Shown here: piece after piece, positions 1-64,000 of the stretch
Layout: each line of letters begins with the position of its first letter
Position numbering within the stretch: position 1 is the first letter of the stretch
Assembly (NCBI RefSeq): GCF_014230355.1
Contig: NZ_JACLAX010000012.1
Span: forward strand, 1 to 64,000
Direction: 5' to 3'
Source of the DNA: Novosphingobium piscinae
GTDB taxonomy: Bacteria > Pseudomonadota > Alphaproteobacteria > Sphingomonadales > Sphingomonadaceae
DNA length: 64,000 nucleotides
The notes under the pieces: generated by a model
What the model was told of the DNA's origin: nothing
What the model saw: the letters and a program-made list of their open reading frames with translations, nothing else
Database searches by the model: none
Program-made: the position numbers and the translations under genes

Positions 1-68
1 CGGACGGCGTGCGCGAGCTGCAGAACCGCCGCGTCGAGATCTCCTACGGTCCCGGCTCGGGCATGTAA
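1..68 (+). CDS. C-terminal end of an OmpA-family outer membrane protein (partial)
   Basis: Only the last 21 codons are inside the window; the frame starts at base 3 and ends in TAA at 66-68. The visible peptide contains ELQNRRVEI followed by a short Gly/Pro/Ser tail. The NRRVEI signature is the usual end of the peptidoglycan-binding OmpA/MotB domain, in which the Arg pair lies near the diaminopimelate-binding site. By family knowledge the full protein would anchor the outer membrane to peptidoglycan. The rest of the gene, and therefore any beta-barrel or Pal-type N-terminus, lies upstream and cannot be judged. A strong terminator follows 32 bases downstream. Confidence 0.7.
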   Translation, partial: DGVRELQNRRVEISYGPGSGM

Positions 69-100
69 GGTTCGCTTCGGCGAACAAGCCAACACCCAAA

Positions 101-131
101 GGGGCCGGAGCAATCCGGCCCCTTTTTCTTT
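101..131 (+). terminator. Rho-independent terminator after the OmpA-type gene
   Basis: A perfect 9-bp stem (GGGGCCGGA at 101-109 with TCCGGCCCC at 114-122) closes a GCAA tetraloop and is followed by TTTTTCTTT. On the other strand the hairpin is followed only by TTT, so it may also stop prs transcription weakly. Between it and the prs stop (132-357) I see no gene. Confidence 0.9.
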
Positions 132-357
132 GCCCGGGCGCAGCAGGCGGGGCCTGGGTTCGGCAGTTGCGGCGTCGGACGGGAACGCGGGGGATCACGG
201 AGCGCGCGCGCCAGCTCATGGCGGCGCCTGGCCGTGACGCCCGGAGTCCGGCCAGTCTGGGTCCGGGCACGCGCGCGCCCACAGGGGCGCGAGACGCCCG
301 GCAATCCGGCCTTACTGCAAGGGAACGCCGCCGGACGGAGCCGCAGCGTGCCGCGGT

Positions 358-1293
358 TCAGTCGAACAGCGAGCTGACCGAGCTTTCGTCGGCGATGCGG
401 CGGATGGCCTCGCCGATCAGCGGCGCGATCGTCAGGATCCGCACGCGGTCCGAGGCCACGGTGGCCTCGGTCGGGAGGATGGTGTCGGTGATGACCAGCT
501 CCTTGAGCGCCGAGCCGTTGACCCGGGCCACGGCAGCGCCCGACAGCACGCCGTGGGTGATATAGGCGGTCACGCTGGCCGCCCCGGCATCCATCAGCGC
601 CTGGGCGGCGTTGCACAGGGTGCCGCCGGAATCGATGATGTCGTCGATCAGGATGCAGGCGCGGCCCTTCACATCACCGATGATATTCATGACCTCGGAC
701 TGACCGGGCCGGTCACGGCGCTTGTCGACGATCGCCAGCGGGGCGTTGTCGAGCCGCTTGGCCAGCGCGCGCGCGCGCACCACGCCGCCCACGTCGGGCG
801 ACACGACCATCAGCTGCTGGTGGCCGTAGCGGGCCTGGATGTCAGCGGCCATGACCGGCGCCGCGTAGAGGTTGTCGGTCGGGATGTCGAAGAAGCCTTG
901 GATCTGCCCGGCGTGGAGATCGACCGCGAGCACGCGGTCAGCCCCCGCCTTCGTGATCAGGTTGGCGACCAGCTTGGCGGAGATCGGTGTACGCGGGCCG
1001 GGCTTGCGGTCCTGCCGGGCATAGCCGAAATAGGGGACAACCGCGGTGATCCGCTTGGCCGACGCGCGCCGCAGCGCGTCGATGCAGATCAGCAGTTCCA
1101 TCAGGTTGTCGTTGGCCGGGTAACTGGTCGACTGGACGACGAAGACGTCCTCGCCGCGCACGTTCTGGTGGATCTCGACGAAGACCTCCTCGTCGGCGAA
1201 GCGCCGTACGCTGGCATCGGTCAGCGGGATCTCGAGGTAGCCTGCGATGGCCCGTGCCAGGGGCAGGTTGCTGTTGCCGGCCAAGATCTTCAT
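358..1293 (-). CDS. prs: Ribose-phosphate pyrophosphokinase (PRPP synthetase)
   Basis: Makes phosphoribosyl pyrophosphate from ribose 5-phosphate and ATP, the cytoplasmic precursor for purines, pyrimidines, His, Trp and NAD. The 311-residue product has the normal class I length. It starts [13 protein letters not shown], carries the ATP-binding segment with FGYARQDRK, the metal-binding [12 protein letters not shown] stretch and, near residue 215, the PRPP loop DDIIDSGGT. The family signature is intact, so I expect an active enzyme. It lies 115 bases downstream of glpX on the same strand; the spacing allows either its own promoter or readthrough. Downstream is a gene-poor 226-base stretch up to the terminator of the convergent OmpA-type gene. 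Confidence 0.97.
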
Positions 1294-1408
1294 CGTGCTT
1301 CCCTCATCCTGTCCCGCCAGGACCCCCCACCGGGCCGCCGAGCCTCTAGCCGAGCGTCACCGAATTGCAACATCGCGCTGCCCGGCAGCGGGGAAAAGCG
1401 CCCCCCGC

Positions 1409-2389
1409 TCAGCCCTGCTTGCGCCGCTCGCCGCGGACCCAGCGCACCGTGCCCGAACTGGCCCGCATCACGACGCTCTCGGTGGTCATGACGCCGTTCT
1501 TGTGGCGCTTGACGCCCTTGAGCAGCGAGCCGTCGGTCACCCCGGTGGCGGCGAAGATGCAATCGCCCATCGCCAGCTCGTCGCGGGTGTAGATCTTGTT
1601 GAGGTCGGTGATCCCCCACTTCAACGCCCGGCTGCGCTCCTCGTCGTTGCGGAACAGCAAGCGGCCATTGAACTGCCCGCCCACGCAGCGCAGCGCCGCC
1701 GCGGCGAGCACGCCCTCCGGGGCGCCGCCCGTGCCCATGTAAAGGTCGATCGTCGTGTCCTCGTTGGTCACCGCGATGACCCCGGCGACATCGCCGTCAC
1801 CGATCAGCACGACCCCGCAGCCTAGCGCGCGCAGTTCGGCGATCAGTTCGGCATGGCGCGGGCGGTCCAGCACGCAGACGATGATCTCGCTCGGCTCGAC
1901 CCCCTTCGCTGCCGCCACGGCGCGGACGTTCTCGCTCGGCGACTTCGCGAGGCTGATGATGCCCTCAGGATAGCCCGGGCCGACCGCCAGCTTCTCCATG
2001 TAGACGTCGGGCGCGTTGAGCAGGTTGCCCTCCTCGGCGCAGGCCAGCACGGCCAGCGCGTTCGGCCCGGCCTTGGCGGTGATCGTGGTGCCTTCCAGCG
2101 GATCGAGCGCGATGTCGATGCGCGGGCCGGTGCCCTGGGCGCCGCCCACCTTTTCGCCGATGAACAGCATCGGTGCCTCGTCGCGCTCACCCTCGCCGAT
2201 CACCACGGTGCCGTCGATCGCCAGCTCGTCGAAGGCGGCGCGCATCGCCTCGACGGCGGCGGCATCGGCAGCCTTCTCGTCCCCGCGCCCGACCAGCGAA
2301 GAGGCGGCGATCGCGGCGGCCTCGGTCACACGGACCATTTCGAGCACGAGTACGCGATCGAGGACGCTGCTGGCGGGAGTGCTGGTCAT
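1409..2389 (-). CDS. glpX: Class II fructose-1,6-bisphosphatase
   Basis: GlpX-type phosphatase hydrolysing fructose 1,6-bisphosphate to fructose 6-phosphate in gluconeogenesis. The frame stays open well upstream, but I place the start at the ATG at 2389 (MTSTPASSVLDRVLVLEMV): it follows an AGGGG ribosome site and gives 326 residues, typical of the family, while the upstream extension is Arg-rich shadow sequence. The metal/phosphate motifs GEGERDEAPML and DPLEGTT are present, as is the late DLYMGTGGAPEGVL segment. In many alphaproteobacteria glpX directly follows hom; here a gene on the opposite strand sits between them. Confidence 0.95.
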   Translation of the reverse strand: MTSTPASSVLDRVLVLEMVRVTEAAAIAASSLVGRGDEKAADAAAVEAMRAAFDELAIDGTVVIGEGERDEAPMLFIGEKVGGAQGTGPRIDIALDPLEGTTITAKAGPNALAVLACAEEGNLLNAPDVYMEKLAVGPGYPEGIISLAKSPSENVRAVAAAKGVEPSEIIVCVLDRPRHAELIAELRALGCGVVLIGDGDVAGVIAVTNEDTTIDLYMGTGGAPEGVLAAAALRCVGGQFNGRLLFRNDEERSRALKWGITDLNKIYTRDELAMGDCIFAATGVTDGSLLKGVKRHKNGVMTTESVVMRASSGTVRWVRGERRKQG

Positions 2390-2595
2390 CGGAATCCCCT
2401 GTTCAAGTGAGGCGACCGGCGGCGGTCGCCTGGCCCGGCGCATAGACAGGCGGCATGACGCTGTCGAGGGGCGCTGTCGAGGGGGCGGCCAGGGGGAGCG
2501 GCCGGGGCGCGCGGTCGGCGGTGGTTGTGGCCGTGCCGATTGCAGGCGTCTGGCCTCTCGCCTTGGCGCGGCCCCGGCCCTACAAGGTTTCGGTG

Positions 2596-3156
2596 ATGCG
2601 GGAGCGGAAGGGACGGGGGCCTCGAGCCCGGGCCAGCGGGACAGCGGCTGCGGACCGCCGGTGCGGCGAATCGGCGTCCGGTCGCTCGTGGGCCAGTCTG
2701 ACGCAGCGCTGCCTGACGCTGCTCTGCCTGACCCTGCTCGGCGCGGCGCCCGGCCGCGCCCAACCGGCGCCGCCGGCAGCCGAATCACCCCCGCCCGACG
2801 ATGCCGCGATCGCCGCCGGCCTGATGATCTCTCCGACTGCGGCCGCCCGGCAGCGCCGCGCGGCCTGCGTCCAGGCGCGCAGCCAGGGCGAGATCGTCGT
2901 CTGCGGGGCTGATCGCGGCGAGGCATGGCGCGTGCCCTCCATCACCGACAGCGAGCCGGATTCGCGCGAGGGCCGTGACACCGGCGTGCCGACGGCACCG
3001 AATGTCAGCAGCCTGCCCGACTGCAAGATCGTCAAGTGCCACGGCTTCGGCCGGGTGCCACCGCCGGTCTATGTGGTCGATTTCAGCAAGCTGCCGCCGG
3101 CCCCGGCGGGATCCGACGCCGATCGCATCGCCAAGGGCGAGATTCCCGCCCCCTGA
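2596..3156 (+). CDS. Small secreted protein of unknown function with four cysteines
   Basis: I do not recognise a named family. The product (186 residues from the ATG at 2596, preceded by an AAGG) has a basic N-terminus, then a hydrophobic run (LTQRCLTLLCLTLLGAAPGRA) that looks like a signal peptide ending about residue 50, and a Pro-rich mature part. The mature region has four Cys in a pattern CVQA...VVCG...DCKIVKCHGFG, which could form two periplasmic disulfides. The N-terminal 30 residues are low complexity, so the true start may be further downstream, closer to the hydrophobic segment. It lies on the plus strand between glpX and hom and ends four bases from the convergent hom stop. Confidence 0.55.
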   Translation: MRERKGRGPRARASGTAAADRRCGESASGRSWASLTQRCLTLLCLTLLGAAPGRAQPAPPAAESPPPDDAAIAAGLMISPTAAARQRRAACVQARSQGEIVVCGADRGEAWRVPSITDSEPDSREGRDTGVPTAPNVSSLPDCKIVKCHGFGRVPPPVYVVDFSKLPPAPAGSDADRIAKGEIPAP

Positions 3157-3160
3157 CCGC

Positions 3161-4468
3161 TCAGCTGCCCAGCAGCTGCATCACCAGCGGGGGCTGCGCC
3201 AGGCTGGGCGAACCGTCGAGCAGCCGCAGCGCCTCGGTTACGGCGCTTTCGGGGCCCTCGTGGGTGACCATGGCCACCAGCACCTCGCCGTCGGCTCCGG
3301 CGCGGCCCTTCTGGATCAGGCTTTCGATCGACACCCCGGCATCGCGCATGGCTGCCGTGATCTCGGCCAGCACGCCCGGCCGGTCGGCGACGATGAAGCG
3401 GATATAGGCACGCCCGCGACGGTGGCCCGAGGGGGCCGGGGGCAGCGCCTCGAGCTCGGCCACCGGGACCGAGAAGGGCGCGCCGATCTCGCCCCGGGCG
3501 ATGTCGATCAGGTCGGCCACCACGGCGCTTGCGGTCGGGCCGTCGCCGGCGCCGGCGCCCTGGAACAGCAGCCGGCCGGAGAAGTTGCCCTCGGCGACCA
3601 CGGCATTGGTCGCGCCGTCGACATGGGCGAGCGGATGGTCGAACGGGACGAGGTGCGGTTGAACCCGCTGGAACAGGCGGCAGGTCCCTTCGGCCCAGTC
3701 AGGCTCGGCCACGCCGATCAGGCGGATCACGTAGCCAAGCGAATCGGCCTGGGCGATATCGGCAGCGAGCAGCCGGGCGATCCCGGTGGTATCGACCGCG
3801 GCGAAATCGATCCGCGCGCCGAAGGCGATCGCGGCCAGGATCGCCAGCTTGTGCGCCGCGTCGGTGCCCTCGATGTCGAAGGTCGGGTCGGCTTCGGCAT
3901 AGCCGCGCGCCTGGGCCTCGGCGAGCACGTCGGCGAAATCGCGGCCGGTGTCCTCCATGGTCGAGAGGATGAAATTGCAGGTGCCGTTGAGGATGCCATA
4001 GACCCGCTCGAAGGCATTGGCCGCAGCGCCTTCGCGCAGGCCCTTGATCACCGGGATGCCGCCCGCGACCGCCGCCTCGAACTTCAGCGCGACCTTGGCC
4101 GCCTCGGCCTTGGCGGCCAGTTCGAGACCATGGTGGGCGATCATCGCCTTGTTCGCGGTGACGAAGGCCTTGCCGGCCTCGATCGTGGTGCGGGCACAGG
4201 CCAGCGCCGGGCCGTCCGACCCGCCGACCAGCTCGACCACCACATCCACATCGGGGCGCTCGCCGAGGACGATCATGTCGTCTTCCCAGGCATAGGGGGT
4301 CAGGTCGAGGCCGCGCTTCTTGCTGCGGTCGCGCGCGCTGATCGCGGTGATCGTGATCGGCCGCCCGGCCCGCCGCGCGATCAGTGCGGCGTTGGTCTCG
4401 ATCAGGCGGATGACGCCGGCACCGACAGTTCCCAGTCCAGCGAGCGCGATGCGTAGTGGTTCGGCCAT
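3161..4468 (-). CDS. hom: Homoserine dehydrogenase with C-terminal ACT domain
   Basis: Reduces aspartate semialdehyde to homoserine, the branch point to Thr and Met. The ATG at 4468 (MAEPLRIALAGLGTVGAGV) is preceded by AAGAGGTGAAC, a strong ribosome site, and is preferred over the GTG five codons upstream. The 435 residues comprise an NAD(P)-binding fold with GLGTVGAG near residue 10, the catalytic domain with GGIPVIKGLREG and ILNGTCNFILSTM, and an ACT domain near residues 355-435 (FIVADRPGVLAEITAAM) that normally senses threonine. It is a monofunctional enzyme with no aspartokinase fusion. The next gene upstream on this strand starts 68 bases away and has an unrelated product. Confidence 0.96.
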   Translation of the reverse strand: MAEPLRIALAGLGTVGAGVIRLIETNAALIARRAGRPITITAISARDRSKKRGLDLTPYAWEDDMIVLGERPDVDVVVELVGGSDGPALACARTTIEAGKAFVTANKAMIAHHGLELAAKAEAAKVALKFEAAVAGGIPVIKGLREGAAANAFERVYGILNGTCNFILSTMEDTGRDFADVLAEAQARGYAEADPTFDIEGTDAAHKLAILAAIAFGARIDFAAVDTTGIARLLAADIAQADSLGYVIRLIGVAEPDWAEGTCRLFQRVQPHLVPFDHPLAHVDGATNAVVAEGNFSGRLLFQGAGAGDGPTASAVVADLIDIARGEIGAPFSVPVAELEALPPAPSGHRRGRAYIRFIVADRPGVLAEITAAMRDAGVSIESLIQKGRAGADGEVLVAMVTHEGPESAVTEALRLLDGSPSLAQPPLVMQLLGS

Positions 4469-4535
4469 GTTCACCTCTTTCACCGCGCGCCCCTAGGCCA
4501 GCCCGGCGCGAAAGGCCAGTGCCCCGGCGTGCCGC

Positions 4536-5546
4536 TCAGCCGCGGCTGCGCGGGCAGGGGCCCAGCGCGGCGAGGACCAGGCGGTAGTCGGCCTCGGCCT
4601 GGGTTCGATCAGCCGCACTGGCCGACACGTGAGCCTGGGCGGGCAACCGCGGCGGCAGGAAGCAGGCCAGCCGGTACCACTCCAGCGTCTCGGGCGCGGG
4701 CGGCTCGCCCCGGGCATCGAGCACTTCGGAGAACGACACGCTCCAGCGCGGCGAGGCGCCGGGACGGCGGACCACGCTGATCGACGCGGGCTCGCCATCG
4801 GCGGTGGCGAGGAACAGCTGGGTCTCGCCCTCCCCGGCGAGGGTCCCGGACACGTGAATCGCCTCGCGCACGCCGCCAATCCGCGGCGGGGCGTCAGGGG
4901 CGAGCAGCGCGGCCAGCACGCCCTTGAGCCGCGTCTCGAGCTCGGCCGACCAGGCCACCTCGCCATCGGGCGCCACCAGCTGGAGCTCGCCAGGGCGGGC
5001 CGGGTTGGTCCGGGCGAACAGGACCACGTCGCCCTTGGCGCGCTTGGGCAGCTTGCCCTTCGCGTCGAGCGGCACGTCGATCAGGTAGCGCAGGGAATCG
5101 CCGGCCTGGTCGGGCCCGGCGATCAGGGCCACGGTGCGCGCCTCGATGTAGAGCCGGGCATGGCCCGGGCGCAGGCCCGGTGCGCGCTCGGCTTCGACCC
5201 GGGTGGCCCCGCGCGGCTTGGCGCGCAGCACCACCGGGGTCCCGTCGGCCAGATCGGCCAGATCGGCGTAGGTGAGTCCGGGGGGCGGTGCCGGCTGTGC
5301 CGCCGATGCAGGTCCCGCCGCTATCGCTACCGATTCGCGATTGCCTGGCACGGCGGCAGGCTGGGCCGCGGCGCGGTCCGCTGCCCCGGCCAGCAGCAGC
5401 ACGCCAAGGAGCGCCGCGGCCCCGCCAGATGCGCCGAAAAGCCCGCCGGGGGCCTGCCCACGGACCCGCATCGGGCCGGGGAAAAGCGCGGCAAAGGCTT
5501 GCAAAAGCGTGAGAATCAGGCGCAATGTAGTCCCACTGCGTGGCAT
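4536..5546 (-). CDS. Putative exported protein of unknown function
   Basis: Not recognised. I start it at the ATG at 5546 because AGGAGG sits seven bases upstream; this gives 336 residues. The N-terminus holds two hydrophobic stretches (LRLILTLLQAFAALFPG and AALLGVLLLAGAADRAAA), the second ending in an AxA-type cleavage site before QPAAV; either a long signal peptide or a wrongly long start is possible. The mature part is mostly beta-like and polar, with the segments LSYADLADL-type repeats around residue 95, YIEARTVALIAGP and YLIDVPLDAKGKLPKRAKGDVVLFART, and two Cys only near the end. It precedes hom on the same strand and faces tonB. Confidence 0.6.
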   Translation of the reverse strand: MPRSGTTLRLILTLLQAFAALFPGPMRVRGQAPGGLFGASGGAAALLGVLLLAGAADRAAAQPAAVPGNRESVAIAAGPASAAQPAPPPGLTYADLADLADGTPVVLRAKPRGATRVEAERAPGLRPGHARLYIEARTVALIAGPDQAGDSLRYLIDVPLDAKGKLPKRAKGDVVLFARTNPARPGELQLVAPDGEVAWSAELETRLKGVLAALLAPDAPPRIGGVREAIHVSGTLAGEGETQLFLATADGEPASISVVRRPGASPRWSVSFSEVLDARGEPPAPETLEWYRLACFLPPRLPAQAHVSASAADRTQAEADYRLVLAALGPCPRSRG

Positions 5547-5886
5547 CAGTCTACCTCCTGGTCGGCGCCGGACGAAACACGTCATTGTGCGTAGTGCAAG
5601 GCGGGCCAATGATTTTGATCCTTGCAGGTGTGAATTGACGGTTAACCCGCGGCAAGCGCGGATTCAGCCGTTGCGTGGGTGGTAACTCGACGTTAAAGCT
5701 CGCGCACAAGCGGCACGCTCGTTCAGGGCGGCCAAACAGACTGAACTGCTCGAAGGCACCCGCCTTCAGCAGTGCCCGGGATACCGGCAGGGTGGAACAT
5801 TCGACTGTCCGATTCCGACGACGACCTCGTCATCGGACTCGGCTGCCCTGGCTGTCCGGGGCATTGTTATGGAGTGATGCGTCTGA
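5547..5886. other. 340-base divergent intergenic region before tonB
   Basis: Holds the promoters of the exported-protein gene (leftward) and of tonB (rightward). A TTGACG at 5635-5640 is a possible -35 for tonB but no convincing -10 follows at 16-18 bases, so I do not call a promoter. The only Shine-Dalgarno-like run before tonB is GGAG at 5871-5874, 12 bases from the ATG. A second ATG at 5877 opens a seven-codon frame that ends at 5900, inside tonB. No coding sequence of convincing composition is seen here. Confidence 0.5.
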
Positions 5887-6540
5887 ATGGCTTACGCTGA
5901 CCAACAGATGAGTGGTAACAAGATTACCGCGCTGATCATCGTTGCACTGATTCACGTCGCCGTCGGTTACGCCTTGGTCACTGGCCTTGCCTATTCGGCA
6001 GCGCAGCAGATCATCAAGAAGGTGACCACGGTCGACATCAAGGAGCCGGAGAAACCGAAGGAGCCGCCGCCGCCGCCGCCGAAGAACGACACGCCGCCTC
6101 CGCCGGTGGTCGCCCCTCCGGTGAAGGTCGACATCGCTCCGGTCGCGCCGCAGATCGAGACCGTCCAGGTCGCGCCTCCGGCCCCGCCGCCGCCGGTGTA
6201 CATCCCGCCGGCACCGGCCGCGCCGCCGCCGCCGCGCTTCACCCCGAAGGGCGCGGCCCCGCGTGGCAATCCGGCGAACTGGGCGACCAGCAACGATTAT
6301 CCGTCGCGCGCCCTGCGCGAGGAGCGTGAAGGCACCACCGGCTTCCGGGTTACGGTGACCGCCGACGGCCGCGTGTCGGACTGCGAGATCACCAGCTCGT
6401 CGGGCAGCCCCGACCTGGACGCGGCGACCTGCGACAACGTCAAGCGCCGGGCGCGCTTCACGCCGGCCACCGATGGTGAGGGCCAGCCGACTGCGGGCTC
6501 CTATGCCAACCGCATCCGCTGGGTCATTCCGAAGGACTGA
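5887..6540 (+). CDS. tonB: TonB energy transducer
   Basis: Links the inner-membrane ExbB/ExbD proton motor to outer-membrane TonB-dependent receptors. The 217-residue product has an N-terminal membrane anchor (ITALIIVALIHVAVGYALVTG, containing the conserved His) about residues 11-31, a periplasm-spanning Pro-rich stretch from about 50 to 120 (long PPPPPP and VAPPAPPPPV runs), and a C-terminal TonB domain from about 135 with FRVTVTADGRVSDCEITSSSG. Two Cys in that domain may pair. The start MAYADQQMSGNK resembles sphingomonad TonB proteins, though the ATG seven codons later is a possible alternative. It heads the exbB-exbD-exbD cluster. Confidence 0.93.
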   Translation: MAYADQQMSGNKITALIIVALIHVAVGYALVTGLAYSAAQQIIKKVTTVDIKEPEKPKEPPPPPPKNDTPPPPVVAPPVKVDIAPVAPQIETVQVAPPAPPPPVYIPPAPAAPPPPRFTPKGAAPRGNPANWATSNDYPSRALREEREGTTGFRVTVTADGRVSDCEITSSSGSPDLDAATCDNVKRRARFTPATDGEGQPTAGSYANRIRWVIPKD

Positions 6541-6621
6541 CGCATCTTCCGGGCGCCGTCCGCGGTGCCCAGCCGGTCAGCCGGCAACTTCGAATCCACC
6601 TTCTCTTGAGAGGACTATCGC

Positions 6622-7389
6622 ATGCTTATCAATCTTCTGGCCGCTGGCGCGAATGCGGCCCCGCAGAACAAGTTCGGCTTCGCCGAAGCGCTGGAGCAGG
6701 GCGGTTTCATCGCCTACGCCACGGTGATCATCCTCGGCGTGATGTCGTTCGGTTCGTTCTTCATCCTGTTCACCAAGTGGTTCGAGCAGAGCAAGATCAT
6801 CCGCCAGGGCCGTGAGCTGCGTCAGAACTTCTGGCGCGCGCCCACGCTGAAGGAAGGCGCCGCCAAGCTCGAGAAGAACAGCGCCTGGCGCCAGCTGGTC
6901 GACGACGGCCTGGCCGCCGAGGAGCAGCACGGCAAGATGCTTGACGCCACCGACGCCCACGAGTGGCTGGTTGGCTCGCTCGCCCGTTCGGAGCAGTCGA
7001 TCAACGCCCGTCTCGCTTCGGGCCTGCCGTTCCTCGCCACCGTCGGCGCGACCTCGCCGTTCATCGGTCTGTTCGGTACCGTGGTCGGCATCTACCGCGC
7101 GCTGATCGCCATCGGCCTCGCCGGTTCGGCCTCGATCGACAAGGTCGCCGGCCCGGTCGGTGAAGCGCTGATCATGACCGCGCTCGGTCTGCTCGTCGCG
7201 GTTCCGGCCGTGCTCGCCTACAACTACCTGCAGGCTCGCAACAAGAGCATTGCCGAGCAGCTCCAGGGCTTCTCGATCGACGTTCTCGCCAACATCAACT
7301 CGAAGGGCGCCGTCAAGCCGGCCGTGCCGGCCGCTCCGGCCGCCAAGCCCGCTCCGGCCAAGCCGGCCGCCGCTCCGGCCAAGCCGTAA
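6622..7389 (+). CDS. exbB: ExbB / MotA-TolQ-type proton channel subunit
   Basis: Inner-membrane subunit that, with ExbD, converts proton motive force into TonB movement. The start has GAGAGGA nine bases upstream. The 255 residues show the expected three membrane segments: about 27-50 (FIAYATVIILGVMSFGSFFILF), then a cytoplasmic loop, then two near 135-160 (LPFLATVGATSPFIGLFGTVVGIY) and 175-200 (ALIMTALGLLVAVPAVLAYNY). The TLGT-like GLFGTVVGI signature is intact. The C-terminal 30 residues are an Ala/Pro/Lys tail (APAAKPAPAKPAAAPAKP), which is unusual length for ExbB and probably disordered. It lies 81 bases after tonB and 107 before the first exbD. Confidence 0.94.
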   Translation: MLINLLAAGANAAPQNKFGFAEALEQGGFIAYATVIILGVMSFGSFFILFTKWFEQSKIIRQGRELRQNFWRAPTLKEGAAKLEKNSAWRQLVDDGLAAEEQHGKMLDATDAHEWLVGSLARSEQSINARLASGLPFLATVGATSPFIGLFGTVVGIYRALIAIGLAGSASIDKVAGPVGEALIMTALGLLVAVPAVLAYNYLQARNKSIAEQLQGFSIDVLANINSKGAVKPAVPAAPAAKPAPAKPAAAPAKP

Positions 7390-7496
7390 GCTGGTGGATC
7401 GGGCGGGGGCCGCTGGTTCCCCGCCCAGCCGGAAGGGGGCGGCTGCGGCATGCCGGCCGGCCCCTCCCCGGCCTGACGACAGGATAGGATGATACT

Positions 7497-8030
7497 ATGG
7501 CGATTTCGACGGGCGGCGGCGGGGCGGAAACCCCCATGTCCGACATCAACACGACCCCGCTGGTGGACGTGATGCTGGTGCTGCTGATCATCTTCCTCAT
7601 CGCGGTTCCGGTCGCGATTCAGACGATCGAAAAGCTGCGCCTCCCGATCATGGTCTCGCAGGAATCGAAGGACAAGGTCGAGAACCTGTTGCTGACCGTC
7701 AGCACGACCGACGATGCCGGTCGCAGCGCCGGTGAGCCGGGCTATGAGGGCGCCTCGCGCAACGGCGAGTGCCGGATCTACTTCAACAACATCACCCCGG
7801 TGGATTCGACCGAACTGCGGGACATGGCCTACAAGCGGCTCGACACCATCGTGAAGCGCGAGGGTGGCCCGGAGGCGCTGCGCGCCAATCCGGAGAAGAT
7901 CCCGCAGGTCCACATCCGCGGCGACGTGAACGCCCCGTGGCGGTGCATTGCCGGCGCGATCTTCAACGTCCAGATCTCGGGTTACCCGACGGTGGGCTTC
8001 ATCTCCAACCCGGTCGATCCGAAGGGTTGA
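7497..8030 (+). CDS. exbD: ExbD-family biopolymer transport protein, first copy
   Basis: Single-span ExbD subunit. It begins MAISTGGGGAETPMSDINTTPLVDVMLVLLIIFLIAVP; the Asp in TTPLVDVMLVLLI is the proton-relay residue of the family. At 177 residues it is longer than the usual 135-150, because the periplasmic domain contains an insert with SAGEPGYEGASRNGECRIYFNN and two Cys. The ribosome site AGGATAGGA lies about eight bases before the ATG. The second exbD follows after 56 bases. The pair suggests a heteromeric ExbD complex rather than a simple duplication, because the periplasmic parts differ strongly. Confidence 0.93.
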   Translation: MAISTGGGGAETPMSDINTTPLVDVMLVLLIIFLIAVPVAIQTIEKLRLPIMVSQESKDKVENLLLTVSTTDDAGRSAGEPGYEGASRNGECRIYFNNITPVDSTELRDMAYKRLDTIVKREGGPEALRANPEKIPQVHIRGDVNAPWRCIAGAIFNVQISGYPTVGFISNPVDPKG

Positions 8031-8086
8031 GGCCGCGGCCTTCATTCCGGGGCCGATGGCCCCAGGCAATTCAGGAGTAACTTCCC

Positions 8087-8542
8087 ATGGCAATGTCAGG
8101 CGGCAAGGATGATGGCTCGCCGATGATGGACATGAACACGACGCCGCTCATCGACGTCATGCTCGTGCTCCTCATCATGTTCATCATCACCATTCCGGTC
8201 GCCACCCACGCGGTCAACATCGACCTGCCTTCGCCCAACCCGCCGCCGACGAACATCATCGTCCAGCCGATCAAGAACAAGGTCGTGCTGACGTATGACA
8301 ACAAGGTGCTGTGGAACGGGCAGCCGATCAACAACGGCCAGCTGGTGGCGCTGCTGCAGCAGACGCTGGCGATGAAGCCGGAGCCCGAGCTCCAGTTCCA
8401 GCCCGAAGCGGGCGCCAGCTATGAACTGGCCGCTTCCGCGCTGAACATCATCAAGGCGTCGGGTGTGACCAAGTTCGGCTTTGTCGGCAACGAGCAGTAC
8501 TCGGAGTTCGGCAAGTCGGCCAACGCGCCGGCGGCCAAGTAA
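8087..8542 (+). CDS. exbD: ExbD-family biopolymer transport protein, second copy
   Basis: Second ExbD in the cluster, 151 residues. It begins MAMSGGKDDGSPMMDMNTTPLIDVMLVLLIMFIITIPV, again with the conserved Asp in the single membrane segment (about residues 19-40), followed by a periplasmic domain with FVGNEQYSEFG near the end. The start follows CAGGAGTAAC. It closes the tonB-exbB-exbD-exbD transcription unit, as shown by the strong terminator 29 bases downstream. Its periplasmic domain is shorter than, and poorly similar to, that of the first copy. Confidence 0.93.
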   Translation: MAMSGGKDDGSPMMDMNTTPLIDVMLVLLIMFIITIPVATHAVNIDLPSPNPPPTNIIVQPIKNKVVLTYDNKVLWNGQPINNGQLVALLQQTLAMKPEPELQFQPEAGASYELAASALNIIKASGVTKFGFVGNEQYSEFGKSANAPAAK

Positions 8543-8570
8543 GCCGCGGGATCTGACCCGGAACGATCGA

Positions 8571-8595
8571 GGGGCGGAGCGATCCGCCCCTTTTT
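8571..8595 (+). terminator. Rho-independent terminator of the tonB cluster
   Basis: GGGGCGGA (8571-8578) pairs perfectly with TCCGCCCC (8583-8590) around a GCGA tetraloop and is followed by TTTTT. It separates the TonB cluster from the convergent helicase gene, whose stop is 18 bases away. Confidence 0.9.
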
Positions 8596-8612
8596 CGTGG
8601 GCGGCGTCTGCC

Positions 8613-11045
8613 TCATTCCGGACGCATGGCCTGCGCCGCCAGGCTCTCGGCCTCGACCAGCAGATCGTCGTCGGCCGCCCCGCTCGGCAGGCTTTCGCGC
8701 CCGATCATGACCAGCACCGGCACGGCCAGCGGCGAGACGCGGTCAAGCCGGACATGGACCAGCTCGTCCGCCGCCCGGTCGAGCAGCCCGGCCAGGCGGC
8801 CCACATCGGTCAACCGGGTGCGGGCATCGGCCCAGGCCGCCTCGATCAGCATGTGGTCGGGCTCGTGCCGGCGCAGCACGTCGTAGATCAGGTCGGTCGA
8901 GAAGGTCACCTGCCGCCCGCTCTTGCGTTTCCCCGGCTGCTGCCGCTCGACCAGTCCGCCGATCACTGCCACTTCGCGGAAGGCGCGGCGCAGCAGGTGC
9001 GATTCCTGAACCCAGTCGAGAAACTCGTGGGTCAGGATGTCGGGCGAAAGCAGCGGCGCCGGATCCTCGATCGGCTTGAGCCCCCAGACCCCCAGGGCAT
9101 AGTCGTTGGCGACGAAGCCCAGCGGCGACAGGCCGCGCTCGGCCATCCGCCGGGTGATCAGCATGCCCAGCGACTGGTTCGCGTTCCACCCCTCGAAGGT
9201 ATAGATCACGCTGTAGTGGCGCTGGCCGTGGGGGAAGCTCTCGACCAGCAGCTCGCCCGGCCCGGGCAGGCGTGAGCGCCAGTCCTGCACCTCGAGCCAT
9301 TCGCGCACGTCGTCCGGAAACCGGCCCCAGCCGGCGCGGTCGACCAGCAGGCCGCGCACGCGCTCGGCCAGGTGGGTCGAGATCGGCAGCCGCGCGCCCA
9401 TGTAGCTGGGGATCGTCCCCGCGCGCTTGGCCGCCCGCACGGTCAGCTCAAGGTCGCGCAGCGTTTCGACCTCGAGATCCATCCCGGCAAAGCGGAAGGT
9501 GTCGCCGGGCGCCAGCGTCGCCCCGAACGATTCCTCGACCCGGCCGAGCGAGCGACCATTGCGGAAGCGCACCTCGAGCATCTCGGCATCGACGATGATC
9601 CCCGCGTTGAGCCGGTGCCGCGCGGCATGTTCGGGATGAGTCAGCCGCCAGGTGCCGGCGCGGTCGCGCACGATCCGGCGGAAGCGGTCATAGGCCCGCA
9701 GGGCATAGCCGCCGGTCGCGACGAACTGCAGCACCCGCTCCCAGCCCGCGGCATCCAGCCAGGCATAGGCGGCACTGGCCTGCACCTCGGCGAGCAGCGC
9801 GGCTTCGTCGAACGGCCCCTGGCAGGCGCAGGCCATCACGTGCTGGGCCAGCACGTCGAGCGCGCCGGGGCGGAAGGCCTCGCCATCGCGCTGGCCTGCG
9901 GCCACCGCCTCGAGCGCGGCGGTCGCCTCGAGGAACTCGAAGCGGTTGCCCGGCACCAGCAGCGCCTCGCTCGGCGCGTCGAGCCGATGGTTGGCGCGGC
10001 CGATGCGCTGCAGCAGGCGCGACGAGCCCTTCGGCGCGCCCATCTGCACCACCAGATCGATGTCGCCCCAGTCCACCCCCAGATCGAGGCTGGCGGTGCA
10101 GACCAGCGCGCGCAGCTCGCCGCGGGCCATCGCCGCCTCGACCTTGCGGCGCGCCTCCTTGGACAGCGAGCCGTGGTGGATCCCGATCGGCAGCTTGTCG
10201 TCGTTGGCGTCCCACAGCAGCTGGAAGATGTATTCGGCCAGGAAGCGCGTGTTGGTGAAGACCAGCGTGGTCCGGTGCGCGCGGATCTGCTGGTAGAGCT
10301 GCGGCACGGCCCAGGTGGCGGCGTGGCCGCCCCATGGCACCCGCTCCTCTTGCGGCAGCAGGATCTCGAGCCGGGGCGGTGCGCCAGGCTCGCCCTCGAC
10401 CAGGGTGACTGCCCCGGCCTCCCCGCCCGGCGCAAGCCAGCGGCGGAAATCGTCCGGTTCGGCCACCGTCGCCGAGAGCGCCACGCGCTGCAGCCCCGGC
10501 GCCCAGCTCTGCAGGCGTGCCAGTGCCAGCGAGAGCAGATCGCCCCGCTTGCCCGCGGCGAAGGCATGGACCTCGTCGATCACCACCCGCTGCAACGTGG
10601 CGAACAGCGCCGGGGCCTCGGGATAGCTGAGCAGCAGCGAGAGCGATTCGGGCGTGGTCAGGAGGACGTGCGGCGGGCGCGCCCGCTGCCGTGCCTTGCG
10701 GTCGCTCGGGGTGTCGCCGCTGCGCGTCTCGACCCGCAGCGGCAGGTCGAGCGCCTCGACCGGGGCGAGCAGGTTGCGCTGCACGTCGTGGGCCAGCGCC
10801 TTGAGCGGCGAAACATAGAGCGTGTGCAGCCCCTCAGGCAGCGCGCCGCCGCGCAGGACCGACGGCGCAAAGGCGGCGAGGGTGGGGAGGAAGCCGGCGA
10901 GCGTCTTGCCGGCGCCGGTCTCGGCCACCAGCAGCGCGTGCTGGCCGGCCTCGGCCGCCGCGAGCATGGCCAGCTGGTGCCGCCGCACGCGCCAGCCACG
11001 CCCGGCGAACCAAGCGGCAAGTTCGGGAGGAAGCGCGGCGGCCAT
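8613..11045 (-). CDS. Ligase-associated DEXH-box DNA helicase (Lhr family)
   Basis: Superfamily 2 helicase of the Lhr group, about 810 residues, matching the family known as ligase-associated DNA damage response DEXH helicase. Visible motifs: Walker A AETGAGKTLAGF near residue 45, motif II VVIDEVHAFA, motif III ALSATV, and in the second RecA domain VFTNTRF, HHGSLSKEARR, CTASLDLGVDWGDIDLV and QRIGRANHR. The C-terminal half carries the Lhr winged-helix/beta-barrel region. In many bacteria this helicase is encoded beside an exonuclease, an ATP-dependent ligase and the PdeM phosphoesterase; here only PdeM is in the window, 35 kb away. It is the last gene of the mipZ string, 75 bases after the mutase gene. 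Confidence 0.88.
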   Translation of the reverse strand: MAAALPPELAAWFAGRGWRVRRHQLAMLAAAEAGQHALLVAETGAGKTLAGFLPTLAAFAPSVLRGGALPEGLHTLYVSPLKALAHDVQRNLLAPVEALDLPLRVETRSGDTPSDRKARQRARPPHVLLTTPESLSLLLSYPEAPALFATLQRVVIDEVHAFAAGKRGDLLSLALARLQSWAPGLQRVALSATVAEPDDFRRWLAPGGEAGAVTLVEGEPGAPPRLEILLPQEERVPWGGHAATWAVPQLYQQIRAHRTTLVFTNTRFLAEYIFQLLWDANDDKLPIGIHHGSLSKEARRKVEAAMARGELRALVCTASLDLGVDWGDIDLVVQMGAPKGSSRLLQRIGRANHRLDAPSEALLVPGNRFEFLEATAALEAVAAGQRDGEAFRPGALDVLAQHVMACACQGPFDEAALLAEVQASAAYAWLDAAGWERVLQFVATGGYALRAYDRFRRIVRDRAGTWRLTHPEHAARHRLNAGIIVDAEMLEVRFRNGRSLGRVEESFGATLAPGDTFRFAGMDLEVETLRDLELTVRAAKRAGTIPSYMGARLPISTHLAERVRGLLVDRAGWGRFPDDVREWLEVQDWRSRLPGPGELLVESFPHGQRHYSVIYTFEGWNANQSLGMLITRRMAERGLSPLGFVANDYALGVWGLKPIEDPAPLLSPDILTHEFLDWVQESHLLRRAFREVAVIGGLVERQQPGKRKSGRQVTFSTDLIYDVLRRHEPDHMLIEAAWADARTRLTDVGRLAGLLDRAADELVHVRLDRVSPLAVPVLVMIGRESLPSGAADDDLLVEAESLAAQAMRPE

Positions 11046-11120
11046 GGGCCGGGTATCGGGCCCAAACCGCCCCGGCGCAACCGGCCGTGGGGGCGGGCCA
11101 GGGGTGCGGTTGCGGCCCGG

Positions 11121-12518
11121 TCAGTCCGCTGCGGGGCGCACGACCCCCGCGCCGGCCAGCGCCGCGTCGAGCGCGGCCAGGACCCGTGCCAGCCCCGCCG
11201 CATCGCGCGCCTCGGCCCGCGCCGTCAGCATGTCCTGCGTGTTCGAGGCGCGCAGCAGCCACCAGCCGTCGGCGGTCTCGACCCGCACCCCGTCCAGCGC
11301 GACCACCTTCGCCCCGGCCGCGGCGAGCTGCTCGTGCACCGCCGCGATCACCGCCTGCTTGCGCGCCGGATCGACCGCGAAGCGCAGTTCGGGGGTGGTC
11401 GCCAACGTGGGCATGGCGCCGCGCAGCGCGGTGACCGAGCGCCCGAGCCGGACCGTCGCCCCGATCAGCCGCACCGCGGCATAAAGCGCATCATCGAAGC
11501 CGAAGTAGCGGTCGGCGAAGAACAGGTGCCCGGTCATCTCGCCGCCCAGCGGCGCGCCGGTTTGCTTCATTCTGGACTTGATCAGGCTGTGCCCGGTCCG
11601 CCACATCTCGGCCCTGCCGCCCAGGGCCGCCACATGGTCGAACAGCGCGGCCGAAGCCTTCACGTCGGCGATCACCGCGGCCCCCGGCTGCGCACGCAGC
11701 AGGTCCTCGGCAAAGATCATCAGCAGCTGGTCGCCCCAGATCACCCGCCCGGTCGCATCGATCGCGCCAAGCCGGTCGCCGTCGCCGTCGAAAGCCACTC
11801 CGAAGTCGAGCTGCTTGGCCGCGACAAGCGCCTGCAGGTCGCGCAGGTTGGCCGGGTCCGTGGGATCGGGGTGGTGATGCGGGAAAGTGCCATCGACCGG
11901 GGTGAACAGCAGGTGGTGGGTGCCGGGCAGGCGGGCGACCAGCGCCTCGACTGCGGGCCCGGCGGCGCCATTGCCGGTGTCCCAGCCAAGGCGCAGCCCG
12001 TCGAGCGCAGCGGGCGCGATCCCGTCGAGCTCGGCGGCCAGCCGCCCGACATAGCCGTTCAGCACCTCGCGTGTCTCGATCCGGCCGATCCCGTCGCACC
12101 AGTCGCCGGCCGCGGCGATGGCGCCGAGCCGCTGGAGCGCCTCGCCGAAGACCGGATGTCCTTCCAGCACCAGCTTGAAGCCGTTGTGATTGGCGGGATT
12201 GTGGCTGCCGGTTACCTGGATGCCGCCCTGCACATCCTCCATTGAGGCCTCGGCAAAGTAGAGCATCGGCGTGGGCCCCAGCCCGATCCGCACCACGTCC
12301 ACCCCGCTGGCGGTCAGCCCCTCGACCAGAGCGTGCTCGAGTACCGGCGAGCTGAGCCGACCGTCATAGCCGACTGCCACCCGGCTGCCGCCGGCGCGGC
12401 GCACCAGCGTGGCGAAGCTGCGGCCGATCGCGCGGGCATCGTCGGGCCCCAGCGTCTCCCCGAAAACCCCGCGGATATCATATTCGCGCAGGATCGCCGG
12501 CGGCAGGGGGTGCGGCAT
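11121..12518 (-). CDS. Phosphomannomutase/phosphoglucomutase
   Basis: Interconverts hexose 6- and 1-phosphates for nucleotide-sugar and envelope polysaccharide synthesis. The 465 residues have the alpha-D-phosphohexomutase plan: the phosphoserine loop TGSHNPANHNGFK near residue 105, the metal-binding loop FDGDGDRLG near 245, the sugar-binding GEMTGH near 330 and the phosphate-binding RASNTQ near 425. The combination GEMSGH/RASNT-like loops matches the bifunctional AlgC type rather than phosphoglucosamine mutase. The gene starts two bases after the J-protein stop, so translation is probably coupled. The start REYDIRGVFG is the classical N-terminus. Confidence 0.93.
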   Translation of the reverse strand: MPHPLPPAILREYDIRGVFGETLGPDDARAIGRSFATLVRRAGGSRVAVGYDGRLSSPVLEHALVEGLTASGVDVVRIGLGPTPMLYFAEASMEDVQGGIQVTGSHNPANHNGFKLVLEGHPVFGEALQRLGAIAAAGDWCDGIGRIETREVLNGYVGRLAAELDGIAPAALDGLRLGWDTGNGAAGPAVEALVARLPGTHHLLFTPVDGTFPHHHPDPTDPANLRDLQALVAAKQLDFGVAFDGDGDRLGAIDATGRVIWGDQLLMIFAEDLLRAQPGAAVIADVKASAALFDHVAALGGRAEMWRTGHSLIKSRMKQTGAPLGGEMTGHLFFADRYFGFDDALYAAVRLIGATVRLGRSVTALRGAMPTLATTPELRFAVDPARKQAVIAAVHEQLAAAGAKVVALDGVRVETADGWWLLRASNTQDMLTARAEARDAAGLARVLAALDAALAGAGVVRPAAD

Positions 12519-12520
12519 GG

Positions 12521-12835
12521 CTAGTCCAGCGAGTCGCGCAGCTGGCCCAGCAGCAGGTCGCGCGCGGCATTGGCTTCGTGCACCTGATCACTGGTCCCGC
12601 CGCGATCGGGATGGACCTGGGCGACCAGCCGCTTGTGCGCCTCGATGATCTCGCCGCGCCCGGCGCGGGACGAGACCCCCAGCAGCTGGCGCGCAGCGGT
12701 GGCCCGGACCGTCTCGTCGTCTGCACGGTTCTTGCCCCAGCCCGGTTCCCATCCCGCCAGCTGCCACGGCCAGCGGCCGGTCAGCGCCTTGCACAGCGCG
12801 CAGGCCAGCACGAGCCAGAGCAGCAGGCGGGCCAT
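12521..12835 (-). CDS. Membrane-anchored J-domain protein, Tim14/TimB-like
   Basis: A 104-residue protein with one N-terminal membrane segment (LLLWLVLACALCKAL, residues 4-18) and a C-terminal J domain containing the HPD motif (AQVHPDRGG, near residue 75) that stimulates Hsp70 ATPase. The layout, the segment RQLLGVSSRAGRGEIIEAHKRL and the short C-terminus resemble mitochondrial Tim14/Pam18 and its alphaproteobacterial relative TimB, not full DnaJ, which has Gly/Phe and zinc regions missing here. The natural partner is DnaK, which is not in the window. It sits between mipZ (seven bases) and the mutase (two bases). Confidence 0.82.
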   Translation of the reverse strand: MARLLLWLVLACALCKALTGRWPWQLAGWEPGWGKNRADDETVRATAARQLLGVSSRAGRGEIIEAHKRLVAQVHPDRGGTSDQVHEANAARDLLLGQLRDSLD

Positions 12836-12842
12836 GCGGCCC

Positions 12843-13670
12843 TCAGACCTCGGCGGGGGTGCGCTGCACCGCGCCCTCGGCCCGCACGGGCTGCGGCAGG
12901 TTGAGCCCGGCGACGAGCTGGCGCAGTTCCTGCCGCGCGACGAGGTGGCTGGTGCCGAGCTCGCCGAGGTGGCCCTTGTCGAGCAGAGTCAGCCCCGAGG
13001 GGAACAGCTCGCGGTAGATCACGCGCTCGGACAGGCCCTGGGCGACGCGGAAGCCGACGCGCTTGGACAATTCGGCCAGCGCATTGTCGAGCCGGCGCAT
13101 GTTGCGCGCCTCGACGTGCTGGGTGCGGTTGCGCACCACCACCCAGTCCATCTCGCGGCGCTGCTCGCGGATCGTGGCCATCGCGCGCTTCTTGCGCGTT
13201 TCCCAGATCAGCTCGGCATAGAACGAGAGGCGGCGGACCTTGAAGGTCTCGGCATCGACCTGGCCGATCAGGTCGAAGTCGACGAACGAATCGTTGAGCG
13301 GGGTGACCAGCGTGTCGGCCTCGGTGGCGGCATGGCGCGCCAGCGGGTCGTCGCGGCCGGGCGTGTCGAAGATCAGGTAGTCGACTCCGGAGCTGAGCTC
13401 GGCAACCAGCGCGTCAAGCTCCTCGGCAGTGGTGCCGTTGAACACCGCGAACTGCACGGTTGGCAGCGCGATCTCGCGCCGCTTCATCGTCTCGGCGCGG
13501 TTTTCCAGATAGCGGTGGAAGGTGCGCTGGCGCGGATCGAGGTCGATCGCGGCGACCCGGTGGCCCTGGTAGGCGAGGGCGATCGCGATATGGACCGCCG
13601 TGGTCGACTTGCCGGTGCCGCCCTTTTCGTTGGCGAAGACGATGCGGTGCGGGGGGAGGGGGGCAGACAC
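12843..13670 (-). CDS. mipZ: MipZ-type ParA ATPase, division-site regulator
   Basis: MipZ forms a gradient from the cell poles and inhibits FtsZ, placing the division plane in alphaproteobacteria. The deviant Walker A motif ANEKGGTGKSTTAVHIA appears about 13 residues after the start, then DLDPRQRTFHRYLENR and the Walker B-like YLIFDTPGRDDPL, and later the MipZ-specific RNRTQHVEARNMRRL. No ATG exists near the domain start; I use the GTG at 13670 (VSAPLPPHRIVFANEKGG), giving 275 residues, the family length. Further upstream the frame is open but is antisense to panC. It heads the mipZ-J protein-mutase-helicase string, divergent from panC. Confidence 0.92.
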   Translation of the reverse strand: MSAPLPPHRIVFANEKGGTGKSTTAVHIAIALAYQGHRVAAIDLDPRQRTFHRYLENRAETMKRREIALPTVQFAVFNGTTAEELDALVAELSSGVDYLIFDTPGRDDPLARHAATEADTLVTPLNDSFVDFDLIGQVDAETFKVRRLSFYAELIWETRKKRAMATIREQRREMDWVVVRNRTQHVEARNMRRLDNALAELSKRVGFRVAQGLSERVIYRELFPSGLTLLDKGHLGELGTSHLVARQELRQLVAGLNLPQPVRAEGAVQRTPAEV

Positions 13671-13784
13671 GGGAATGGCTTGGCCTTTGCAGCGGGGTTT
13701 GAACGATGCCGCGGCCGGCGCTAGGGCGGGCTCGGCCGATCGGCGGCTCCAGTCCCGCCGGGTGTATCGCAAGGGGCTTGTGCC

Positions 13785-14633
13785 ATGCAAACCGTCAATC
13801 GCATTGATCCACTGCGAGATGCTGTCGGCGCCTTGCGCCGTGAGGGACCGCTCGCCCTGGTGCCGACCATGGGCGCCCTGCATGAGGGCCATCTGACCCT
13901 GGTGCGCGAGGCCCGGCGCCGGGCTGCGCATGTCGCCGTGTCGATCTTCGTCAATCCCCGCCAGTTCGGCGCGGGCGAGGATCTCGCCGCCTATCCGCGC
14001 CGGCTGGCCGAGGACAGCGCCCTGCTCGCGGCCGAGGGCGTGGCGCTGCTCTGGGCGCCGACCGCCGAGGTGATGTATCCCGCCGGCTATGCCACCAATA
14101 TCGCCGTCACCGGGGTCAGCGACGGGCTGTGCGGCGCGGCCCGGCCAGGACACTTCGACGGGGTGGCCACGGTCGTGTGCAAGCTGTTCAACCAGGTCCG
14201 CCCCGATCTGGCCTTGTTCGGCGAGAAGGACTGGCAGCAGCTGGCGGTGATCCGGCGCATGGCGCGCGATCTCGATCTGGTGCGGCCCCATGTTGATCGC
14301 ATCATCGGCGTGCCGACCGTGCGCGAGGCCGACGGGCTCGCGATGAGCTCGCGCAATGCCTATCTCACTCCGGCCGAACGCGCCGCCGCCGCCGCCCTGC
14401 CGCGCGCGATGCAGGCGGCGATCGCGCGGATCGCGGCAGGCACGCCGGTCGATGCCGCCCTGGCCGAGCTGGTCGCCGCGCTGCACGCCGGCGGGTTCGC
14501 CGCGGTCGACTATGCCGCGCTGTGCGATGCCGGAACCCTGGCGCCGCTGGCCGAACGCGGAACCGGCCCGGCGCGGCTGCTGGTGGCCGCGCGGATCGGC
14601 CGGGCCCGTCTGATCGACAACATGGCGGCCTGA
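13785..14633 (+). CDS. panC: Pantothenate synthetase
   Basis: Condenses pantoate and beta-alanine with ATP, the last step of pantothenate (vitamin B5/CoA) synthesis in the cytoplasm. The 282 residues carry the nucleotidyltransferase HxGH motif in MGALHEGHLTLV (near residue 27), the pantoate-site VNPRQFGAGEDLAAYPR, GEKDWQQLAVIRRM and the KMSKS-equivalent MSSRNAYL near residue 188. Length and motifs are complete. It lies divergent from mipZ (114 bases between starts) and is not accompanied by panB or panD here. Confidence 0.96.
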   Translation: MQTVNRIDPLRDAVGALRREGPLALVPTMGALHEGHLTLVREARRRAAHVAVSIFVNPRQFGAGEDLAAYPRRLAEDSALLAAEGVALLWAPTAEVMYPAGYATNIAVTGVSDGLCGAARPGHFDGVATVVCKLFNQVRPDLALFGEKDWQQLAVIRRMARDLDLVRPHVDRIIGVPTVREADGLAMSSRNAYLTPAERAAAAALPRAMQAAIARIAAGTPVDAALAELVAALHAGGFAAVDYAALCDAGTLAPLAERGTGPARLLVAARIGRARLIDNMAA

Positions 14634-14747
14634 TCACGGCGGCTTGCACAAGACCATTTGTCTGTCACGATTTGCGGAGTACTGTCGCGGCGGGAAGAAT
14701 TCGGGCCGGGGGAATGACGGCGGTCCGATCAACTGAAGGGGCAGATC

Positions 14748-15515
14748 ATGAAACACTTCGCAACCACTGTGGCGGCGCTGGCGCTGCTGGCGACGCCCGG
14801 TCTGGCGGCGGCCGCCGACAAGGGCTCGTCGGGGCGCCAGGCCCAGGCCAAGGGCACCCAGGAGATCCCCAAGTGCACCAAGCGGCTGGGCACGATCGCG
14901 ATCGTCGAGCCCGACAACCAGTGGTGGCGCGAACTCAACCTCGGCAGCCCCGAGGCGATCCTCAAGGTCTTCGTCCAGCAGTCTGGCTGTTTCGGCCTGG
15001 TCAACCGCGGCCGCGCCATGCAGAGCCGCGCGATGGAGCGCGCCATGGCCGACGCGGGCGAGCTGCAGGCCGGCTCGAACCTTGGCAAGGGCCAGGTCAA
15101 GGCGGCCGACTACTATCTCGAGCCCGACATCGTCTCGAGCAACAAGAACTCGGGCGGCAACCGCATCGGCGGCCTGCTCGGCGGGCTCGGCGGGGGCCTG
15201 TTCGGCGCAGTGGCCGGGGGCATCAACATCAAGAAGAGCGAGGCCAACGTCACGCTCTCGATCGTCAATGCCCGCACCACCGAGGAGGAGGCGCTGACCG
15301 AGGGCTATGCCCGCAAGTCGGACCTGAGCTTCGGGGCCGGGGGTGGCGGCCTGTTCGGCGGCGGGGTCTTCGCCGCGGCCGGGGGCGGTGGCTATCAGGA
15401 CACGGCGATCGGCCAGGTCATCGTGCTGGCCTACCTCGACGCCTATACCAAGCTGGTCACCCAGCTCGGCGGCCTGCCCGAGAACGCGGCCCAGGCCGCA
15501 CCCAAGGCCAAGTAG
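14748..15515 (+). CDS. CsgG/HfaB-like exported protein
   Basis: A 255-residue exported protein beginning MKHFATTVAALALLATPGLAAAAD, a clear signal peptide without a lipobox. The body resembles the CsgG curli-secretion family fold: KRLGTIAIVEPDN near the start, a segment FGLVNRGRAMQSRAMERAM, and a Gly-rich middle (GGLLGGLGGGLFGAVAGG) followed by VTLSIVNARTTEEEALTEG. CsgG members form outer-membrane secretion channels; the lack of a lipobox Cys and of curli subunits nearby means I cannot assign that role. The ribosome site AAGGGG lies eight bases upstream. It is followed by a perfect hairpin terminator. Confidence 0.7.
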   Translation: MKHFATTVAALALLATPGLAAAADKGSSGRQAQAKGTQEIPKCTKRLGTIAIVEPDNQWWRELNLGSPEAILKVFVQQSGCFGLVNRGRAMQSRAMERAMADAGELQAGSNLGKGQVKAADYYLEPDIVSSNKNSGGNRIGGLLGGLGGGLFGAVAGGINIKKSEANVTLSIVNARTTEEEALTEGYARKSDLSFGAGGGGLFGGGVFAAAGGGGYQDTAIGQVIVLAYLDAYTKLVTQLGGLPENAAQAAPKAK

Positions 15516-15544
15516 CCCCAGGCCAGGACAATCAGCCATGCACA

Positions 15545-15573
15545 AGGCCCCCGGTGCGCACCGGGGGCCTTTC
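15545..15573. terminator. Long palindromic terminator between CsgG-like gene and peptide transporter
   Basis: AGGCCCCCGGTGC at 15545-15557 is followed immediately by its exact reverse complement (to 15570), then TTC. The plus strand ends GCCTTTC and the minus strand GCCTTG, so it best serves the plus-strand gene but lies between two convergent genes and could work for both. Confidence 0.75.
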
Positions 15574-15606
15574 TGGTGCCGGACGCCGGCTCGAAGCCGG
15601 GCGCGC

Positions 15607-17190
15607 TCAGGCGGCCGCGGCGCGATCCTCCAGCGTGTCGAGGTGCATCCAGCGCCGCACGATCCGCGACAACAGCAGCACGACCACGGCCACCCCGATC
15701 GTGATCCAGCCGATCTGGCTGTAGATCGCCAGGGTCAGTTCCTTGCTCATTTCGCCGCCCTCGCCACCGGTCGCCTCGCCGATCTTGCCAGCCACGAAGT
15801 TGCCCACCGCGGTCATGTAGAACCAGGCCCCCATGATGAAGCTGCCGAGATGCAGCGGCGCCAGCCGGGTCATCGCCGAGAGTCCGACCGGAGACAGGCA
15901 CAGTTCGCCGGTGGTCTGCAGCAGATAGATCAGGAAGACGAAGATCACCGGGGTCAGTGCGGCCGCGCCCACGCTGTTGGCGCCCCAGACGAAGACCAGG
16001 AACGACAGACCGACCTGCACCAGGGCAAGGCCGAACTTGGCCGGGGCCGAGGGTTCCAGTCCCCTGCGTCCGAGCCAGGTCCACAGCCCCGCGAAGACCG
16101 GGCCGAGCAGCACGATGTAGATCGGGTTGATCGACTGGAACAGGCTGGTCGGCACCCCCGCGCGATCGACGAAGCGGTCGGTATAGAGGCTGAGGCTGCC
16201 GCCGGCCTGCTCGAACAGGCCCCAGAACACCGGATTCAGCGCGACGAGGAACAGGATCGCGAAGATGCGCTCGCGCGGCTCCTTGGGCAGCTTGAAGGCT
16301 TCGAACAGGGTATAGCCGAGCATCCCCAGCCCCGAGACGATGAGCAGCGACTGGATCACGTCCTGATACTGCACCAGCCCCCAGATCACCGCGACCGCGG
16401 CTATGCCGATGGCATAGAGCGTCCATTCGGTGCGCGCCGCGAGCGGCACCGGGGGCTCGCCCTTGCCGGCCAGGGCCGGGCGGCCGACGATAAAGATCAG
16501 CAGTCCCAGCACCATGCCGATCCCGGCCAGACCGAAGCCCCAGGCCCAGCCGATCGTCTCGCCGAGATAGCCGACCAGGATCGTCCCCAGCGCCGCGCCG
16601 ACGTTCACCCCCATGTAGAAGATGGTGTAGGCCGCGTCGCGGCGGGTGTCGGTCATGCGGTAAAGCTGGCCGACGATCACCGAGATGTTGGCCTTGAGGA
16701 AGCCGGAGCCGACGCAGATCAGCGCCAGTGCCAGCCAGAAGACGTTGATCGCCGGGTCAGCCTGCTTGATCGCCGGGTCGGTCACCCCGTGCAGGCCCTC
16801 GACCGCCATGAACAGGTGGCCCAGCGCCAGCAGCAGCCCGCCGTAGATCACCGCCTTGCGCTGCCCGAGGTAGCGATCGGCGATCGCGCCGCCGAGCACC
16901 GGGGTAATGTAGACCAGGCTGGTATAGGCGCCGTAGATCAGGTTGGCCTTGCCATCGCCGAACAGCCAGAACTTCGTCAGGTAGAGCACCAGCAGCGCGC
17001 GCATGCCGTAGTAGGAGAAGCGCTCCCACATCTCGGCATAGAACAGGACGAACAGGCCGCGGGGATGGCCCACCACCTCCTCGCTCTTGCGCGCGGCGAT
17101 CAGCCCGCCGACGATCAGGAACGCGAACAGGGCCAGCGCGGCGATCGCGCCGATCCAGTCTCCTTCGTTCCAGCTCGCAACATCCTTCAT
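15607..17190 (-). CDS. Proton-dependent oligopeptide transporter (POT/PTR family)
   Basis: Inner-membrane di-/tripeptide:proton symporter of the major facilitator superfamily. The start ATG at 17190 follows GAGAGG. The 527-residue product begins MKDVASWNEGDWIGA and shows 12 or more hydrophobic segments; the family signature ERFSYYGMRALLVLYLT occurs near residue 55 and a second conserved stretch FYMGVNVGAALGTILVGYL near 190. Length is typical of bacterial POT proteins. It is divergent from a YtrA-type GntR gene 229 bases away, a plausible local regulator, although GntR/POT control is inferred only from position. Confidence 0.9.
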   Translation of the reverse strand: MKDVASWNEGDWIGAIAALALFAFLIVGGLIAARKSEEVVGHPRGLFVLFYAEMWERFSYYGMRALLVLYLTKFWLFGDGKANLIYGAYTSLVYITPVLGGAIADRYLGQRKAVIYGGLLLALGHLFMAVEGLHGVTDPAIKQADPAINVFWLALALICVGSGFLKANISVIVGQLYRMTDTRRDAAYTIFYMGVNVGAALGTILVGYLGETIGWAWGFGLAGIGMVLGLLIFIVGRPALAGKGEPPVPLAARTEWTLYAIGIAAVAVIWGLVQYQDVIQSLLIVSGLGMLGYTLFEAFKLPKEPRERIFAILFLVALNPVFWGLFEQAGGSLSLYTDRFVDRAGVPTSLFQSINPIYIVLLGPVFAGLWTWLGRRGLEPSAPAKFGLALVQVGLSFLVFVWGANSVGAAALTPVIFVFLIYLLQTTGELCLSPVGLSAMTRLAPLHLGSFIMGAWFYMTAVGNFVAGKIGEATGGEGGEMSKELTLAIYSQIGWITIGVAVVVLLLSRIVRRWMHLDTLEDRAAAA

Positions 17191-17418
17191 GCACAACCTC
17201 TCTGATGGCTTGTCCGTGCTGCCGCCCGCGCCGGACGCCGGGTCCGGGGGCAGCCTGCTCGGGGACAGGCGGCGGACCCTATCGTGGAAACACGGGCAGG
17301 AAAGCGAAAACTTGTTTCACCTGATCCTTTTTGCCCGATCGTTTTGCCCGGCTGCCGTACCCCCGCCACTCTCAGCCAAGGCCTTGCGTGCCCCGCTGTA
17401 TTATGTCACTGCGGCACC

Positions 17419-17772
17419 ATGAGCCCCAGTGTCCGTCCGATCTATCTCAAGCTGCGCGATCAGATCGCGATGGGCATCATCGACGGCACCTATCCCGAGG
17501 GGAGCCTGCTGCCGTCCGTTCGGGCCTTCGCCGCGGCCCAGGGCGCCAACCCGTTGACCGTGGCCAAGGCCTACCAGCAGTTCCAGCTCGACGGTCTCGT
17601 CGAGGTGCTGCGCGGGGTCGGCATGGTGGTCGTGGCCGGTGCCGCGGCGCGGCTGCGCGCGCTCGAGCGGACCGCTTTCCTCGAGCAGGAATGGCCAGCG
17701 ATCCAGGCGCGGATCGATCTGCTCGGGATCCGGCCGACCGAGCTCTGGACCGACCAGTCCCTGACGTCCTGA
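17419..17772 (+). CDS. GntR-family regulator, YtrA-like
   Basis: A short (117 residues) GntR regulator. The winged HTH fills residues 1-72 ([49 protein letters not shown], then [12 protein letters not shown]). The remaining 45 residues are a small helical tail ([25 protein letters not shown]), as in the YtrA subfamily whose C-terminus only mediates dimerisation. The ATG at 17419 begins at the usual position; upstream in-frame codons belong to the promoter region of the divergent peptide transporter. No ligand domain is present. I could not find a clear palindromic operator between the two genes. Confidence 0.85.
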
Positions 17773-18013
17773 CGCCGCTGCCGCCCGGCCTGTACGCCGA
17801 TTCGGCCGCGGTCGAGGCGCAAGCGCTTGCAATCGATCTCACATGCGCGTTGCGCCAGAACCGCAATTCTGGCACATTATCGGGCAGAGCGGAGAGTCTT
17901 GCCAAGCCTTAGGATCGGGGTCGGGCGTGGACACCAGGGAGACGGGGGTCACCCTGCCGCGCCGGAACTTTGGGGTTCGGATCGTTGCGTCCGGACCGAC
18001 GGGAGACTTGGGA

Positions 18014-18295
18014 ATGATCCGTTCGGAGCTGCTCGCCGCGTTGGCGAAGGAAAATCCGGAATTGCGGGCGGATGAGGTCGAACGCGTGGTCGAGGTGTTC
18101 TTCGACGAGATCACGCAGCGCCTGGCCGAGGGCGGCCGGGTCGAACTGCGCGGTTTCGGAGCCTTTTCCACCCGCGCCCGCGATGCGCGCAAGGGCCGCA
18201 ACCCGCGCACCGGCGAGACCGTCGAGGTTCCGGGCAAGCGGGTGCCCTATTTCAAGCCCGGCAAGGAAATCCGCCAGCGTCTCAACGGCGACTGA
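18014..18295 (+). CDS. ihfB: Integration host factor subunit beta
   Basis: DNA-bending nucleoid protein; with IhfA it introduces a sharp bend at specific sites. The 93-residue product begins [26 protein letters not shown], has the beta-arm sequence [23 protein letters not shown] including the intercalating Pro, and ends [14 protein letters not shown]. The pattern matches IhfB rather than HU. The start is preceded by GGGAGACTTGGG. In relatives ihfB often follows rpsA; here the upstream neighbour is the GntR gene, 241 bases away, and no other gene is seen in between. Confidence 0.93.
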
Positions 18296-18378
18296 GCCGA
18301 CCCTCCGGCGCCGCCGCGCATCTGGTGCATTGCCCGCGGCGCGCCGATCTGCCATCGCCCGGCGAGGCCGGCCCGAGG

Positions 18379-18463
18379 GCGGACGTGGCGGAATGGTAGA
18401 CGCAGGGGACTTAAAATCCCTTGATCCTTGATCGTGCGGGTTCGAGTCCCGCCGTCCGTACCA
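18379..18463 (+). tRNA. tRNA-Leu (anticodon UAA)
   Basis: Acceptor arms GCGGACG (18379-18385) and CGTCCGT (18453-18459) pair, including a G1-U72 wobble, followed by A73 and an encoded CCA (18461-18463). The anticodon loop CTTAAAA (18410-18416) gives TAA at 18412-18414. A long variable arm and the T loop GGTTCGAGTCCC are present, as expected for leucine tRNA. Confidence 0.97.
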
Positions 18464-18624
18464 GCCGGCCCCCTGCCAGGCTCGCGCCGCACGTCCCGCC
18501 GCAGTCCTGCCCCGAAGTCCGCCTTGCATCCTCAGGCCGCTACCGGCCGTTGGCATCGATTGTTGCTTGATTTGGGTCCGATTCGGTGTTCTTCTTCCCG
18601 CAAAGGGGCAGTGGGAGAACATCG

Positions 18625-19041
18625 ATGCCGGTGAGCAAGGCGGGGCCAGAGCGTTCAGCAATGGATCGGCCCGCGGCACAGCCGCTCCGAACCCAGGCTG
18701 GGGCACGGCAGCTCGACTGGCGGCGGCGGATGAGCGATTCGGTCGCCTATGCTCTTCTCGTCTACACCGGACTGCAGATTTTCGTGACGATCACCGCCCT
18801 GCGCGGCGGCACGGCGTCGCTGCTTCCCTACTTTGCCCTGATCGTCCTGATCGCCGCCATCGTGCCGGCCTGCCGCCGCTTCGAACGGCGCTGGAACCGG
18901 CTGAGCGACGAGGCGGCCTGCGATCCCGATCTGGCCCCGGTGTTCCGCCGCGACATCATCGGGCTGTGGCTGCTGGCGATCGGCCTGCCCTTCGCCCTGG
19001 CCGGGCTGTTCACCCTGCTTGGCTATGTGATCGGCGGGTGA
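18625..19041 (+). CDS. Small integral membrane protein of unknown function
   Basis: Not a named family to my knowledge. From the ATG at 18625 (GGGAGAAC four bases upstream) the product has 138 residues: a polar N-terminus of about 38, two adjacent membrane segments (VAYALLVYTGLQIFVTITAL and LLPYFALIVLIAAIVPA), a charged cytoplasmic loop with RRFERRWNRLSDEAACDPDLAPVFRRD, and a third segment (IIGLWLLAIGLPFALAGLFTLLGYVIGG). Similar small proteins occur in sphingomonads. A start at MSDSVAYALL (residue 37) is also possible. It stands alone between tRNA-Leu and pmbA. Confidence 0.6.
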   Translation: MPVSKAGPERSAMDRPAAQPLRTQAGARQLDWRRRMSDSVAYALLVYTGLQIFVTITALRGGTASLLPYFALIVLIAAIVPACRRFERRWNRLSDEAACDPDLAPVFRRDIIGLWLLAIGLPFALAGLFTLLGYVIGG

Positions 19042-19112
19042 GGCCGTCCCGAACGCGGGCGCCCCGATAAAAGCCGTTCCCTCCGCCGGGGCTGTTGGTC
19101 TAAGCGACCGGC

Positions 19113-20459
19113 ATGCTTGATCCTTCCGCCGCGCGCGAGCGCGCCGCCGCCCTGGTCGAACGCGCCCGCCGCGCCGGTGCCGATGCTGCCGACGTGGCCT
19201 ACATCGCCGATTCGTCCGAGGGCATCCAGGTCCGCCTCGGCAAGCTCGAAGACGTCGAGCGCTCGGAAAGCGAGTACATAGCGCTGCGTGCCTTCGTCGG
19301 ACGCAGCTCGGCCAGCATCGGGTCGAGCGACCTCGGCGATGCCGCGCTCGACGAGTTGGCGGTACGCGTCGTCGCAATGGCCCGTCTCGCGCCCGAGGAC
19401 ACCTATGCCGGGCTTGCCCCGGCCGAGCGTCTCGCCACCGGGCCGCTGCCGGACCTGGCGTTGGTTGATGCCGCCGAGCCCGGCCCGGCCGACCTGCGCG
19501 CGCTGGCCGAGGCGGCCGAGGCCGCCGCGCGCGAGGTTCCCGGCGTGACCAACAGCGAGGGTGCCGGGGCCAGCGCCGGGCGCAGCGTCTTCGCGCTCGC
19601 GACCAGTCACGGCTTCGCCGGCGCCTATGAAAGCACCAGCCGCAGCCTGTCTGCCAGCGTGATCGCCGGCGAGGGCGGTGGCATGCAGCGCGACTATGCC
19701 TGGCGGTCGGCGCGTCATGCCGCCGACCTGCCTTCGCCGGATGCGATTGGCCGCCAGGCCGGCGATCGGGCGGTGCAGCGGCTGGGGCCTGGGCGCCTTG
19801 CCAGCGGATCGATGCCGGTGGTCTTCGCCCCGCGCGTGGGCGGCTCGCTGGTCGGCCACCTGCTCGGCGCCATGTCGGGTGCGGCGATCGCGCGCGGGGC
19901 CAGTTTCCTGCTCGGCCGCGAGGACGAACAGCTGTTCGACAGCGCGGTGACGATCCTCGACGATCCGCTCCGGCCGCGCGGCCTGCGCTCGCGCCCGTTC
20001 GACGGCGAGGGTCTGGCCACCGCGCCGCGCGCCCTGGTCGAAGGGGGGCGCCTGACCGGCTGGCTGCTCAATGCCGCGGCGGCGCGCCAGCTTGGGCTCG
20101 ATCCCACCGGTCATGCCGCCCGCGGTGGCGGCGGGGCGCCCGGCATTTCCGCCAGCAACACCCACATCGCCGCCGGGCAGGTCAGCCCGGAGGCGCTGAT
20201 GGCCGACATCGCCGACGGGGTCTACGTGACCGAGCTGATCGGCCAGGGGGTCAACGGGGTGACCGGCGACTACAGCCGCGGCGCCTCTGGCTTCCGCATC
20301 GTCGGCGGCGCCCTGGCCGGTCCGGTGGCCGAATTCACCATCGCCGGCAACCTGATCGAGATGTTCCGCGCTCTGACCCCGGCCGACGATCTTGAGTGGC
20401 ACCGCACAATCAATGTGCCGACGCTACGCGTCGACGGGATGATGGTCGCGGGGGATTAA
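19113..20459 (+). CDS. pmbA: TldD/PmbA-family metalloprotease subunit
   Basis: PmbA (TldE) is the non-metal-binding half of the TldD/TldE protease that processes microcin precursors and degrades CcdA in enterobacteria. The 448 residues show an N-terminal domain with IQVRLGKLEDVERSESEYIALRAFVG, a middle RSVFALATSHGFAGAYESTS, and the C-terminal conserved GGGGAPGISASNTHIAAG, GVYVTELIGQGVNGVTGDYSRGASGFRI and NLIEMFRALTPADDL. No HExxH is present, which fits PmbA rather than TldD. No tldD is in the window, so a distant partner is expected. Confidence 0.92.
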   Translation: MLDPSAARERAAALVERARRAGADAADVAYIADSSEGIQVRLGKLEDVERSESEYIALRAFVGRSSASIGSSDLGDAALDELAVRVVAMARLAPEDTYAGLAPAERLATGPLPDLALVDAAEPGPADLRALAEAAEAAAREVPGVTNSEGAGASAGRSVFALATSHGFAGAYESTSRSLSASVIAGEGGGMQRDYAWRSARHAADLPSPDAIGRQAGDRAVQRLGPGRLASGSMPVVFAPRVGGSLVGHLLGAMSGAAIARGASFLLGREDEQLFDSAVTILDDPLRPRGLRSRPFDGEGLATAPRALVEGGRLTGWLLNAAAARQLGLDPTGHAARGGGGAPGISASNTHIAAGQVSPEALMADIADGVYVTELIGQGVNGVTGDYSRGASGFRIVGGALAGPVAEFTIAGNLIEMFRALTPADDLEWHRTINVPTLRVDGMMVAGD

Positions 20460-20554
20460 GGCGCCCGGGAATGAGGGCTCCCGGGAGTTAGGATGCCACG
20501 AGTCAGGCAGGGCCGGCCGCTCCCGGTGGAGCCAGCCGGCCGTGCCGGGCGGGA

Positions 20555-21094
20555 TCAGGCGCCCTTGGCGTCCTTGGCGCGCTCGATCGCTTCGAGGATG
20601 ATCCGCTTGGCCTCGTCGGCATCGCCCCAAGCGCCGACGCGCACCCACTTCTCGGCCTCGAGATCCTTGTAGTGGGTGAAGAAGTGCTCGATCTGCTGGA
20701 GCACGATCTCGGGCAGGTCCGACTTTTCGCCCACGTCCTGGTAATAGGGGAAGGTCGAATCGTCGGGAACGCAGACCAGCTTCTCGTCGCCGCCGTGCTC
20801 GTCTTCCAGGTTGAGCACCGCGATCGGCCGCGCGCGCACCACCGAACCGGGCACGAAGGGCGAGCGCGCGATCACCAGCGCATCGAGCGGGTCGCCATCG
20901 GGCGAGAGCGTGTGCGGGACGAACCCGTAGTTCGCCGGGTAGCGCATCGGGGTGTGCAGGATGCGGTCGACAAACAGTGCGCCCGATGCCTTGTCGAATT
21001 CGTACTTCACCGGTTCGCCGCCCACCGGCACTTCGATGATGACGTTCAGGCTGTCGGGCGGGTTCTTGCCCACGGGGATCATGTCGATGCGCAT
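20555..21094 (-). CDS. ppa: Family I inorganic pyrophosphatase
   Basis: Hydrolyses pyrophosphate to two phosphates, pulling biosynthetic reactions forward. The ATG at 21094 follows AGAAGG and yields 179 residues, the standard bacterial length. The signature DGDPLDALVI (metal-binding Asp residues) lies near residue 66; YEFDKASGALFVDRIL, MRYPANYGFVPHTL and HFFTHYKDLEAEKWV, all family segments, are intact. It converges with pmbA. The 95 bases between contain an imperfect inverted repeat (CCCGGGA at 20464-20470, TCCCGGG at 20479-20485) without a T-run, so I do not call a terminator. Confidence 0.96.
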   Translation of the reverse strand: MRIDMIPVGKNPPDSLNVIIEVPVGGEPVKYEFDKASGALFVDRILHTPMRYPANYGFVPHTLSPDGDPLDALVIARSPFVPGSVVRARPIAVLNLEDEHGGDEKLVCVPDDSTFPYYQDVGEKSDLPEIVLQQIEHFFTHYKDLEAEKWVRVGAWGDADEAKRIILEAIERAKDAKGA

Positions 21095-21242
21095 GAGAAG
21101 CCTTCTGTTTTGCCGCCGCGGGCCCCTGCCCGGGTCGGTGATTCGCGCGCTTAGCCGGGGGCGTGCTGCATCGCAACAGGCAGCATGGTCGGGCCGGGGA
21201 CGCGCCGGGCCGGACGCAATCGATCGCATCCGCGGGGGGGGC

Positions 21243-21923
21243 TCAGCCGCTCCCGCCGCCCAGCGCGTTGATCGTGAAGGCGATCACCCCGATGTTGAAG
21301 ATGAAGGCGGCCATGGCATGGAGCAACGCCACCCCGCGCATGCGGCTGGTGGTCAGGGCCACGTCCGAGGTCTGGAACGTCATGCCCAGGGTAAAGGCGA
21401 AGTAGGCGAAGTCGATATAGCCGGGCTGCGGCGTGGCCGGAAAGGCGAGCCCGCCCCGATCACCATGGCCGGTGGGGTGCGCGCCGTAGTATTCGTGGGC
21501 GTAGTGCAGCGCATAGACGCTGTTGGCGAACCCCCAGGCCAGTAGCAGCGTGGCGATCAGCGCGGCCGTGGCCAGCCCGCTGCCCTGCCGGGCGGCGGGC
21601 AGCTCGCCAGCGATCGCCGTCAGCACCACCAGCACCAGCAGCGAGGTGATGATCAGCACCATCAGCCGGTTGGCATCGTTGGCCGCGGCCTGCCGGCGGA
21701 TCGTTGCGGCATCGCCGGCCCGCACCAGCGGCAGCAGCGAGAGCAGGAACAGGCCCGCGGCCAGATCGAAACCCAGCGCGAGCGACGTGGTCCAGGGTGC
21801 GGCCGGCATGAGCCGCTGGTGTGCCCAGCCGGACAGGCCGAGCAGCGCCAGCATGGCGAGGAAGCGCGGCGGGCCGATGGTCCGCCCGACCAGGCGGCGC
21901 AGCGGGCGCCCGGCGCGGTCCAT
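21243..21923 (-). CDS. DUF1345 integral membrane protein
   Basis: A 226-residue membrane protein with five or six hydrophobic segments (for example FLAMLALLGLSGWAHQRL, LALGFDLAAGLFLLSLLPLV, LMVLIITSLLVLVVLTAIAGE, LIATLLLAWGFANSVYALHYAHEYY, YIDFAYFAFTLGMTFQTSDV). The motif FAYFAFTLGMTFQTSDV is characteristic of DUF1345, whose function is unknown; the arrangement resembles a channel-like helix bundle. The gene starts 14 bases downstream of the M61 protease stop, so both are probably co-transcribed, but no functional link is evident. Confidence 0.82.
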   Translation of the reverse strand: MDRAGRPLRRLVGRTIGPPRFLAMLALLGLSGWAHQRLMPAAPWTTSLALGFDLAAGLFLLSLLPLVRAGDAATIRRQAAANDANRLMVLIITSLLVLVVLTAIAGELPAARQGSGLATAALIATLLLAWGFANSVYALHYAHEYYGAHPTGHGDRGGLAFPATPQPGYIDFAYFAFTLGMTFQTSDVALTTSRMRGVALLHAMAAFIFNIGVIAFTINALGGGSG

Positions 21924-21937
21924 CGGCGGCGGCGGGC

Positions 21938-23998
21938 TCAGAGGTCCCGCGGCACGGTCGTCGCGGCGGCGGCCGTCGGCGCCGGCCGCAGCCGCGGCGC
22001 GAGCAGCAGGTCGAGCCCGGCCGGACCCTTGCCCGGCGCCTTCTCGAGCCAGGGATAGCGCAGCCCGCCGCGGTAATCGATCGTCACGGTGCGCACCGCG
22101 TCGCCGCGCTGGACCACCAGCTGCAGCGGCGCCGGGCTGCCGGCCGGGGCGGCCTTGGCCGCGGTGATGGCATCGCGCAGCACCGCCGGATCATAGGCCC
22201 GGCCGTTGACCGAGACGATCTTGGTGCCGTTGACCAGCGCTGCCTCGAAGGCCGGGCTGCCCCAGCGCACAGCGGTGACCTTGGCATCCTTGTCGATCGT
22301 CACGCCCAGCGAATAGGTCAGGCTGAGCACGCGGGCATCGGCGAAGCGGCCCTTCTCGAACGGGTTGGGGGTGTCGCGCCAAACCAGCTTGTAGCCCCCC
22401 TGCTCAATCCCGGCGAGCGGGGCCGGGCGGCCCGGCTGGTTGATCCGCTCGCGCAGGAACTTGTCCCAGTCATGGGGGTAGATGCCGTTCAGCGTGGTGA
22501 CCAGATCTTCGAACTCGTAGGTCACCGTGCCCCAGTCGCCGTCGCGGATGCCGAAGAAGGCCTTGGCGAAATCGTCCATGCCCTTCTTGCCGCCGGTCCC
22601 GGCGCGGATCAGCTGATCGGCCTCCAGCCAGACCAGCGCGCCCTCGGTGTAGTAGTCTTCGCCGCGGGTCAGCGAGGCATAGGGCTTGGGCTTGCGCGCG
22701 GCCATGATCGGATCGAAGGTCGTGTCCTCGACCGAACGCCAGGCGCGGCCGGGCGAATCGACGAAGCCAGCGGCATTGGCCGCCAGCATGCCCAGCACCG
22801 AATCCCTGGTCTGCACCCCCGAGCGCGCCGCCAGGACATAGCCCCAGAACTGGTTCTGCCCTTCATAGACCCACAGCAGGTTGTCGCCCATCGGCTGGCG
22901 GAAATCGGGAGTCCACAGCTTGGCCGGACGGCGGAACTTGCCATCCCAGCTGTGCGACAGCTCGTGCGGGATGACGTTGCGGTCCCAGTCCATCCCGGTC
23001 CAGTCGATCCAGCTGGTCGGCTCCATCTGGTTCTCGCTCGACCGGTGGTGTTCCAGCCCGATCCCGCCCATGCGGTCGGTCAGGGCGAGGAGGAACTCGT
23101 AGTGGTCGAAGTGCCGGCTGCCATAGAGCGCCACGGCCTCGTTCACCAGGTTGCGATAGGTCGCGAGATGCTCGGGCTTGATCGCCAGCAGCTTGGGATC
23201 GTCGGCCACCACGTTCATCGCCACGTTCTGTCCCAGGTCCCAGCGCTGCGCATGGATCCCCGCGAAGATCGGCGAATCGACCAGGGTCTCGTAGTCGACC
23301 GGGGCCCAGCTGGCGGTGTTGGGCGCAGTGGTCGCCGGGCTCGCGCTGCTGGCCGGTCCGACGGCGCCGTCCAGCGCGGTGAAGGCGCGCCAGCCCCTGG
23401 GGAAGGTCACGGTCGGGCGGACCATGATCCGGCGGGTATAGTGCCCGGCCGGATAGAACGACATCAGGTCCCATTCGAGATTGAGCATCTCCGGGGTCAT
23501 CGTCACCCGCCCCTCGGCCGGCTGCAGCGGCGAGGTGTGGACGAAGCGCGCGGTCACCTCGCGGGTGCCGGCGGGCAGGTCGATGTGGAAGGCGAAGACA
23601 TCGGCCGGATCGCGCTGCCAGCTCAGCAGGCGCTCGCCGGCATAGAAGCGCAGGTCGGCCACCTGTTCCGCACGGCCACGCGGCGCGTGGGCGCCGGGGG
23701 TCCATTCGGGCAGGAGCAGGGTCAGCCGGGCCGTGCCCTCGGTCACCGGGATCCGCTCGACCACGCGGTAGACCCCGCGCGCCACGTCGGTGGCGTCGAT
23801 CTCCAGCGCGATCGTACCGGGATAGGGTTCGTCGCGCGGGGCGGGAATCAGCTGCGGCAGCGGCACCGCCATGGGGGCGGAGCGGGCCGGGGCCGGTGTC
23901 TGGGCTGCGGCCGGCGCGGCGGCGAGCGCCGTGCCCAGGGCCGTGGCAGCAAGCAGGAGGACGGGGAGGGGCGAGCGGGGGCGTGCGAGTGATTTCAT
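21938..23998 (-). CDS. M61-family metallopeptidase with PDZ domain
   Basis: Exported zinc peptidase of the glycyl aminopeptidase group, 686 residues. A signal peptide (VLLLAATALGTALAAAPAAAQ) ends near residue 33. The N-terminal beta domain contains the family stretch LLLPEWTPGAHAPRGRAEQVADL. The zinc site is HELSHSWDGK near residue 343, with ENQMEPTSWIDWTG before and the downstream Glu in VYEGQNQFWGYVL. A PDZ-like domain near 555-640 (YSLGVTIDKDAKVTAVRWGSPAFEAALVNGTKIVSVNG) is also typical. M61 members cleave N-terminal Gly or Ala peptides; the periplasmic substrate here is unknown. Confidence 0.9.
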   Translation of the reverse strand: MKSLARPRSPLPVLLLAATALGTALAAAPAAAQTPAPARSAPMAVPLPQLIPAPRDEPYPGTIALEIDATDVARGVYRVVERIPVTEGTARLTLLLPEWTPGAHAPRGRAEQVADLRFYAGERLLSWQRDPADVFAFHIDLPAGTREVTARFVHTSPLQPAEGRVTMTPEMLNLEWDLMSFYPAGHYTRRIMVRPTVTFPRGWRAFTALDGAVGPASSASPATTAPNTASWAPVDYETLVDSPIFAGIHAQRWDLGQNVAMNVVADDPKLLAIKPEHLATYRNLVNEAVALYGSRHFDHYEFLLALTDRMGGIGLEHHRSSENQMEPTSWIDWTGMDWDRNVIPHELSHSWDGKFRRPAKLWTPDFRQPMGDNLLWVYEGQNQFWGYVLAARSGVQTRDSVLGMLAANAAGFVDSPGRAWRSVEDTTFDPIMAARKPKPYASLTRGEDYYTEGALVWLEADQLIRAGTGGKKGMDDFAKAFFGIRDGDWGTVTYEFEDLVTTLNGIYPHDWDKFLRERINQPGRPAPLAGIEQGGYKLVWRDTPNPFEKGRFADARVLSLTYSLGVTIDKDAKVTAVRWGSPAFEAALVNGTKIVSVNGRAYDPAVLRDAITAAKAAPAGSPAPLQLVVQRGDAVRTVTIDYRGGLRYPWLEKAPGKGPAGLDLLLAPRLRPAPTAAAATTVPRDL

Positions 23999-24098
23999 CC
24001 GTTATTAGAATCAGGAAAGCGGGCCCGAGGCAAGCCATCCCGGTGACCGAGTTCTCCCGGCTTTCCCGCGCGCCCGGAACGCGGTAAGCGGCCGCGCC

Positions 24099-25352
24099 AT
24101 GAGCAGCACCCAGACCCCGCCCATCCAGACGCCTCAGGCGATCCGCGGCACCCAGGACATCTTCGGCGCCGAGGCCGAGGCCTTCGGCTTCGTGGTCGAG
24201 ACCTTCGAGCGCGTGCGCCGGCTCTACCGCTTCCGCCGCGCCGAGATGCCGGTGTTCGAAAAGACCGCGGTGTTCAGCCGCTCGCTGGGCGAGACCACCG
24301 ACGTGGTTTCCAAGGAGATGTATTCGTTCGAGGATCGCGGCGGCGAATCGCTGACCCTGCGGCCCGAGTTTACCGCTGGGCTGGCGCGCGCCTACCTGAC
24401 CAACGGCTGGCAGCAGTACGCTCCGCTCAAGCTGGCCACCCATGGCCCGCTGTTCCGCTATGAACGCCCGCAAAAGGGGCGGTACCGCCAGTTCCACCAG
24501 ATCGACGCCGAGGTGATCGGCGCGGGCGAGCCGCAGGCCGATGTCGAGCTGCTGGTGATGGCCGATCAGCTGCTCCACGAACTGGGCATTGCCGATGGCG
24601 TCACCCTGCAGCTCAACACGCTGGGCGATGCCCCCAGCCGCGAGGCCTGGCGACAGGCGCTGATTGCCTACTTCCGCGACCATGCGGGGCAGCTGAGCGA
24701 GGATTCGCAGGAGCGGCTGGAGAAGAACCCGCTGCGCATCCTCGATAGCAAGGACCCGCGCGACAAGCCTTTCACCGCCGCCGCGCCGAAGATCGACGAT
24801 TTCCTGAGCGGCGAGGCGCAGGACTTCTTCGGCCGGGTCACCAGCGGCCTCGACGCCGCGGGCGTTGCCTGGACCCGCGCCCCGGCGCTGGTCCGCGGGC
24901 TCGACTACTATCGCCACACCGCGTTCGAATTCGTCACCGACCGGCTCGGCGCCCAGGGCACCGTGCTCGGCGGCGGGCGCTACGACGGGCTGATCGAGGC
25001 GCTGGGCGGTCCGCCCACCCCGGCGGTCGGCTGGGCCGCGGGGATCGAGCGGCTGGCGATGCTGGTGGGGGAGAAGGGCGAGGTCCCACTGGAAGTGGTT
25101 ATTGTAGTCGAAAGCGACGAAGCTCTGCTTTTCGCTACGCAGAAGCTAGCGGCGTTACGCCGAGCTGGATTCTCGGCCGACATGATCGCGTCCGGTTCGC
25201 CAAAAAAGCGCTTTGATAAAGGGGTGAAGTCGGGCGCGGAGAGCATGATTGTCGTCGGATTTGATGGGGTCAAATCAGGCCTTCGGTTAAGGTCAACGCC
25301 GAACTCTTCACGGGGCAAGAAGCTGGAACATCTCGTGGAGCTGTGGGGGTGA
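24099..25352 (+). CDS. hisS: Histidyl-tRNA synthetase with compositionally odd C-terminus
   Basis: Charges tRNA-His. The class II core is normal: [17 protein letters not shown] (motif 1 region), [24 protein letters not shown], motif 2 [21 protein letters not shown], the histidine-A signature [16 protein letters not shown] and motif 3 [14 protein letters not shown]. The anticodon-binding domain (after residue about 327) is encoded by DNA of clearly lower G+C: my count for 25081-25352 is 151/272, against 47/60 for 25021-25080. Rare A/T-ending codons appear only there. The frame is intact, the length (417) normal and the domain fold plausible ([30 protein letters not shown]), so the gene is probably functional. 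It heads hisS-prfA-prmC. Confidence 0.95.
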
Positions 25353-25370
25353 TCGTCAGTACGATCGTCC

Positions 25371-25460
25371 GTCACCCTGAACTCGTTTCAGGGTCCATTC
25401 CGCCCCACACGGCTCCGCGTCCGCAGGCAGGATGGATGCTGAAACGAGTTCAGCATGACG
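25371..25460. repeat. Intergenic inverted repeat, arms that are themselves hairpins
   Basis: Left arm begins CGTCACCCTGAACTCG, right arm ends CGAGTTCAGCATGACG. Each arm folds alone: ACCCTGAA/TTCAGGGT (left) and ATGCTGAA/TTCAGCAT (right), both with five-base loops. The arms also pair with each other. Repeats of this sequence type are, to my knowledge, common between genes in sphingomonads. The element lies directly after hisS. Confidence 0.8.
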
Positions 25461-25489
25461 ACGAGGGGGTGGGGGGCGTTTCCCCTTGG

Positions 25490-25588
25490 CGTCGCCCCTG
25501 CGCAGGCAGGGGCCCATCCACGCTCTCCCGCAGCGCACGGCTCGGTTGGGCAAGCTCGGGTTGGGTCCCTGCCCCCGCAGGGGCGACG
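25490..25588. repeat. Second intergenic inverted repeat, abutting prfA
   Basis: Left arm 25490-25516 starts CGTCGCCCCTGCGCAGG; right arm 25562-25588 ends CCGCAGGGGCGACG and is its reverse complement with three mismatches. The inner sequence is a separate G+C-rich stretch. The right arm ends 17 bases before the prfA ATG and leaves GAGG (25588-25591) as the only ribosome-site-like run. Confidence 0.75.
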
Positions 25589-25605
25589 AGGCGTGGGACC
25601 AACCC

Positions 25606-26670
25606 ATGTCCGTAAGCGACACCCGCCTCGCCCAGATCGCCGCGCGCTTTGCCGAGCTCGAGGCGCGGCTGGCCTCGGGCACGCTCGAGGGCAAGGAGTT
25701 CATCGCCGCCAGCCGCGACTATGCCGAGCTCGAGCCGGTCGCGCGCGCCGCCGCGGCGGTGCGGGCCATGCGCGGCGAGCTGGAGAGCCTGGCCACGCTG
25801 GACGATCCCGACATGCGCGAGCTGGCCGAGGAAGAGGCTGCGCGCCTCCGCGTCGAGCTCCCCGCTGCCGAACAGGCCCTGGCCATCGCCATGCTGCCGC
25901 GGGACGCGGCCGACAGCCGCCCGGCCATGCTGGAAATCCGCGCCGGCACCGGCGGGGACGAGGCCGCGCTGTTCGCCGCGGACCTCTACCGCATGTACGA
26001 ACGCTTCGCCGCCGAACAGGGCTGGCGGGTCGAGCTGGTCAGCGCCAATGCCTCGGAGATCGGCGGGTTCAAGGAAGTGGTCGCCCATGTCTCGGGCTCC
26101 GGCGTCTTCGCCCGGCTGAAGTACGAAAGCGGCGTGCACCGCGTCCAGCGCGTCCCCGTGACCGAGAGCGGCGGGCGTATCCACACCTCGGCCGCGACCG
26201 TGGCGGTCCTGCCCGAGCCCGACGAGGTCGACGTCCAGATCGAGGACCGGGATCTCAAGATCGACATCTTCCGCGCCTCGGGCGCGGGTGGGCAGCACGT
26301 CAACACCACCGATTCGGCGGTGCGCATCACCCACCTGCCGACGGGCCTGGTGGTGATCTGCCAGGACGAGCGCAGCCAGCACAAGAACAAGGCCAAGGCC
26401 CTGCAGGTGCTGCGCGCGCGGCTCTACGAGAAGATGCGCGACGAGGCCCAGGGCGCCGAGGCCGAGGCGCGCAAGGCGATGGTCGGATCGGGCGACCGGT
26501 CGGAGCGGATCCGCACCTACAATTTCCCGCAGGGCCGCGTCACCGACCACCGCATCAACCTGACGCTGCACCGGCTGCCCGAGATCCTCGAGGGGCCAGG
26601 GCTGGGCGAGCTGGTCGACGCGCTGATCGCCGAGGATCAGGCCAAGCGGCTGGCGGCGATGGATGGCTGA
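25606..26670 (+). CDS. prfA: Peptide chain release factor 1
   Basis: RF1 terminates translation at UAA and UAG. The frame is open upstream through the repeat, but the family N-terminus is [22 protein letters not shown] at 25606 (354 residues). The catalytic GGQ is in [14 protein letters not shown] near residue 226; the anticodon-like tripeptide region (the PxT site, here [20 protein letters not shown]) shows the RF1-type pattern. The methylated Gln of GGQ is the substrate of PrmC, encoded next. No clear Shine-Dalgarno precedes the ATG: the leader is repeat-derived. Confidence 0.96.
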
Positions 26671-26699
26671 GCACCGGGCCGGGCTGCCGTGGGTGCGCA

Positions 26700-26822
26700 G
26701 GCTTCGACAGGCTCAGCCTGAGCGGGTTCTGGCTGCGGACCGGTTGGGGCTTTGCAGGACAGGCCGGTTGTCAGGCATGACCCGTTCTCCACATCCGCTC
26801 GGGCTGAGCCTGTCGAAGCCCG
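26700..26822. repeat. Intergenic inverted repeat, GGCTTCGACAGGCTCAG family (copy 1)
   Basis: Left arm 26700-26725 reads GGCTTCGACAGGCTCAGCCT and continues GAGCGG; right arm 26796-26822 is the near-exact reverse complement. The frame of prmC stays open through it and gives the peptide ARAEPVEA, a hallmark of this repeat family. A second copy occurs at 46063-46166. Confidence 0.85.
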
Positions 26823-26832
26823 CAGGGGCCGC

Positions 26833-27657
26833 ATGACCATCGCCGCTGCCCTGCGTGACGCTGCGGCCGTACTCGCCGCAACCAGCGACACGGCGCGGCT
26901 CGATGCCGAAGTGCTGCTGGCCCACGCGCTGGGCGTGACCCGGTCCGACCTGCTGCTGCGGTACCAGCGCGACCCGGTGCCGGAGGGCTTCGGCGCGCTC
27001 GTCGAGCGGCGGCTGGCGCACGAGCCGGTGGCCTATATCACCGGCCGGCAGGAGTTCTTCTCGCTCCCCTTCCGCGTCTCGCCCGCCGTGCTGATCCCGC
27101 GCGGCGACAGCGAGGTGCTGGTCGAGGCGGCGCTGGCCGCCCGGCCGGATGCGCGCCGCGTGCTCGATTGCGGGACCGGCTCGGGGGCGCTGCTGCTGGC
27201 GGTGCTGGCGCAGCGGCCGTCAGCCCGGGGGATCGGGATTGACCGTTCGGCGCGGGCCCTGACGGTGGCCGCAGGCAATGCGGCGGCGCTCGGACTGGCC
27301 GCGCGCGCAGCCTTCCTCCAGCGCGACTGGACTCGCCCGGACTGGTGCGCGGGGCTGGGCGGGGCCGACCTGATCCTGGCCAATCCGCCCTATGTCGAGA
27401 GCGGCGCACGGCTGGCCGCCTCGGTCGCGCAGCACGAACCGGCGGAGGCCCTGTTCGCCGGGCCCGACGGGCTCGACGACTATCGCCGCCTGATCCCGCT
27501 GCTGCCTCGCCTGCTCGCCCCCGGCGGGGTCGCCTGCGTCGAGATCGGGTACGATCAGGCCGCCGCCGTTGCCGCGCTGGCGGCGGCGGCCGGGCTGGTG
27601 TCGCGGGTCCACCGTGATCTGGCCGGGCGCGACCGCGTGGTGGAAATGGCGCGCTGA
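26833..27657 (+). CDS. prmC: Release factor glutamine methyltransferase
   Basis: N5-methylates the GGQ glutamine of RF1 and RF2 with SAM, raising termination efficiency. I start it at the ATG at 26833 (MTIAAALRDAAAVLA), which follows AGGGG; the 27 in-frame codons before it are repeat sequence. The 274 residues contain an N-terminal helical domain, the SAM-binding LDCGTGSGALLLAVLA near residue 112 and the substrate-binding NPPYVES near 185. Position after prfA is the conserved arrangement and supports the assignment. Confidence 0.95.
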   Translation: MTIAAALRDAAAVLAATSDTARLDAEVLLAHALGVTRSDLLLRYQRDPVPEGFGALVERRLAHEPVAYITGRQEFFSLPFRVSPAVLIPRGDSEVLVEAALAARPDARRVLDCGTGSGALLLAVLAQRPSARGIGIDRSARALTVAAGNAAALGLAARAAFLQRDWTRPDWCAGLGGADLILANPPYVESGARLAASVAQHEPAEALFAGPDGLDDYRRLIPLLPRLLAPGGVACVEIGYDQAAAVAALAAAAGLVSRVHRDLAGRDRVVEMAR

Positions 27658-27914
27658 GCGCGGCGGCGAAGATTTCCCTTGGCAAGCCGGTTCCCGCCGC
27701 CTAAATCGCAGGAGAACCAGCGGATAGACGGTACGCTCCTCTCCTGCCGGTTCAATTCCAGCATTTGCAACCGGGCCGGTCTTCGCACCGCGAACCTTGG
27801 CAGATGTCGGGACCCGCGGTGCGGCGCGCGAGGCGTTGCGCCGGGCGGAGAAGGTGCGAATCGCCCAGCGACGGGGCTTCTGCCGCGCGGCGATCCGGTG
27901 AAGGAAAGTCACCC

Positions 27915-28739
27915 TTGAACAACAATCGTGGGAATAACCGTCGGCGCGGGCGCGGCAACAACCGTCCCCAGGGCGGCGGCCAGCAACTCAACCGGATCGA
28001 CAGCCGCGCCCGGGGCAATGCCCCGCAGCTGCTGGAAAAGTACCGCAAGCTTGCCCAGGACGCGCACCAGAATGGCGACCGGGTGCTGGCGGAGTACTAC
28101 CTGCAGTTCGCCGACCACTACTTCCGCGTGATCGCCGACACCCGGACCCGCCAGGAGGAGCAGCGGCGGCCGCGCGACGAGCGCTGGCAGGAAGCGTCCG
28201 AGGAGGGCGATGACGCCGGCGAGTTCAGCGGCGACAGCGATTTCGCCTTCGACCAGCCGGTCTACACCCGCCGCGAGCGCGAGGACCGCGAACCGCGCGA
28301 ACCGCGGGACCGGGATCGCGACCAGCCCCGCGAGCGCGAGGCCCGCGAGCCGCGTGAGCCGCGCGAACGGCCCCAGCGTGAGCGTGACACGCCGCGCCGC
28401 GACGAGCCGGTGGCCGAGCCTGCGGCCGAGGCGAACGGCGGCGACGAGGCCGCGTCGGTCTACGAGCCGGCCGAGAATCCCTTCGTGCGCGGCACGCGCG
28501 GGCTGCGGCCGCGCCGCGAGGACCGCCGTCCGCGCCGCGATACCCCGCGCGACGAGCCGGCCGCGGCTGTGGCCGCTGACGAAGGCGAGGCGCCGGCGCG
28601 GTTCGATGCCGCGCTGCTGCCGCCGTCCTTCGCTGTGCGCGACGAAGCTCCGGCCAGTGACGACGCTGAGGCGGCTCCGGCCCCCAAGCGGCGCGGGCGC
28701 AAGCCGAAGGCCGCCGCCCCGGTCGGCGGCGAGGGTTGA
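27915..28739 (+). CDS. DUF4167 protein with long charged disordered tail
   Basis: DUF4167 is an alphaproteobacterial family of unknown role, often next to prmC. I use the TTG at 27915, preceded by AAGGA, because the family N-terminus (NNNRGNNRRRGRGNNRPQ) begins there. Residues 1-30 are Arg/Asn/Gly-rich and RNA-binding-like; residues about 32-90 form the conserved helical core (NAPQLLEKYRKLAQDAHQNGDRVLAEYYLQFADHYFRV). The rest of the 274 residues is low complexity, dominated by RE/PRE/RD repeats and ending in a Lys/Arg patch (APKRRGRKPKAAAP) resembling an AT-hook. Nucleic-acid association is an inference from composition only. Confidence 0.85.
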   Translation: MNNNRGNNRRRGRGNNRPQGGGQQLNRIDSRARGNAPQLLEKYRKLAQDAHQNGDRVLAEYYLQFADHYFRVIADTRTRQEEQRRPRDERWQEASEEGDDAGEFSGDSDFAFDQPVYTRREREDREPREPRDRDRDQPREREAREPREPRERPQRERDTPRRDEPVAEPAAEANGGDEAASVYEPAENPFVRGTRGLRPRREDRRPRRDTPRDEPAAAVAADEGEAPARFDAALLPPSFAVRDEAPASDDAEAAPAPKRRGRKPKAAAPVGGEG

Positions 28740-28764
28740 GCCGGGGGTTGAGCCGGGGGTTGAG
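28734..28764. repeat. 12-bp tandem repeat across the DUF4167 stop codon
   Basis: The unit GGTTGAGCCGGG occurs twice (28734-28745 and 28746-28757) and then partially (28758-28764). The first unit contains the stop codon TGA at 28737-28739; every copy also reads TGA in steps of 12, so loss of the first stop by slippage would still stop within the repeat. Confidence 0.85.
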
Positions 28765-28848
28765 GCGCGGGCTGGCCGGCGGGCTCATCGCCCCGGGCCT
28801 GCGCTTTCCGGCTTAACACGATCGGGCTGACCGGCCAGAAGGGCGGCC

Positions 28849-30441
28849 ATGGCCGATCGTGCATTGCCTCTCCCTGTCCCGCCGGCGCTGCGCCGGTTGG
28901 CCTGGCTGCTCCCGCCCGCCGCCGGGGCGCTCGCGGCGGGCGGTTTTCCCCCGGTGGCGCTGTGGCCGCTGACCCTGTTCGGGCTGGCCCTGCTGGTGGC
29001 CCTGCTGGCGCGTGCGCCGGGACCGGGCCGCGCTGCGCTGTGCGGCTGGCTCTGGGGGGTGGGACACTTCTCGCTCGGCAACGGCTGGATCGCCACGGCC
29101 TTCACCTACCAGTCCAATATGCCCGCCGCGCTCGGCCCGGTCGCGGTGGTGCTGCTCGCGCTCTATCTCGCGGTCTTTCCCGCCGCGGCGGCGGCGCTTG
29201 CCGTGGCGTTCGCCCGGGGGCGGCCGACCGCGCTGGTTCCGGCCTTTGCTGCGGCCTGGATCCTCAGCGAATGGCTTCGTGGCTGGCTGTTCACCGGCTT
29301 TCCGTGGAATCCGCTGGCCGTGGCCGCGCTGGGTGGGCCGGAACGCGCCGGGCTGGCCCAGGTGCTGCCGTGGACCGGCACCTATGCGCTGTCCGGGCTG
29401 GTCGCGCTGCTCGCCGCGCTGTGGTGGCGCGGCTGGAGCCTGCGGGTGGCGCGGCCGGGTCTGGCGCTGCTGCTCGTCGCGGTCCCGCTCGCCACCTTCC
29501 GCCTGCCGCAGTTGACCCCGCCCGATCCCCCCGGACGCCTGCCCTTTACCCTGGTTCAGCCGGGCATACCGCAGGACGAGCTGGATGATCCTGCCCGCTT
29601 CGAGGCGCAGTTCGCCACCGCAGCCCGCCTCACCCGCGCTGCCAGGCCGGCCGCGCGGCGACTGGTGCTCTGGCCCGAGTCCGGGCTGCCCGACTACCTG
29701 CGCGAGGGCTATCCGGCATGGTTCTATGCGGCGACGACCTATCGCGGCGATCCGGTCGCGGCGCGCGCGCGGCTCGGCCGGGTGATCGGGCCGGGTGGGC
29801 TGCTACTGACCGGCGCGGTCGATCTGGTGGTCGAACGGGGCCGTGCCGTCGCGGCGCGCAACGTCGTCACCGTGGTCGATGCCGGCGGGACGATCCGCGG
29901 CTCCTATGCCAAGGCGCACCTCGTGCCCTATGGCGAGTATCTGCCGCTGCGCGCCTGGCTGACCCCGCTGGGCCTGTCGCGGTTGGTGCCCGGCGATTTC
30001 GACTTTGCGGCGGGGCCGGGGCCGCGCACCCTGGCGCTCGGGCCGTGGGGCCGGGCGGGGGTGCAGATCTGCTACGAGATCGTCTTCTCGGGCGAGGTGA
30101 TCGACCGCGCCGACCGCCCCGACTTCCTGTTCAACCCGTCCAACGACGGCTGGTTCGGCGCGGCCGGGCCGCCGCAGCACCTGGCCCAGGCGCGGCTGCG
30201 CGCCATCGAGGAGGGGGTGCCGGTACTGCGCGCCACCACCAACGGGATCAGCGCGGTGATCGACGCCAACGGGCTGATCCGGCACAGTCTGCCCCGGCCG
30301 ATCGCCGGGCGGATCGACGGGTTTGTCCCCGTCGCGCATGCGCCTACGCCCTTTGCACGGTTTGGCAACAGGTTGGCGTTAGTCTGGGCGGCGGCGCTGG
30401 TTCTGTGCAGCATGCTTGCCTTGTGGCGAGCCCGAGGCTAG
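28849..30441 (+). CDS. lnt: Apolipoprotein N-acyltransferase
   Basis: Adds the third acyl chain to the N-terminal Cys of lipoproteins in the inner membrane. The 530 residues start with six or so membrane segments (residues about 18-220), followed by the periplasmic nitrilase-type domain. The catalytic triad is visible: Glu277 in [10 protein letters not shown], Lys355 in [13 protein letters not shown] and Cys408 in [13 protein letters not shown] final membrane helix ([17 protein letters not shown]) closes the protein. It lies 109 bases after DUF4167 and 44 bases before metK, the usual lnt-metK order in sphingomonads. Confidence 0.96.
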
Positions 30442-30453
30442 GAAGCGCCGCAC

Positions 30454-30469
30454 ATAAAGATTTCTTTAT
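30454..30469. promoter_or_regulatory. Perfect palindrome in front of metK (candidate SahR-type operator)
   Basis: ATAAAGA-TT-TCTTTAT is a perfect 7-bp inverted repeat, located 17-32 bases upstream of the metK ATG, inside the 44-base gap after lnt. It is by far the most A+T-rich spot in the area. The form resembles the operators reported for ArsR-family S-adenosylhomocysteine-responsive repressors (SahR) on methyl-cycle genes; that link is from memory and not tested. An RNA hairpin is an alternative reading. Confidence 0.5.
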
Positions 30470-30485
30470 ATCGGAAGCGAGCCCC

Positions 30486-31691
30486 ATGCGCAGCGAATAC
30501 CTGTTCACATCCGAAAGCGTCTCCGAAGGCCATCCCGACAAGGTCGCCGACCAGATCAGCGACGCCATCGTTGATCTGTTCCTGTCGAAGGACCCCGAGG
30601 CGCGCATCGCCTGCGAGACGCTGACCACCACCCAGCTCGTGGTCCTGGCCGGCGAGATCCGTTGCAAGGGCGTCTACGAGAATGGCGAATGGGCCCCCGG
30701 CGCCCAGGCCGAGATCGAGGCGACGGTGCGGCGCACGGTCAAGGAGATCGGCTACGAACAGGACGGCTTCCACTGGGAGAAGTTCGAGTTCATCAACCGT
30801 CTGCACGGCCAGTCGGCGCACATCGCGCAGGGCGTGGACGCGGCCGACAACAAGGACGAGGGCGCGGGCGACCAGGGGATCATGTTCGGCTATGCGACCG
30901 ACGAGACCCCCGACCTGATGCCGGCGACGCTCTACTACAGCCACAAGATCCTCGAGAAGATGGCGGCCGACCGTCATTCCGGTGCCGCGCCGTTCCTCGA
31001 GCCCGACGCCAAGAGCCAGGTTACCCTGCGCTACGAGGGCAGTCTGCCGGTCGCCGCGACCGCCGTGGTCGTCAGCACCCAGCACGCCCCGGGCTATGAC
31101 CAGGGCGAGAAGGAGGCCGCGCTGCACGCCTATGTGAAGGGCGTGATCGCCGCGGTGATTCCGCCGGTGCTGCTGCGCGAGACCGAATACTTCATCAACC
31201 CCACCGGCAGCTTCGAGATCGGCGGCCCCGATGGCGATGCCGGCCTGACCGGGCGCAAGATCATCGTGGATACCTACGGTGGCGCGGCCCCGCACGGCGG
31301 CGGCGCGTTCTCGGGCAAGGATCCGACCAAGGTCGACCGCTCGGCCGCCTATATCAGCCGCTATCTGGCCAAGAACGTGGTGGCTGCCGGCCTCGCCACG
31401 CGCTGCACGATCCAGCTGGCCTATGCCATCGGCGTGTCCAAGCCGCTGTCGCTTTATGTCGACACGCACGAGACCGGCACGGTCGGCGACGACAAGATCG
31501 AGGCGGCGATCCTGTCGCTGCCCGAACTGGGCGGGCTGACTCCTCGCGCGATCCGCACGCGGCTGGGTCTGAACAAGCCGATCTACCGGCCGAGCGCCGC
31601 CTATGGCCACTTCGGCCGCAAGCCCGAGGGTGATTTCTTCCCCTGGGAGCGCACCGACCTGGTCGCCTCGCTGAAGGCCGCGCTGGACTGA
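30486..31691 (+). CDS. metK: S-adenosylmethionine synthetase
   Basis: Makes S-adenosylmethionine from methionine and ATP in the cytoplasm. The frame is open far upstream inside lnt, but the conserved start is [27 protein letters not shown] at 30486; the product then has 401 residues. Both family signatures are intact: [15 protein letters not shown] near residue 127 and the P-loop-like [19 protein letters not shown] near 278. It uses no obvious Shine-Dalgarno (GGAAGCGAG at 30472-30480 is closest). The nearby palindrome suggests control by methyl-cycle metabolites. In related genomes trmB often follows; here an inverted repeat follows. Confidence 0.96.
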
Positions 31692-31703
31692 TGATCGTCT
31701 CGT

Positions 31704-31827
31704 TCTCTCCCCTTCAGGGGAGAGATACGCAGGCTTGCTGCGTCAGCGGCTAGCCGGAGTTGAGAGGGGATGGGGCCGGTGTTGCGCACTGGCCCCTCTC
31801 CCAACCCTATCCCCTGAAGGGGAGAAG
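31704..31827. repeat. Intergenic inverted repeat, CTCTCCCCTTCAGGGGAGAG family
   Basis: The left end CTCTCCCCTTCAGGGGAGAG is a hairpin by itself (31706-31725); the right end (about 31810-31827) reads CCCCTGAAGGGGAGAAG, again self-complementary and matching the left. An inner pair GAGAGGGG / CCCCTCTC encloses the centre. It lies between the convergent metK and GST genes and probably doubles as their transcription stop. Confidence 0.8.
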
Positions 31828-31845
31828 GCGATGTGTTCCGAGGCC

Positions 31846-32532
31846 CTACCCCGCCCGGTAATCCGCCACGATCTCGCCGGCTGCGGCCAGCTCCTCCTCG
31901 TGGCTGGCTTCGCGCCAGGTCTCGGCGAGGGCTTCCGCTTCCCACTGCCGCATCGCCGGGTGGGCGATCACCCGGTCGACCCAGCCCTGCGCCAGCGGCC
32001 CCACGTCGAGCCCGTAGGTGCGGATACGGAAGGCCACCGGGGCGTAGAAGGCGTCGGCCGCGGTGAAAGCGGCGCCCGCCAGCCAGGGGCCGCCGAAGCG
32101 GGTCAGCCCGGTCTCGAAGATCTCGCGCAGGCGCGCCACGTCGCGCAGCAGCGCGGCCGACGGCGGCCGCGGTTTGACCCGCACGCCCACGTTCATCGTG
32201 CAGTCGTTGCGCAGCGTGGCGAAGCCCGCATGCATCTCGCACACCACCCCCTGCGCGAAGGCGCGTGCCGCCGGATCGGCGGGCCAGACCGCCGGATGCC
32301 GGTCGGCAAGGTACAGGGTGATGCCGAGTGAATCCCACTGGGTGTGGTCGCCATCGACCAGCGCCGGCACCTGCCCGGTCGGCGAGAAGCTGCGGAACGC
32401 GGCATAGTTGGTCGGCTGGGTGAAGGGCTCCAGCCGGTCGGCGAAGGGAATGTCCAGCGCCTTCATCAGCACCCACGGGCGCAGCGACCAGCTCGAATAG
32501 TTGCGGTTGGCGGTAATCAGGACGTAGCCCAT
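31846..32532 (-). CDS. Glutathione S-transferase family protein
   Basis: A 228-residue cytosolic GST. The thioredoxin-like N-domain begins MGYVLITANRNYSSWSLRPWVLMKALDIPF, with the Ser cluster where the catalytic Ser/Cys of bacterial GSTs sits; the cis-Pro motif is FSPTGQVPALVDGD and the glutathione contact WDSLGITLYLADRH follows. The helical C-domain includes the N-capping FTAADAFYAPVAFR. The substrate cannot be told. It starts 46 bases after the glutathione peroxidase stop, so a glutathione-based detoxification pair is likely. Confidence 0.88.
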   Translation of the reverse strand: MGYVLITANRNYSSWSLRPWVLMKALDIPFADRLEPFTQPTNYAAFRSFSPTGQVPALVDGDHTQWDSLGITLYLADRHPAVWPADPAARAFAQGVVCEMHAGFATLRNDCTMNVGVRVKPRPPSAALLRDVARLREIFETGLTRFGGPWLAGAAFTAADAFYAPVAFRIRTYGLDVGPLAQGWVDRVIAHPAMRQWEAEALAETWREASHEEELAAAGEIVADYRAG

Positions 32533-32578
32533 GCGGCCTCCCTGGCGGACTGGATGGTGGCTGCGCGCGGTGCGCCGG

Positions 32579-33124
32579 TCAGGCGGCCAGCGCCGCCTCG
32601 ATCGCCGCGACCAGCGCCGGATCGTCCGGGGTGACGCCCGGGGCGAAGCGGCCGATCACCGTGCCGTCGCGCCCGATCAGGAACTTCTCGAAGTTCCACA
32701 GCACCTCGGGGTCCTCGGTCGGGGTCATGCCATAGCCCTTCAGCCGCTCACGGAACTCCTCCGCCGGACCGACCTTGGCGGGCTGGGCCGCGGTCAGCGC
32801 GGCGTAGAGCGGCTGCTTGTCCGGGCCGGTCACGTCGGCCTTGGCGAACAGCGGGAACGAGACGCCGTAGTTGAGCGAGCAGAATTCGGCGATTTCCTCG
32901 TGGGTGCCCGGCTCCTGCGCGCCGAAGTCGTTGGCGGGGAAGCCCAGCACCTCGAAGCCGCGGTCACCGTAGGCCTGGTAGAGCTTTTCCAGCCCCGCGT
33001 ACTGCGGCGTCAGCCCGCACTTGCTGGCAACGTTGACCACCAGCAGCACCTGGCCGGCGTGCTGGGCCAGGCTGTCGGGCTGGCCGTCGATGCGGGTCAG
33101 CGGAATCGTGGCGAGATCAGTCAT
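32579..33124 (-). CDS. Glutathione peroxidase (cysteine type)
   Basis: Thiol peroxidase reducing organic hydroperoxides or H2O2. I start at the ATG at 33124 (MTDLATIPLTRIDGQPDSL), giving 181 residues; codons upstream are repeat and promoter sequence. The catalytic tetrad is seen: Cys in VNVASKCGLTPQY near residue 36, Gln in ANDFGAQEPG near 71 and Trp/Asn in LWNFEKFLI near 128. As in most bacteria Cys replaces selenocysteine. Bacterial relatives often use thioredoxin instead of glutathione. It precedes the GST gene in the same direction. Confidence 0.93.
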   Translation of the reverse strand: MTDLATIPLTRIDGQPDSLAQHAGQVLLVVNVASKCGLTPQYAGLEKLYQAYGDRGFEVLGFPANDFGAQEPGTHEEIAEFCSLNYGVSFPLFAKADVTGPDKQPLYAALTAAQPAKVGPAEEFRERLKGYGMTPTEDPEVLWNFEKFLIGRDGTVIGRFAPGVTPDDPALVAAIEAALAA

Positions 33125-33167
33125 GGCAGGCTCTCTTTCAAGTTTCGGCCCTCCTGTCCGGAGAGAC

Positions 33168-33255
33168 CTTCTCCCCCTCCGTTCGCCTCGGGCGAAGTCG
33201 ACAGGCTTCGCACAGCGTGTCTCGACTTCGCTCGACACGAACGGAAGGGGGGCTT
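33168..33255. repeat. Intergenic inverted repeat, TCGACTTCGCTCGACACGAACGG family
   Basis: Upstream of the glutathione peroxidase gene. CCCCCTCCGTTCG on the left pairs with CGAACGGAAGGGGG on the right with one bulge, and the middle contains further complementary CGAAGTCGA / TCGACTTCG stretches. The sequence GTGTCTCGACTTCGCTCGAC is typical of a sphingomonad repeat family. Confidence 0.75.
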
Positions 33256-33302
33256 GGCCGATCACACCATGGCCGGTTCCCGGCTGCAACCGGATTGTGG
33301 CT

Positions 33303-33962
33303 TCAATCGATGTAGTGCGCGGTGGTCTTCGCCCGCACCTCGTCCGGGGTGACGCCGGGGGCGCACTCGACCAGGCGGAACGGGCTGGCATGGTCCGGGC
33401 GCTGGAACACGGCCAGATCGGTCACGATCATGTCGACCACGCCCACCCCGGTCAGCGGCAGGGTGCAGGCCGGGATGAACTTGGCGCTGCCGTCCTTGGC
33501 GCAGTGCTCCATCACCACGATGATCTTCTTGACCCCGGCGACCAGGTCCATCGCCCCGCCCATGCCCTTGATCATCTTGCCCGGGATCATCCAGTTGGCG
33601 ATGTCGCCGTTCTCGGCCACCTCCATCGCCCCCAGCACGGTCAGGTCGATCTTGCCGCCGCGGATCATCGCGAAGGACTGCGCGCTGTCGAAATAGGCCG
33701 AATGCGGCAGCTCGCTGATCGTCTGCTTGCCGGCATTGATCAGGTCGGCGTCGACCGCGTCCTCGGTCGGGAAGGGGCCGATGCCGAGCATCCCGTTCTC
33801 CGACTGCAGCGTCACCGTGATGCCCTCGGGCACGTGGTTCGCCACCAGGGTCGGGATGCCGATGCCCAGGTTCACATAGTAGCCATCGCGCAGCTCCTGC
33901 GCGGCGCGGGCCGCCATCTGGTCGCGGCTCCAGCCCTTGGTCAGTCCATCATGCTTGGTCAT
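33303..33962 (-). CDS. scoB: 3-oxoacid CoA-transferase, subunit B
   Basis: Beta subunit of the CoA-transferase that moves CoA from succinyl-CoA to acetoacetate or another 3-oxoacid. 219 residues; the catalytic glutamate lies in [12 protein letters not shown] near residue 54, preceded by [18 protein letters not shown], both family signatures. The ATG overlaps the scoA stop by one base (TGATG), so the two subunits are translationally coupled. Together with the fad genes 20 kb away it suggests use of acetoacetate or other beta-ketoacids. Confidence 0.95.
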
Positions 33963-34669
33963 CAGCCGACATCCGTGCTGCGGGTGGTGCGGAACTCGAT
34001 CTTCTTGTCGTAGGGCGCGCCGACGACGATACGCTGGACGTAGACCCCGGGCAGGTGGATCGCATCGGGATCAAGGGTGCCGGGTTCGACCAGCTCCTCG
34101 ACCTCGACCACGCAGACCTGTCCGCAGGTGGCGGCGGGCACGTTGAAGTTGCGCGCGGTCTTGCGGAACACGGTGTTGCCGGTCGTATCCGCCTTCCACG
34201 CCTTGACGATCGCAAGATCGGCAAAGATGCCCTGCTCGAGGATATAGTCCTCCCCGCGGAAGCGCTTGACCTCCTTGCCCTCGGCCACCAGCGTGCCGAC
34301 CCCGGTCCGGGTGTAGAAGCCGGGGATGCCGGCACCGCCGGCGCGCATCCGCTCGGCCAGGGTGCCTTGCGGGCAGAACTCGACCTCGAGCTCGCCGGCG
34401 AGGTACTGCCGCTCGAACTCCTTGTTCTCGCCGACATAGCTGGCGATCATTTTCTTCACCTGCCGCGTGCGCAGCAGTTTGCCGATGCCCTCGTTGTCGA
34501 TCCCGGCATTGTTGCTGGCGAAGGTCAGGTCCTTGACCCCCGAGTCGCGGATCGCGTCGAGCAGCCGCTCGGGGATGCCGCAAAGTCCGAAACCGCCGCT
34601 GGCGATCAGCATACCGTCCCGCAGCAGTCCGGCCAGCGCCGTCTGCGCGTCGGGATAAACCTTGTTCAT
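33962..34669 (-). CDS. scoA: 3-oxoacid CoA-transferase, subunit A
   Basis: Alpha subunit of the same CoA-transferase. The ATG at 34669 has GGAGGA five bases upstream and gives 235 residues. The family signature [16 protein letters not shown] begins near residue 25, followed by [15 protein letters not shown] and [15 protein letters not shown]. The frame extends upstream but codes for nothing recognisable. Gene order scoA-scoB is the usual one. The nearest upstream gene, usp, is divergent. Confidence 0.95.
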
Positions 34670-34778
34670 CAGTCCTCCGCCGAATGGGGGCGTGCCGCCC
34701 CGGGGGTCCCTCGTCCCCCTCCTATTGCAGCGCAGCGGGCCTGTCACGGGGCAAAGCCAACGGGTCTGACGGGGTGGC

Positions 34779-34792
34779 TTGATCCACGTCAT
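34779..34792. promoter_or_regulatory. FNR/FixK-like half-conserved box before the usp gene
   Basis: TTGATCCACGTCAT matches the anaerobox TTGAT-N4-ATCAA in the left half fully and in three of five positions on the right. It lies 74-87 bases upstream of the usp ATG, a usual place for an activator site, and universal stress genes are frequent members of FNR/FixK regulons. The reading is an inference from one site. Confidence 0.35.
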
Positions 34793-34865
34793 GGACGGCA
34801 CCGCGCGATCGGGCCACAGCGGCAGGACCAGGTCGAGTCCGGCCCTCCCACAGGAGTTTACGCCA

Positions 34866-35654
34866 ATGCGCTCCCTTCTAGTCGACGCCCGCCCCGGTCC
34901 CGCCGGCCGTGCCCGGATCGAGACCGCCCTCACGCTGGCCCGCCAGTTCGACGGCCATGTTACGCTGCTGGTCGATACCCCGGTCGATCGCTTCATCGCG
35001 GTGGACGGGCTGGGCGGGAGCCTGGTCTCGGCCGAGGCGCTGCGAGACGCCATGGCCGAGGACGATGCCTTCGCTGCCGCGATCGACGCCCAGCTGGCGC
35101 GCCAGGATGTGTGCTGCGACGTGGTCCGGGGCGAGGGCGAGCCGGTGGCGGCGCTAGCTGCCGCAGCGCGGCTGGCCGATCTCGTGGTGGTCTCGCGCGG
35201 GGAGCCGCTCGCCGCCGACCTGCCGCTCGCCACGCGCTGCCCGGTGCTGGCGCTCGCCCCGGGCGAGGCCGCCGCCGGGCCGTTCGCGCGGATTGCCGTC
35301 GCCTGGGACGGCGGTGACAGCGCAGCCCACGCGCTGCGCGCCAGCCTGCCGCTGCTGGTGCGGGCCGATACGGTCACCGTGCTGACGGTGCAGGGCGAGG
35401 CCGAGGCCGCCGGCTATCCCGCAACTGAGGTCCTGTCCTATCTGTCCCGCCACGGCGTCTCGGCCGAGCTGCGCCCGCTGGTCCGCCAGGGCTCGGCCGC
35501 TGCGACGCTCGCGACCGTTCTGGCGGTCGATCCGCCGGACCTCGTGGTGATGGGTGCCTATGGCCACGGCCGCCTGCGCGCCGCCCTGTTCGGTGGGGTC
35601 ACCGAGCGCCTGCTCGGCGCCGGTGCCGGGCCCGCGCTGCTGCTCGCCCATTGA
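34866..35654 (+). CDS. Tandem-domain universal stress protein (UspA family)
   Basis: A 262-residue protein with two Usp domains. The ATG at 34866 is preceded by AGGAG; codons further upstream are in the promoter. The N-terminal domain (about 1-130) is divergent and lacks the ATP motif. The C-terminal domain (about 140-262) begins FARIAVAWDGGDSAAHALRASLPLL and ends with GAYGHGRLRAALFGGVTERLL, which matches the ATP-binding G-2x-G-9x-G pattern. Such proteins respond to oxygen, starvation or redox stress; the FNR-like box upstream fits that idea. No partner gene is adjacent. Confidence 0.88.
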   Translation: MRSLLVDARPGPAGRARIETALTLARQFDGHVTLLVDTPVDRFIAVDGLGGSLVSAEALRDAMAEDDAFAAAIDAQLARQDVCCDVVRGEGEPVAALAAAARLADLVVVSRGEPLAADLPLATRCPVLALAPGEAAAGPFARIAVAWDGGDSAAHALRASLPLLVRADTVTVLTVQGEAEAAGYPATEVLSYLSRHGVSAELRPLVRQGSAAATLATVLAVDPPDLVVMGAYGHGRLRAALFGGVTERLLGAGAGPALLLAH

Positions 35655-35842
35655 GCCGCACCGCGCCTCCGCGGTGCGCGCTGCAACGCAGCAGACTTCG
35701 CGTGTGCGCAGTGATTGCGAACGGCTCGCAGCTGGTTGTTCCGTCCAATCGCCAGCATTCCCGGGGATCCTGCACAAAAGGACAGGGTCGATTGCGTAAA
35801 TTGCAACCACTTTGACGCTTTTCGCACTTGCACAATAGCCGA
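35655..35842. promoter_or_regulatory. Intergenic stretch with a sigma-70-like promoter for a small RNA
   Basis: No coding sequence is seen here. TTGACG at 35812-35817 is followed after 16-17 bases by AATAGC/ATAGCC (35834-35840), a fair alphaproteobacterial promoter, and predicts a start near 35843-35847. A hairpin right after usp (CACCGCG / CGCGGTG, about 35660-35676) has no T-run. Confidence 0.5.
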
Positions 35843-35926
35843 GTCGGGGGTACTCCGAACCTGCCTTTCAGGCATCCTCTCCCAAGACTTCAAAGGCCCG
35901 GTCGGCAACGACCGGGCCCTTTTTTT
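35843..35926 (+). ncRNA. Candidate trans-acting small RNA, suhB/ar14-like
   Basis: A predicted transcript of about 84 bases that begins after the promoter-like TTGACG and ends in a strong terminator. It contains a small hairpin TGCCT-ttc-AGGCA (35862-35874), an unpaired pyrimidine stretch CATCCTCTCCCAAGACT able to pair with Shine-Dalgarno sequences, and the 10-bp GCAA-loop terminator. This order (CCTC-rich seed, AAGACT, G+C-rich terminator) resembles the alphaproteobacterial suhB/ar14 RNA family as I remember it. No ORF of note fits. The class is inference; the terminator and promoter are visible. Confidence 0.6.
35895..35926 (+). terminator. Terminator of the small RNA candidate
   Basis: GGCCCGGTCG (35895-35904) pairs perfectly with CGACCGGGCC (35909-35918) around GCAA, followed by C and seven T. 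It is the strongest terminator in the window and faces away from any protein-coding gene in the preceding 240 bases. Confidence 0.92.
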
Positions 35927-35973
35927 GGTATCGGTACCAGCGCTGTCCTCACGATTGGGCCGGACGGGGCCGG

Positions 35974-37020
35974 TCAGCCGCCCGGTCGGGGCAGGCTGAC
36001 CGCCTCGGGCAGCTCGCTGCGCAGCCACTCCAGCATCTCCTCGCGCAGCGCCAGACGCAGCTGGCCCAGCGCGGTCGGTTCGGCTGCGCTCATCACCAGC
36101 TTGAGCTCGATCGCGTCGATCCGCGCATCGGCCACCTGCAGCGCCCCGACCCGGCGGTCCCATTCGGGGCGCGCCGCCAGCTTGGCTTCGTAGGCCGCCC
36201 GGATCGGGGCGATCGGGGTACCGGGCTGGACCGCGAGCACCACCGAGCCGGTGATCCCGCCCCCCACCCGCGACCAGTTCTGGAAGCTGGCATCGAGGAA
36301 CCGGGTGGTCGGCACGATCAGCCGGCGCTCGTCGGCGGTCCGGATCACCACATAGGTCATGCGGATGTCCTCGACCCGCCCGCTCTCGCCCTCGACCACC
36401 ACGTGGTCGTCGATCCGGATCGGTTCGGTCAGCGCCATCTGGATGCCCGCGATCAGGGACTTGAGCGCGGGCTGCGCCGCCGCCCCCACCGCCAGCGCGG
36501 CAAGCCCGGCCGAGGTGATCAGCGTCACCCCCACGGTCCTCACCCCGGGGAGCGAGAGCAGCATCAGCGCCACGGTGACGAAGATGATGACGAAGCGCAG
36601 CGAGCGCGACAGGATCGCGATCCGCGTCCGCCGGCTGCGCGACGAGAGGTCGTCCTCGGCCAGCCGGGCGCGGCTGTCCACCGCCAGGGCATAGGCGCGC
36701 ACCAGCCGCACCGCGATCCAGCCGAGCAGCGCCGGGATGACGAAGCGGTCGACCGCGCCCCAGACCCGCGCCAGCAGGGCCGAGCTCTCGCCCGCCAGCT
36801 CGATCGCGACCGCGATCAGCGCCCAGCGCACCGGTCCGCGCAGCCGGTCGACCACGACCTCGTCGGAGGCGAGCTGCGACAGCCCGGCGACCCGCGTCAG
36901 CAGTCGAAACAGGACGATGTGGAGCAGCAGCGCAAGGGCAATCGCCACGGCCGCCGCGAGCGCCGCGGCAGGGAGCTGGCGGGCCAGGGGGGCGAAGGCG
37001 GGGAGATGATCGATCAGCAT
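35974..37020 (-). CDS. MscS-type mechanosensitive channel
   Basis: Small-conductance mechanosensitive channel that releases solutes upon osmotic downshock. The ATG at 37020 (MLIDHLPAFAPLARQL) lies ten bases after the kinase stop; no Shine-Dalgarno is seen, consistent with coupled translation. In 348 residues there are four to five hydrophobic segments, the pore-lining helix GLAALAVGAAAQPALKSLIAGIQMALTEPI (near residue 200) followed by the beta domain IRIDDHVVVEGESGRVEDIRMTYVVIRTADERRLIVPTTRFL. The fold is standard MscS with one extra N-terminal helix pair. The gene pairs with a sensor kinase. Confidence 0.9.
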   Translation of the reverse strand: MLIDHLPAFAPLARQLPAAALAAAVAIALALLLHIVLFRLLTRVAGLSQLASDEVVVDRLRGPVRWALIAVAIELAGESSALLARVWGAVDRFVIPALLGWIAVRLVRAYALAVDSRARLAEDDLSSRSRRTRIAILSRSLRFVIIFVTVALMLLSLPGVRTVGVTLITSAGLAALAVGAAAQPALKSLIAGIQMALTEPIRIDDHVVVEGESGRVEDIRMTYVVIRTADERRLIVPTTRFLDASFQNWSRVGGGITGSVVLAVQPGTPIAPIRAAYEAKLAARPEWDRRVGALQVADARIDAIELKLVMSAAEPTALGQLRLALREEMLEWLRSELPEAVSLPRPGG

Positions 37021-37030
37021 CGGTGTCGGA

Positions 37031-38311
37031 CTACGCCGATAGCGGGATTTCGATCCGCACGACAATGCCTGCCGTGGTGAAAGTCCGCTCGATCGTTCCG
37101 CCAAGCTGGCGCGACGAACTGTCGATCAGCGCACTGCCGAACCCGCGCCCGCCCTGCGTGGCAGGGACCGGTGCGGCCGCGCGTTCGCTCCAGTCGAGCC
37201 GCAGCCGCCCGCCGGTCAGTTCCCAACGCACCGTCAGCTCGCCGCCGGGCTCGGCCCAGGCCCCGTACTTGACCGCATTGGTGGTGAGCTCGTGCAGGAC
37301 CAGCCCGAGCGGGACAATCGCGTGCTCGGGCAGTTCCACCGGCGGACCCTCGACCGTGCAGGCATGGTCCTCGCTGCGGTAGGGCTGCAGCGCGGTCGCG
37401 ACGAGTTCGTGCAGTGCGGCGCTGCGCCGCGCCGAGGTCCCCTGGCTCACGTCGTGGGCGGTCAGCAGCGCGTGGATCCGCTGGGCGATACGGTCCACCG
37501 TCGGGCGCGCCTCGGGCTGGCCACGCCCGGTCATCTTGACGATCGCCAGGACCACCGCGAACAGGTTCTTGACGCGGTGGTTCAGCTCGCTGGCCAGCAG
37601 GTCGGCCTGGTCGCGCGCGCGTCGCAGCTCCTCGGCGTTCTCGGCGCGGGCCTCGGCATCGGCGGCGCGGATCACCTGGACCAGCCCGAGCCCGAGCGTG
37701 GCGAGGATCACCACCAGCAGCACCGCGAGCAGCGGCAGGATCCGCGCTTCGGCGGCGACCGCGCGCTCGCGCGCCGCCTCGAACGCGCCCAGCTCGAGCT
37801 GTTCCAGCTCGGCCACGGCCAGCCGCAGCCGCTCCATCATGTCCTGGCCTTCGTCGGTCAGCAGCCGCCGTCGCGCCTCGAGCAGGTCGCCGCCGCGGAT
37901 CAGGGTGACCGATTCGCCCAGTTCGGCGAACCTGTCTGTGCTCAGCGTCTCGATCTCGCCCAGCAGGGCGCGCTGTCGCGGAGTCAGCTCGGGGCCCATC
38001 AGCTTGCGCAGCCGCGCCAGATTGCCGCGGTACTGCTCGCGCGCCACCAGATAGGGGGCCAGGTAGCGGCGATCGAGCGTGATCAGATAGCCGCGCTGGC
38101 CGGTCTCGCCGTTCACTGCGGTGCGGCTGATGTCGCGCAGCGCCATCAGCACGGCGTTGGTCCGGGTCGCCTGCTCGCGCTGCTGCCGCTCGGCCCGGAC
38201 GGTCTGCCACACCACCGTCACCCCGCCGATCAGCGCGGCGGCAACGAAGCCCAGCAAAAGCAGCGTGGAAAACCCCGGCCCGCGCCGCCAGCGAGAGAAG
38301 CGCAGTGCCAT
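37031..38311 (-). CDS. Membrane histidine kinase: CHASE3 sensor, HWE/HisKA_2 kinase
   Basis: Sensor kinase of 426 residues. Two membrane segments (FSTLLLLGFVAAALIGGVTVVW and ILPLLAVLLVVILATLGLGLVQVI) flank a periplasmic helical CHASE3-like domain with NGETGQRGYLITLDRRYL. The phospho-acceptor region is ELNHRVKNLFAVVLAIVKM near residue 243, and the ATPase part has HELTTNAVKYGAWAEPGG and GRGFGSALI; the pattern HRVKN plus HELxTNAxKYGA marks the HWE/HisKA_2 class. No response regulator is adjacent. The nearest gene downstream is MscS, ten bases away, so channel and kinase are probably one unit. Alphaproteobacterial HWE kinases often feed the PhyR general stress pathway. Confidence 0.9.
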   Translation of the reverse strand: MALRFSRWRRGPGFSTLLLLGFVAAALIGGVTVVWQTVRAERQQREQATRTNAVLMALRDISRTAVNGETGQRGYLITLDRRYLAPYLVAREQYRGNLARLRKLMGPELTPRQRALLGEIETLSTDRFAELGESVTLIRGGDLLEARRRLLTDEGQDMMERLRLAVAELEQLELGAFEAARERAVAAEARILPLLAVLLVVILATLGLGLVQVIRAADAEARAENAEELRRARDQADLLASELNHRVKNLFAVVLAIVKMTGRGQPEARPTVDRIAQRIHALLTAHDVSQGTSARRSAALHELVATALQPYRSEDHACTVEGPPVELPEHAIVPLGLVLHELTTNAVKYGAWAEPGGELTVRWELTGGRLRLDWSERAAAPVPATQGGRGFGSALIDSSSRQLGGTIERTFTTAGIVVRIEIPLSA

Positions 38312-38424
38312 CCTGCTGAATTACTTGCTCAATGATGGGGCGTAAACCCGTTTGTGACCTGCCGAAACGCCGCCCCGCGGCTCATGCGAGGCGCGCCGGA
38401 CCCCTGCTGATGGCGCCATGCTGC

Positions 38425-41283
38425 CTAGTGCGCCGCGCCCCAGTTCGGCCCGGTGCCGATCTCGATGCCGAGCGGCACGTCGAGCCGCACGCTCGGCAGC
38501 GCGGCCTCGGCCATGACCCGCTCGATCACCGGCGCGGCCGCCGCGGCATCGCCGGCGGGGAGTTCGAAGACCAGTTCGTCGTGGACCTGCAGCAGCATCC
38601 GCACCTGGCCCAGCCCGGCGTCGGCCAGCGCCGGGCCCATGCGGGCCATCGCGCGCTTGATGATGTCCGCGCTGGTCCCCTGGATCGGGGCGTTGATCGC
38701 CGCGCGTTCCGATCCGGCGCGCTCGTTGGGATTGGCCGCGTTGATCCGCGGGAACCAGGTCTTGCGGCCGAACAGCGTCTCGGAATAGCCCTTCTCGCGC
38801 ACGCTCTCCAGCGTGGCGTGGATGTAGCGGCGGATGCCGGGGAAGCGCTCGAAGTAGCGGTCGATCATCGCCTGGGCCTCGTCGCCGCTCACCCCCAGCC
38901 GGCCGCCCAGCCCCCAGCGCGAGATGCCGTAGAGGATCGCGAAGTTGATCGTCTTGGCGCGCGCGCGGGTGTCGCGGTCGACCAGTCCGAACATCTCGCG
39001 CGCGGTGCGCGCGTGGATGTCCTCGCCGCGGGCGAAGGCGTCCTTCAGTTCGGGCACGTCGGCCATGTGCGCGGCCAGCCTGAGCTCGATCTGCGAATAG
39101 TCGGCGGCGAGCAGCACGTGGCCCGGCTCGGCCACGAAGGCCTCGCGGATCTGGCGGCCGATCTCGGTGCGGATCGGGATGTTCTGCAGGTTCGGCTCGG
39201 TCGAGGAGAGCCGCCCGGTCTGCGCCCCGACCAGGCTGTAGCTGGTGTGGACGCGGCCGGTCCGGGGGTTGATCGCCGCCTGCAGCGCGTCGGTGTAGGT
39301 GGATTTCAGCTTGGTCAGCTGGCGCCACTCCAGCACCTTGGTCGCCACCTCGGCGCCCTGCGCGGCCAGCCCTTCCAGGATGCCCTGGTCGGTCGAATAC
39401 TGGCCGGACTTGCCCTTCTTGCCGCCCTTGTAGCCCAGCTTGTCGAACAGGATGTCGCCCAGCTGCTTGGGGCTGCCGATGGTGAACTCCTGCCCGGCCA
39501 GGGCGAAGATGTCCTGTTCCAGCCCGGCCATGGCCGCCGCGAACTCGGTTGACAGCCGCGCCAGCCGCTCGCGGTCCACCTTGATCCCGTGGCGCTCCAT
39601 CTCGGCCACCACGGGAACCAGCGGCCGGTCGACCCGCTCGTAGACCCGCGTCCCGCCCTCCTCGGCGAGGCGGGGCTTGAGCACGCGGTGCAGCCGCCAG
39701 GTCACGTCGGCGTCCTCGGCGGCATACTGGGTGGCGCGGTCGAGCGGGACCTCGGCGAAGGAGATCGCCTTCTTGCCGGTGCCGCAGATGTCCTTGAAGG
39801 CCAGGGTGGTGTGGCCCAGATGGCGGCGCGCCAGCTCGTCCATGCCGTGGCCCCCTCCGATGCCCTCCTCGCCGCGCCCGGCATCCAGATCGAAGCTGAT
39901 CACCATGGTATCGTCGATCGGCGCGACCGAGATGCCGTGGCGGGCCAGCACGTTGAGATCGTACTTGATGTTCTGCCCGATCTTGAGGACCGCGCCGCTT
40001 TCCAGCAGCGGCTTGAGCAGCGCCAGCGCCTCGGTGCGGTCGATCTGCCGGGGCTTTTCGGCGAACATGTCGGTCCCACCGTGGCCCAGCGGCACATAGC
40101 AGGCATCGTTCGGCCCCAGCGCGAGGCTGACACCGACCAGATCGGCCTGCATCGCGTCGAGCCGGCTGGTCTCGGTATCGACCGCCAGCCTGCGCGCGGC
40201 GAAGGCCCGCGCGATCCAGTGCTCCAGCCGCTCGCGGGTCTGGACGCATTCATAGGTGGCGCGGTCCACCGGCGGCAGCGGCGGCAGCTCCTGCCGGTCC
40301 CCGCGGACCTCGGCTGGCGCGGCCGGCGCCGCCGGGTTGACCGGCTTGGCCGGGTGGAGCTGGGTCTTCGGCCCGGGCGCGGCCTGCCCGCCATCGAGCC
40401 GCTTGAGCAGGCTGGTGAAGCCGTGCTCTGCCAGGAAGGCGGCCAGTGGCGGCCGGGGCACGGCCGCGAGCGCGAAATCGTCGAGCGCCACCGGCAGGTC
40501 GCAGTCCTCCTTGAGCTGCACCAGCCGGCGCGACAGCCGCGCCATGTCGGCCTGCTCGATCAGGCTGTCGCGCAGCTTGCCCGGCTTCATCGCCGGGGCG
40601 GCGGCCAGCGCCCCCTCGAGGCTGCCGTGCTCCTGGATCAGCTTGGTCGCGGTCTTGGGGCCGATTCCCCGGATCCCGGGCACGTTGTCCACGGCATCGC
40701 CCATCAGCGCCAGCACATCGCCGACCAGTTCGGGCGGCACGCCGAACTTCTCGACCACTTCGGGAATGTCGATCCGCTGGTTCTTCATCGTGTCGAGCAT
40801 GTCGATCCGCCCGCCCGCCGCGGCCTCGCCGGGGGGCGGGCCGACCAGCTGCATCAGATCCTTGTCTGAGGACACGATCGTCACGTCCCAGCCGCGCGCG
40901 GCGGCGGCGCGGGCATAGGAGGCGATCAGGTCGTCGGCCTCGAGCCCCTCCTCCTCGATGCAGGCCAGGCTGAAGGCGCGGGTCGCGTCGCGGATCAGCG
41001 GGAACTGCGGCACCAGGTCCTCGGGCGGGGGCGGGCGGTTGGCCTTGTACTGGTCGTAGAGGTCGTTGCGGAACGAGGTGCCGGCCTTGTCGAGAATCAC
41101 CGCGAGGTGAGTCGGCCCGTCGGCCTGGTGGAGGTCCTCGGCCAGCTTCCACAGCATCGTCGTATAGCCGTAGACCGCCCCCACCGGCACGCCCTGCGGG
41201 TTGGTCAGCGGCGGCAGCCGGTGATAGGCGCGGAAGATGTAGGCCGAGCCGTCGACCAGGTAGAGATGCTGCTTGGAGTCCAT
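38425..41283 (-). CDS. polA: DNA polymerase I
   Basis: Repair and Okazaki-fragment polymerase. I start at the ATG at 41283 (MDSKQHLYLVDGSAYIFRAYHRLPPL); the upstream open codons are not conserved. The 952 residues hold the 5'-3' exonuclease (about 1-290, with AVILDKAGTSFRNDLYDQYKANR and GIRGIGPKTATKLI), a 3'-5' exonuclease with the first Asp-Glu pair intact (AVDTETSRLDAMQ), and the polymerase: motif A LLAADYSQIELRLAAHM, motif B RARAKTINFAILYGIS, motif C LQVHDELVFELP. It is a complete three-domain Pol I with proofreading. Confidence 0.97.
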   Translation of the reverse strand: MDSKQHLYLVDGSAYIFRAYHRLPPLTNPQGVPVGAVYGYTTMLWKLAEDLHQADGPTHLAVILDKAGTSFRNDLYDQYKANRPPPPEDLVPQFPLIRDATRAFSLACIEEEGLEADDLIASYARAAAARGWDVTIVSSDKDLMQLVGPPPGEAAAGGRIDMLDTMKNQRIDIPEVVEKFGVPPELVGDVLALMGDAVDNVPGIRGIGPKTATKLIQEHGSLEGALAAAPAMKPGKLRDSLIEQADMARLSRRLVQLKEDCDLPVALDDFALAAVPRPPLAAFLAEHGFTSLLKRLDGGQAAPGPKTQLHPAKPVNPAAPAAPAEVRGDRQELPPLPPVDRATYECVQTRERLEHWIARAFAARRLAVDTETSRLDAMQADLVGVSLALGPNDACYVPLGHGGTDMFAEKPRQIDRTEALALLKPLLESGAVLKIGQNIKYDLNVLARHGISVAPIDDTMVISFDLDAGRGEEGIGGGHGMDELARRHLGHTTLAFKDICGTGKKAISFAEVPLDRATQYAAEDADVTWRLHRVLKPRLAEEGGTRVYERVDRPLVPVVAEMERHGIKVDRERLARLSTEFAAAMAGLEQDIFALAGQEFTIGSPKQLGDILFDKLGYKGGKKGKSGQYSTDQGILEGLAAQGAEVATKVLEWRQLTKLKSTYTDALQAAINPRTGRVHTSYSLVGAQTGRLSSTEPNLQNIPIRTEIGRQIREAFVAEPGHVLLAADYSQIELRLAAHMADVPELKDAFARGEDIHARTAREMFGLVDRDTRARAKTINFAILYGISRWGLGGRLGVSGDEAQAMIDRYFERFPGIRRYIHATLESVREKGYSETLFGRKTWFPRINAANPNERAGSERAAINAPIQGTSADIIKRAMARMGPALADAGLGQVRMLLQVHDELVFELPAGDAAAAAPVIERVMAEAALPSVRLDVPLGIEIGTGPNWGAAH

Positions 41284-41664
41284 GGCTGCCTTCCTACCAC
41301 CGCCACGGCGCGGCGCCAGAGCCGCGGGCCTGGCAACCGTCCGCCATCCCCGGCCGCATCGCCCCGCCGCCGCGCGGGGCCGGTCCCGGTGAGACCGGGC
41401 GAAAAAAGACGATTGCGGCGCGGCTTGGCCATGACCTTGCCACAATTGCGCATTATCAGGATCGAGATTGGCAGAAATCCGCCACCTGTCGCGCAAAATG
41501 GCAGCGACTCGGCGACTAGTGCTTGCATCGCTCCCGCAAGGCGGATATTTGGCACGCGAAGTCTACTGTCGCGGTAGGCTTTCCGCGCGGTTATCCGCAT
41601 GTCCAGGGCTCAATCCAGGACAGCGAAGCCGGGCGTGGTCCACTCGCTGATCAAGGATTTTCCC
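41284..41664. other. 381-base divergent intergenic region, polA / small lipoprotein
   Basis: Contains the polA leader and, near 41430-41600, a stretch distinctly richer in A+T than the rest of the area (for example GCGCATTATCAGGATCGAG, GGCAGAAATCC, GGATATTTGGC) that likely holds the promoter of the lipoprotein gene. I do not see a clear -35/-10 pair. No coding sequence is evident. Confidence 0.45.
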
Positions 41665-41838
41665 ATGCGCAAGATCGTTCTCGCCGCTGTCGCCACCTCG
41701 GCCATTTTCGCCCTCTCGGCCTGCAAGGGCGAGGAAGCTGCTCCGGCCGCCACCGAGACCGCTTCGGAAGAAGCTGCTCCGGCTGCTGACGCCACCACCG
41801 AGGCCGCTGCCGAAGCGACCACCGAAGCTGCGATGTAA
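41665..41838 (+). CDS. Tiny Ala/Glu/Thr-rich lipoprotein
   Basis: A 57-residue secreted lipoprotein. The signal peptide MRKIVLAAVATSAIFALSACKG has a good lipobox (LSAC), so the mature form is a 38-residue peptide anchored by its Cys. That mature part is built almost wholly of Ala, Glu and Thr with short repeats (EEAAPAADATTEAAAEATTEA), strongly acidic and probably helical or disordered. A ribosome site AAGGA lies about ten bases upstream. It is monocistronic: own A+T-rich leader and a strong terminator 25 bases after the stop. Function unknown. Confidence 0.8.
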   Translation: MRKIVLAAVATSAIFALSACKGEEAAPAATETASEEAAPAADATTEAAAEATTEAAM

Positions 41839-41862
41839 TCTTCGCCGCAAGGTATTCAGGGA

Positions 41863-41893
41863 AGGCGCGCGGACCCCGGTCCGCGCGCCTTTT
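41863..41893 (+). terminator. Terminator of the small lipoprotein gene
   Basis: AGGCGCGCGGACC (41863-41875) pairs with GGTCCGCGCGCCT (41878-41890) with only CC between, followed by TTTT. It also stands before the convergent haemoglobin gene. Confidence 0.88.
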
Positions 41894-41941
41894 CTGTTGC
41901 GCCGGACGCGGGCGGCGCGGCCCCGGGGCGGGGAACCGCTG

Positions 41942-42457
41942 TCAGGCCGAGAAGACGGGCAGGTCGGCACCGGCCCGGGCCCCGCGCAGCCCCTGCGCGC
42001 GGGTGGCGATGCCGGTCAGCAGGCTGTCCGCGATCATCCGCGCCCGCTGCGCCACCAGCGCCTGGGCCGCGGGCGCCAGCGCGCGCTCGGCGCCCACCTC
42101 GCGCAGCGTCGCATAGAACAGGCCCAGCCACTGGACGAAGTGCGCCGTCTCAAGCCCGGGCAGGGCCATGTGCGCCTGCATCGGATTGCCGCTGTACTCG
42201 CCAGAGCCGTGGAGGATCGCGCGCCAGAACCGGTTCATGCGCGCCAGATGGACGGGCCAGTCGGTAATGCGCCCGGTGAAGATCGGCCCCAGCACGGCAT
42301 CGGCGCGGATGCGGCCATAGAAGCGCTCGACCAGCGCCGCGACAAAGTCATCGTCGAGCCCCTGGGCCTCCGCTGCGACGCGCTTGCGCCGCGCCGCAGC
42401 GCGCGCCTTGTCATGGCCGGTCTTGCGCAGCGGGGCGGGGGCGGCAGGCTCGCTCAT
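41942..42457 (-). CDS. Group III truncated haemoglobin
   Basis: Small haem protein of the truncated (2-on-2) globin family, class P/III. 171 residues from the ATG at 42457. Family markers: FYGRIRADAVLGPIFTGRITDWPVHLARMNRFWRAIL with the conserved Phe/Trp, and the proximal-His segment LETAHFVQWLGLFYATLREV near residue 110. The N-terminal 35 residues (PLRKTGHDKARAAARRKRVAAEA) are a charged extension longer than in most group III members. Such globins bind O2 or NO; the physiological role here is unknown. Confidence 0.87.
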   Translation of the reverse strand: MSEPAAPAPLRKTGHDKARAAARRKRVAAEAQGLDDDFVAALVERFYGRIRADAVLGPIFTGRITDWPVHLARMNRFWRAILHGSGEYSGNPMQAHMALPGLETAHFVQWLGLFYATLREVGAERALAPAAQALVAQRARMIADSLLTGIATRAQGLRGARAGADLPVFSA

Positions 42458-42577
42458 GCTGCGCAAATGGCCGGCGAAGCGGCGGTGCGCAAGGCTTTGG
42501 CGATGGGGCGAGCGGGGAAAGAACGGCAGCAGGCGCGGTGCCGATGGGGCCGGCCAGACACCCGGTCCAGGGCCGCC

Positions 42578-43672
42578 TCAGCGCAGCGCGGCGCGCAGCG
42601 GGCGTTCGGTCGAATAGCCGTCGTAGATGGTGCGGGCCAGCAGCGCGATGCGCGATTCGCGGCCGGGCTTCCCGCCCTGGCCGGTGACATAGATCGCCAC
42701 CGCCAGCTTGCGGCCGTCGGGGGTCTCGATGAAGCCGACATCGCTGGCGGTGTTGTACAGGGTGCCGGTCTTGTGCGCGATCGCGGTGCCCTCGGGCAGC
42801 ATCGCGCGCATCCGGTTGCGCCCGGTGACGCAGCGGCTCATCGCGCCCAGCAGCACCTCGCGGCTGTCGCGGCTCAGCCAGTGGCCCTGATGCAGCCCGG
42901 CCAGCAGGCGGACCATGGCGGCCGGGGTGATGCTGTCGCGCCGGTCGATCGTGATCGCCGGGTTCACCGCGCCGTCGTCGCGCACCAGGGTGGCGATGTC
43001 GCGGTCGAGCCGGAACTCCTCGATCCCGGTGGTGTTGCGCACCCAGCGGGTGACCGCGGCGGGGCCGCCGACCACGGCGAGCAGGGCATCGGTCGCCTCG
43101 TTGTGGCTGCGGCTGATGGCCAGTTCGATCAGTTGCAGCGCCGACAGCTCGGCGCCGCGGCGCACCGGGGCCACCGCGGTCGAGAGCTTGGCCGAGGGCA
43201 GCGGCACCATGAGCGGGAAGCGGTCGCTCAGCGACCACTTGCCCTGGTCGACCCCGGCGAGGAACATCGCGACGATGGCGATCTTGCTGGTGCTGGCCAT
43301 CGGGAAGGGCTGGTCGCCCTGAACGCTGACCGTGCGGCCCGTGGCCAGGTCGAGCGCGGCCACGCCGATCCGGCCCTGCGCGGCATTGGCCAGCGAGGCG
43401 AGCTGGACCTCCAGCGCATCGCCGCGCGGAGCCGCGGTGGGGCGCGGCAGGTCGGCGAAGCGGTCGGCCCGCGGGGCGGGGAGGGTGGCCACCGCCGGAC
43501 GCGGCAGGACCACCGCCTTCGGCGCGCGGGGAGTGGTGCCGAGCACCCGGTCGAACTGGCTTTCCAGGCTGGCGGCAGAGGTGACGGCAGCCGACGCCGG
43601 CGCGGCGTGTGCGGCCAGCGGCGTCGCCGCGACACTGGCTGCCAGCAGCAGCCGTGTGATCCTGGCAAGCAT
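42578..43672 (-). CDS. Class A beta-lactamase-like serine hydrolase lacking Glu166
   Basis: Exported serine hydrolase, 364 residues from the ATG at 43672 (MLARITRLLLAASVAATPLAAHAAPASA, a signal peptide). The nucleophile motif is STSK (MASTSKIAIV, near residue 159) and KTG is present (HKTGTLYNTASD). The second motif is SHN instead of SDN. In TEM the omega loop reads RLDRWEPELN; here the aligned stretch is RLDRDIATLV, so Glu166 and Asn170 are both replaced. An unusual 90-residue Pro/Ala-rich insert lies between signal and catalytic domain. The fold looks class A, but normal hydrolytic deacylation is doubtful. Confidence 0.8.
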   Translation of the reverse strand: MLARITRLLLAASVAATPLAAHAAPASAAVTSAASLESQFDRVLGTTPRAPKAVVLPRPAVATLPAPRADRFADLPRPTAAPRGDALEVQLASLANAAQGRIGVAALDLATGRTVSVQGDQPFPMASTSKIAIVAMFLAGVDQGKWSLSDRFPLMVPLPSAKLSTAVAPVRRGAELSALQLIELAISRSHNEATDALLAVVGGPAAVTRWVRNTTGIEEFRLDRDIATLVRDDGAVNPAITIDRRDSITPAAMVRLLAGLHQGHWLSRDSREVLLGAMSRCVTGRNRMRAMLPEGTAIAHKTGTLYNTASDVGFIETPDGRKLAVAIYVTGQGGKPGRESRIALLARTIYDGYSTERPLRAALR

Positions 43673-43815
43673 TCCCGTCGTCACACCAGAGACCCTAGCC
43701 CGTCCGTGTTGAGAAAAGGCTAACCATGGCGAAACATTTGACGCAAGCGGCAACGCGACGAGCCGTGTTCCCGGTACGGTGGCGGCGGGGACCAGCAAGC
43801 CGTTCAACCGCCACG

Positions 43816-43846
43816 AAAAAGGGCCGGGAGATTGCTCTCCCGGCCC
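43816..43846 (-). terminator. Terminator of the groES-groEL operon
   Basis: On the minus strand GGGCCGGGAG pairs with CTCCCGGCCC (43821-43830 and 43837-43846) around a six-base loop, followed by TTTTT (43816-43820). It is 26 bases after the groEL stop. Confidence 0.92.
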
Positions 43847-43872
43847 CGTTTCTGCGTGGTTTGGCGTAGACC

Positions 43873-45525
<1,653 letters not shown>

Positions 45526-45626
45526 CTATCATCGTCCCGGGCTTGCCCCGGGATCGCGGGCGACTTGGTGCGCCCTCGAAAAGTTGCGTGAGTGGGGTGG
45601 AGATCCCGACCTGCGTCAGGATGTCC

Positions 45627-45650
45627 GTTATCGGCTGATCAGCCGATAAC
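45627..45650. repeat. 24-bp perfect palindrome centred on the groES stop codon
   Basis: The left half GTTATCGGCTGA (45627-45638) and right half TCAGCCGATAAC (45639-45650) are exact reverse complements with no spacer. The right half encodes the last residues and stop of groES on the minus strand (the stop TGA is 45641-45639), so the mRNA can form a 12-bp cruciform or hairpin in the groES-groEL gap. No T-run follows. Confidence 0.9.
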
Positions 45651-45926
45651 TCCCAGAATGTCCGATTCCTTCATGATCAGCAGGTCCTCGCCCGAGACCT
45701 TGACCTCGGTGCCCGACCACTTGCCGAACAGCACGCGATCGCCGATCTTGACGTCGAGCGGGGTAACCTTGCCGTCCTCGGCGCGGGCGCCCGAGCCGAC
45801 CGCCACGATTTCACCCTCGGCGGGCTTTTCCTTGGCGCTGTCGGGGATGATGATGCCGCCGGCCGTCTTTTCCTCGGCCTCGACGCGACGGACCAGCACG
45901 CGGTCGTGCAGCGGACGAAAAGTCAT
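45639..45926 (-). CDS. groES: Co-chaperonin GroES (Hsp10)
   Basis: Caps the GroEL cavity. Start ATG at 45926 ([44 protein letters not shown]), 95 residues, the usual size. The mobile loop [18 protein letters not shown] is intact. The first gene of the operon, transcribed from a promoter overlapping the CIRCE element. The frame is open 14 codons further upstream but covers the operator, so I reject that extension. Confidence 0.97.
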
Positions 45927-45957
45927 GAGTGTACCTCTTCCAAAGGTTGCATGGATT

Positions 45958-45984
45958 TTGGCACTCACCGGTGGAGAGTGCCAG
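45958..45984 (-). promoter_or_regulatory. CIRCE operator (HrcA binding site) of groESL
   Basis: TTGGCACTC (45958-45966), nine bases, GAGTGCCAG (45976-45984): one substitution in each arm from the CIRCE consensus TTAGCACTC-N9-GAGTGCTAA, and the two substitutions keep pairing (G-C in place of A-T). It lies 32-58 bases upstream of the groES ATG, the usual position. Confidence 0.9.
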
Positions 45985-45991
45985 CGCCGCG

Positions 45992-46020
45992 GATATGGGA
46001 GGGGGTGCAGGCAGCGTCAA
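45992..46020 (-). promoter_or_regulatory. Promoter of groESL
   Basis: Reading the minus strand: TTGACG (46020-46015), 17 bases, CATATC (45997-45992). The predicted start falls at the upstream edge of the CIRCE site, so HrcA binding would block initiation. Matches to the housekeeping consensus are five of six and three of six. Confidence 0.65.
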
Positions 46021-46062
46021 GGATTCGCCGCGTGAAAAATTTTCGGGGGCCGGCGGTGGTGT

Positions 46063-46166
46063 GTGGGCTTCGACAGGCTCAGCCCGGGCGGGCCTTGATG
46101 CGGTGACCAGAAACCGCCCGGCCCCAGGCTTAAGCATCCGCTCGGGCTGAGCCTGTCGAAGCCCAC
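46063..46166. repeat. Intergenic inverted repeat, GGCTTCGACAGGCTCAG family (copy 2)
   Basis: Left arm 46063-46091 begins GTGGGCTTCGACAGGCTCAG; right arm 46138-46166 is CCGCTCGGGCTGAGCCTGTC and onward, its near-exact complement. It is the same family as 26700-26822, with a different inner sequence. It lies between groES and pdeM. Confidence 0.85.
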
Positions 46167-46191
46167 GCGCTGCGGCCCGGCCCTCCGGCGC

Positions 46192-46884
46192 TCACCCCCG
46201 CCACAGCGGGTATTCGACCAACCGGTCGCCCGCCGCCAGCACCGCGTCGATCGCCCGCGCCGGCTGCAGCGCCGCGAGGATCGCCGGGTCGGCCGCGTCC
46301 ATCCCTCCGGTCAGCGCGCCGAAGGCGGGGAGCACGAGCTGGCGCTCGCTGCGCACCGCGCAGGGCCGGGCGATCTGCCGCCCGCGCACCCGCACGCGCA
46401 GCTTGGGATGGTAATGCCCCGACAGCTCGGGCGCGGCGGTGGCGGCGCTGGCCTGGTGGCGCAGCGCCACCCCGCCCACCGCGAGGGCCTCGGTCACCAT
46501 GCCGCCCCAGGTCCCGGCGGGGGCCAGCACCGGATCGTGGTTGCCGGTGATCCACACCCAGTCGGTCGCGCGGGTCAGCGCGGCCAGCATCCCGGCGGCG
46601 TGGGGCTCAAGCCGGGCGGGGCCTTCGGCGTCGTGGAAATTGTCGCCCAGACAGAACACCCGCCGCGCCCCGGTCTGGCGCAGCGCCGCGGCGACCCGGC
46701 CCAGCGTCTCGCGGCTGTCGTAGGGTGGCAGGAACTGCCCGGTGCGGGCATAGGCGCTGGCCTTCTCGAGGTGGAGGTCGGCCACCAGCAGCGCATTCTC
46801 GGCCGGCCAGAACAGCGCCTGCCCGCCGCCCTTCCGTCCGGCCACCCAGCGCCATTCCTGCCCAGCGAACGAAAAGGGAACCAT
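46192..46884 (-). CDS. pdeM: Ligase-associated phosphoesterase PdeM
   Basis: Calcineurin-like metallophosphoesterase of the ligase-associated DNA damage response set. 230 residues from the ATG at 46884 (MVPFSFAGQEWRWVAGRKGGG). Metal-binding motifs are VADLHLEKAS (near residue 36), FCLGDNFHDAEG (near 77), WITGNHDPVLA (near 116) and the late SGHYHPKLRVRVRGRQIARPC. The frame stays open upstream but without conserved content. In relatives pdeM lies beside the DEXH helicase; here that helicase is 35 kb away. It is divergent from hemF. Confidence 0.87.
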   Translation of the reverse strand: MVPFSFAGQEWRWVAGRKGGGQALFWPAENALLVADLHLEKASAYARTGQFLPPYDSRETLGRVAAALRQTGARRVFCLGDNFHDAEGPARLEPHAAGMLAALTRATDWVWITGNHDPVLAPAGTWGGMVTEALAVGGVALRHQASAATAAPELSGHYHPKLRVRVRGRQIARPCAVRSERQLVLPAFGALTGGMDAADPAILAALQPARAIDAVLAAGDRLVEYPLWRG

Positions 46885-47007
46885 GTTGCGCGCTTGCCGG
46901 AACTGCGGGCAGATGGCAAGGGTCGGCCGGGGCGTCCGGCGCGCGGGTCCACACTGCGCCGGACCGGACCTGGATGATGCCGGACCCGAACCAAGGGAGA
47001 GGACTGC

Positions 47008-47892
47008 TTGACCGACTGGACACCGTACACCGAACGCGCCCGGCAGTGGTTCGAGCACCTGCGCGACCTGATCTGCGCCGAATTCGAGGCGATTGAGCGC
47101 GAAGCCGGCAGCGCGGCCAGCTTCGCCTATACCCCCTGGACCCGCCAGTCGGTCGAGGGCGAGGGCGAGGGCCAGGACACCGGCGGCGGCACCCAGGGGC
47201 TGATGAAGGGCAAGGTCTTCGAGAAGGTCGGGGTCAACGTCTCGACCGTGCGCGGCGCCTTCAGCCCGCAGTTCGCCGGCTCGGTCAACGGCGCCAGCGC
47301 CGACAGCCCGGGTTTTTCCGCCACCGGGATCAGCCTGGTCGCGCACATGGCCAATCCGCATGTTCCCGCGGTGCACATGAACACCCGCTTCCTCACCACC
47401 ACCAAGGCCTGGTTCGGCGGCGGCGCCGATCTCAACCCGCCGCTGCCCTATGACGAGGACACCGCCGAGTTCCACGCCGAGTTCAAGGCCGCCTGCGACC
47501 GCCACAGCCCGGACTACTATGCCAAGCACAAGGCCTGGGCCGACGAGTACTTCTACATCCCGCACCGCAAGGTCCACCGCGGGGTCGGCGGGATCTTCTA
47601 CGATCACCTCGAATGCACGCCGGATGAGGACGGGGGCTCGGCCATGTGGGAGGCGAACTTCGCCTATACCCAGGATGTCGGCCGCGCCTTCCTCAGCGTG
47701 TTCCCGCGGCTGGTGCGGCGCCGCATGGGGCTGGACTTCACGCCGGCGGACAAGGCCCAGCAGCTCGAATGGCGCGGGCGCTATGCCGAATTCAACCTGG
47801 TCTACGATCGCGGCACGCTGTTCGGGCTCAAGACCGGCGGCAATATCGACGCGATCCTGATGAGCCTGCCGCCCGAGGCCACCTGGTCCTGA
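47008..47892 (+). CDS. hemF: Oxygen-dependent coproporphyrinogen III oxidase
   Basis: Converts coproporphyrinogen III to protoporphyrinogen IX in haem synthesis using O2. 294 residues. The start is TTG at 47008, four bases after GGGAGAGGA, a very strong ribosome site; no ATG lies in a better position. The family signature NPHVPAVHMNTRFL is near residue 115, with WFGGGADLNPP after it and the substrate-site YFYIPHRKVHRGVGGIFYD further on. The oxygen-independent hemN is not in the window. The use of TTG may keep expression low. Confidence 0.96.
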   Translation: MTDWTPYTERARQWFEHLRDLICAEFEAIEREAGSAASFAYTPWTRQSVEGEGEGQDTGGGTQGLMKGKVFEKVGVNVSTVRGAFSPQFAGSVNGASADSPGFSATGISLVAHMANPHVPAVHMNTRFLTTTKAWFGGGADLNPPLPYDEDTAEFHAEFKAACDRHSPDYYAKHKAWADEYFYIPHRKVHRGVGGIFYDHLECTPDEDGGSAMWEANFAYTQDVGRAFLSVFPRLVRRRMGLDFTPADKAQQLEWRGRYAEFNLVYDRGTLFGLKTGGNIDAILMSLPPEATWS

Positions 47893-48028
47893 GCCGGCCG
47901 GCGCGGCGCTGGTCCGCGCGCGGGGCACCAGGCCGGGTCCCGCGCGTTGCCAGCCCAGCCAGCCCGTGCCGGCCAGCCCGTGCCGGCGGCCCGCCCCGGC
48001 GACCCGCGCGGGGCCAAGGAGGATGCCG

Positions 48029-48616
48029 ATGACCCGTGCCAAGCTGATCCCCGCCCCCCGGGCGCTGGCCCTGCCCGCGGCCCTGGCCGTTGCCGTGCCC
48101 GCCGCGCTTGTCGTCGCGGGGCCGGCTGCCGCCACCGCAGCCGAACCGACCGCCCCCGCGCTGGCGCCGCCGCTCGCCACGGCCAGGCTGGTCCATTCCG
48201 ACGGGACTCCCGCCGGGCTGGCGCGGATCATCTCGGCTGATGGCCACGCGGTGATCGTGGTCGAGATCACTGGCGTTCCCGCCGGGCCGCACGGGCTGCA
48301 CCTGCACGCGGTCGGCCAGTGCGCCGGTCCCGCCTTCCTCTCCGCCGGGAGCCACCTCAACCCCGCGGCCAAGGCGCACGGGATCGACAATCCGGCGGGC
48401 AGCCACCTCGGCGACCTGCCCAACCTGACCGCCGACGCCCAGGGCCGGATCAGCGCCCGCATCCACTTCGCCGGCGATCCCCAGGCACTTGCCACCGCGC
48501 TGTTCGATGCCGATGGCAGCGCGCTGGTGCTCCACGCCGGTCCCGATGACTACAAGACCGATCCCGCCGGCAACAGCGGCTCGCGGATCGTCTGCGGGGT
48601 CCTGACCAAGGGGTAG
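48029..48616 (+). CDS. sodC: Periplasmic Cu/Zn superoxide dismutase
   Basis: Dismutates superoxide outside the cytoplasm. Start at the ATG at 48029, six bases after AAGGAGG; a second ATG two codons upstream is too close to the ribosome site. The signal peptide runs to about residue 40 (ALAVAVPAALVVAGPAAATA). Metal ligands are all present: His in GLHLHAVGQC, SHLNP, AHG, the HLGDLPN segment with Asp, and LVLHAGPDDY; the catalytic Arg is in GSRIVCGV. The Cys pair (GQC, VCG) can form the intrasubunit disulfide. 195 residues. It follows hemF at 136 bases with its own strong start. Confidence 0.95.
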   Translation: MTRAKLIPAPRALALPAALAVAVPAALVVAGPAAATAAEPTAPALAPPLATARLVHSDGTPAGLARIISADGHAVIVVEITGVPAGPHGLHLHAVGQCAGPAFLSAGSHLNPAAKAHGIDNPAGSHLGDLPNLTADAQGRISARIHFAGDPQALATALFDADGSALVLHAGPDDYKTDPAGNSGSRIVCGVLTKG

Positions 48617-48691
48617 GGCTGGCCTCTCCGCCCGCCGCCCGCCGCGGATCACCCCTTTCCTACCCGCCGCCGATCGGTCCTAATCCGGCGG

Positions 48692-49195
48692 ATGACCCAA
48701 CCCACCGCCCGCCGCCGCCTTCCCGCGTTCCATCCTGTCCCGCTGCGCACCCGCGGCGATGGCTGGACCCCGCCGCGCCAGGCGCGGTTCATCGGCCATC
48801 TGGCCGAGACGCGCTGCGTGCGCACCGCCGCGGCGCGGGTCGGGCTGAGCCGCGAGAGTGCCTATCGCCTGCGCCGCCGCGCCGGGGCCGAGGGCTTCGC
48901 CGCGGCCTGGGACATCGCGCTTGGCCGCGCCCCGCGCAGCCGGCCCGCACCGCTGCGGAAGGTCACAGTGGCCGGGCTGCTCCACCGCCTCGAACAGGGT
49001 ACGCTGCGGCCGGTGCTGCACCGCGGGCAGCTGAGCCATGTGGTTGAGCGCGCAGACAATTCCGCGTTGCTGGCCCTGCTTGCCCGCCACGCCCGGGCCG
49101 CCGGACGGCGCGACCAGGCCGATCGCACGGCCGGCACAAAAACGCGCGGCAGGTGTCAACGCCCTTGCCCTTGGCCCCCGGTTCCGCCCATCTAG
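48692..49195 (+). CDS. Small helix-turn-helix protein of unknown function
   Basis: 167 residues, not a named family. Residues about 20-80 form a predicted HTH (RQARFIGHLAETRCVRTAAARVGLSRESAYRLRRRAGAEGFAAAWDIAL), a layout resembling phage terminase small subunit or resolvase-type HTH and seen in small sphingomonad proteins. The remainder is Arg/Ala-rich, with a helical LHRLEQGTLRPVLHRGQLSHVVERADNSALLALLARHA, and a Pro/Arg tail of doubtful reality near the end. It ends eight bases before rsh, so read-through into rsh is possible. DNA binding is likely; target unknown. Confidence 0.6.
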   Translation: MTQPTARRRLPAFHPVPLRTRGDGWTPPRQARFIGHLAETRCVRTAAARVGLSRESAYRLRRRAGAEGFAAAWDIALGRAPRSRPAPLRKVTVAGLLHRLEQGTLRPVLHRGQLSHVVERADNSALLALLARHARAAGRRDQADRTAGTKTRGRCQRPCPWPPVPPI

Positions 49196-49202
49196 CGATT
49201 GT

Positions 49203-51296
49203 ATGCTCCGCCAATACGAACTCGTCGAAAGGGTGAAGGCCTATAATCCGGAGGCGGACGAGGCCCTGCTCAACCGCGCCTATGTCTACACCGTGCAGAA
49301 GCACGGCACGCAGAAGCGGGCCAGCGGCGATCCCTATTTCTCGCACCCGGTCGAGGTGGCCGGGCTGATGACCGAGCTCGAGCTCGACCAGGACACGATC
49401 ATCACCGCGCTGCTCCACGACACGGTCGAGGATACCCTCGCCACGGTCGAGGAGGTCGAGCGGCTGTTCGGGCCAGACGTGGCGCGGCTGGTCGACGGGG
49501 TCACCAAGCTCTCGAAGATCGAGGCGATGACCGAGAGCGAGCGGGCTGCCGAAAACCTCCGCAAGTTCCTGCTGGCGATGAGCGAGGACCTGCGCGTGCT
49601 GCTGGTCAAGCTGGCCGACCGGCTGCACAACATGCGCACGCTCCACTTCATCAAGAGCGAGGACAAGCGCCGCCGCATCGCCCGCGAGACGATGGAGATC
49701 TACGCCCCGCTGGCCGAGCGGGTGGGCATGTACGAATACATGCGCGAGATGCAGCTGCTGGCCTTCGAGCAGCTCGAGCCCGAAGCCTATGCCACGATCA
49801 CCGGGCGGCTGGCGCAGATCCGCAGCTCGGAAGGCGGCCAGGTCGATGCGATCGCGCTGTCGATCAAGCAGGCCCTGGCCGAGGCCGGGCTGAAGGTCGA
49901 GGTCTCGGGACGCGAGAAGCACCCCTATTCGATCTGGAAGAAGATGGCCGAACGCCATGTCTCCTTCGAGCAGATCACCGATATCATGGCCTTCCGCGTG
50001 ATCGTCGACAGCGTCGAGGAGTGCTACCGCACGCTCGGCGTGCTGCACCAGACCTGGCAGATGATCCCGGGCCGCTTCAAGGACTACATCTCCACCCCCA
50101 AGTCGAACGGCTACCGTTCGCTCCACACCGCGCTGATCTTCGAGAACTCGATGCGGATGGAGGTGCAGATCCGCACCCGCGGCATGCACGAGACCAACGA
50201 GTACGGCCTGGCCGCGCACTGGTCGTACAAGCAGGGCGGGGTCCGCCCCGATGGCGAGGTGCGCTGGCTGCGCGACCTGATCGAGATCGTCGACGCCAGC
50301 CACGATGCCGAGGAGCTGCTCGAGCACACCCGCCTGGCGATCTACCAGGACCGCATCTTCGCCTTCACCCCCAAGGGCGCGCTGCACCAGCTGCCCAAGG
50401 GCGCCACCCCGATCGACTTTGCCTATGCGGTCCACACCGATCTGGGCAGCATGGCGGTGGGGGCCAAGATCAACGGCCGCCACGTGCCGTTGCGCACCCC
50501 GCTGGGCAATGGCGACGTGGTCGAGATCATCAAGAGCAAGAATTCCTCGCCGCAGCTCTCGTGGCTGTCCTTCGTCGTCACCGGCAAGGCCCGCGCCGCG
50601 ATCCGCCGCGCGGTGCGTGCCAAGGAGCGCGAGGAGATCGCCGCGATCGGGCGCAAGCTCTACGAGGAGATCGCCGGGCGCCTGCCCACCAAGGTCGGCA
50701 AGAAGGCGCTCAAGGAGGCGGTGCAGCGGCTCGGGCTGGAGGACGAGGACGACCTGATGGTCGCGATCGGCACGGCCAAGATCGACGACCGCTCGGTGAT
50801 GGAGGCGCTGGTCCCGGGTTCGGCGCGGACCATCACCGATCCCGAGGACTGGCCCAAGCAGGAGCGCGCGATCTCGATCCGCGGGCTCACCCCGGGGATG
50901 GGCTTCCGGCTCGCCGACTGCTGCCACCCGGTCCCGGGCGACCGGATCGTCGGGCTGCGCCGCCCGGGCGAGGGGGTCGAGGTCCACGCGATCGACTGCC
51001 TCAAGCTGGCCGACGGGATCGATGCCGACTGGCTCGACCTGTCCTGGGGCGAACGCAGCACCGGCGCGGTCGGCCAGGTGCGCTGCGTGCTCTACAACCG
51101 CCCGGGTACGCTCGCCGAGATGACCGGGATCTTCGCCAATGCCCGGGCCAACATCGTGCGGCTGGAAATGACCGGGCGCGACAGCCTGTTCGGCACCTAC
51201 GAGGTGGATATCGAGGTGACCGATCTCGCCCATCTCACCCGCATCGTCTCGGCGCTGCGCGCGAGCGAGGCGGTGGCGACGGCGGACCGGCTGTAG
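49203..51296 (+). CDS. rsh: Bifunctional (p)ppGpp synthetase/hydrolase (Rsh, RelA/SpoT family)
   Basis: Controls the stringent-response alarmone (p)ppGpp. 697 residues from the ATG at 49203 (MLRQYELVERVKAYNPEADEALLNRAY). The hydrolase HD motif is intact (LLHDTVEDT, near residue 71) with RLHNMRTL later; the synthetase site has RFKDYISTPKSNGYRSLHT near 305 and the Glu-rich EVQIRTRGMHETNEYG; a TGS domain (AFTPKGALHQLPKGATPIDFAYAVHTDLG, about 385-450) and a C-terminal ACT domain (VRCVLYNRPGTLAEMTGIFANARANIVRLEM) follow. A single bifunctional Rsh is typical of alphaproteobacteria. The start is close to the end of the HTH gene. Confidence 0.97.
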   Translation: MLRQYELVERVKAYNPEADEALLNRAYVYTVQKHGTQKRASGDPYFSHPVEVAGLMTELELDQDTIITALLHDTVEDTLATVEEVERLFGPDVARLVDGVTKLSKIEAMTESERAAENLRKFLLAMSEDLRVLLVKLADRLHNMRTLHFIKSEDKRRRIARETMEIYAPLAERVGMYEYMREMQLLAFEQLEPEAYATITGRLAQIRSSEGGQVDAIALSIKQALAEAGLKVEVSGREKHPYSIWKKMAERHVSFEQITDIMAFRVIVDSVEECYRTLGVLHQTWQMIPGRFKDYISTPKSNGYRSLHTALIFENSMRMEVQIRTRGMHETNEYGLAAHWSYKQGGVRPDGEVRWLRDLIEIVDASHDAEELLEHTRLAIYQDRIFAFTPKGALHQLPKGATPIDFAYAVHTDLGSMAVGAKINGRHVPLRTPLGNGDVVEIIKSKNSSPQLSWLSFVVTGKARAAIRRAVRAKEREEIAAIGRKLYEEIAGRLPTKVGKKALKEAVQRLGLEDEDDLMVAIGTAKIDDRSVMEALVPGSARTITDPEDWPKQERAISIRGLTPGMGFRLADCCHPVPGDRIVGLRRPGEGVEVHAIDCLKLADGIDADWLDLSWGERSTGAVGQVRCVLYNRPGTLAEMTGIFANARANIVRLEMTGRDSLFGTYEVDIEVTDLAHLTRIVSALRASEAVATADRL

Positions 51297-51337
51297 GCGG
51301 GAAGGGGGACACAGGAACAGACCTCTGCCGGATCAGG

Positions 51338-52417
51338 CTAAGGCGCCCGGCGCACCGGCACCGGCAGGTTGCAGATGTCGACCCCGCCGGCGGGCTTGAC
51401 GAAGAACGTGTCGCGGCGGTTGGCGCGCGCCTCGACATAGCGGGCGAAGCTGGCGGCTGCGGTCGACAGCGCTTGGTAGCGCGGCAGGTCGGGGACCGCG
51501 CTGCCGAGGCGGATCGTGCGGATCGCCGTACGCTCGGCGGCGCTCTGGTAGAACCCCAGCGGCCCGGTGCCGCGCGGCAGGGAGGAGAGATGCTCGATCC
51601 CCTCGATCACCCGGCCGACCACGGCGATGTTGCGGTCGAGGTGGCGCGGCGGGGTGCCGATCACCGCGTAGAGCTCGGCCCCGGTCCCGGCATCGGGCGG
51701 CATGTTGCGGCCGACGCCGACCGTGCCGTAGCAGTGGATCGGCCAGGCCTGGACCGGGGCAACCGTCTTCCACGCCTTGGGCGGGCCCTCGGGATAGCCG
51801 AGCGCGACCGGGAAGCCGCCACGGAAGCCGAAGGCGGCGGCATAGGCATCGCGCACCGGCGCGGTGATCGCGGCCGGGGCGGCCGGGCTGGGCGGGGGCA
51901 CCTCGGGCGCGGTCTGGCCCATCGGGGTGAGCGCCCAGGGCACGAGTCCGGGAGCCCACCGTGCCGCATAGTCCTGCTCCGTGGTGGGGGAGAGGCCGGC
52001 GGGCAGCGGGCGCGCTTTCGCCTTGTCCTCCGCCTCGGCATCCCCCCACTGCACCACGTAGTTGTCCTGGACGCGGTTGACCGACAGCCCGTCCCACCAG
52101 CCGGCCGTCGCCAGCTGGCGCAGGTTGGCGATCCACGGCCGGGCGAAGGGCTCGGGCAGCAGCTGGATCACCACCCGGCGCGGCCTGCCCGGCCGATCCT
52201 GGCCGGCAGCGTCGGGGGCCAGGTCCATCACCAGCAGGTCGTCCGCGGCGATGGCGGCCCAGTCATCCGCCGGGGCTGCGGCGACGATCTCGGCCGGGGT
52301 CGGCACCGGCGTGGCCGCCTGTGCCGGCGCAGCGGCGGCGACCAGCAGCGCGGCGGCGCGCAGCACGGGGGCGGGGAGCGGGGCGGAGCGGGCGGTACGG
52401 CGCGGCGGGGTCGGCAT
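51338..52417 (-). CDS. Exported cyclophilin-type peptidylprolyl isomerase
   Basis: Periplasmic protein of 359 residues with signal peptide (VLRAAALLVAAAAPAQAA). Cyclophilin-like strands are visible: VVIQLLPEPFARPWIANLRQLATAGWWDGLSVNRVQDNYVVQWGD near residue 80-125, and GTVGVGRNMPPDAGTGAELYAVIGTPPRHLDRNIAVVGRVIEGIEHLSSLPRG near 230-285. A large Pro/Ala-rich insert (about 130-225) separates the two halves, as in some sphingomonad homologues, so activity as an isomerase is plausible but unproven. It converges with rsh and has no partner. Confidence 0.82.
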   Translation of the reverse strand: MPTPPRRTARSAPLPAPVLRAAALLVAAAAPAQAATPVPTPAEIVAAAPADDWAAIAADDLLVMDLAPDAAGQDRPGRPRRVVIQLLPEPFARPWIANLRQLATAGWWDGLSVNRVQDNYVVQWGDAEAEDKAKARPLPAGLSPTTEQDYAARWAPGLVPWALTPMGQTAPEVPPPSPAAPAAITAPVRDAYAAAFGFRGGFPVALGYPEGPPKAWKTVAPVQAWPIHCYGTVGVGRNMPPDAGTGAELYAVIGTPPRHLDRNIAVVGRVIEGIEHLSSLPRGTGPLGFYQSAAERTAIRTIRLGSAVPDLPRYQALSTAAASFARYVEARANRRDTFFVKPAGGVDICNLPVPVRRAP

Positions 52418-52493
52418 GGCCGTACTGTGCCACGCACCCGGCGCTTGCGAAACCCCCCGGCCCTCGCTAGGGCGCTGGCCTTCCAGTGCACGC

Positions 52494-52584
52494 GGAGCGG
52501 TGGCCGAGTGGTCGAAGGCGCTCGCCTGGAAAGTGAGTATACGTCAAAAGCGTATCGAGGGTTCGAATCCCTCCCGCTCCGCCA
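52494..52584 (+). tRNA. tRNA-Ser (anticodon GGA)
   Basis: Acceptor arms GGAGCGG (52494-52500) and CCGCTCC (52574-52580) pair fully; G73 is followed by an encoded CCA (52582-52584). The anticodon stem CTCGC/GTGAG encloses CTGGAAA, giving GGA at 52528-52530. The long variable arm (TATACG / CGTATC) is characteristic of serine tRNA. Confidence 0.97.
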
Positions 52585-52624
52585 CTGCGCCCGGCCGCTG
52601 CCGGCTTCCGCTGCGCCTCCGCCG

Positions 52625-54466
52625 TCAGCTCCGGCTCGCGATCCATTCGTCGACGCGGCGCTCGAGGATGCCGAGCGGCTGCGAGCCGTCGCTGATGATC
52701 AGGTCGTTGAAGCCCTTGATGTCGAAACGGGCGCCCAGCGCCGCCTCGGCCTTGCGGCGCAGCTCGTTGATCTTGATCATGCCGATCTTGTAGCCGGTCG
52801 CCTGGCCGGGCAGGGTGATGTAACGCCGCACCTCCGACCGCGCCTGGTCGGGCGAGAGACGGCCGGTCTTGATCATGAAGTCGACCGCCTGGTCCTCGGT
52901 CCAGCCGAGCGCGTGGAGCCCGGTGTCGACCACCAGCCGGGCGGCCCGGAAGTGTTCCTGGTCGAGCCGCATGAAGTCCTCGGCCACGTCCTGGTAGGCG
53001 CCCATCTCCTTGCAGAGCTGTTCGGAATAGAGGCCCCAGCCCTCCCCGAAGGCGACATAGCCGCCGACCAGCCGGAACCGGGGGGTGCCGGTCTGGCGGG
53101 CCTGGATGTCGCCCTGCATGACGTGGCCCGGCACGGCCTCGTGGCACATCAGGTCGGTAAGCTTGGCCGGGTCCTTGGTCTGGCCGAGCAGGTGAACGTA
53201 GACCCGGCCCGGGCGCACGCCGTCCGGGCTCGGTGCGGCGGCATGGGCGGCGCCGCCCGCCACCTCGCTGAACGCCGGTTCGCGCAGCACCTCCATGCGG
53301 TACTGCGGCAGGGCGTTGAAGTGGCTGGAGAGCAGCGTGCGGTTGCGCGCGACGATCGCGTTGGCGCGGCGCAGGTAGTCCTCGCGCAGCGCGTCGGTCC
53401 ACGGCTGCGGCGGGAAGCGCTTGGCGCGGTCGGCATAGAAGGCCTGGTGATCGGCAAAGCCCGCGCTGCGCGCCAGCTGGTCCTGCTCGCCCTCGATCCG
53501 CTTGAGCTCGGCCAGGCCGATCGCGTGGATCTGCCGCGCGGTCAGGTCGAGCGTGGTGTTCAGCCGCAGCGCCGCAGCATACCAGGCGGCCCCGCTGGGC
53601 AGCGAGATCGCGCCGACCCGGCCACTCGGCGCGGTCGCCAGCGCGCCTTGGCCCCAGGCGATCACCCGGGCATAGGCGGGCTGCAGGGCCAGCAGCGCGG
53701 CGCGGGTCTCGGCGAGCAGCGCCTCGGCCTCGGCCGCGGTCACCGTGCCGGCCGCCTGGAGCTTGCCGACCTTGGCGCGGGCATCGGCCCAGAGCGGCGC
53801 CTCCGCCCCTTCCGTGAAGGGCGCGCCGGAGATCAGCTTGCCCGCGCCGGCGATCACCCGCTCGACCTGGAAGCGCGGCGCGCGGATCCCGACCTGCTCG
53901 GACTGGCGGGTCTGGGCCAGCGCCGTGTCGAGCACCGCCGGAATGCCCCGCAACCGCGCGTTGTAGGCCCGCATGTCCGCGGCATCGGCCACGGTGTGGG
54001 TGTTGATCAGGAAATCGGGCAGGGTCGCATGGATCGAATAGAGGAACGAGTAGAACGGCGGCTGGAACCGGCGATAGCGGTACTGCAGCTCCATGCGCTC
54101 GAGTTCGACCAGCCAGATGTCGTAGTTGGTCCGGCCCTTGGCTGAGAGCCGGTCACGGACGAAGCCTGCCTTCAGCCGCGCCGCGCTGGCCCGCCGGGCG
54201 ACGAGCCGGCGCAGCTGGGCGGCCTCGCTGATGTCGTCGAGCCGGTCCTTGCCGTCCTTGAGGCCCAGCCGCGTGGCCAGCTGCGGGCGCTGCTGCAGGT
54301 CGGCGGCGAATTCGCGGTCGAGAAAGGCGGTGAGCCGCGCGTCCTCGGCCGCGGCATCGGCTGGAGTGGCCGCCGCCGCCCCGGCGGCAGACTGGGCTGT
54401 GGCAACGGCGGGAAGCGTCAGCAAGGTCGCCGCGGTCGCGGCGAGGAACAGGGTGCGCTGGATCAT
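52625..54466 (-). CDS. DUF885 exported metallopeptidase-like protein
   Basis: 613 residues with signal peptide (LAATAATLLTLPAVATAQ). DUF885 proteins resemble thermolysin-fold peptidases: the zinc motif is HEAVPGH in LTDLMCHEAVPGHVMQ near residue 440, with the downstream Glu in FGEGWGLYSEQLCKEMGAY near 475 and a final GYKIGMIKINELR. The family is large in sphingomonads and its substrates are unknown. It is 104 bases after the PHA-related gene on the same strand; the gap suggests a separate promoter. A tRNA-Ser lies immediately downstream on the other strand. Confidence 0.9.
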   Translation of the reverse strand: MIQRTLFLAATAATLLTLPAVATAQSAAGAAAATPADAAAEDARLTAFLDREFAADLQQRPQLATRLGLKDGKDRLDDISEAAQLRRLVARRASAARLKAGFVRDRLSAKGRTNYDIWLVELERMELQYRYRRFQPPFYSFLYSIHATLPDFLINTHTVADAADMRAYNARLRGIPAVLDTALAQTRQSEQVGIRAPRFQVERVIAGAGKLISGAPFTEGAEAPLWADARAKVGKLQAAGTVTAAEAEALLAETRAALLALQPAYARVIAWGQGALATAPSGRVGAISLPSGAAWYAAALRLNTTLDLTARQIHAIGLAELKRIEGEQDQLARSAGFADHQAFYADRAKRFPPQPWTDALREDYLRRANAIVARNRTLLSSHFNALPQYRMEVLREPAFSEVAGGAAHAAAPSPDGVRPGRVYVHLLGQTKDPAKLTDLMCHEAVPGHVMQGDIQARQTGTPRFRLVGGYVAFGEGWGLYSEQLCKEMGAYQDVAEDFMRLDQEHFRAARLVVDTGLHALGWTEDQAVDFMIKTGRLSPDQARSEVRRYITLPGQATGYKIGMIKINELRRKAEAALGARFDIKGFNDLIISDGSQPLGILERRVDEWIASRS

Positions 54467-54570
54467 GGGAAGCCTTTTTCGTGTGGGATCGCCCGCAACG
54501 GGCCTGGGCTCAGGCTAACGGCCGCGCGCCCCGCTCCAAGCCTCCGCACCCCGGCATCCCCCGCTGGCGC

Positions 54571-54870
54571 TCACGGCTTATCGAGCATCTTGCCCGCGCT
54601 GACCTTGACGAATTCGGCGATCTGGCCGGACATCATCTTGAGGAAGGCCGGGATGGTCAGCTCGCCCGTCACCGCGGCATCCTCGATCGCCAGGGTCACC
54701 GGAATGGTCTGGCCCATCGCGCCGATGGTCAGCTGCAGCGTGTCGGGGCCGGTCCATTCCGACTCGAGCGAGCCGCCGCCGGGGATGTGCGCGGCGAGCT
54801 TGGGCAAGCCCTGCTCGATCCGGCGGCGGGCCTCGTCGCGGCCGAGGCTGTGGGGAATGGTGATCTGCAT
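54571..54870 (-). CDS. Polyhydroxyalkanoic acid system family protein
   Basis: 99 residues, matching the small family annotated as PHA-system or PHA-granule-region protein: IPHSLGRDEARRRIEQGLPKLAAHIPGG followed by SLESEWTGPDTLQLTIGAMGQTIPVTLAIEDAAVTGELTIPAFLKMM. Its biochemical role is not established. It lies 27 bases after the acyl-CoA dehydrogenase stop and so closes the beta-oxidation operon, a context that fits channeling of hydroxyacyl-CoA units towards storage polymers. No PHA synthase is in the window. Confidence 0.85.
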   Translation of the reverse strand: MQITIPHSLGRDEARRRIEQGLPKLAAHIPGGGSLESEWTGPDTLQLTIGAMGQTIPVTLAIEDAAVTGELTIPAFLKMMSGQIAEFVKVSAGKMLDKP

Positions 54871-54897
54871 GGCGGGTCTCCGGATCGGTCGGGCAGG

Positions 54898-56688
54898 TCA
54901 GAACGCGTCGTCGGCCAGGGCCATCATCGACGCCTTGCCCGCCTTGATCGCCAGGAAATGGGCGGTCGCCTGGGGCAGGATGCGCTCGAAGAAGTAGGTC
55001 GCGGTCTTGATCTTGGCATCGTAGAACGCCTTGTCCGGGCTGCGGAAGAACAGCTGCAGCCCGGCGATCTTGGTCGCCCGGGCAAAGCAGTAGCCCATCG
55101 CCACCAGGCCGAGCAGGCGCAGGTAGTCGGCCGAGGCGGCGCCGGCCTCCTCCGGGTCCTTGAGCCCGCGCTGCGCGATCGTCGCGGTCGACAGCTGCAG
55201 CGCGCCGAAGGCCTTGGCGAGGGCCTCGATCATCGGCTTCATCGGCCCCTCGACGTTGTTCTCCTCGATGAACTGCGCCACCGGGTGGAAGAAGCTGCGC
55301 AGGTAGCGGCCCATGTGCGCGCCCAGCTTGCGCCCGACCAGGTCGAGCGCCTGCACGCCGTTGGTGCCCTCGTAGATCATCGTGATCCGGGCATCGCGGG
55401 CGTACTGCTCGACCCCGCTCTCGCGGATGTAGCCGTGACCGCCGTAGCACTGGATCGCCAGGTTGGCGCTGTCCGAGGCGAGGTCGGTGAACAGCGCCTT
55501 CACCACCGGGGTCATCAGCGCGACGAAATCGGCGGCGCGCTGGCGCACCTCGGGATCGGGCGAGTGGGCCTCGGCATCGAGCGCGCGGGCGACCCAGCCC
55601 GACAGGGCGCGGCAGCCTTCGTTGTAGGCGCGCATGGTCATCAGCATGCGCCGCACGTCGGGATGGACAAGGATCGGATCGGCCGGCTTGTCGGGATACT
55701 TCGCCCCCGACAGCGCGCGGCCCTGGAGCCGGTCTTTGGCGTACCACACGGCCGCCTGGTAGGCCGCCTCGCCCACGCCCAGCCCCTGGATGCCGACCGA
55801 GAGGCGCTCGGCGTTCATCATCGTGAACATGGCGGCCATGCCCTTGTGCGGCTCGCCCACCAGCCAGCCGGTGGCCTCCTCGAACAGCATCTGGCAGGTG
55901 GCCGAGGCCTTGAGCCCCATCTTGTGCTCGATCGCGCTGCAGCTGACGCCGTTGCGCGCGCCGGGGGTCCCGTCGGCCTGCGGCAGGAACTTGGGCACCA
56001 GGAACAGGCTGATCCCCTTGATCCCGGGCGGGGCATCGGGCAGCCGCGCCAGCACCAGGTGGACGATGTTCGAGGTCAGGTCGTGTTCGCCGGCCGAGAT
56101 GAAGATCTTGGCGCCGGTGAGCTTGTGGCTGCCATCGTCCTGCGGCACGGCGCGGGTGCGCAGCAGCCCGAGGTCGGTGCCGCAGTGCGCCTCGGTCAGG
56201 CACATCGTACCCGACCATTCGCCGCTGACCAGCTTGGGCAGGTAGGCGGCCTTGAGCGCCTCGCTGGCATGGCCCTCGATCGCGCAGACCGCACCATGGG
56301 TCAGCCCCGGGTAGAGCCCGAACGAGAGGTTGGCCGAACAGATCATCTCCTCGACCAGCTTGCCCACCGCGTCGGGCACCCCCTGGCCGCCCCATTCGGG
56401 CGACGAGGCGAGCGAGGTCCAGCCGCCTTCGGCGAACTGGCGATAGGCGTCGATGAACCCGGCCGGCGTGCGCACCACCCCGTTTTCGAGCCGGCAGCCT
56501 TCCTCGTCGCCGGGCAGGTTGAGCGGCAGCAGCACCTCACGGCAGAACCGCGCGGCCTCCTCCAGGATCGCGTCGGTCAGGTCGGGAGTGAACTCGGCGT
56601 GGATCGGCAGATCGCCGAAGCCGTCGTCGGTGTGCAGCTCGTTGAGCACGAAGCGCATGTCGCGCAGGGGAGCGTCATAGACTTGCAT
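54898..56688 (-). CDS. Acyl-CoA dehydrogenase (DmdC-like long form)
   Basis: FAD enzyme of 596 residues, the long form with a C-terminal extension seen in DmdC-type and related dehydrogenases. It begins MQVYDAPLRDMRFVLNEL. FAD/substrate segments are MCLTEAHCGTDLGLLRTRA (near residue 162), AIEHKMGLKASATCQMLFE and QCYGGHGYIRESGVEQYARDARITMIYEGTNGVQALDLVGRKL, which includes the catalytic Glu of YEGTN. It starts 12 bases after the fadB-like stop and carries out the first beta-oxidation step. The chain-length range cannot be read from the sequence. Confidence 0.94.
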   Translation of the reverse strand: MQVYDAPLRDMRFVLNELHTDDGFGDLPIHAEFTPDLTDAILEEAARFCREVLLPLNLPGDEEGCRLENGVVRTPAGFIDAYRQFAEGGWTSLASSPEWGGQGVPDAVGKLVEEMICSANLSFGLYPGLTHGAVCAIEGHASEALKAAYLPKLVSGEWSGTMCLTEAHCGTDLGLLRTRAVPQDDGSHKLTGAKIFISAGEHDLTSNIVHLVLARLPDAPPGIKGISLFLVPKFLPQADGTPGARNGVSCSAIEHKMGLKASATCQMLFEEATGWLVGEPHKGMAAMFTMMNAERLSVGIQGLGVGEAAYQAAVWYAKDRLQGRALSGAKYPDKPADPILVHPDVRRMLMTMRAYNEGCRALSGWVARALDAEAHSPDPEVRQRAADFVALMTPVVKALFTDLASDSANLAIQCYGGHGYIRESGVEQYARDARITMIYEGTNGVQALDLVGRKLGAHMGRYLRSFFHPVAQFIEENNVEGPMKPMIEALAKAFGALQLSTATIAQRGLKDPEEAGAASADYLRLLGLVAMGYCFARATKIAGLQLFFRSPDKAFYDAKIKTATYFFERILPQATAHFLAIKAGKASMMALADDAF

Positions 56689-56700
56689 GGTGGGTTCCCA

Positions 56701-59025
56701 TCAGTTCCGCAGCGGCTTGCCGGTTTCGAGCATGTGCTCGACCCGGGCCTGGCTGCGCGGATCACGCACGAGTTTCATGAAGGACTTGCGTTCCAGCGCG
56801 CGCATGTCCGCCTCGGTCAGCACGTCGACCAGATCGGCCTCGCCGCCAGTCAGGATGTCGGCCAGGGCATCGGCCACCACCCCGTCATAGGGCGTGGCCA
56901 GGCCCTGCGCCTGGAAGCCCTTGACCGCCAGGGTCAGCGCCGCCTTGCCGCCCGCGCCGGGCAGGCGGAACTCAGGCGGCTGCGGCGGCTGGTAGCCCTC
57001 CACCAGCTCGAGCGCGCGGGCCTTGGCATCGGCGAGCAGGCGATCGCGGTTCATCGTGACGCGGTCGGTCGGGCGCAGGAAGCCCAGCTCCTTCGCCTCG
57101 GCCCCGGACTTGGCCACCGTGGCGGTCGAGACCAGCTCGAACACCTTGGCCACCGCTGGCATCGGCCCCTTCGGCAGCATCGGGTTGTTCTTCCAGCGGT
57201 CGAGCATCTCGCCGCAGCCGCCCCAGCCCGGGATCAGGCCGACCCCGCATTCGACCAGCCCGATGTAGCTTTCGGCATGGGCCTGGATCGCATCGCTGTG
57301 CAGCAGCACCTCGCAGCCGCCGCCCAGTGCCAGCCCGGCCGGCGCGCTGACCACCGGGAACGGCGCGTACTTGAGCGCCAGGTAGGCATCCTGCCCGCCC
57401 TTGGTCAGCTTCTCGATCTCGCTCCAGGCTGCGATGTTGACCGCGAACATGGCGAGCCCGAGGTTCGCCCCGGCCGAGAAGTTGCTGCCTTCGTTGTAGA
57501 TCACCAGCGCCTTGTACTGCTCCTGCACCAGCGCGATCGCCTTGCCGATCAGCGTCATGACGTCGGCATCCAGCGCGTTCATCTTGCCGGTGAACTCCAG
57601 CGCGACCACGCCATCGCCGACATCCCACAACGCGGCCGAGCCGTTCTTGATCAGGGGTTTGCTGGCCAGCTTGATGTCCTCGAGCAGCAGCACGCCCGCG
57701 GGCCGGACCACGCCGCGATAGGTGCCATCGATCCCGAGGAACTGGCGCTTGCCCTCCTCGACCCGGTAGAACGGACGTTCGCCCGCGGTCTGCAGGATCG
57801 CCGGGACCTTGCGCCCTTCGGCCGCGAGCCGCGCCGCCAGGGCACCAGGCCCGAGCCGGTCGATCAGCTCGAACGGGCCGTACGCCCAGTTGTAGCCCAG
57901 CTTCATCGCGTCATCGATGGCGACCACGTCATCGGCTACCACGCCCACCAGATCGGCGGCATAGCCCAGCACCTTGCCCAGCACCTCCCAGGCATAGGCG
58001 CCGACCTTGCCCGGCGCCGCGACCAGCGCGGCCAGATCCTTCTCGGCCCCGCCGGGCAGGGGGGCGGGCTTGATCGTGGCGCGGAACTCGCCGGTCGCCA
58101 GATCGCGGGCCTGCTTGGTTCTGGTCGCCTTGTCGAAGGCGTAGAACCCGCCCTTGCCCTTGCGGCCGGTGTAACCCTCGGCGATCATCCGGTCGACCAG
58201 CGGCATCGGCCGTACGGTGTCGAAATAGGGATCGCCGGCCGGCAGGGTTGAGGTCAGGCTCTTGGTCAGGAGCGGCATGAGGTCGACCCCGACCAGATCG
58301 ATCAGGCCGAAGATCCCGGTCTTGGGCACGCCCATCGGCTTGCCGCCGATCTGGTCGGCCTCCTCGATGGTCAGGCCCTGGTCGATCGCCGCGTTCACCG
58401 CCACGGCCAGCCAGTAGGTGCCGATGCGGTTGGCGATGAAGCCCGGGGTGTCCTTGGTCGGCACCACCCGCTTGCCCAGCATGCGATCGACGAAGTCCTC
58501 TACCCGGCCGGCCACGGCGGCGTCGGTCTCGGTCCCGCGGACGATCTCGATCAGCCGCATGTAGCGCGGCGGGTTGAAGAAGTGGGTGATCAGGAAGTCG
58601 CGCCGGAACTGCTCGCCGCGCCCGTCGACCAGCGCGTTCAGCGGAATGGTCGAGGTGTTGGACGAAACTGCCGTGCCGGGGCGCTTGACCGCCTCGAGCC
58701 GGGCATAGAGCGCCTGCTTGATGTCCAGCCGCTCGACGATCGCCTCGACGATCCAGTCGCATTCGGCGGCCTTGTCGAGGTGATCCTCGATATTGCCGGT
58801 CTCGACCAGCTTGGCCGCGGCTTTCGACATGAAGGGGGCGGGATCGGTCTTCAGCATCTTGGCCACGGCCCCCTTGGCCACGGCGTCGCGATCATCCCCC
58901 TCCCTGGGCAGGATGTCGAGCAGCAGCACCGGCACACCGGCATTGGCCACCTGCGCGGCGATCCCGGCACCCATCGTGCCGGCGCCGATCACGCAGACCT
59001 TCTTGATCGGCTCGACAGCGCTCAT
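56701..59025 (-). CDS. 3-hydroxyacyl-CoA dehydrogenase/enoyl-CoA hydratase fusion
   Basis: 774-residue multifunctional beta-oxidation enzyme with the domain order NAD-binding dehydrogenase first (VCVIGAGTMGAGIAAQ near residue 10; ITHFFNPPRYMRLIEIV near 140), then the hydratase/isomerase domain (ALEFTGKMNALDADVMTLIGKAI near 470; NFSAGANLGLAMF; GLVECGVGLIPGWGGCGEML). This is the reverse of E. coli FadB and matches the FadN-like type. I start it at the ATG at 59025, which overlaps the thiolase stop by four bases (ATGA). It is the second gene of the fad operon. Confidence 0.94.
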   Translation of the reverse strand: MSAVEPIKKVCVIGAGTMGAGIAAQVANAGVPVLLLDILPREGDDRDAVAKGAVAKMLKTDPAPFMSKAAAKLVETGNIEDHLDKAAECDWIVEAIVERLDIKQALYARLEAVKRPGTAVSSNTSTIPLNALVDGRGEQFRRDFLITHFFNPPRYMRLIEIVRGTETDAAVAGRVEDFVDRMLGKRVVPTKDTPGFIANRIGTYWLAVAVNAAIDQGLTIEEADQIGGKPMGVPKTGIFGLIDLVGVDLMPLLTKSLTSTLPAGDPYFDTVRPMPLVDRMIAEGYTGRKGKGGFYAFDKATRTKQARDLATGEFRATIKPAPLPGGAEKDLAALVAAPGKVGAYAWEVLGKVLGYAADLVGVVADDVVAIDDAMKLGYNWAYGPFELIDRLGPGALAARLAAEGRKVPAILQTAGERPFYRVEEGKRQFLGIDGTYRGVVRPAGVLLLEDIKLASKPLIKNGSAALWDVGDGVVALEFTGKMNALDADVMTLIGKAIALVQEQYKALVIYNEGSNFSAGANLGLAMFAVNIAAWSEIEKLTKGGQDAYLALKYAPFPVVSAPAGLALGGGCEVLLHSDAIQAHAESYIGLVECGVGLIPGWGGCGEMLDRWKNNPMLPKGPMPAVAKVFELVSTATVAKSGAEAKELGFLRPTDRVTMNRDRLLADAKARALELVEGYQPPQPPEFRLPGAGGKAALTLAVKGFQAQGLATPYDGVVADALADILTGGEADLVDVLTEADMRALERKSFMKLVRDPRSQARVEHMLETGKPLRN

Positions 59026-60158
59026 CGCACCGCCTCCAGCACCGTGGCGATGCCCTGGCCGCCGCCGATGCACTGCGTGGCGAGCGCATAGGTGCCCCCT
59101 TCGCGCTGCAGCAGTGCCGCCGCCTTGCCGACGATCCGGGCGCCGGTGGCCCCCAGCGGGTGGCCGATCGCGATCGCGCCGCCATCGAGGTTGACCTTGG
59201 CGGCATCGAGCCCGAGGTCGGCGATGCAGGCCAGCGACTGGCTGGCGAAGGCCTCGTTCAGTTCGACCACGTCGATCTGGTCGGCGGTGATCCCGGCGCG
59301 CTTCATCGCCTTGCGGCTCGCCTCGACCGGGCCGATGCCCATGATCTCGGGCTGGCAGCCGGAGATCGCGACAGCCTTGATCCGCGCGAGGATCGGCAGC
59401 CCGTTGGCACGGGCATAGTCCTCGCTGGTGACCAGCACGGCGCTGGCGCCATCGGTCAGGGGCGAGGAGGTGCCGGCCGTGACCGTGCCGTCCTTGCTGA
59501 AGGCCGGCTTGAGCCCGGCGAGCGCCTCGGCCGTGGTGCCGGGGCGCGGGGTGCCGTCAGCGTCGACCATGCCGCCCTTGGTCTGGATCGGCACGATCTC
59601 GTCCGCCAGCTTGCCCGCGGCGATCGCGGCGGCGGCCTTGTCCTGGCTGGCGACCGCGAAGGCCTCCTGCTGGGCGCGGGTGATCTGGTACTTGCTGGCG
59701 ACGTTCTCGGCCGTCTCGCCCATCCCCATGTAGGCCGCGCTCTTCTTGGCCAGGGCCGGGTTCGGCAGCGGGTTGAAGCCCATCATCGGCACGCGGCTCA
59801 TCGCTTCCACGCCCGCGCAGATGAAGGCCTCGCCGGCGCCAAGCTGGATCTGCCCGGCGGCGATGTGGATCGAGCTCATCGACGAACCGCAGAAGCGGTT
59901 CACTGTCATCCCGCCGACCGACAGCGGCAGATCGGCGAGGAGGCCGACCAGCCGGGCGATGTTGAAGCCCTGCTCACCCTCGGGGAAAGCGCAGCCCATC
60001 ACGATATCCTCGATATCCTCGGCCTTGACCCCGGTCCGCTCGATCAGACCGCGAATCACCTGGCCGGCCAGGTCATCGGGCCGCACCCGGGCGAGGGCGC
60101 CCTTGCCGGCGAGGTGGAAGGGGGACCGGGCATAGCCCACGATGACGACATTGCGCAT
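59022..60158 (-). CDS. Acetyl-CoA acyltransferase (thiolase)
   Basis: Cleaves 3-oxoacyl-CoA to acetyl-CoA and a shorter acyl-CoA. The start ATG at 60158 (MRNVVIVGYARSPFHLAGKG) follows GAGAGG and gives 378 residues. Active-site residues are Cys in VNRFCGSSMSSIHIA (near 90), His in GGAIAIGHPLGATGAR (near 335) and Cys in CIGGGQGIA (near 365). First gene of the operon thiolase, 3HCDH/ECH, acyl-CoA dehydrogenase, PHA protein. The 54 bases between its start and the palindrome at 60212 carry the likely promoter. Confidence 0.94.
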   Translation of the reverse strand: MRNVVIVGYARSPFHLAGKGALARVRPDDLAGQVIRGLIERTGVKAEDIEDIVMGCAFPEGEQGFNIARLVGLLADLPLSVGGMTVNRFCGSSMSSIHIAAGQIQLGAGEAFICAGVEAMSRVPMMGFNPLPNPALAKKSAAYMGMGETAENVASKYQITRAQQEAFAVASQDKAAAAIAAGKLADEIVPIQTKGGMVDADGTPRPGTTAEALAGLKPAFSKDGTVTAGTSSPLTDGASAVLVTSEDYARANGLPILARIKAVAISGCQPEIMGIGPVEASRKAMKRAGITADQIDVVELNEAFASQSLACIADLGLDAAKVNLDGGAIAIGHPLGATGARIVGKAAALLQREGGTYALATQCIGGGQGIATVLEAVR

Positions 60159-60211
60159 TGATCGAAGCCTCTCCAGGGAATCGCTCATGGATGACCTAAT
60201 GGTGCTATAAA

Positions 60212-60225
60212 TGACGTATACGTCA
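60212..60225. promoter_or_regulatory. Palindromic operator candidate in the fad operon promoter
   Basis: TGACGTATACGTCA is a perfect 14-bp palindrome located 54-67 bases upstream of the thiolase ATG. On the minus strand its left end forms TTGACG, a fine -35, so it overlaps the promoter. The core is shared with the second site at 60304. Confidence 0.55.
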
Positions 60226-60303
60226 ACTGAAAAATGCAACCGGTCGCTGCGTGCGGTGCCTGCCGACGCATAGGGAATGTCGATGACGCATTGGGGTCTT
60301 GAC

Positions 60304-60317
60304 TTACCTATACGTAA
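60304..60317. promoter_or_regulatory. Second operator candidate, in the promoter of the divergent acyl-CoA synthetase unit
   Basis: TTACCTATACGTAA is a near-perfect palindrome (one mismatch, C for G) related to the first site (shared core TATACGT). It lies in the spacer between TTGACT (60299-60304) and GATGAT (60323-60328), the position used by MerR-family activators, 124 bases upstream of the DUF2147 ATG. Confidence 0.5.
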
Positions 60318-60440
60318 GCAGTGATGATCGCGCGACGCCGAATCCCCGCCGTGCGGCGGTCAGGGTCTGGCGAAAGGCTTGGCCAAGGCCCGCCGGCGCC
60401 GCTGCTCCGGTACCGCCGCGGCCCGAACGGGAGAGGATCG

Positions 60441-60839
60441 ATGCTGGTGCTGATGCTGGCGCAGGCCGCCGCGCTCTCGCCCGACCTGGCGATCGGCCGC
60501 TGGCAGACCGAAAGCCGCCATGGCATCGTCGAGATCGCACGCTGCGCAGCTGGCCTCTGCGGCACGCTGGTGGCGTCCGACGGGCTGCGTTCCAACCCCG
60601 ATCTGCGCGACAGCAAGAACCGCGATCCGGCGCTGCGCCAGCGCAACCTGCGCGGCCTGCCGATGCTGCAGGGCTTCCGCTGGCAGGATGGCGCCTGGAG
60701 CGGCGGCCGGCTCTACAACCCCGAAGACGGCGGCACCTACAGCGGTACGCTGACTATCCTCGGTCCTGACCGGCTGCGGCTGCGTGGCTGCATCGTCTGG
60801 CCGCTGTGCAAATCGCAGACCTGGTCACGGGTCCGCTGA
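60441..60839 (+). CDS. DUF2147 exported protein
   Basis: 132 residues from the ATG at 60441 (GGGAGAGGA five bases upstream). The N-terminus is a short hydrophobic stretch (LVLMLAQAAA) that is probably a signal peptide. The DUF2147 core is present: IGRWQTESRHGIVEIARCAAGLCGTLVAS, then GGRLYNPEDGGTYSGTLTILGPDRLRLRGCIVWPLCKSQTWSRV. Four Cys may form two disulfides. The fold of the family is a small lipocalin-like barrel; a role in fatty-acid binding would suit the location (34 bases before acyl-CoA synthetase) but is inference. Confidence 0.8.
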   Translation: MLVLMLAQAAALSPDLAIGRWQTESRHGIVEIARCAAGLCGTLVASDGLRSNPDLRDSKNRDPALRQRNLRGLPMLQGFRWQDGAWSGGRLYNPEDGGTYSGTLTILGPDRLRLRGCIVWPLCKSQTWSRVR

Positions 60840-60873
60840 GCCCTCCCGCCCTCGCAACGCAAGGAGCCCTGAC

Positions 60874-62583
60874 GTGTCGCTGCCCGATCCGCTGCCATCC
60901 CGCGAGGAACCCGGCGTGACCACGCCCGCCCCTGCCGCCGCCGCGGCGGCCTGGCCCGGACCGCCGATCCCGCCGCGGCTGCTGACCGACCTGCTGGACG
61001 GCGCGGCGCGCAATCATCCCGCCCGGGTGGCGATCGATTTCCTCGGCCGGACCTGGACCTATGGCGAGCTGGCCGGACTGGTCGAGCGCGCGGCGCGCGG
61101 CCTGCAGGACCATGGCCTGCGCCCGGGCGACCGCTTCGGGCTGTGCCTGCCCAACTGCCCCTACTTCGTGGTGCTCTATTTCGCCGCGCTGCGCGTCGGG
61201 GCGATCGTGGTCAACTTCAACCCGCTCTACACCGCGCGCGAGCTCGAGCATCAGATTCGCGATTCAGGAACCCGGATGCTGGCCGTTCCCGATGTCGCGC
61301 TGGTCCACGACAAGGTCGAGGAGGTCGCCGAACGGGCGGGGCTCGAGACCATCGTGCTGTGCGAAATGGCCGACATGTTGCCCTGGCTGAAGGGCCTCGG
61401 GTTCACCTGGTTCAAGCGCAAGGACCATGCGCGCATCCGCGACGAGCGCCGGCACCTGCGCATGCGCCGCTTGCTGGCCAGCCGCGGTCGGCCCGATCCG
61501 GTATCGATCCACCCCGACGACGTCGCCGTGCTGCAGTACACCGGCGGCACCACCGGGGTGCCCAAGGGCGCCATGCTGACCCATGCCAACCTCACCGCGA
61601 ACAGCGCGCAGATGGTCCGCCATGTCGAGGGCCTGCTCCCCGAGCAGTGCCGGGTGCTCGGGGTGCTGCCGATGTTCCACGTCTTCGCGTTGACCACGGT
61701 GCTCAACTTCTCGGTCGAGACCGCGACCGAGATGGTGCTGCTGCCGCGCTTCGAGATGGACCAGGTGCTGGCGACGATGAAGCGCAAGCCCCCGACCCAG
61801 TTCTTCGGCGTGCCGACGATCTACGTCGCGATCAACGATCTGGCCGAGGCGCGCATTCCCGATCTGTCTGCCGTACGCGCCTGCATCTCGGGCGGCGCCC
61901 CGCTCCCGCTCGAGGTGCGCGAGCGGTTCGAGGCGCGCACCGGCGCCAAGGTGGTGGAAGGCTACGGCCTGTCGGAAAGCTCGCCGATCATCGCCTGCAA
62001 CCCGATCGACGGGGTGATCAAGGCGAACAGCTGCGGCCCGGCCTTCCCGGGGACGATCCTCGAGATCCGCGACCCCGCCGACCCGACCCGGCTGCTGCCC
62101 CAGGGCGAACGCGGCGAGGTCTGGGCGCGCGGGCCGCAGGTGATGAAGGGCTACTGGCAGCGCGAGGAGGAGACCCGCGCGGTGCTGGTCGACGGCGCGC
62201 TGCGCACCGGTGACGTCGGCTACCTCGACGAGGACGGCTATCTGTTCCTCGTCGACCGGATCAAGGACGTCATCCTGTGCGGCGGCTACAACGTCTATCC
62301 GCGCGTGATCGAGGATGCCGCCTACCACCATCCGGCGATCAAGGAAGCCGTAGCGATCGGCGTGCCCGACGCCTATCGTGGCCAGTCGCCCAAGCTCTTC
62401 ATCGCATTGCACGAGCCTGGTTCGCTCACGCTTGACGAACTCAAGGCCTTCCTCGCCGAACGGCTCAGCCCGGTGGAGATGCCCAAGGCCTTCGAGTTCC
62501 GTGACAGCCTGCCCAAGACGATGATCGGCAAGCTTTCCAAAAAGGAACTGATCGCGGAAGAAGCCAAGAAAGGGCTCGCATGA
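60874..62583 (+). CDS. Long-chain acyl-CoA synthetase (AMP-forming)
   Basis: Activates fatty acids to acyl-CoA via acyl-AMP for beta-oxidation. Start is GTG at 60874, preceded by AAGGAG; the frame extends into the DUF2147 end without reason. The 569 residues have the ANL-superfamily motifs: LQYTGGTTGVPKGAMLTH (near 218), the A5 motif VVEGYGLSESSPIIA (near 365), RTGDVGYLDEDGYLFLVDRIKDVILCGGYNVYPRVIE (near 445-480), and the catalytic Lys near the end in PKTMIGKLSKKEL. FadD-like rather than acetyl-CoA synthetase. It lies before merR on the same strand. Confidence 0.93.
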   Translation: MSLPDPLPSREEPGVTTPAPAAAAAAWPGPPIPPRLLTDLLDGAARNHPARVAIDFLGRTWTYGELAGLVERAARGLQDHGLRPGDRFGLCLPNCPYFVVLYFAALRVGAIVVNFNPLYTARELEHQIRDSGTRMLAVPDVALVHDKVEEVAERAGLETIVLCEMADMLPWLKGLGFTWFKRKDHARIRDERRHLRMRRLLASRGRPDPVSIHPDDVAVLQYTGGTTGVPKGAMLTHANLTANSAQMVRHVEGLLPEQCRVLGVLPMFHVFALTTVLNFSVETATEMVLLPRFEMDQVLATMKRKPPTQFFGVPTIYVAINDLAEARIPDLSAVRACISGGAPLPLEVRERFEARTGAKVVEGYGLSESSPIIACNPIDGVIKANSCGPAFPGTILEIRDPADPTRLLPQGERGEVWARGPQVMKGYWQREEETRAVLVDGALRTGDVGYLDEDGYLFLVDRIKDVILCGGYNVYPRVIEDAAYHHPAIKEAVAIGVPDAYRGQSPKLFIALHEPGSLTLDELKAFLAERLSPVEMPKAFEFRDSLPKTMIGKLSKKELIAEEAKKGLA

Positions 62584-62688
62584 GCGTGGCGGCGCTGCCA
62601 CGCTGGCGCTGCCCGCCACACCGGACCGAAGGACGAGCGACCATGCGCCCCAGCCCTCCTCCCCGCCGCACCGGCGCCCCGGACCGCC

Positions 62689-63114
62689 ATGTCCACGCCT
62701 GAACCCGCCCGGCCCCGGGGGGAGGGCGAGGCGTCGGTGCAGGGCATCCAGGACGTGGCGCAGGAGCTGGGCATCACGCTGCGCACGCTACGCTTCTACG
62801 AGAACGAGGGCCTGATCGATCCCCAGCGGGTGGGCAACCGGCGGATCTACTCACGCCGCGAGGTGGCCCGGATCCAGCTGATCCTGCGCGGCAAGCGGCT
62901 GGGCTTCTCGATCCGCGAGATCAAGGAGTTCCTCGATCTCTACGATGCCGACCCGGAGCACCAGGAGCAGATGGAACGTCTGGCCGCAAGGGTGCGCGAG
63001 CGGCTGGTCGATCTGCGCAAGCAGCGCGACGCGCTCGACCTGACCATCGCCGAACTGACCACGATCGAGCGCGACGCGCTCGCCTATCTGCAGCGCACCG
63101 CGCGCACCGGCTGA
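62689..63114 (+). CDS. MerR-family regulator of the fatty-acid locus
   Basis: 141 residues. The MerR HTH is in residues about 15-85 (IQDVAQELGITLRTLRFYENEGLIDPQRVGNRRIYSRREVARIQLILRGKRLGFSIREIKEFLDLY), then a coiled-coil dimerisation helix (ERLAARVRERLVDLRKQRDALDLTIAEL). No C-terminal metal or drug domain follows, and the Cys residues of metal sensors are missing, as in LiuR-type regulators of catabolic genes. It follows the acyl-CoA synthetase by 105 bases. I infer that it binds the two GTATACGT-type sites in the divergent promoter region. The start has no clear ribosome site. Confidence 0.85.
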   Translation: MSTPEPARPRGEGEASVQGIQDVAQELGITLRTLRFYENEGLIDPQRVGNRRIYSRREVARIQLILRGKRLGFSIREIKEFLDLYDADPEHQEQMERLAARVRERLVDLRKQRDALDLTIAELTTIERDALAYLQRTARTG

Positions 63115-63213
63115 CCGAGACCGGCGCGCGCCGCAGTCCCGCGCTGAATGGTCGGATCATTGCCTGCCTTATCATCGGATTGCGTGACCAGAGGCGGCCA
63201 GGGCGGGGCAATC

Positions 63214-63227
63214 TGCAAACGATTGTT
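63214..63227. promoter_or_regulatory. LacI-family operator candidate before the MFS transporter
   Basis: TGCAAACGATTGTT contains AAACGATT, which fits the LacI-type AANCGNTT core exactly. It lies about 87-100 bases upstream of the transporter ATG. No LacI gene is in the window, so the regulator is expected outside. Single site, judged by eye. Confidence 0.35.
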
Positions 63228-63313
63228 GTCACGCCGCCGACTCTGTGTCATGGCAGCGGCCGGCAACCGCGCCGGAGCGCGCGGCCGAGCAATCGCGCAC
63301 GGGAGAGCGCCCG

Positions 63314-64000
63314 ATGGACCAGCACCTGCATGCCGCCCGGCCGCGCCTGTCGTTGGCGCGGATCCTCGAGATGAACCTCGGGTTCCTCGGGCTGCAGTTC
63401 AGCTTCGGATTGCAGCAGGGCAACATGGGGCCGATCTACTCCTATCTCGGCGCAAGCGAGGCGCAGCTGCCGCTGCTCCAGCTGGCAGGGCCGATGACCG
63501 GGCTGATCGTCCAGCCACTGATCGGCGCCCTGTCGGACCGCACGACCAGCCGCTGGGGACGGCGCACGCCCTACTTCCTGTTCGGCGCAGTGCTCTGCGC
63601 GATCGGCCTGCTCACCATGCCGCTGTCGGCCTCGATCGTCATGGCGGTGTCGCTGATGTGGCTGCTCGATGCGGGCAACAACATCACCATGGAGCCCTAC
63701 CGGGCCTATGTGTCCGACCGGCTCGACCCGGCCCAGCGACATACCGGCTTCCTGACCCAGAGCGCCTTCACCGGGCTCGCCCAGATGCTGGCCTATCTGA
63801 CCCCCTCGCTGCTGGTCATGCTGGGCATGGATCGCGACTGGGTCGATCCCCACGGCATCCCCTATACCGTGCGGATCGTGTTCTGGTTCGGCGCGGCGCT
63901 GTCTTTCGGCACGATCGTCTGGTCGGTCCTGCGCGTGCCCGAGTTGCCGCTCGGCGCCGAGGAACGTGCGCGCATCGAGGCGGCGCCGCGTGGGCTGGGG
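63314..64000 (+). CDS. MFS sugar transporter of the SLC45/GPH-like group (3' end outside the window)
   Basis: Partial: 229 codons are visible. Start ATG at 63314 with GGGAGAG about six bases upstream. The protein begins MDQHLHAARPRLSLARILEMNLGFLGLQFSFGLQQGNMGPIYSYLGA, with LAGPMTGLIVQPLIGALSDRTTSRWGRRTPYFLFGAVLCAIGL after it; the loop DRTTSRWGRRTPYF matches the MFS signature between helices 2 and 3. The glutamine-rich first helix is typical of SLC45-like bacterial sugar (sucrose or maltose) carriers. In sphingomonads such genes belong to sugar utilisation clusters with a LacI regulator, in line with the operator upstream. Confidence 0.75.
   Translation, partial: MDQHLHAARPRLSLARILEMNLGFLGLQFSFGLQQGNMGPIYSYLGASEAQLPLLQLAGPMTGLIVQPLIGALSDRTTSRWGRRTPYFLFGAVLCAIGLLTMPLSASIVMAVSLMWLLDAGNNITMEPYRAYVSDRLDPAQRHTGFLTQSAFTGLAQMLAYLTPSLLVMLGMDRDWVDPHGIPYTVRIVFWFGAALSFGTIVWSVLRVPELPLGAEERARIEAAPRGLG

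Follow-up and report, generated by a model that had tools for sequence, protein, structure and literature searches.

A probable MerR-family switch for fatty-acid activation and beta-oxidation in Novosphingobium piscinae, with a wider predicted gene network in its relatives

Two palindromes that lie between a leftward beta-oxidation operon and a rightward fatty-acid activation unit of Novosphingobium piscinae are very likely the operators of a MerR-family protein encoded in the same region (62689-63114, + strand), which would control the acyl-CoA synthetase, beta-oxidation and itself. Both sites were found in a stretch of 64,000 nucleotides (hereafter the window), and comparison among related genomes shows co-inheritance of site and regulator, conservation of the operator and its spacing, and functional coherence of the putative targets. 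An earlier sequence-only reading had proposed a local regulon of this kind; this interpretation is largely supported but was too narrow in scope, as a guess made from one sequence now appears to extend to a wider gene network in relatives.

The leftward operon (- strand) begins with a fadA-type thiolase gene (59022-60158; Pfam Thiolase_N/C, TIGR01930 above cut-off), whose start was set at MRNVVIVGY (60158), followed by a fadB-type 3-hydroxyacyl-CoA dehydrogenase/enoyl-CoA hydratase gene (56701-59025; Pfam 3HCDH_N, 3HCDH and ECH_1) and, in third position, a fadE-type acyl-CoA dehydrogenase gene (54898-56688; Pfam Acyl-CoA_dh_N/M/1 and Acyl-CoA_dh_C). The acyl-CoA synthetase had been thought to head the rightward unit (+ strand); the order is in fact a DUF2147 gene (60441-60839; Pfam PF09917), found at the same place in many relatives' loci, then the long-chain acyl-CoA synthetase gene (acs; longest frame 60784-62583; Pfam AMP-binding) and finally merR (Pfam MerR_1 and MerR-DNA-bind; a member of the orthologue clade described below). 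The true start of acs is probably slightly downstream of the longest-frame start at 60784, and the best NCBIfam names of its product are long-chain fatty-acid--CoA ligase, with scores below their cut-offs. That merR ends the unit holds in part: it lies 3' of acs on the same strand, but the next frame on that strand, for an MFS transporter, may or may not be a further member. A FadL-type porin gene, present between DUF2147 and acs in several relatives, is absent from the window at 60839-60900, and a search of the window's genome (G000) with the L053 protein gave no match elsewhere; L033 also has no such porin between the two genes. At the other end of the locus, directly after fadE (54571-54870), stands a gene for a PHA granule-region protein (PF09650), with a match after fadE in L034 too; its position hints that the fad operon is tied to storage polyester.

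Both palindromes read from the sequence alone are present: TGACGTATACGTCA (60212-60225) is perfect over 14 bp, and TTACCTATACGTAA (60304-60317) has 6 of its 7 pairs matching, with one mismatched pair. Extended to 16 bp, operator 1 on the fadA side covers 60211-60226 (- strand; TTGACGTATACGTCAT on the fadA strand), is conserved and contains a TTGACG -35-like hexamer, and operator 2 of the rightward unit covers 60303-60318 (+ strand; CTTACCTATACGTAAG), with counterparts in L033, L034, L148, L244 and L246. When up to three mismatches to TGACGTATACGTCA were allowed, the window gave 3 matches (the two palindromes and a site at 43862) against 0.50 expected, and three or more matches arose in 1 of 100 shuffles. 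A scoring matrix was also built from 27 sites in relatives, the window being left out: the top two 16-mers of the 64 kb were operators 1 and 2 (scores 18.9 and 18.0), and the best scores in 20 shuffled windows were 13.8 once and at most 8.5 in the rest. The shuffles and the matrix scan together rule out chance as the origin of both palindromes. At up to two mismatches, TGACGTATACGTCA has a single match in the whole genome besides the window site (C22:8364), which was dropped as a further operator because, by eye, it falls within a UvrA-like reading frame. Between the two operators lies a weak third operator-like site (60263-60278, - strand; ATTCCCTATGCGTCGG; matrix score 9.2); the two nearest loci, L033 and L034, show no above-cut-off counterpart of it, and it may be a chance occurrence. 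A regulator whose gene lies nearby very probably docks at the palindromes at 60212-60225 and 60304-60317.

As expected of the MerR superfamily, sequence and conservation place a predicted palindromic operator in or near the -35/-10 region, with a match to the promoter consensus on the right side only. There, a sigma70-like promoter (60299-60328, + strand; a consensus match only) consists of TTGACT, an 18-bp spacer and GATGAT. The second palindrome had been placed within this spacer, and most of it does lie there, ahead of GATGAT (60323-60328), but it overlaps the last base of TTGACT (60299-60304). The fadA side was aligned in 27 loci (L054 and L232, near-copies of retained loci, and L241 were excluded), yielding a gene-strand consensus of TTGACGTATAGGGAAA, a 7-base gap and CACCNTTAGG at fixed spacing; in most loci ~50-90 bases separate the operator start from fadA, and 13 of the 16 operator columns exceed 1.2 bits. 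The downstream block (CACCATTAGG in the window, 60195-60204, - strand) is in register in most of the 27 loci and is probably part of the fadA core promoter (perhaps the -10 region), or else the site of a second factor; the alignment revealed no clear -10 hexamer in the region downstream of operator 1. Because the fadA-side consensus is asymmetric, the usual operator is an imperfect palindrome, TTTCCC-TATA-CGTCAA, of which the symmetric fadA site of the window is a local variant. Each unit has an operator of its own in all six loci of the subclade to which the window belongs (window, L033, L034, L148, L244 and L246; support 99/98, L033 and L246 being merged with identical tree rows), and the other 23 compared loci have a single operator between the two units. 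The two-operator layout thus marks this subclade.

We propose that a MerR dimer would occupy the 16-bp operator (TTGACG-TATA-(G/C)G(G/T)(A/C)AA on the fadA strand), which overlaps the -35 region upstream of fadA-fadB-fadE, and that the same protein would bind the second copy in the DUF2147-acs-merR promoter. Because operators sit at both units, fatty-acid activation by Acs, beta-oxidation and the synthesis of the regulator would be controlled jointly. Control of MerR over itself, as the sequence-only reading had it, is plausible: merR is the gene 3' of acs here and, in L082, L239 and L255, it is directly divergent from fadA with the operator between them. We hold with high confidence that the window MerR binds the predicted operators. 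As its main mode of action we favour, with some reserve, repression by covering the -35 region, and we lean slightly towards acyl-CoA, the predicted ligand, as the signal that would release the protein.

The main rival to repression is that the protein works as a classical MerR activator, bound in or near an over-long spacer so that the ligand realigns the -35 and -10 elements. Operator 2, lying between TTGACT and GATGAT, would suit such a mechanism, as would the ~20 bp, more than a normal spacer, that separate TTGACG from a TTTAGG/TATAGG-like block kept in register on the fadA side of the 27 loci. However, the fadA-side operator covers the -35-like hexamer and its centre is off the middle of the spacer, while the distance from the operator to the downstream block varies by eye among the fadA, etfB and ech sites; in addition, LiuR, the nearest characterised kind, is termed a repressor (PMC3223726). 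Activation is therefore possible but doubtful.

Conservation of the sites alongside this merR and fad operon in other species, which the sequence-only reading had named as a check of its proposal, was found in 9/9 loci of a first set and 19/20 loci from other genera. The MerR protein was searched independently of the motif in 41 genomes (the window's own and 40 relatives), which gave close matches (61-65%) in 6 of 24 congeners and, in most genomes, a second, more distant match. The first set joins the window, the 6 loci of this search and 2 named records: in each of the nine, fadEBA diverges from an acs-merR unit, with DUF2147 and a FadL-type porin gene standing in between in several, and TTTCCCTATACGTCAA or a variant of it lies ahead of fadA. 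On a larger scale, a close MerR (E 1e-32 or better) is encoded in 69/195 genomes of the genus and in 39/298 sampled genomes of the family, distributed over 15 of 96 genera, or rather 14 because the protein of G348 falls in the paralogue clade (see below). Twenty loci from 14 other genera were then picked by the MerR protein alone. Nineteen have divergent fadA-fadB and a near-identical operator, and those whose 7.2 kb extend far enough also show fadE; the twentieth, L241 (from G348), belongs to the paralogue clade and its stretch contains no fad match and no site. In a held-out test (matrix from the first nine loci, 200 shuffles per locus), the best scores of these 19 loci averaged 23.5 vs 2.0 in shuffles; the real score was unmatched in 18 of them, and that of L239 was equalled once among 200.

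The acs-merR half of the locus seems to be mobile. L247 (NZ_CP054857.1, 1812-10635) is a plasmid-borne DUF2147-porin-acs-merR block whose MerR is 80% identical to that of the window, and it is flanked on both sides by IS6 transposase genes; MerR copies at 79% are also carried by plasmids of N. resinovorum and Sphingobium WTD-1.

The presence of the operator follows that of the regulator. The exact pattern TNMCSTATRCGTCAA occurs in 69/69 MerR-positive genomes of the genus vs 1/80 MerR-negative ones (80 of the 126 MerR-negative genus genomes, nearly all at least 90% complete), counts that are not independent events, the genomes coming from related species; with a reversed control pattern, matches numbered 6 in the former and 4 in the latter. 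All 69 MerR-positive genomes have an exact site 0.4-4.3 kb from a merR (12-kb limit). Six second-copy merR loci lack an exact site over the same 12 kb; one of them, L247, was read on its plasmid and displays a variant, CTTACCTATACGTCAT, ahead of DUF2147. Since operators near merR could be kept merely through inheritance of the whole locus, those unlinked to it carry more weight: a further 43 exact sites lie elsewhere, in 26 of the 69 MerR-positive genomes (Fisher P 1.6e-9 vs 1/80, a guide only because the species are related).

This distribution bears on another explanation, which takes the sites for ordinary elements of a promoter (TTGACG -35 boxes) or for those of an unrelated regulator that happened to be retained with the locus. 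The fadA-side operator indeed holds TTGACG, and a second conserved block keeps its register with this operator. Yet the constraint reaches far past the -35 box, over the 13 of 16 informative columns, and the pattern is tied to the presence of merR, its unlinked recurrence being almost solely in MerR-positive genomes. We consider this explanation most improbable, and its plain promoter-element version is rejected on the merR-tied distribution and the operator-wide constraint.

Thirty of the 43 unlinked sites were read and their targets assigned by tblastn; 24 precede etfB, thioesterase, enoyl-CoA hydratase (ech) or ETF-quinone oxidoreductase (ETF-QO) genes. The sites are centred 87-101 bases upstream of etfB (nine cases), or lie at the start codon of a thioesterase gene of the 4HBT type (eight), ~50 bases upstream of ech (six, a short-chain dehydrogenase gene adjoining in four) and upstream of the ETF-QO gene (one). 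The remaining six are found before HlyD-type genes (two), a nitronate monooxygenase-like gene (one) and no recognised gene (three: L202, L204 and L206). The two HlyD-type sites (L208 and L211) are equally placed, with 120 bases from site centre to start, and represent an efflux link or chance. Because ETF and ETF-QO accept the electrons of acyl-CoA dehydrogenase, the target set is coherent as one pathway. In related species the same regulator would thus also act on etfB, ETF-QO, the ech operon and the thioesterase gene, which would complete the electron path of beta-oxidation.

A local regulon, as first suggested, fits the genome of the window itself, where further operator sites are not in excess over the reversed control, but not its relatives, in which sites are dispersed to etfB, ETF-QO, ech and thioesterase genes. 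A dispersed beta-oxidation regulon therefore appears to exist in the relatives though none is visible in G000. EtfB was not found in this assembly: a PF01012 (ETF) search of it returned none despite the presence of fadE (the assembly is rated 99.9% complete and a missing stretch is possible), and the same search was positive in 5/5 other genomes of the genus and in 10/14 control genomes. In the nearest genome, G041, whose layout is that of L033, the fad operon itself closes with etfBA.

A paralogous MerR protein has to be considered as a reader of these sites. When the pattern is loosened (TTNMCSTATACGTCAA, 1 mismatch), 146/195 genomes of the genus match, many of them MerR-negative, and in the latter the matches listed are mostly TTTACGTAAACGTCAA, the paralogue's kind. 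The LiuR-like paralogue of the window's genome (C44:69950, frame 69809-70270) is 45% identical to the window MerR, is followed by a FadE-type gene and has its own upstream site, TTGACGTTCACGTAA. Such paralogues share 41-56% identity with the window protein across the part that matched, and in thirteen of their loci (L059-L071) a FadE-type gene adjoins in 12/13 and TTGACGYTTACGTAAA or a variant lies upstream, by eye, in 13/13. A tree of 76 proteins separates 50 fad-linked orthologues from 26 paralogues (100/99 each), with the reservation that it was computed from few columns with a rough bootstrap and contains some long branches. The Sphingomonadales paralogue is hence of the same family and has a related upstream motif, but it differs by its separate clade and its merR-fadE gene order. 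Could it read the operators, alone or with the linked MerR? Operator 1 (TTGACGTATACGTCA) matches without mismatch TTGACGYWWACGTMA, a pattern drawn from the paralogue's upstream motif with the core left open, and the fadA-side site of L246 has a TAAA core, as in that motif. However, the paralogue is widespread, also in genomes without a linked merR (G009, G011, G015 and G024), and yet the exact operator occurs in 1/80 MerR-negative genomes; moreover, the usual operator TTTCCCTATACGTCAA deviates from the paralogue motif. We regard reading by the paralogue as unlikely, and the linked MerR as very probably the protein that binds the operators.

It is tempting to speculate, although the odds seem to us rather against it, that these proteins form an alphaproteobacterial MerR family of fad regulators, from Sphingomonadales (operator TTTCCC-TATA-CGTCAA) to Rhodobacterales/Hyphomicrobiales, in which one subclade gained the acs-merR operator, some fadA sites then becoming symmetric and paralogue-like, so that two MerR proteins may share the fad promoter. 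If true, the shared promoter may couple fatty-acid breakdown with that of other acyl-CoAs. 

In a tree that includes named plasmid proteins, the fad-cluster MerR proteins of Alloyangia and Martelella join the window clade (91/91, moderate; unrooted). The Martelella plasmid gathers etfBA, thioesterase, acs, merR and fadABE in a single cluster; related sites lie upstream of etfB, in the interval from thioesterase to acs, and at the 3' end of acs ahead of merR. This arrangement speaks for the proposed regulon. The best site of Alloyangia (order FadL-acs-merR-fadABE) scores only 9.6, Azospirillum B510 (order merR-fadABE) has a LiuR-type motif upstream of merR, and a matrix scan of the Paracoccus locus detected no site scoring above 7. 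Beyond Sphingomonadales, the occurrence of the operator thus appears uneven.

The window MerR (141 residues) bears the domains of its superfamily (PF13411, 9e-18; PF09278, 4.1e-15; PF00376, 1.2e-10; all above cut-off), and the nearest solved structures by sequence are MerR and CueR. All 14 of its NCBIfam matches are far under their cut-offs. Metal and redox sensors of the MerR family use ligand cysteines and, because the window protein has none, its signal is unlikely to be a metal or a redox change; the absent cysteine and the low NCBIfam scores rule out a metal-sensing identity. In the tree, MerR proteins encoded near liu-type genes in Vibrio and Aeromonas form a separate branch (97/90; unrooted), their neighbours being carboxyl transferase and enoyl-CoA hydratase genes in both, with acyl-CoA dehydrogenase and HMGL-type genes in Vibrio and biotin carboxylase in Aeromonas; the Azospirillum protein falls outside both this branch and that of the window. 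The window protein does not group with MerR proteins that neighbour liu genes, and the genes that surround it or that it is predicted to control (fad, acs, fadL, etf, ETF-QO, ech and thioesterase) are not those of branched-chain amino acid degradation. The earlier label of LiuR-like was right as to kind, but the branch is a separate one: the protein is probably LiuR-like in its working and distinct from the liu-flanked MerR proteins.

If correct, these predictions describe in Sphingomonadales, and perhaps in other Alphaproteobacteria, a MerR fatty-acid switch that would reach from activation through beta-oxidation to the ETF chain. With their related but distinct operators, the two paralogous MerR clades would also be a clean case for studying the divergence of operator specificity. 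We found no description of a MerR fatty-acid regulator in Sphingomonadales in the open-licence literature, although a computational regulog may exist. A DAP-seq study of N. aromaticivorans (PMC12352068) included two MerR proteins, of which Saro_1479 gave 1 peak and Saro_2364 gave 0 peaks; either may or may not be the orthologue of the window protein.

Among known systems, MerR, CueR, ZntR and SoxR have a DNA-binding fold in common with the window MerR, which is set apart from them by the NCBIfam scores and the absence of cysteine. LiuR is said to have been described by Kazakov et al. in 2009 as a MerR-family regulator of branched-chain amino acid degradation. It is described as a MerR-type repressor that governs the use of branched-chain amino acids (PMC3223726), is listed in one table for 103 genomes and 15 taxa (PMC5343134) and, in R. 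rubrum, is tied to butyrate assimilation (PMC7238569). FadR, PsrA and FadP are proteobacterial fatty-acid degradation regulators of the GntR and TetR families (PMC5343134); they control the same pathway but are unrelated to the window MerR as proteins. The likeness to LiuR is closer: a short protein of the MerR family, acyl-CoA catabolic targets and TTGACGT-type half-sites in the operator. The Vibrio MerR gene adjoining liu-type genes has TTTACGTAAACGTAAA upstream, and comparison with such LiuR-type sites, taken from these genomes rather than from a published consensus, shows the half-site TTGACGT in common and differences in the core and left half. The putative operators of the window clade have a TATA core and an asymmetric left half, TTTCCC, and the predicted targets are fatty-acid activation, beta-oxidation and ETF, whereas those of LiuR are the liu/ivd genes.
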